DNA of 17,026 nt from Candidatus Atribacteria bacterium (GTDB taxonomy: Bacteria > Atribacterota > JALVIU01), in the NCBI GenBank assembly GCA_027028665.1, contig JALVIU010000385.1:2501-19526 (forward strand), in the 5' to 3' direction. Within the stretch, counting starts at the first letter, position 1. Every line of letters begins with the position of its first letter. Shown piece by piece: positions 1 to 17,026 of the stretch. Under the pieces are notes generated by a model. The model searched no databases. It was not told the DNA's origin and was given only the letters and a program-made list of their open reading frames with translations. A program made the position numbers and the translations under genes.

Positions 1-160
1 AGTTTGCCATAAATTTGCCCATAAATTCAGGCTATGGTTACTTTTGTGCACAAGAAAGTATAGTAAAGTATAGTAATATTTTGCAATTCTAATAATATCT
101 ATGGCCTAACTTTTTCAATTTTAATATTTCTTATTTTATATTAGTAGTCATAAATAGCGT
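1..160. other. Upstream spacer, possibly with the tail of an off-window gene
   Basis: No complete gene is visible here. One plus-strand frame is open from the window edge (position 3) to a TAA at 90-92 and encodes about 29 residues ending in ILQF. This could be the C-terminus of a gene starting outside the window, but it is too short to recognise and could be chance. A short direct repeat AAGTATAGT lies at about 56-74, and a degenerate repeat TTTGCC(C)ATAAAT at 3-26. No terminator-like hairpin followed by a T-run is evident. Confidence 0.25.
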
Positions 161-189
161 TAGACAAAACTAAGATTTAGATGTATAAT
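161..189 (+). promoter_or_regulatory. Predicted sigma-70-type promoter for nagA
   Basis: A -35-like TAGACA at 161-166 (one mismatch to TTGACA) is followed after exactly 17 nt by a perfect TATAAT at 184-189. Transcription would start near 196, giving a leader of about 27 nt that contains the nagA Shine-Dalgarno sequence. Predicted from sequence alone. Confidence 0.6.
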
Positions 190-222
190 TTATTGTAATA
201 AGAGTACGTATGGAGGGAATAT

Positions 223-1386
223 ATGTTAAGTCTTATAAATTTAAAAATTTATACACCATATTTATTAATAAATAATGGATTCATAAATATAAATAAAGGA
301 AGAATAGAAGATATCGGGCCTATGGAAAAATATATACATAAGGAGAAAAGTAGAGAAGTAAATCTTAGTGGATATATTGCCATTCCAGGACTTATAGATA
401 CCCATTTTCATGGAAGTAATGGATATGATTTTATGGATGGGACAGAAGAGGCACTAAAAAGTATTGCAATATCTCGTCTGAAAGAAGGGGTTACAGGGAT
501 ATATCCTACTACTGTATCTGAAAGTTTTGATAGGACCAAAAAAGCTATAGAAACATTTATAAAAGTAAAAGAGAAAGGGTTTAAAAAAGGAGCAAGATTA
601 CTTGGTATACACTTAGAAGGACCTTATATTTCTATAAAGAAAAAAGGGGCCCAAAATGAAAAATATATAAGAGAGATAGATATTGAAGAAATTAAGGAGT
701 TTATAAAGATAGGTATGGGTTTTATAAAAATGGTATCTTATGCACCGGAATTAAAAGATGGAGAAAAATTAACTGCATTCCTAATAGAAAACGATATTCA
801 GCCTTCGATGGCCCATACAGAGGCCTCTTATGAGGATGTAAAAAAATGTTATATGTATGGCCTAAGACATGCAACACACCTTTTTAATGGAATGATCCCT
901 ATACATCATAGAGAAATCGGACCTGTAGGTAGCGCTTTATTATATGATGATTTCTATGTAGAAATTATAGCTGACAAAATTCATTTATCCTCTTCTATGT
1001 TAAAGTTGCTTACAAAAATAAAAGATCCTGCACATATAATACTGATTACTGATGCAATAAGGGCACAGGGGCTAAGAGATGGCATATATGAATTGGGAGG
1101 ACAAGAGGTATTTGTTAAGGAGAAAAGAGCAAGACTTGCAAATGGTGCCTTAGCAGGAAGTACTTTATTTTTAAATGAAGCAATAAAAAATTTACAAGAA
1201 GAGACAGAACTCCCCATAGAGAAAACCATAGCAATGGCTACTATTATCCCTGCCAAATTTATGGGAATAGATAATCTATTTGGAAGTATAGAACCAGGGA
1301 AGATAGCCGATATTGTAATTACAAATAATAATTTTAGTATCTACAAAGTATATAAAGAAGGTGAGGTAGTATTTGAAAGAGGATAA
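223..1386 (+). CDS. nagA: N-acetylglucosamine-6-phosphate deacetylase (NagA)
   Basis: Cytoplasmic metal-dependent amidohydrolase that removes acetate from GlcNAc-6-phosphate to give glucosamine-6-phosphate, used in amino-sugar catabolism and cell-wall recycling. At 387 residues it has the usual family length. Visible motifs in order: LIDTHFHG with H61 and H63; GIHLEGPY with metal-ligand E132; MAHTEAS with H198; HATHLFNGM with H219; ITDAIRAQGL with catalytic D277; LAGSTLFLNEA near 310-320; and a C-terminal GSIEPGKIADIVI strand typical of amidohydrolases. It keeps the full HxH pair, which E. coli NagA lacks, so a two-metal site is possible (inference). GGAGGG at 212-217 sits 5 nt before the ATG. 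Its last 14 nt overlap the penicillin-binding protein gene, so the two are probably translated together. No nagB is in view. Confidence 0.95.
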   Translation: MLSLINLKIYTPYLLINNGFININKGRIEDIGPMEKYIHKEKSREVNLSGYIAIPGLIDTHFHGSNGYDFMDGTEEALKSIAISRLKEGVTGIYPTTVSESFDRTKKAIETFIKVKEKGFKKGARLLGIHLEGPYISIKKKGAQNEKYIREIDIEEIKEFIKIGMGFIKMVSYAPELKDGEKLTAFLIENDIQPSMAHTEASYEDVKKCYMYGLRHATHLFNGMIPIHHREIGPVGSALLYDDFYVEIIADKIHLSSSMLKLLTKIKDPAHIILITDAIRAQGLRDGIYELGGQEVFVKEKRARLANGALAGSTLFLNEAIKNLQEETELPIEKTIAMATIIPAKFMGIDNLFGSIEPGKIADIVITNNNFSIYKVYKEGEVVFERG

Positions 1387-3481
1387 AAAACAAGAAAAAA
1401 AAGACAAGAACAAGAAAAGAAATTTTAATTTTTTATTTACCTTTATTATAGTCATATTACTGGGTATATTCATCGGGGGGACTGTAGGAACAGTTTCTGC
1501 TTTTATGGGAATAAACAAATATATTCCCACCAAAAAAGACTTTATTACATCTTTATCCACTACAATTTATGATATAAAAGGTAGAGAAATAGCAAAGTTA
1601 TGGAAAGAAAATAGAGAAATAGTTCCTCTCTCTAAGGTACCTAAACATCTAATAAATGCAGTAATAGCAATAGAAGACTCAAGATTTTATTCCCATCATG
1701 GTATAGATATAAAAGGGATACTCAGGTCATTAATTCAAAATATCATAAATAGAAAAATAGTAGAGGGTGCAAGCACTATAACACAGCAACTTGCAAGAAC
1801 CTCTTTTTTAAATAGGGAAAAAACACTAAAAAGAAAAATAAAAGAGGCAATACTTGCCATTCAAATAGAAAAGAAATACTCAAAAAATGAAATACTAGAA
1901 CTATATCTCAATGAAGTCTATTTTGGCCATGGTGCATACGGGGTACAAAGTGCCGCAAGAACCTTTTTTGGAAAAGATGTAAGTCAATTAGATCTTGCAG
2001 AGTCTGCACTTCTTGCAGGACTCTTAAGAGGCCCTTATTATTATTCTCCGTATATATATCCTGAGAGGGCAAAAAAAAGACAACAAACAGTGCTTCGAAA
2101 AATGCTTGAAAATGGCTTTATTACAGAAAGTGAATATGAGAAGGCATTAAATGAAAAACTTCATCTTGTTCCACTTAATAATAAAATGGTAAAAAATGCA
2201 CCATACTTTGTAAATTATATATTAAATATTCTATTAAAGGACTTTGATAGAGACGAGATTTACAAAGGAGGGCTAAAAATTTACACTACCTTAGACTTGG
2301 ACGTACAAAGGGTCGCAGAAAAGACACTAAGTGAATCTGGTTATCAAGGTGCAATTATTACTATAGATCCAAAAACAGGAGAGATAAGGGCAATGGTAGG
2401 GGGAAGAAATTTTAAAGAGAGTCAATTCAATAGAGCAATACAGGCAAAAAGACAACCAGGGTCATCATTTAAGCCAATATACTATTCTGCTGCTTTAGAA
2501 AATGGCTTTACTGCAGGTTCCATAATTGTAGATGAACCATTAAAATTTGATAACGGATGGGAGCCAAAAAATTTTGATAATGAATATTTCGGCCCCGTAA
2601 CACTTGCCTTTGGCCTTGCCTATTCTCTAAATTCTGTAGGAATAAAGATAATGCAACAAATAGGTGTAAAAAAGGCTATAGCATATGCAAGAAGATTTGG
2701 CATAACAACCCCTCTGGTAAATAATCTATCCCTTGCACTTGGTGCATCAGAGGTGATACCCTTAGAAATCATATCTGCATATACCGTATTCCCAAACAAA
2801 GGAAAATGGATAGAACCCCATGGTTTGATAAAAGTAGAAAACCATGAAGGGGCTGTATTGAAAAGATTTATACCAAAGACACGACAGGTAATAAAACCAG
2901 AAACTGCATATATTATGTGCAAACTTCTTGAAGGAGTAATAAAAAGAGGAACTGCATGGAGGGCAGATATAGGAAGAGAAATGGGTGGAAAAACAGGGAG
3001 TACCAATGATTATAGAGATGCATGGTTTATAGGATTTACTCCCGATCTTCTTACAGGTATATATATCGGGAATGATGACCATTCTCCTTTGGGAAACAGA
3101 AAAACAGGTGGATTAGTAGTTGCCCCTCTATGGAAAAAGATAATGAAAGAGGCATTAAAAGATATACCTCCTAGTAGATTTGAAAAACCTGATGATATAG
3201 TAGAAATACCAATGTGCTTCAAAAGAGGTATTTTAGGAAAACCAGACTGTAAAGATAAGGTAAGGCTTCCATTTGTAAAAGGGACAGAACCAGAGGAAAC
3301 ACCTGTCCCTACTTATAAGGAAAAAAATCTTACACCTATTGAAAACAAGACGCCTACGCTTGTAACCTCAGGAGAAGAATTTTCAGCACCTACACCAACA
3401 CCTACAGAAGAAAAGGAAGAAACTATGGAAGAGCTTATAAAGAAATTGAAAGAGAAGCTCAAAAAAGAGGGGAAATTATAA
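1373..3481 (+). CDS. Class A penicillin-binding protein, PBP1a-type (glycosyltransferase + transpeptidase)
   Basis: Bifunctional peptidoglycan synthase that polymerises glycan strands and cross-links stem peptides outside the inner membrane. A Lys-rich cytoplasmic tail (1-18) is followed by one membrane anchor (about 19-45). The GT51 domain (about 70-230) has the EDSRFYSHHG motif with catalytic E101, then EGASTITQQLAR (131-142) and LYLNEVYFG (177-185). The transpeptidase domain (about 325-595) has SSFK with the acylated S364 and K367, SLN at 418-420 and KTG at 540-542. A two-Cys segment (C615, C626) and a Pro/Thr/Glu tail ending in a charged helix follow. The start is TTG, overlapping the nagA end, with GAGG at 1363-1366 placed 6 nt upstream; the next ATG would fall at the end of the membrane anchor. 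It converges on mutS2 with a one-base gap. Confidence 0.95.
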   Translation: MKEDKKQEKKDKNKKRNFNFLFTFIIVILLGIFIGGTVGTVSAFMGINKYIPTKKDFITSLSTTIYDIKGREIAKLWKENREIVPLSKVPKHLINAVIAIEDSRFYSHHGIDIKGILRSLIQNIINRKIVEGASTITQQLARTSFLNREKTLKRKIKEAILAIQIEKKYSKNEILELYLNEVYFGHGAYGVQSAARTFFGKDVSQLDLAESALLAGLLRGPYYYSPYIYPERAKKRQQTVLRKMLENGFITESEYEKALNEKLHLVPLNNKMVKNAPYFVNYILNILLKDFDRDEIYKGGLKIYTTLDLDVQRVAEKTLSESGYQGAIITIDPKTGEIRAMVGGRNFKESQFNRAIQAKRQPGSSFKPIYYSAALENGFTAGSIIVDEPLKFDNGWEPKNFDNEYFGPVTLAFGLAYSLNSVGIKIMQQIGVKKAIAYARRFGITTPLVNNLSLALGASEVIPLEIISAYTVFPNKGKWIEPHGLIKVENHEGAVLKRFIPKTRQVIKPETAYIMCKLLEGVIKRGTAWRADIGREMGGKTGSTNDYRDAWFIGFTPDLLTGIYIGNDDHSPLGNRKTGGLVVAPLWKKIMKEALKDIPPSRFEKPDDIVEIPMCFKRGILGKPDCKDKVRLPFVKGTEPEETPVPTYKEKNLTPIENKTPTLVTSGEEFSAPTPTPTEEKEETMEELIKKLKEKLKKEGKL

Positions 3482-3482
3482 G

Positions 3483-5825
3483 TTATACATCTAAATAAAC
3501 AACGGTTACTCCTCCATCTCCTTCCTCTGGGAGACCTGGTCTAAATCTTACTACATAAGGAGTTTCCCTTAATATATCATGTGTAAGATTTTTTAGTATT
3601 CCCTGTCCTTTCCCATGAATAATATATATAGGGCTAATACCCAATAGGTATGAATCATCTAAAAATTTCCTTATAAGGGGTTCTGCATCTTCTGTATACA
3701 TTTTTCGTATATGTAACCTATTAGTAGCCTTTACCTTCTTCTCGACAAATCCTGACATTGGTACTCCTTTATCCATACTCTCTTCTTTTGGCTTATCTGT
3801 CTTTTTGATATTTTTTGCCAGGGTAGTAATCCTCATACCACTACAGTTTACAACTACTTTGCGATCTTTATCAATCTTCTCTATCTCTCCTTTTAAACCA
3901 AGATTTTCCACCTCTACAAAATCCCCTATCTTGAATTCCTCTTTTTCCTGAAACAAATGGATCTCAGGGGCAGGCTTCTTCTTTTCTATCTTTTCTAATT
4001 CCTCTTTCAAAAGGGTCCTCGCCATCTTAGTTGCCTCTTTAGTGGCACCTTCTTTTCTCATCTTCGAAATAATCTTGTTTAACTTTCTTGCAGTGTCTAA
4101 GATAATTTGTCTTGAAAAATCAAGGGCTTCCTCTTTCATGCGCTCAATTTCTCTTTCCTTTTCTCGTATATTTCGTTCTTTCTCTATTTTTAATTTAGAG
4201 AGGTTCTGCCTTAATTTTTTTACTTTTTCCGATTCTTTATAAGATCTATCCCTATATCTTTTTATCTCCTCTAAAAAATCTTCAACCCTTAATCTTTCGC
4301 CAGATAAAAATTCTTGTGCCTTATTCAAAATCTCTTCAGATAAGCCCAATCTCTTTGCTATCAAAAAGGCATTGCTTCTCCCAGGGAGACCTATGGTTAA
4401 TTTATATGTAGGTCTTAGATTCTTTATATCAAATTCCACAGATGCATTAATTACCCTATCCTCAAGATAAGCAAACTCTTTAAGTGGGGTATAGTGAGTT
4501 GTAACCACAGCCTTTGAGCCCTTCTCTTTAAGATAGGAAATTATAGCCATCCCCAGGGCTGCCCCTTCTTCTGGATCTGTACCTGCTCCAAGTTCATCAA
4601 GTAAAACAAGGGATCTATTATCTACCTCTCTTAAAATTTTTATGATATTTTCCATGTGAGAAGAAAATGTTGAAAGACTCTGTTCTATACTTTGTTCATC
4701 CCCAATATCTGCAAAAATTTTAGGAAAAATACCCATATTACTATCTGGACTTGCAGGGATAAAAAGTCCGGATTGCACCATAATAGTCAGTAATCCTATT
4801 GTCTTTAGAGAAACAGTCTTCCCCCCTGTATTGGGACCTGTAATTACCACAATATCATAATCTTTTCCTATCTTTAAAGATATGGGCACTGCATTCTTTC
4901 CAAGAAGAGGGTGCCTGGCATTTATAAGTTCAATAAATCCACTATCATTTAAAGCTGGATAGGTAGCCTTATACTCTTCTGCAAAAAGATATTTTACATA
5001 GACAAAATTTATATAGGTAATTGTACGAAATGACTGATCTATCTTATCTATTCTTTCTCCTATCGTTTGTGAAAATCTTCTCAGTATAAGCTCTTTCTCT
5101 CTTTCCTCTTCCTTCTCCATCTTTACTAATTCATTATTCATATCAAGTACCTGAATAGGTTCTACAAAATAGGTAAGTCCACTTCCTGATCTATCATGGA
5201 CTATTCCAGGAAGAGTTTTAGAAAAGCCTTCTTTGAGAGGAATTACATATCTATTATTTCTCACAGTTATAAGTTTCTCAGCCACAATTTTTTGATAAAG
5301 ATTATTTCTCATTATGTTCTCAAGTGTATTCCGAATCTTTCCTATAAGTCTTCTCTTATTATTCCTTATTGCTCTTAATCTCTCTGATGCATCATCTTTT
5401 AACTCTCCATCCTCTCCTATTGCCCTATGGATATCTTTTACAATCTTTTGAAAATTTCCAATTTCTCTTCCATACCTACTTAAATGTGGTAATTTTTCTT
5501 TATGGGATAGCAAAAAATCCTTTATCTTGTTAAATTCTCTAAAGACTTCACTTATGCCAAAAAGTTCTATTCCAGTAAGTATACCTCCCTTTTCTATCTT
5601 CTCCATGTATGGCCTTATATTTATAAAATCCCTAAAAGGAGGGGTAGCATATCGCAAAACATCCTCAAGTTCCTTTATTTCATCCAACCATATTCGTATC
5701 TTCTCTATATCAGATATGGGAGAAAGCAAGAGGCAGTATTCTTCTACAGAAGGAGAGTGTGTATAACTTGCAAGGATCTCCTTTATCTTGTCAAATTCTA
5801 ATACCTTCTGTGTATGCTCATTCAT
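3483..5825 (-). CDS. mutS2: Endonuclease MutS2 (MutS-family ATPase with C-terminal Smr domain)
   Basis: MutS2 lacks the mismatch-recognition domain of MutS. It is associated with suppression of recombination and, in Bacillus, with rescue of collided ribosomes. The 780 residues give: core/lever helices 1-310; the ATPase with Walker A GPNTGGKT (330-337), the QSLSTFSSHMENI segment (382-394) and Walker B LVLLDELGAGTDP (406-418); a long charged coiled coil (about 500-620); a small beta domain (about 628-680); and an Smr domain (about 702-780) with HGKGQG at 737-742. The Smr N-terminal motif is unusual: the family's LDLRG reads LHIRK here (H705, K708), so nuclease activity is uncertain. The ATG overlaps the polX end by 8 nt (ATGAATGA). 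Its own Shine-Dalgarno is weak, which points to translational coupling as the last gene of the long minus-strand unit. Confidence 0.95.
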   Translation of the reverse strand: MNEHTQKVLEFDKIKEILASYTHSPSVEEYCLLLSPISDIEKIRIWLDEIKELEDVLRYATPPFRDFINIRPYMEKIEKGGILTGIELFGISEVFREFNKIKDFLLSHKEKLPHLSRYGREIGNFQKIVKDIHRAIGEDGELKDDASERLRAIRNNKRRLIGKIRNTLENIMRNNLYQKIVAEKLITVRNNRYVIPLKEGFSKTLPGIVHDRSGSGLTYFVEPIQVLDMNNELVKMEKEEEREKELILRRFSQTIGERIDKIDQSFRTITYINFVYVKYLFAEEYKATYPALNDSGFIELINARHPLLGKNAVPISLKIGKDYDIVVITGPNTGGKTVSLKTIGLLTIMVQSGLFIPASPDSNMGIFPKIFADIGDEQSIEQSLSTFSSHMENIIKILREVDNRSLVLLDELGAGTDPEEGAALGMAIISYLKEKGSKAVVTTHYTPLKEFAYLEDRVINASVEFDIKNLRPTYKLTIGLPGRSNAFLIAKRLGLSEEILNKAQEFLSGERLRVEDFLEEIKRYRDRSYKESEKVKKLRQNLSKLKIEKERNIREKEREIERMKEEALDFSRQIILDTARKLNKIISKMRKEGATKEATKMARTLLKEELEKIEKKKPAPEIHLFQEKEEFKIGDFVEVENLGLKGEIEKIDKDRKVVVNCSGMRITTLAKNIKKTDKPKEESMDKGVPMSGFVEKKVKATNRLHIRKMYTEDAEPLIRKFLDDSYLLGISPIYIIHGKGQGILKNLTHDILRETPYVVRFRPGLPEEGDGGVTVVYLDV

Positions 5826-7497
5826 TTCTTATCTTTCCCTCTCTGATTGTATTAAAAAGCAAAAATACATCCTTTAGCTTATAAGTATTCACAACTTCTT
5901 CTCTCTCAAGTCCTGCTTTATTGGCAATAACCAAAGAATTTTCTATATTTGAAAGAGAGGACACATAATGGGCATCACTACTTAATATATATTTCAATCC
6001 CAAAGATCTCAATTTATAAATTTCATAGCTATCTAAATCCATCCTCCTTGGAGTACCATTTATCTCCAGTAGTATATTATTTCTTGCAGCCTCTTTAAAC
6101 ACCTCTTCTCTGTCAAACTCATATCCCGGTCTTATCCCAAGCTCTCTTCCAGTAGGATGGGCAAATGCTATGACATAAGGGTTTCTAAAGGCAGAAATGA
6201 TTCGTCTCGTATTCTCCTCGATACTTAATCCAAAATTTGTATGTATAGCGGCTATTACATAATCAAAACTCTTAAGCACCTCATCAGGATAGTCAAGGCT
6301 TCCATCAGCCCTTATGTCTACCTCTGCCCCAAACAAGGGATAGACTATAGGATTTTTATCCCTTAGCTCTTCTATCTCTCTACCTTTCTTCTCTACATCT
6401 TCTATAGATAATCCATGTGCTATGGTAAGTGAGGCAGAGTGATCAGAAATGCCTATATATTCGTATCCCCTATTGGCTGCCTCATACAATATCTCTTCTA
6501 TCTCACTTCTTCCATCACTCCAGGTAGAATGAACATGAAATTCACCCAATATGTCCTTTTTTGAAATTACAAAAGCGGGATTATACCATTTAAATTCCCC
6601 AAATCCTTCTCTAAATATGGGAGGTATTACATCTATCTCTATCTTTTCATATATATCCTTTTCCCTCTTAAATCTCTCCTTCCAAAATGAGATATTAGTC
6701 TTTTTATATTTATCTATTACCTCCATTACGTGTGATTTAGAGCCTGTAGTGAAAAATAGCACATTCCATAAAAGACCCGATGAAGGAATATATATGGAAC
6801 CGGAAAGATTCTCAAATGTATAGCTAATTTTTTTATAATATAAACTTTCATCTATATTCTCTATATTTATAATATCTGAAAGAACATCAAGGTCTCTAAT
6901 ATCATAAAAAACAAAATCCAAATTCTTTACAAATTCTTTTTTTCTCCTGAGCTCCCCTGTTATATAGTAAGATAGGTGATGGTCTTTAAATCTTTTAGTT
7001 AGTTCACCTATCACATCAAATAAAGCAGGAAAGGGGAGGCCTCTATTTTTTTCCCTGAATTCAACACCTCTTTTTATCTTTTCGATTAACTTTTCACCTA
7101 TACGGGGCAAATGATAGAGAGCTCCCGAATAAAGCGCATCTTTAAGGTCCTCTATATTTTTAATGTTCAAATTTTCATAGAAAAGTCTTATCTTTTTTAT
7201 GCCAAGACCTGGAATCGATAAAAGCTCTTCAAGTTCTATAGGGTATTCCTTTTTTAACTCATTAAGGTATAGGCTTTCACCTTCTTTTAATATTTCCTCT
7301 ACCCTTCCTATTATACTCTTTCCTATTTTTGGGATACCTTTTAGATTTTTCAGATCTTCTAAATTCTTAATCTCAAAATCAAGATTTTCTATTATCCTGG
7401 ACGCATCCCTATAAGCCCTTACTTTAAATACATTTTCCCCTTTTAGCTCGAGATAGTCAGAGATCTCCTTTAGTATGTTACTTATCTTTTTGTTCAC
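5818..7497 (-). CDS. polX: PolX: family X DNA polymerase with PHP domain (polymerase site apparently degenerate)
   Basis: Bacterial PolX normally fills short gaps and carries a C-terminal PHP metal-dependent 3'-5' exonuclease / AP endonuclease. The 559 residues show helix-hairpin-helix motifs (GIPKIGKS 54-61, SIPGLGIKK 94-102, LPRIGEKL 130-137), a palm with GELRRKKEFVKNLDFVF (181-197) and TGSKSH (251-256), and a complete PHP domain: HVHSTWSDG with H321 and H323, SDHS with H353, GAEVDI with E392, AIHTN with H419, AHPTG with H447, SDAH with D508 and H510. The catalytic DxD of the palm reads N192-L-D194, and the third aspartate aligns with S234, so DNA synthesis is probably lost while nuclease activity may remain (inference). 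GTG start with GAGG 6 nt upstream, overlapping cvpA by 20 nt. Confidence 0.9.
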   Translation of the reverse strand: MNKKISNILKEISDYLELKGENVFKVRAYRDASRIIENLDFEIKNLEDLKNLKGIPKIGKSIIGRVEEILKEGESLYLNELKKEYPIELEELLSIPGLGIKKIRLFYENLNIKNIEDLKDALYSGALYHLPRIGEKLIEKIKRGVEFREKNRGLPFPALFDVIGELTKRFKDHHLSYYITGELRRKKEFVKNLDFVFYDIRDLDVLSDIINIENIDESLYYKKISYTFENLSGSIYIPSSGLLWNVLFFTTGSKSHVMEVIDKYKKTNISFWKERFKREKDIYEKIEIDVIPPIFREGFGEFKWYNPAFVISKKDILGEFHVHSTWSDGRSEIEEILYEAANRGYEYIGISDHSASLTIAHGLSIEDVEKKGREIEELRDKNPIVYPLFGAEVDIRADGSLDYPDEVLKSFDYVIAAIHTNFGLSIEENTRRIISAFRNPYVIAFAHPTGRELGIRPGYEFDREEVFKEAARNNILLEINGTPRRMDLDSYEIYKLRSLGLKYILSSDAHYVSSLSNIENSLVIANKAGLEREEVVNTYKLKDVFLLFNTIREGKIRNE

Positions 7498-8041
7498 CAG
7501 TATCCTCTTTCTCTTTTAAATTTAAAGGGATTTTTATCTTTTTAAGTGGAATCTTCCAATTGGGTATCTTTATCTGTTTTAAATAATTTTTAATATATAT
7601 ACCTTTTACCTGTTGTATTATATAAGAATTTTTGTCTAAATAATCCTTTACATCCTGAGGAAGTGGAAAAAATATAAGAAACAAAACAATTATTAATATC
7701 CATATTAGTCCCTTCAAGAAGCCTATTATTGCACCACCAAGTCTATCAAGACCTCCAAGTGAAAAAGTATGTATTATTGTGCGAGCCATATAGATAATTA
7801 GTTGAAAGAAAAATAATACTGGAAATAGTATGAGAATATAGGCCAATACCCTGGCTAATGAAGGAGGGAGTTTTAGATAATTCACTATAACTAAAGAAAA
7901 AATAGGGGACCACACAATAGATAAATAATTACCTATTATGAGTCCCAAAAAACCTAAAACTTCCCTTATTATACCCCTTTTTGCACCAAAAATAGTATTA
8001 ATAGCTATAATAGATAAGCAAACCCATTCAACCCAGGTCAC
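7478..8041 (-). CDS. cvpA: CvpA family inner-membrane protein
   Basis: A 187-residue membrane protein with four predicted hydrophobic segments (about 4-20, 26-46, 64-88, 101-127) and the family signature GLDRLGGAIIGFLKG at 97-111. The tail (about 130-187) is Lys-rich and hydrophilic. E. coli CvpA is needed for colicin V export and for envelope stress resistance; the molecular role in other bacteria is unclear. The GTG start overlaps the pheT stop as GTGA, and its own Shine-Dalgarno is poor, so it probably relies on translational coupling. The cvpA-polX-mutS2 order matches the Bacillus arrangement, but the zapA and rnhC genes that lie between pheT and cvpA there are absent. Confidence 0.9.
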   Translation of the reverse strand: MTWVEWVCLSIIAINTIFGAKRGIIREVLGFLGLIIGNYLSIVWSPIFSLVIVNYLKLPPSLARVLAYILILFPVLFFFQLIIYMARTIIHTFSLGGLDRLGGAIIGFLKGLIWILIIVLFLIFFPLPQDVKDYLDKNSYIIQQVKGIYIKNYLKQIKIPNWKIPLKKIKIPLNLKEKEDTGEQKDK

Positions 8042-10449
8042 TGTTCTCTAAAAATCGCCCCCAATCGTTCAACAAGATAAGTCTTTAACTTTTTCATCAC
8101 TATATCTACATCCTCATCAGTAAGGGTTCTATCTATTGCCTGGAAAAATAGAGTATATGCAAGACTCTTATAGCCAGGATCTATTCCTTTACCTTTATAT
8201 ATATCAAATAGTTGATATCTTCTGAGAAGAGGATCCTCAAAACTTCTAAATACCTCTTCTACATCCCTAATAGATATCCCATCCCTTACCAGAAATGCTA
8301 TATCTCTATATACACCTGGATATCTTGGAAGTTTACGATAGATAGTAAATGTCTTTACCTTTTTCAAAAGTTCTTTTAAATTAATTTCAAATGTATAAAT
8401 CCTTTCATGTATATTCAATTTCTTCCCTATTTCTGGATGGAGTTCTCCTACTATACCTATCTCATCATTCTCTACCTTTAATACAGCACTTCTATACGGG
8501 TGTAGGAAATCTATGCTTTTTTGTTCAAAACTGTATCTTGAGATTTTTAGTGCCTCAAGCAACCTCTCCAAAACCCCTTTTACATCATAAAAATCATATA
8601 CATGACCTTTTTGCCATAGATCCTTTATATCCTCTGATTTAAACATTATACCTGTAAGATAATCCCTCTCCTCAGGTAATTCATTTATATCTTCCCTTGC
8701 AAAATATGTTTTTGCCATTTCAAAAATTAATACTTTTTGTTGTTTTCTGCTATAGTTATATTTTAATACATTAAGAAGGCTTGGGATAAGCGTAGTCCTC
8801 ATTACTGATTGATCTTCATTTAAAGGATTTTTTATCTTTACTAACCTAAAATAATCACTTTTATCATCAGAAAGCCTTAATATATCTAAAAACTTTGGGT
8901 GTACAAAACTATATGTGATTGTTTCAGAAAATCCAGCACCATAAAAGACCTCCCTAACCTTTTCTTTTAATTTCTCTTCCCTTGTTCTGGAAGTTTGATC
9001 TACAAGATTTCCAGGAAGCTTAAGTGGAATCTTGTCATATCCATATATCCTCGCTATCTCCTCTGCAATATCTACCTCTCTGGTTACATCATTTTTTCTA
9101 AATGTAGGCACCTTAACCTTGTAGGTTCTTCCCTGTTTTTCTATATCAAATCCCAATTTTTTAAGAATACTCTCCATAGCATCTGAGGAAAGCTCTAAAT
9201 TTAAAAATCTATTTACCCTTTCAAAATCTACATCTATAGTTATTTTTTCTTTAGAGGTATAATCTATATCTATTCTCCCCTTTGCCACTCTTCCTCCTGC
9301 CAGACTCTTTACCAATGATGCTGCTCTATCCAAAGAAAGAGGGATAAGCTCGGGGTCAAGCCCCTTTTCAAATCTCAAAGAGGCCTCAGTTCTTAAGCCC
9401 AAATACTTTGTAGATCTTCTATTATTCGCAGGATTAAAATATGCAGCCTCAATAAATATATCTTTTGTACTTGGATTTATCTCTGAATTGGCACCCCCCA
9501 TTATACCAGCAAGCGCTATACCCTTTTCTACATCAGCAATTAAGAGATTCTCAGGGTTCAAAACCCTTTCTACTCCATCAAGTGTAGTAATCTTCTCACC
9601 TTCTTTTGCCCTTCTTACTATTATCTTCTTATCTTTTACAAGATCTAAATCAAATGCATGTAATGGTTCACCCAGTTCCAGCATGACAAAATTTGTAATA
9701 TCTACTATGTTACTAATAGGCCTTTGTCCCATTAAATATAATTTAAGCTGTAACCAATATGGAGATTCTTTTATAGAGATCTGAGAAACTACCCTTCCAC
9801 CATATCTTTCACAAAGGTCTCTATCTATAATCTCCACCTCTACCAGTTCATTGATATCTGGCCCTTCTTCTATCAGTTCAAATTTAGGCAGTCTCACTTC
9901 TTTAGAGGTAATGGCACTAATTTCTCGAGCTATACCTAATATATTAAAAAGATCCGGTCTATTCGATGTAATCTCAAAATCGTATACATAATCACTATCG
10001 TCTAAATATTTCTTTACATCATCCCCCAGCTTAGCAGATGAAGGAAGTTTCATAATACCATATTCTCCATCCCTTGCAAGTTCAAGTGGGGAACAGAGAA
10101 AACCATTAGATACCACACCTTTTATACGTTCCTCTTCTACCTTTTTTCCAAAGGGAAGGGTCCCTCCAGGAAGGGCTATAGGAGAGATATCTCCTACCTT
10201 CACATTAGGGGCACCAGTAACTACTTCTACTGTCTTTGTGCCGATATTAACCTTCGCCAAAAGTAACTTTTCAGAGCCACTGATAGGACTTAGTTCTTCC
10301 ACTCTACCTACTACAACATTCGAAATTTCATCATCTACCCACCAGGCACTATCTACTACTATACCCCTCATAGTAAGTTCATCGCCCAACTCCTTAGGAG
10401 AAAGGTCAATATCTATATATTCTTTTAATATTTTATAACTTACTTTCAT
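8038..10449 (-). CDS. pheT: Phenylalanine--tRNA ligase beta subunit
   Basis: Beta subunit of the cytoplasmic (alpha-beta)2 PheRS; it binds tRNA-Phe and edits mischarged Tyr-tRNA. At 803 residues it is full length. Regions in order: N-terminal segment; EMAP/OB-like tRNA-binding domain (about 40-150, with VVTGAPNV at 77-84); the TSNRPDLFNILGIAREI segment (161-177); B3/B4 editing domain (about 205-380, containing GEPLHAFD and IMGGANSEI); B5 domain (about 395-465); catalytic-like module; and a C-terminal FDX-ACB anticodon-binding domain (about 708-803, starting at RKLPRYPGVYRDIAF). The ATG is 9 nt after pheS, and the pheS TAG stop forms the first bases of the TAGGAGG Shine-Dalgarno at 10461-10455. 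Expression should be set by the T-box ahead of pheS. Confidence 0.97.
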   Translation of the reverse strand: MKVSYKILKEYIDIDLSPKELGDELTMRGIVVDSAWWVDDEISNVVVGRVEELSPISGSEKLLLAKVNIGTKTVEVVTGAPNVKVGDISPIALPGGTLPFGKKVEEERIKGVVSNGFLCSPLELARDGEYGIMKLPSSAKLGDDVKKYLDDSDYVYDFEITSNRPDLFNILGIAREISAITSKEVRLPKFELIEEGPDINELVEVEIIDRDLCERYGGRVVSQISIKESPYWLQLKLYLMGQRPISNIVDITNFVMLELGEPLHAFDLDLVKDKKIIVRRAKEGEKITTLDGVERVLNPENLLIADVEKGIALAGIMGGANSEINPSTKDIFIEAAYFNPANNRRSTKYLGLRTEASLRFEKGLDPELIPLSLDRAASLVKSLAGGRVAKGRIDIDYTSKEKITIDVDFERVNRFLNLELSSDAMESILKKLGFDIEKQGRTYKVKVPTFRKNDVTREVDIAEEIARIYGYDKIPLKLPGNLVDQTSRTREEKLKEKVREVFYGAGFSETITYSFVHPKFLDILRLSDDKSDYFRLVKIKNPLNEDQSVMRTTLIPSLLNVLKYNYSRKQQKVLIFEMAKTYFAREDINELPEERDYLTGIMFKSEDIKDLWQKGHVYDFYDVKGVLERLLEALKISRYSFEQKSIDFLHPYRSAVLKVENDEIGIVGELHPEIGKKLNIHERIYTFEINLKELLKKVKTFTIYRKLPRYPGVYRDIAFLVRDGISIRDVEEVFRSFEDPLLRRYQLFDIYKGKGIDPGYKSLAYTLFFQAIDRTLTDEDVDIVMKKLKTYLVERLGAIFREQ

Positions 10450-10458
10450 GAAAACCTC

Positions 10459-11493
10459 CTAAAATTGACTAAGAAAACGTAGGTCATTTTCATAGAACAA
10501 TCTTATATCATCAATATTGTATTTTAGCATCGCAATCCTTTCAATCCCCATCCCAAAGGCAAAACCAGTATATTCAGAAGGGTCATAACCTACTGCCTTA
10601 AATACCTCTGGATCTACCATACCTGCACCCATTATCTCTAACCAACCAGTATAACCACATGCCTTGCAGCCTTTACCTTTACATATACCACATGAGACAT
10701 CTACCTCTGCACTGGGCTCGGTGAATGGGAAAAAGCTTGGTCTAAATCTAACCTTTCTATCTTCTCCAAAGATACGTTTTACAAAGGCAGTAAGTATACC
10801 CTTTAGGTCACCCATACTCACATTCTTGTCAACCAAAAGCCCCTCTACCTGATGGAACATAGGGGAATGAGTGCTATCTACAGCATCCCTCCTATAACAT
10901 CTTCCCATAGTTATAATCCTTACAGGGGGTTTTTGTGCAAGCATTGTTCTTATCTGTACAGGGGACGTGTGGGTGCGAAGAAGTACATTATCACTTACAA
11001 AGAGAGTATCATGCATATCTCGTGCAGGATGGTCCTTAGGTATATTCAAGGCCTCAAAATTATGATAATCATCCTCTATCTCTGGTCCTTCTGCTAAAGA
11101 AAAATTCATTCCAAAAAAGAAATCCTTTATCTCCTCCATAATTACATTTAAGGGATGTTTATAACCTACCCTACTAATCCTTCCTGGAATGGTTACATCT
11201 ATCTTTTCTTCTTCTAATCTCTTTTGGGCCTCTATTTTTTCTATTTCTCTTTCTTTATCCTCTATAAGAGCTGTAAACAGGACCTTTGTCTGATTTACAA
11301 CCTTACCTATCTCCCTTTTTTCCTCAGGTGAAAGAGAAGAGAGTCTCTTTAAGAAACTATTGAGTACCCCCTTTCTTCCAAGATACTTTATCCTTAAAGA
11401 TTTTAAAGTTTCTTTATCTAAATTCTTAGATTTTAAAAGTTCTATACCCTCTTCTTTGAGTTTTTCTATTTCTTCTTTTATTTTCTCTACCAT
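10459..11493 (-). CDS. pheS: Phenylalanine--tRNA ligase alpha subunit
   Basis: Catalytic class II aminoacyl-tRNA synthetase subunit that charges tRNA-Phe. The 344 residues give an N-terminal coiled coil (about 1-95) that contacts tRNA, class II motif 1 around HPLNVIMEEIKDFF (113-126), motif 2 at GRCYRRDAVDSTHSPMFHQ (197-215), and motif 3 at GFAFGMGIERIAMLKY (310-325). THTSPVQIR (174-182) is the conserved substrate-pocket segment. A CxxC...CxxC set (C268, C271, C276, C279) follows SAEVDVS and may hold a metal; such cysteines occur in many bacterial PheS proteins. ATG start with GAGGTGAG at 11503-11496 immediately downstream of the T-box terminator. Predicted to be induced by uncharged tRNA-Phe. 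Confidence 0.97.
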   Translation of the reverse strand: MVEKIKEEIEKLKEEGIELLKSKNLDKETLKSLRIKYLGRKGVLNSFLKRLSSLSPEEKREIGKVVNQTKVLFTALIEDKEREIEKIEAQKRLEEEKIDVTIPGRISRVGYKHPLNVIMEEIKDFFFGMNFSLAEGPEIEDDYHNFEALNIPKDHPARDMHDTLFVSDNVLLRTHTSPVQIRTMLAQKPPVRIITMGRCYRRDAVDSTHSPMFHQVEGLLVDKNVSMGDLKGILTAFVKRIFGEDRKVRFRPSFFPFTEPSAEVDVSCGICKGKGCKACGYTGWLEIMGAGMVDPEVFKAVGYDPSEYTGFAFGMGIERIAMLKYNIDDIRLFYENDLRFLSQF

Positions 11494-11508
11494 AACTCAC
11501 CTCTCTAT

Positions 11509-11563
11509 AAAAAATAAAAAAAGTTTATAACTTCATCCAAGGGACGAAAGTTATAAACTTTTT
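11509..11563 (-). terminator. Regulated intrinsic terminator of the pheS T-box
   Basis: A 16-bp perfect stem formed by 11563-11548 and 11533-11518 (AAAAAGTTTATAACTT paired with its complement) with a 14-nt loop, followed by a T-rich tract to about 11509. It lies just ahead of the pheS Shine-Dalgarno. The 14-nt loop contains the CGTCCCTT that forms the 3' side of the alternative antiterminator, so the two folds exclude each other. Confidence 0.93.
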
Positions 11564-11705
11564 CCGTGGTACCACCCTTATTGGCAAATGCCCACTCAAT
11601 TATATTATAACGGATATACCCGTCTCTCTCTACTCTCAGACATTTCAAGAGAGAAAAAAGGAGAGGGAACTTCAGGAAACTACCCTTACTCACTCTCCCT
11701 CTTTT
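11509..11705 (-). promoter_or_regulatory. T-box riboswitch (tRNA-Phe-responsive, ultrashort Stem I) ahead of pheS
   Basis: The leader reads uncharged tRNA-Phe and prevents premature termination before pheST. The T-box core AAGGGTGGTACC is at 11579-11568. TGGT in the antiterminator bulge complements an ACCA 3' end, which fits the A73 discriminator of tRNA-Phe. AAGGG (11579-11575) and ACG (11567-11565) pair with CGTCCCTT to form the antiterminator. The F-box CCGTTA is at 11613-11608, paired in the Stem IIA/B region with ACGG just upstream. Stem II has arms CTCTCT (11653-11648) and AGAGAG (11631-11626 region) enclosing GAA and AGTA. Stem I is very short: AGTA (11690-11687) faces GAA (11673-11671), followed by TTC at 11669-11667, a Phe specifier. 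Its 12-bp lower helix (11704-11693 with 11665-11654) begins inside rplT. Exact helix ends are inferred by hand. Confidence 0.92.
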
Positions 11706-12043
11706 ACCATATTAACCAGATCACTAAAGGCCCTGGCATCTCTAATAGCCATATCTGCTAAAACCTTTCTATTTAAGGCAATATTTAATTTATTAAGACC
11801 TCCTATAAACTTGCTATAAGATATGCCATTCTGCTTGCATGCAGCACTTATTCTGGCAATCCAAAGTCTTCTAAAATCCCTTTTTCTATTTTTTCTATCT
11901 CTATATGCGTAAAAAAGGGATTTATAAACTTGCTCCTTTGCAGGCCTAAAAAGCTTACTTTTCCCTCCATAATAACCTTCTGCAAGTTTTAGAATTTTCT
12001 TTCTTCTCTGTCTTGTTTTTACACTATTCTTTACCCTTGGCAT
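11690..12043 (-). CDS. rplT: 50S ribosomal protein L20
   Basis: Early-assembling 23S rRNA-binding protein that is essential for 50S assembly. The 117 residues match the normal length; the very basic N-terminal extension ([20 protein letters not shown]) and the [20 protein letters not shown] segment are characteristic. In E. coli and B. subtilis L20 also represses its own operon through a leader RNA. Here the infC leader appears only about 30 nt long, so that type of control is not evident. ATG start with AAGGAG about 8 nt upstream; 29 nt separate it from rpmI. Its final codons and TGA stop form part of the Stem I helix and specifier loop of the downstream T-box. Confidence 0.97.
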
Positions 12044-12072
12044 TTTATCAACTCCTTCTCTATCTATATTAT

Positions 12073-12276
12073 TTATTTAAAACTATAAGGTAAAAGTTCT
12101 CTGATCTTCTTATAGTCTGACTTATCCACTAATGTAAGTTTTCTCAAATTCCTCTTTCTCTTTGGTGTTTTCTTTGTAAGAATATGACTTCCATATGCCT
12201 TTTCCCTCTTAATTTTACCTGATCCTGTGACTTTGAATCTCTTAGCTGCCCCTCTATGAGTTTTCATCTTTGGCAT
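12073..12276 (-). CDS. rpmI: 50S ribosomal protein L35
   Basis: Small, highly basic large-subunit protein of 67 residues, the standard length. The N-terminus [20 protein letters not shown] and the internal [13 protein letters not shown] are diagnostic for L35. The ATG lies inside the 3' end of infC (23-nt overlap), and a strong AAGGAGGG Shine-Dalgarno sits within infC a few bases upstream, so translation is probably coupled to infC. The infC-rpmI-rplT order is the near-universal bacterial arrangement. Confidence 0.97.
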
Positions 12277-12802
12277 CTTTTTCCCTCCTTATCTCAGATT
12301 TTGGGGTAATCATTGCACCTATATATCTATTTTCATTAAAAAGATGTATATCTATAACAAAATCCTTTTTAATTCTTTCTAAAATATTATTAAGAAGTTC
12401 TCTTCCAAAATCCTTATAACTAATTTCTCTCCCACTAAATATAATACTTAGTTTTACCTTATTTCCTGCCTTTAAAAATCTATATATATTTTTTATTTTT
12501 ACCTCTAAATCATGAGATTCTATTTTCGGTCGAATCTTTACCTCTTTTACCTCTCCTGTTTTCTGTTTCTTTCTCGCCGCCCTCTCCTTCTTTTCCTGAT
12601 TATATTTATATTTACCATAGTCCATTATTTTACAAACAGGAGGGTCTATTCCAGGAGAAACTTCCACTAAATCCAATCCTTCTTCTTGGGCCCGCCTTAA
12701 AGCTTCATCCAGTGACACAATTCCAATCTGTTCTCCATTCTTCCCTATCAACCTTACTTTGCTGGCCCTAATACTATTATTAACTCTTAACTTTTTAGAA
12801 AT
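12254..12802 (-). CDS. infC: Translation initiation factor IF-3, with AUU start codon
   Basis: Binds the 30S subunit, prevents premature 50S joining and checks start-codon and initiator-tRNA fidelity. The IF3 N-domain contains [20 protein letters not shown] and [15 protein letters not shown], and the C-domain contains EVKEVKIRP and the [20 protein letters not shown] region. A start at TTG (12751) would cut off the conserved first strand. Extending in frame adds [16 protein letters not shown], which matches the RVN..IRA..VRLIG start of IF3. The only initiation site there is ATT at 12802-12800, two codons after an in-frame TAA. It is preceded by AAGGGGTGAT (12817-12808) at a 5-nt spacing. This gives 182 residues. 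AUU-started infC with IF3 autocontrol is known in E. coli. The gene heads the long minus-strand unit. Confidence 0.93.
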
Positions 12803-12807
12803 TCTTT

Positions 12808-12817
12808 ATCACCCCTT
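12808..12817 (-). promoter_or_regulatory. Extended Shine-Dalgarno deciding the infC AUU start
   Basis: AAGGGGTGAT on the minus strand can pair with the 16S anti-Shine-Dalgarno at nine of ten positions counting one G-U, and ends 5 nt before ATT at 12802. No ATG, GTG or TTG lies at a suitable distance in the IF3 frame, so this site supports AUU initiation. Confidence 0.85.
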
Positions 12818-12840
12818 CTTTATAAATTTTTGGCTTTTTG

Positions 12841-12869
12841 AGTATAGCATATAATCCTTTTGTAGTCAA
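12841..12869 (-). promoter_or_regulatory. Predicted sigma-70-type promoter for infC and the downstream unit
   Basis: On the minus strand TTGACT (12869-12864), a 17-nt spacer, then TATACT (12846-12841), with a TGC extended -10 element directly before the -10. Transcription would start near 12834, leaving about 32 nt before the AUU codon, enough for the Shine-Dalgarno but not for a structured L20- or IF3-type leader. Confidence 0.8.
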
Positions 12870-12923
12870 TACTCCAAACAAATGTAAGGTAATTTTTTAA
12901 TATAAATTCCCCTAAAATTTACC

Positions 12924-12952
12924 TTGCAATAATCAAAAAAAATATGTAAAAT
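12924..12952 (+). promoter_or_regulatory. Predicted sigma-70-type promoter for transketolase
   Basis: TTGCAA at 12924-12929, a 17-nt spacer that is mostly A/T, then TAAAAT at 12947-12952. The start site would be near 12959, about 20 nt before the ATG. It is oriented back to back with the infC promoter, with about 55 nt between the two -35 boxes. Confidence 0.6.
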
Positions 12953-12979
12953 ACTTAAAAATATCCTAAGGAGGGAAAT

Positions 12980-14875
12980 ATGGGGTTTACAAAAGAAACA
13001 TTGGGTGAAAGAGAAATAAAAGAATTAGAAGAATTAAGTAGAGTGTGTAAAGGTGATATATTAAAAATGACCACCCTTGCAAGTTCTGGGCACCCAGGGG
13101 GGTCTATGTCTTCATTAGATATATTACTTACTCTCTATAGATATGCAAATATATTTCCAAATGAACCACAAAGGCCTGATCGAGATAGAATCGTGGTAAG
13201 TCATGGTCATATATCTCCTGCTGTCTATTCAGTACTTGCAAGAAATGGCTTCTTTGATATTGACAAAGTAATTGCACATTTTAGACAGGTAGGCAGTATG
13301 TTTGAAGGACATATAGAGAGAAAGGTGCCTGGGGTAGAATGGGGAACAGGTAATCTTGGTCAGGGTCTATCTGCAGGAGTAGGATTTGCCTTTGCCTCTC
13401 GTATAAATAAGACTCCGTATCACGTATTTGTAGTAATGGGTGATGGGGAACAATCAAAGGGTCAGATAGGTGAGGCAAGAAGACTTGCGAAAAAATATGG
13501 ACTTGATAATCTCACAGTTATAATTGATTTCAATAAACTTCAGCTAAGTGGGTCACTCTCAGAAATCATGCCTGATAATATTAAAGATGCATATGAAGCA
13601 GATGGTTGGGAAGTAATAGAAACAGATGGTCATGACTTCAAAAAGCTTTATACATCCATAAAATATGCTGTAGAACAAAAAAGTCCTGTTGCCATACTGG
13701 CCCATACTGTAATGGGAAAAGGCGTCTCATTTATGGAAAATAAATATGAATACCATGGAAAGGCCTTAAAAGAAGATCAATTAGAAGAGGCACTTAAGGA
13801 GTTGAGATTAGATAATGACCTCGAAAGATATAGAGAGATGAGGAAAAAGGATATACCTAATGCCAAGGAACCCGAAATAGAACTTCCATCTATATCCATA
13901 GGTACACCTAAGATATATACAAAAGAGGATAAAACAGATAATAGAAGTGCTGCAGGGACAGCCCTTGCCGATCTTGGAAAATTAAATGAAAAGATAGCTG
14001 TTGTGGATTGTGATTTAAAATCTTCTGTTAAGACCAATTCCTTCGAAAAGGTAAGGCCCAATAACTTTATACAAACAGGAATAGAGGAGCATAATGCAGC
14101 CACCGTAGCAGGTGCATTATCTATCTCAGGGATACTCACCTATTTTGCAGATTTTGGTGTATTTGCAGTGGATGAGACATACAACCAACAGAGACTGAAT
14201 GATATAAACAGAACAAATGTAAAGGTGATTGCTACCCACTGTGGATTGGATGTTGGAGAAGATGGTAAAACCCATCAGGCAATTGATTACATAGGGGCTT
14301 TTAAGAATTTCTTTGAATTCAGGGTAATTGTACCCATCGATCCTAATCAAACAGATAAGGCTGTAAGATATATTGCGGAGGAAAAGGGTAATTTCCTTAT
14401 AGCTGTAGGTAGATCTAAAATAAATATAGTTACAGATGAGAAAGGAAATCCATATTTTGGAGAAAGCTATAAATTTTCATATGGAAAGATAGATATTATA
14501 AGGGATGGAAAAGATGTTACAATAATGGCTTTGGGGCAGATGACCCAAAAGGCATTAAAGGCTTATGAAACCTTGAGAGAAAAGGGCATAAAGGCAAAAA
14601 TAATAGGCATCTCTTCTCCTCTCTCAATTTCAAAAGAAGACCTGCAAAATGCTGCCTCAACAGGATATATAATCACATATGAGGATCACAATGTACATAC
14701 TGGCTTAGGAAATACTATAGCAGAAAAACTCCTTGAATATGGAATAGGCATAAAAGGATTTAAAAAGATAGGGGTATCAAAATATGGGGCTTCCGGAAAA
14801 GCAGATGAAGTATACAAAGATATGGGTATTGACGAAGAAAGTCTTGTAAATACTGTAATAAAATTAATCTCTTAA
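12980..14875 (+). CDS. tkt: Transketolase (single chain, resembling fused split-type N and C halves)
   Basis: Thiamine-diphosphate enzyme that moves two-carbon ketol units between sugar phosphates in the non-oxidative pentose phosphate pathway. The N-terminal ThDP domain has [10 protein letters not shown] (36-45), [10 protein letters not shown] (74-83), [14 protein letters not shown] (122-135) and the ThDP/Mg motif GDGEQSKGQ...DFN (154-185). The central Pyr domain carries GIEEHNAA (367-374) with the catalytic Glu, and [10 protein letters not shown] (424-433). A C-terminal lobe (about 500-631) follows. At 631 residues it is shorter than typical E. coli-type enzymes (about 660). Wording such as [10 protein letters not shown] resembles the two-subunit archaeal/bacterial forms joined end to end (inference), so the substrate could differ. 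AAGGAGGG at 12968-12975 is placed 4 nt before the ATG. fmdB follows after 14 nt. Confidence 0.93.
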
Positions 14876-14889
14876 AGGAGGGAAGATAT

Positions 14890-15141
14890 ATGCCAACATA
14901 CGAATATGAATGCACAGAATGTGGATACCATTTTGAAAAATTCCAAAGCATGAAAGAAGACCCTATTAGTTTTTGCCCTAAATGTGGTGGAAAAGTAATA
15001 AGGTTAATAAGCAAAAATGTAAATTTTATCTTAAAAGGATCTGGATTCTATAAGACAGATTATGTACGATCCAAAGAGTCCTCAAATGGAGAAAGTAAGA
15101 AGAAAAAAGAAGAGTCTACAAGCAAAGAGGCAGCTACGTAA
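14890..15141 (+). CDS. FmdB-family zinc ribbon protein
   Basis: An 83-residue protein with the family opening [12 protein letters not shown] and a CxxC...CxxC zinc ribbon (C8, C11, C29, C32), then [19 protein letters not shown], the typical segment after the ribbon. The last 23 residues are a Ser/Lys/Glu-rich low-complexity tail. Family members were named as putative regulators of formamidase genes; for most, including this one, no function is established. AAAGGAGGG overlaps the transketolase stop region, 14 nt separate the two genes, and they are probably cotranscribed. The TAA stop lies within the terminator hairpin that follows. Confidence 0.9.
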
Positions 15142-15169
15142 AAGGTTGGGAACTCCCAACCTTTTACGT
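15136..15169. terminator. Bidirectional intrinsic terminator between convergent genes
   Basis: A perfect 15-bp inverted repeat (ACGTAAAAGGTTGGG at 15136-15150 and its complement at 15155-15169) around a 4-nt loop AACT. The AAAA/TTTT blocks in the arms give a GC-rich core followed by U residues in either direction. It serves the fmdB end on the plus strand and the DUF3084 gene end on the minus strand, and both TAA stops lie inside the stem. Confidence 0.9.
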
Positions 15170-16366
15170 ATTCTTCTTAATAGGTTCCACTACAATTTCT
15201 GCTCTTACCTTATCTGCAGTCCATATATCCTTGGTAGTAATGACTTTCACCTTTACTTCCTGTTTTGAAGACTTAATCTTGTTTATAGCTTGATAAATAT
15301 TATATACTGAGATGATACCTACGGTTCCCCTCTCAGGATCAGGCACTATACCCTTTTCTACTGCCTCAGCATTTGCTCTCCTTAAAAGTATAAAAATTTT
15401 TGCTTCTATATCTTGTGGAGATTCAGAGGGTGAAAAGATATCTTCTACAATCACCTCTCCCTTTTTAAAAATTAGCCTATTCTCCTGTGCATAGATTTGG
15501 ACAGGAATAGGTTCTCCTTTCAGCACATTAAAAGGGGCAACAAGTCTCACTACAAAGTTCTTGCCTGGAGAAGCCACTATCTTATCCACTATTTTAGAGA
15601 ACTGAGTTTTACTTATAAAAAAGACTTTTCCTATTTTAGGATCCGGTTTTGCACCCTTTTTTATAGCAAGCTCTGATGCATAAGCTATAAAATTAAACAA
15701 CTGCTGCTCCACCTTTTCTCTTGTCTGTCCCCCTTCCACAATAGTTTGTGCAATTTGTTGACCCGAATAGTATATAACTTTTCCTTGCCTTACCATATCT
15801 ATTCCTCGTCTTAAGATCTTTACCGTACGATTCAACTCGTTTATCTCTGATTTTAATTTATTCTTTTGAGCAGTAAGAGAAGAAATCATATCCTTTAAAT
15901 TCTTCTCCTCATCTCTTAGTGTTTTTATGAGTGTAAAAGCTTCGGAAAGCTCATTTTCTATATTTTTTTTCGCTGCTTCAAGTTCCTTTAATCTTCGATT
16001 AGAAGCTTCAAGTTCTTGCTCTTTTTTTAGTATTTCTCTTTTTAAATTTCCTAACTTAAGTCGTGCCTCTTCAAGCTCCTGAGTTTTAGAATTTAGCTCT
16101 TCTGATAAAATATTTAGCTCCTTTTTAAGTTTCTCAAGACCAAAAAGTGCTGTCCTTGCATCTTGAGAAACCAGTGAAAGAATAGTTATACTTATAACGG
16201 AAATGGTAATGCCTGTAAATATAGTGATTATGATTGCCGTATATTTTGGGCGTAGCTTCAAAAGAGAAATTCTCTTTTTTCCTATTTTTCTACCCACATT
16301 ATCACCAATAAATGCAATAAAACCACTTACCAAAATGATAGTAAAAATCAATAAAAACTTATACAC
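15164..16366 (-). CDS. DUF3084 family membrane-anchored coiled-coil protein with duplicated C-terminal domain
   Basis: A 400-residue protein of unknown function that matches the DUF3084 layout. Two hydrophobic segments (about 2-24 and 43-66) flank a basic cytoplasmic loop (GRKIGKKRISLLKLRPK), so both ends probably face the periplasm (inference). A long coiled coil (about 72-192) follows. The rest is two related units of about 100 residues: unit 1 (about 195-302) with AIKKGAKPDPKIGKVFFIS and unit 2 (about 303-400) with AVEKGIVPDPERGTVGIIS. GTG start with AAGGAGAG in the 13-nt gap after the LptF/G-type gene, so the two probably form an operon, which hints at an envelope role. No catalytic motif is evident. 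Confidence 0.82.
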   Translation of the reverse strand: MYKFLLIFTIILVSGFIAFIGDNVGRKIGKKRISLLKLRPKYTAIIITIFTGITISVISITILSLVSQDARTALFGLEKLKKELNILSEELNSKTQELEEARLKLGNLKREILKKEQELEASNRRLKELEAAKKNIENELSEAFTLIKTLRDEEKNLKDMISSLTAQKNKLKSEINELNRTVKILRRGIDMVRQGKVIYYSGQQIAQTIVEGGQTREKVEQQLFNFIAYASELAIKKGAKPDPKIGKVFFISKTQFSKIVDKIVASPGKNFVVRLVAPFNVLKGEPIPVQIYAQENRLIFKKGEVIVEDIFSPSESPQDIEAKIFILLRRANAEAVEKGIVPDPERGTVGIISVYNIYQAINKIKSSKQEVKVKVITTKDIWTADKVRAEIVVEPIKKNT

Positions 16367-16379
16367 TATTTCTCTCCTT

Positions 16380-17026
16380 CTATAGATATTCTACTTTATA
16401 TAAGAAAAAAATTCCTATAGACAAAAAAAGAATAAGAGGTAAAAATCCCGCAATAAGAGGAGATATAATCATATTTTCTCCCATTGCTCCAAGGACAGAA
16501 AACATTACATAATAGAAAAAAACAATTAAAATAGTCAAACCAAAGCTCCAGGAACTTCCTCTAAATATAGGAAAAAACCCAATGCTCATACCTAAAATGG
16601 CAAATACTATACAAGAAAAAGGAAGAGATAATTTTTGATAAAATTTTACTTTTAGTACCTGTTTTGCTTTAAGGTCGCTACTTCTTCTGATAAGTTGATT
16701 TAGCTCCCTTAAGCTTATACTTGTAGATGATCGAGATAACTTATAAATCTTTTCAGGGGTTATATCAAAACCTATTTTATCTTGAGAAAATTTTAAAATC
16801 CTTACAAGTTCGCCATCTCTATCCAATTCATTTATCGCACCATCTTTAAATATCCAACTGCCATCTTTAAATATGGCACTCTTTGCTCTTATTATTCGTA
16901 CTATATCATCTCCATAAACCTCTTGTATTAGTATATCTTTCATAATCCCTTTTTTCAGGTCTATAAACTTTGCATACAATATTCGGTCTACATCTCCTAT
17001 ATGCACTTTCCCTATAAAATCCCTTT
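16380..17026 (-). CDS. LptF/LptG family LPS-export permease, C-terminal part (truncated by window edge)
   Basis: Transmembrane component of the LptB2FG ABC transporter that extracts lipopolysaccharide from the inner membrane. Only the C-terminal part (about 214 residues) is present; the frame stays open to the window edge, and the GTG at 17006-17004 is probably not the true start. Visible are part of the periplasmic jellyroll domain (about the first 95 residues, with repeated short beta strands such as GSWIFKDGAI), then three C-terminal membrane helices beginning at LPFSCIVFAILGMSIGF, with the family's FYYVMFSVLGAMGE in the middle helix. LptF and LptG cannot be told apart from this fragment. 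Its presence implies an outer membrane. The TAG stop is followed directly by the Shine-Dalgarno of the DUF3084 gene. Confidence 0.88.
   Translation of the reverse strand, partial: RDFIGKVHIGDVDRILYAKFIDLKKGIMKDILIQEVYGDDIVRIIRAKSAIFKDGSWIFKDGAINELDRDGELVRILKFSQDKIGFDITPEKIYKLSRSSTSISLRELNQLIRRSSDLKAKQVLKVKFYQKLSLPFSCIVFAILGMSIGFFPIFRGSSWSFGLTILIVFFYYVMFSVLGAMGENMIISPLIAGFLPLILFLSIGIFFLYKVEYL

What the first reader, a model, noticed from the sequence alone, without database searches (positions are those of the whole stretch)
11509..11705. Phe T-box with an ultrashort Stem I
The sequence shows a full T-box core (antiterminator, F-box CCGTTA, Stem II with its own GAA/AGTA pair), but Stem I is only about 50 nt long. 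AGTA and GAA sit opposite each other, then comes TTC as Phe specifier, capped by a hairpin of roughly four base pairs. There is no room for the distal AG bulge and interlocking T-loops that recognise the tRNA elbow. Ultrashort Stem I T-boxes are described mainly for ileS leaders of Actinobacteria, most of them controlling translation; here one appears to control transcription termination of pheS.
Basis: partly seen in the sequence, partly recalled or inferred. Interest (0 to 1): 0.75.

Follow-up and report, generated by a model that had tools for sequence, protein, structure and literature searches.

The report
Transcriptional phenylalanine T-box, drastically shortened Stem I
In front of the phenylalanine tRNA-synthetase genes sits an RNA switch (a T-box) that reads the matching tRNA, but the arm that normally grips the tRNA is cut to about a quarter of its usual distal length; related bacteria share milder versions, which challenges the view that transcription-controlling T-boxes need the full arm.

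Summary
On the minus strand, 11705-11509, between rplT and pheS, lies a complete Phe T-box: UUC specifier, Stem II S-turn, IIA/B pseudoknot with F-box, Stem III, antiterminator and U-tailed terminator. Stem I is about 45 nt: 13 nt between AGUA and GAA against about 56-69 in canonical T-boxes. It has no distal tRNA-elbow motif (IDTM) and no kink-turn. Rfam's T-box model matches (E 2e-17) but falls under its cut-off because the distal arm is missing. The other four T-boxes of the same genome keep the IDTM. It is not isolated: 18 of 20 pheS T-boxes found in this phylum (Atribacterota, inferred) show no IDTM; this one is the shortest. valS and hom leaders there are also short, with matching Val/Thr specifiers, so the trait is lineage-wide and not a lone deletion. 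37 of 41 pheS T-boxes from other phyla parse at canonical length. The architecture is that of published class IV (side-bulge specifier, no IDTM), not true ultrashort class III; both are described as mostly translational. Best reading: a working transcription-terminating Phe T-box that relies on Stem II instead of the elbow contact. New variant of a known kind; function untested.

The parts
11509..11705 (-). whole pheS T-box leader, from Stem I to the end of the terminator U-tract
   Evidence: RF00230 79.4 bits, E 2.1e-17 over 11705-11537; z-score -5.47
11693..11698 (-). Stem I proximal helix, 5' strand GGAGAG (pairs with 11665-11660; five weaker A-U/G-U pairs can extend it to 11703/11655)
   Evidence: compensatory changes against relatives
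11687..11692 (-). specifier loop, 5' side UGAGUA (S-turn strand AGUA at 11690-11687); UGA 11692-11690 is also the rplT stop codon
11674..11686 (-). distal cap of Stem I, AGGG-UAGUU-UCCU, 4 bp; no AG bulge, no T-loops
   Evidence: 4 of 4 pairs show changes on both sides in A2
11666..11673 (-). specifier loop, 3' side GAA-G-UUC-C
11667..11669 (-). specifier UUC (Phe)
   Evidence: same spacing (GAA-N-NNN) as the Leu, Trp and Arg T-boxes of this genome; Leu and Arg codons fit their genes ilvB, ilvD, argC
11660..11665 (-). Stem I proximal helix, 3' strand CUCUCC; all pyrimidines, so no kink-turn G-A pairs
11654..11659 (-). U-rich linker between Stem I and Stem II, in place of the kink-turn
   Evidence: inference
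11623..11654 (-). Stem II with S-turn GAAA (11646-11643) / AGUA (11634-11631)
   Evidence: helix 3 is paired in 14 of 14 sequences, with changes on both sides
11601..11623 (-). Stem IIA/B pseudoknot; F-box CCGUUA 11613-11608; loop UAUAU 11618-11614 can pair with AUAUA 11605-11601
   Evidence: loop partners change together (UAUA/UAUA here, UUAU/AUAA in f2, CUCC/GGAG in f5), read by eye from the alignment
11583..11592 (-). Stem III GGC-AUUU-GCC
11564..11579 (-). T-box AAGGGUGGUACCACGG; UGGU (11574-11571) to pair with tRNA ACCA
11539..11546 (-). 3' strand of antiterminator CGUCCCUU
11518..11563 (-). terminator hairpin, arms 11563-11548 and 11533-11518, U-tract to 11509; excludes the antiterminator
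   Evidence: forced folds of the 3' part: terminator -32.0, antiterminator -13.6 kcal/mol; consensus terminator scan did not list it
11496..11506 (-). pheS ribosome-binding site AGAGAGGUGAG, outside the terminator
   Evidence: sequence; inference
10459..11493 (-). pheS, regulated gene (pheT follows at 10449-8038)
   Evidence: TIGR00468 370.9 bits, TIGR00472 800.9 bits, both above cut-off
11690..12043 (-). rplT; its last codons AAA GAG GGA GAG UGA form the 5' strand of Stem I
   Evidence: TIGR01032 160.4 bits

Best explanation
This is a functional, tRNA-Phe-sensing T-box that controls transcription termination ahead of pheST inside the infC-rpmI-rplT-pheS-pheT gene cluster. Uncharged tRNA-Phe pairs its anticodon GAA with the UUC specifier in the side bulge of a very short Stem I. 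Because there is no distal IDTM to hold the tRNA elbow, binding affinity comes from the Stem II S-turn clamping the codon-anticodon duplex, with the IIA/B pseudoknot setting the geometry, as in the actinobacterial ileS T-boxes. The free ACCA end then pairs with UGGU, stabilises the antiterminator and lets RNA polymerase read into pheST; charged tRNA leaves the terminator as the default. Shown: anatomy, conservation of pairs, specifier-gene match in relatives, mutually exclusive hairpins. Inferred: tRNA binding, the compensating role of Stem II, and actual termination.
For: RF00230 match. Default terminator far more stable than antiterminator, -32.0 vs -13.6 kcal/mol for the 3' part. Pairs of Stem I, its cap, Stem II and IIA covary across 14 pheS leaders: 11 of 17 pairs with changes on both sides, 0 of 500 shuffles as high, and slid controls far lower. 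Model R1 finds pheS T-boxes of this kind in 20 genomes of families f1, f2 and f5. Other short-Stem-I leaders in the lineage carry GUC before valS and ACC before hom, so specifier-gene logic is kept without the IDTM. The same genome's other T-boxes keep canonical arms.
Against: No experiment. tRNA-Phe was not among the 28 tRNA matches of the own genome (about 90% complete), so the anticodon and discriminator base could not be checked. The base after the specifier is C, not the usual purine. A review states that transcriptional T-boxes generally require the IDTM, and that short Stem I plus Stem II needs a kink-turn (PMC7583486); here both are absent. A related genome (L045) has lost Stem I and II altogether, so decay does occur. 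RNAfold pairs the specifier with GAG of the opposite strand.
Confidence: 0.8

Rival explanations
1. A decaying T-box: a deletion fused Stem I to rplT, tRNA control is lost or weak, and the hairpin is just a terminator/attenuator between rplT and pheS.
For: Stem I lacks both IDTM and kink-turn and overlaps the rplT stop codon. In relative L045 the bare antiterminator-terminator follows the rplT stop directly, with Stem I and II gone.
Against: The specifier loop, a matching Phe codon, a closed cap, S-turn, pseudoknot, Stem III and T-box are all intact, and helices differ from relatives by paired changes. Intermediate forms are widespread.
Confidence: 0.14
2. A T-box that acts mainly on translation initiation, like the actinobacterial class III/IV elements it resembles.
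For: Stem I architecture is that of mostly translational classes (PMC10482949).
Against: The alternative hairpin ends in U7AU6 and does not cover the pheS ribosome-binding site at 11506-11496; relatives have the same hairpin followed by T-runs.
Confidence: 0.04
3. Misread or misassembled sequence: a canonical Stem I exists but was lost in assembly.
For: One fragmented draft genome (413 contigs), no genome of the same family held.
Against: rplT is intact to its stop, the short arm is closed by perfect helices, and relatives also have short arms.
Confidence: 0.02

Closest known systems
Class IV T-boxes (Actinomyces odontolyticus ileS type; PMC10482949)
   Same: No IDTM; specifier in a side bulge between two helices of a shortened Stem I; Stem II S-turn and IIA/B pseudoknot present
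   Different: Phe and pheS instead of Ile and ileS; terminator instead of Shine-Dalgarno sequestration; kink-turn missing; Atribacterota-like host
Class III T-boxes (Nocardia farcinica / M. tuberculosis ileS, ultrashort Stem I; PMC7583486, PMC10482949)
   Same: No IDTM; dependence on Stem II expected
   Different: Class III is mostly translational
Class I T-boxes (B. subtilis tyrS type; RF00230), including pheS T-boxes of Bacillota
   Same: Antiterminator/terminator switch, Stem II, IIA/B, Stem III, specifier in an internal loop
   Different: Class I has a long Stem I with AG bulge and T-loops and usually a kink-turn
Short Stem I pheS, valS and hom T-boxes of related genomes (families f2, f5)
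   Same: Terminator type, no clear IDTM, specifier fits the gene
   Different: Arms of 19-64 nt against 13 nt; some valS leaders keep a kink-turn-like segment

Membership tests
T-box (RF00230) | covariance-model match with T-box, antiterminator, Stem II, F-box, specifier loop | tested here: met
   E 2.1e-17 over the full model, though 79.4 bits is below the curated 93; the shortfall lies in the missing distal arm
T-box (RF00230) | specifier codon matches the regulated gene | tested here: met
   UUC before pheS (TIGR00468)
T-box (RF00230) | tRNA-dependent switching | not testable with these tools
   needs in vitro transcription
Class I T-box | long Stem I with distal IDTM | tested here: not met
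   13 nt between AGUA and GAA; canonical 58-77 in 37 of 41 pheS leaders of other phyla
[quoted passage not shown]
Class IV T-box | shortened Stem I without IDTM, side-bulge specifier, Stem II present | tested here: met
   definition in PMC10482949
Class IV T-box | kink-turn between Stem I and Stem II | tested here: not met
   continuous 6-11 bp helix, all-pyrimidine 3' strand. Whether class IV strictly requires it is not stated in the sources read
Class IV T-box | mostly translational control (a tendency, not a strict definition) | tested here: not met
   terminator with U-tract, ribosome-binding site free

The most novel reading that the evidence does not exclude
A whole bacterial lineage runs transcription-terminating T-boxes for several amino acids (Phe, Val, Thr) without the tRNA-elbow motif, and some, including this one, without a kink-turn, so fast co-transcriptional tRNA capture can be achieved by the Stem I-Stem II clamp alone; in this genome the leader is further fused to rplT so that the terminating ribosome may gate the folding of Stem I.
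Probability: 0.5. Interest if true: 0.72.

Novelty: new variant of a known kind. Interest (0 to 1): 0.58.

Why it matters
The current explanation for why transcriptional T-boxes keep a long Stem I is kinetic: the IDTM speeds tRNA capture before the polymerase reaches the terminator (PMC7583486). A natural series of terminator-type T-boxes with arms from canonical down to 13 nt, some with the kink-turn missing as well, lets that idea and the open question of kink-turn-free T-boxes be tested directly. It also shows that Rfam's cut-off misses such elements.

Tried and rejected
Canonical Stem I hidden upstream in rplT: no other AGUA within 75 nt upstream of the specifier. Pseudo-match: rejected by E-value, shuffles and covariation. 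A one-genome oddity: rejected, 20 pheS leaders with model R1. A first tRNA-Phe anticodon pattern was badly designed and found nothing useful. The PheS tree does not resolve where f1 sits relative to f2/f5. The consensus terminator scan listed no terminator, probably because the helix is A-U rich and interrupted. My script's specifier reading is wrong for some loci where it took a 9-nt loop (e.g. L040, L162, L173); these were read by eye.

Full report
What is there. The element is on the minus strand, 11705 to 11509, between rplT (TIGR01032, 160.4 bits) and pheS (TIGR00468, 370.9 bits), with pheT downstream. RF00230 matches 11705-11537 over its whole length with 79.4 bits and E 2.1e-17. The curated cut-off is 93 bits, so a gathering-level scan of the window reports nothing. 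The alignment shows why: about 48 positions of the distal Stem I and the kink-turn positions are skipped.

Anatomy of Stem I. The proximal helix GGAGAG/CUCUCC (11698-11693 with 11665-11660) can be extended by weaker pairs to 11 or 12 bp. The specifier loop is 6 x 8 nt (UGAGUA / GAAGUUCC) against 7 x 8 in the Rfam consensus. The cap AGGG-UAGUU-UCCU has four pairs. The unconstrained minimum-energy fold of the whole leader contains the proximal helix and the cap. UUC follows GAA by one nucleotide, the frame seen in the canonical T-boxes of this genome. There is no AG bulge and no room for T-loops. The 3' strand of the proximal helix and the linker after it are pyrimidines only, so a canonical kink-turn, which needs G-A pairs, cannot form there.

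The rest is ordinary. Stem II with S-turn, IIA/B pseudoknot with F-box CCGUUA, Stem III, T-box UGGU and the antiterminator are present. The 3' part folds at -32.0 kcal/mol as terminator and -13.6 as forced antiterminator, so termination is the default. The pheS ribosome-binding site lies beyond the terminator. The consensus terminator scan did not flag the hairpin, which I attribute to its A-U rich, interrupted stem; the U7AU6 tail is plain in the sequence.

Chance. Of 20,000 dinucleotide-preserving shuffles of the first 110 nt, 22 had any specifier loop with both flanking helices and one had it with a Phe codon.

Same genome. Four other T-boxes were found, before ilvB (Leu), an ABC-transporter-like gene (Trp; gene function not tested), argC (Arg) and ilvD (Leu); all keep arms of 59-65 nt with AGAGA. 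Three of those four also lack the kink-turn positions in the Rfam alignment.

Relatives. The 50 held genomes of the phylum fall in seven families; the window's family f1 has no other member. PheS leaders of families f2 and f5 carry T-boxes, while none was seen in the pheS leaders of families f3, f4 and f6 that I read. A model (R1) built from the window and 13 such leaders, whose distal arms I excised to model the short form, finds 20 genomes with strong hits (97.8 to 131.2 bits), all at pheS; the next hit has 56.8 bits. Arms between AGUA and GAA are 13 nt in the window and 33 to 64 nt in the others; 18 of 20 show no AGAGA-like distal element. L049 and L051 (54 and 57 nt) have an AGAGA/AAGAGA stretch and could keep a degenerate IDTM. 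L069 (64 nt) is long but lacks the motif. One search gives the pair counts: 87.4% of cells paired, 11 of 17 pairs with a change on both sides, none of 500 shuffles as high, and slid controls at 57% or less. The alignment holds clades of near relatives, the f5 register of Stem I and IIA is shifted by one, and arms were excised, so these counts are supportive rather than exact.

Beyond pheS. Several f2/f5 leaders with arms of 19-36 nt have specifier GUC before valS and ACC before a homoserine dehydrogenase gene. Some valS leaders keep a kink-turn-like segment. Leaders with GAC and arms of 28-38 nt also occur; their genes were not identified. The Ser, Trp and Leu leaders that could be parsed keep canonical arms. 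So loss of the IDTM is repeated and gene-specific in this lineage, and the specifiers still fit the genes.

Other phyla. Among 80 named pheS loci, 41 had a T-box; 37 parse with arms of 58-77 nt and the four others show AGGGAG or AGAGA elements by eye.

Host. The genomes match the phylum Atribacterota by size and make-up (a single-contig 3.10 Mb member and a single-contig 2.27 Mb member; PMC11227167 gives 3.1 Mb for Atribacter laminatus and a closed genome for Thermatribacter velox). This is inference; no name was obtained from sequence. The PheS tree leaves f1 unresolved.

Mechanism. In the ileS T-boxes without IDTM, Stem II clamps the codon-anticodon duplex (PMC7583486, PMC10482949). The same parts are present here, so I infer the same clamp. 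The rplT stop codon UGA is part of the specifier loop; a ribosome terminating there would cover Stem I, which might delay its folding. This last point is inference only.

Known or new. Published classes: I and II generally transcriptional; III and IV without IDTM and mostly translational (PMC10482949). TBDB notes sequences with a truncated Stem I found by the class I model and re-tested them with the translational model (PMC7778990), so truncation as such is known. I found no paper in the held library that describes terminator-type T-boxes without IDTM in this phylum; the library lacks most subscription papers, so priority is not established.

Noticed in passing
L245:576-651, L249:555-630, L037:1552-1627, L252:426-501, L257:591-666, L258, L260, L263, L264, L240, also L292-L302, L304-L306: leuS T-box leaders of families f2 and f5 contain a complete tRNA-Ala(GGC) gene with encoded CCA inside Stem III (GUAGAU-[tRNA]-AUCUAC just before the T-box). 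The pattern occurs once per genome, so it may be the only such tRNA gene; in families f4 and f6 the same tRNA precedes a leuS-like gene with a plain terminator and no T-box core seen. May be more novel than the finding itself.
   Followed up: partly
L001, L002, L004 and window 11705-11654: Four of five T-boxes of this genome lack the kink-turn positions of RF00230, three of them while keeping the IDTM.
   Followed up: partly
L045 (G009), about 122 nt upstream of pheS: T-box core and terminator follow the rplT stop codon directly; Stem I, II and III are missing, an apparent relic.
   Followed up: partly
L159, L160, L161, L165, L166, L236, L250, L253, L261 (valS); L162, L171, L173 (hom): Short Stem I T-boxes with GUC (Val) and ACC (Thr) specifiers.
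   Followed up: partly
L174, L269, L274, L275: Short Stem I T-boxes with GAC specifier upstream of genes not identified here.
   Followed up: no
window 11690-11701: The last codons of rplT double as the 5' strand of Stem I; in relatives the stop codon lies tens of nucleotides upstream.
   Followed up: partly
L175, L176, L246, L247, L248, L251, L254, L259: Trp-type leaders give two T-box core matches about 100-140 nt apart, possibly tandem antiterminators; not examined.
   Followed up: no
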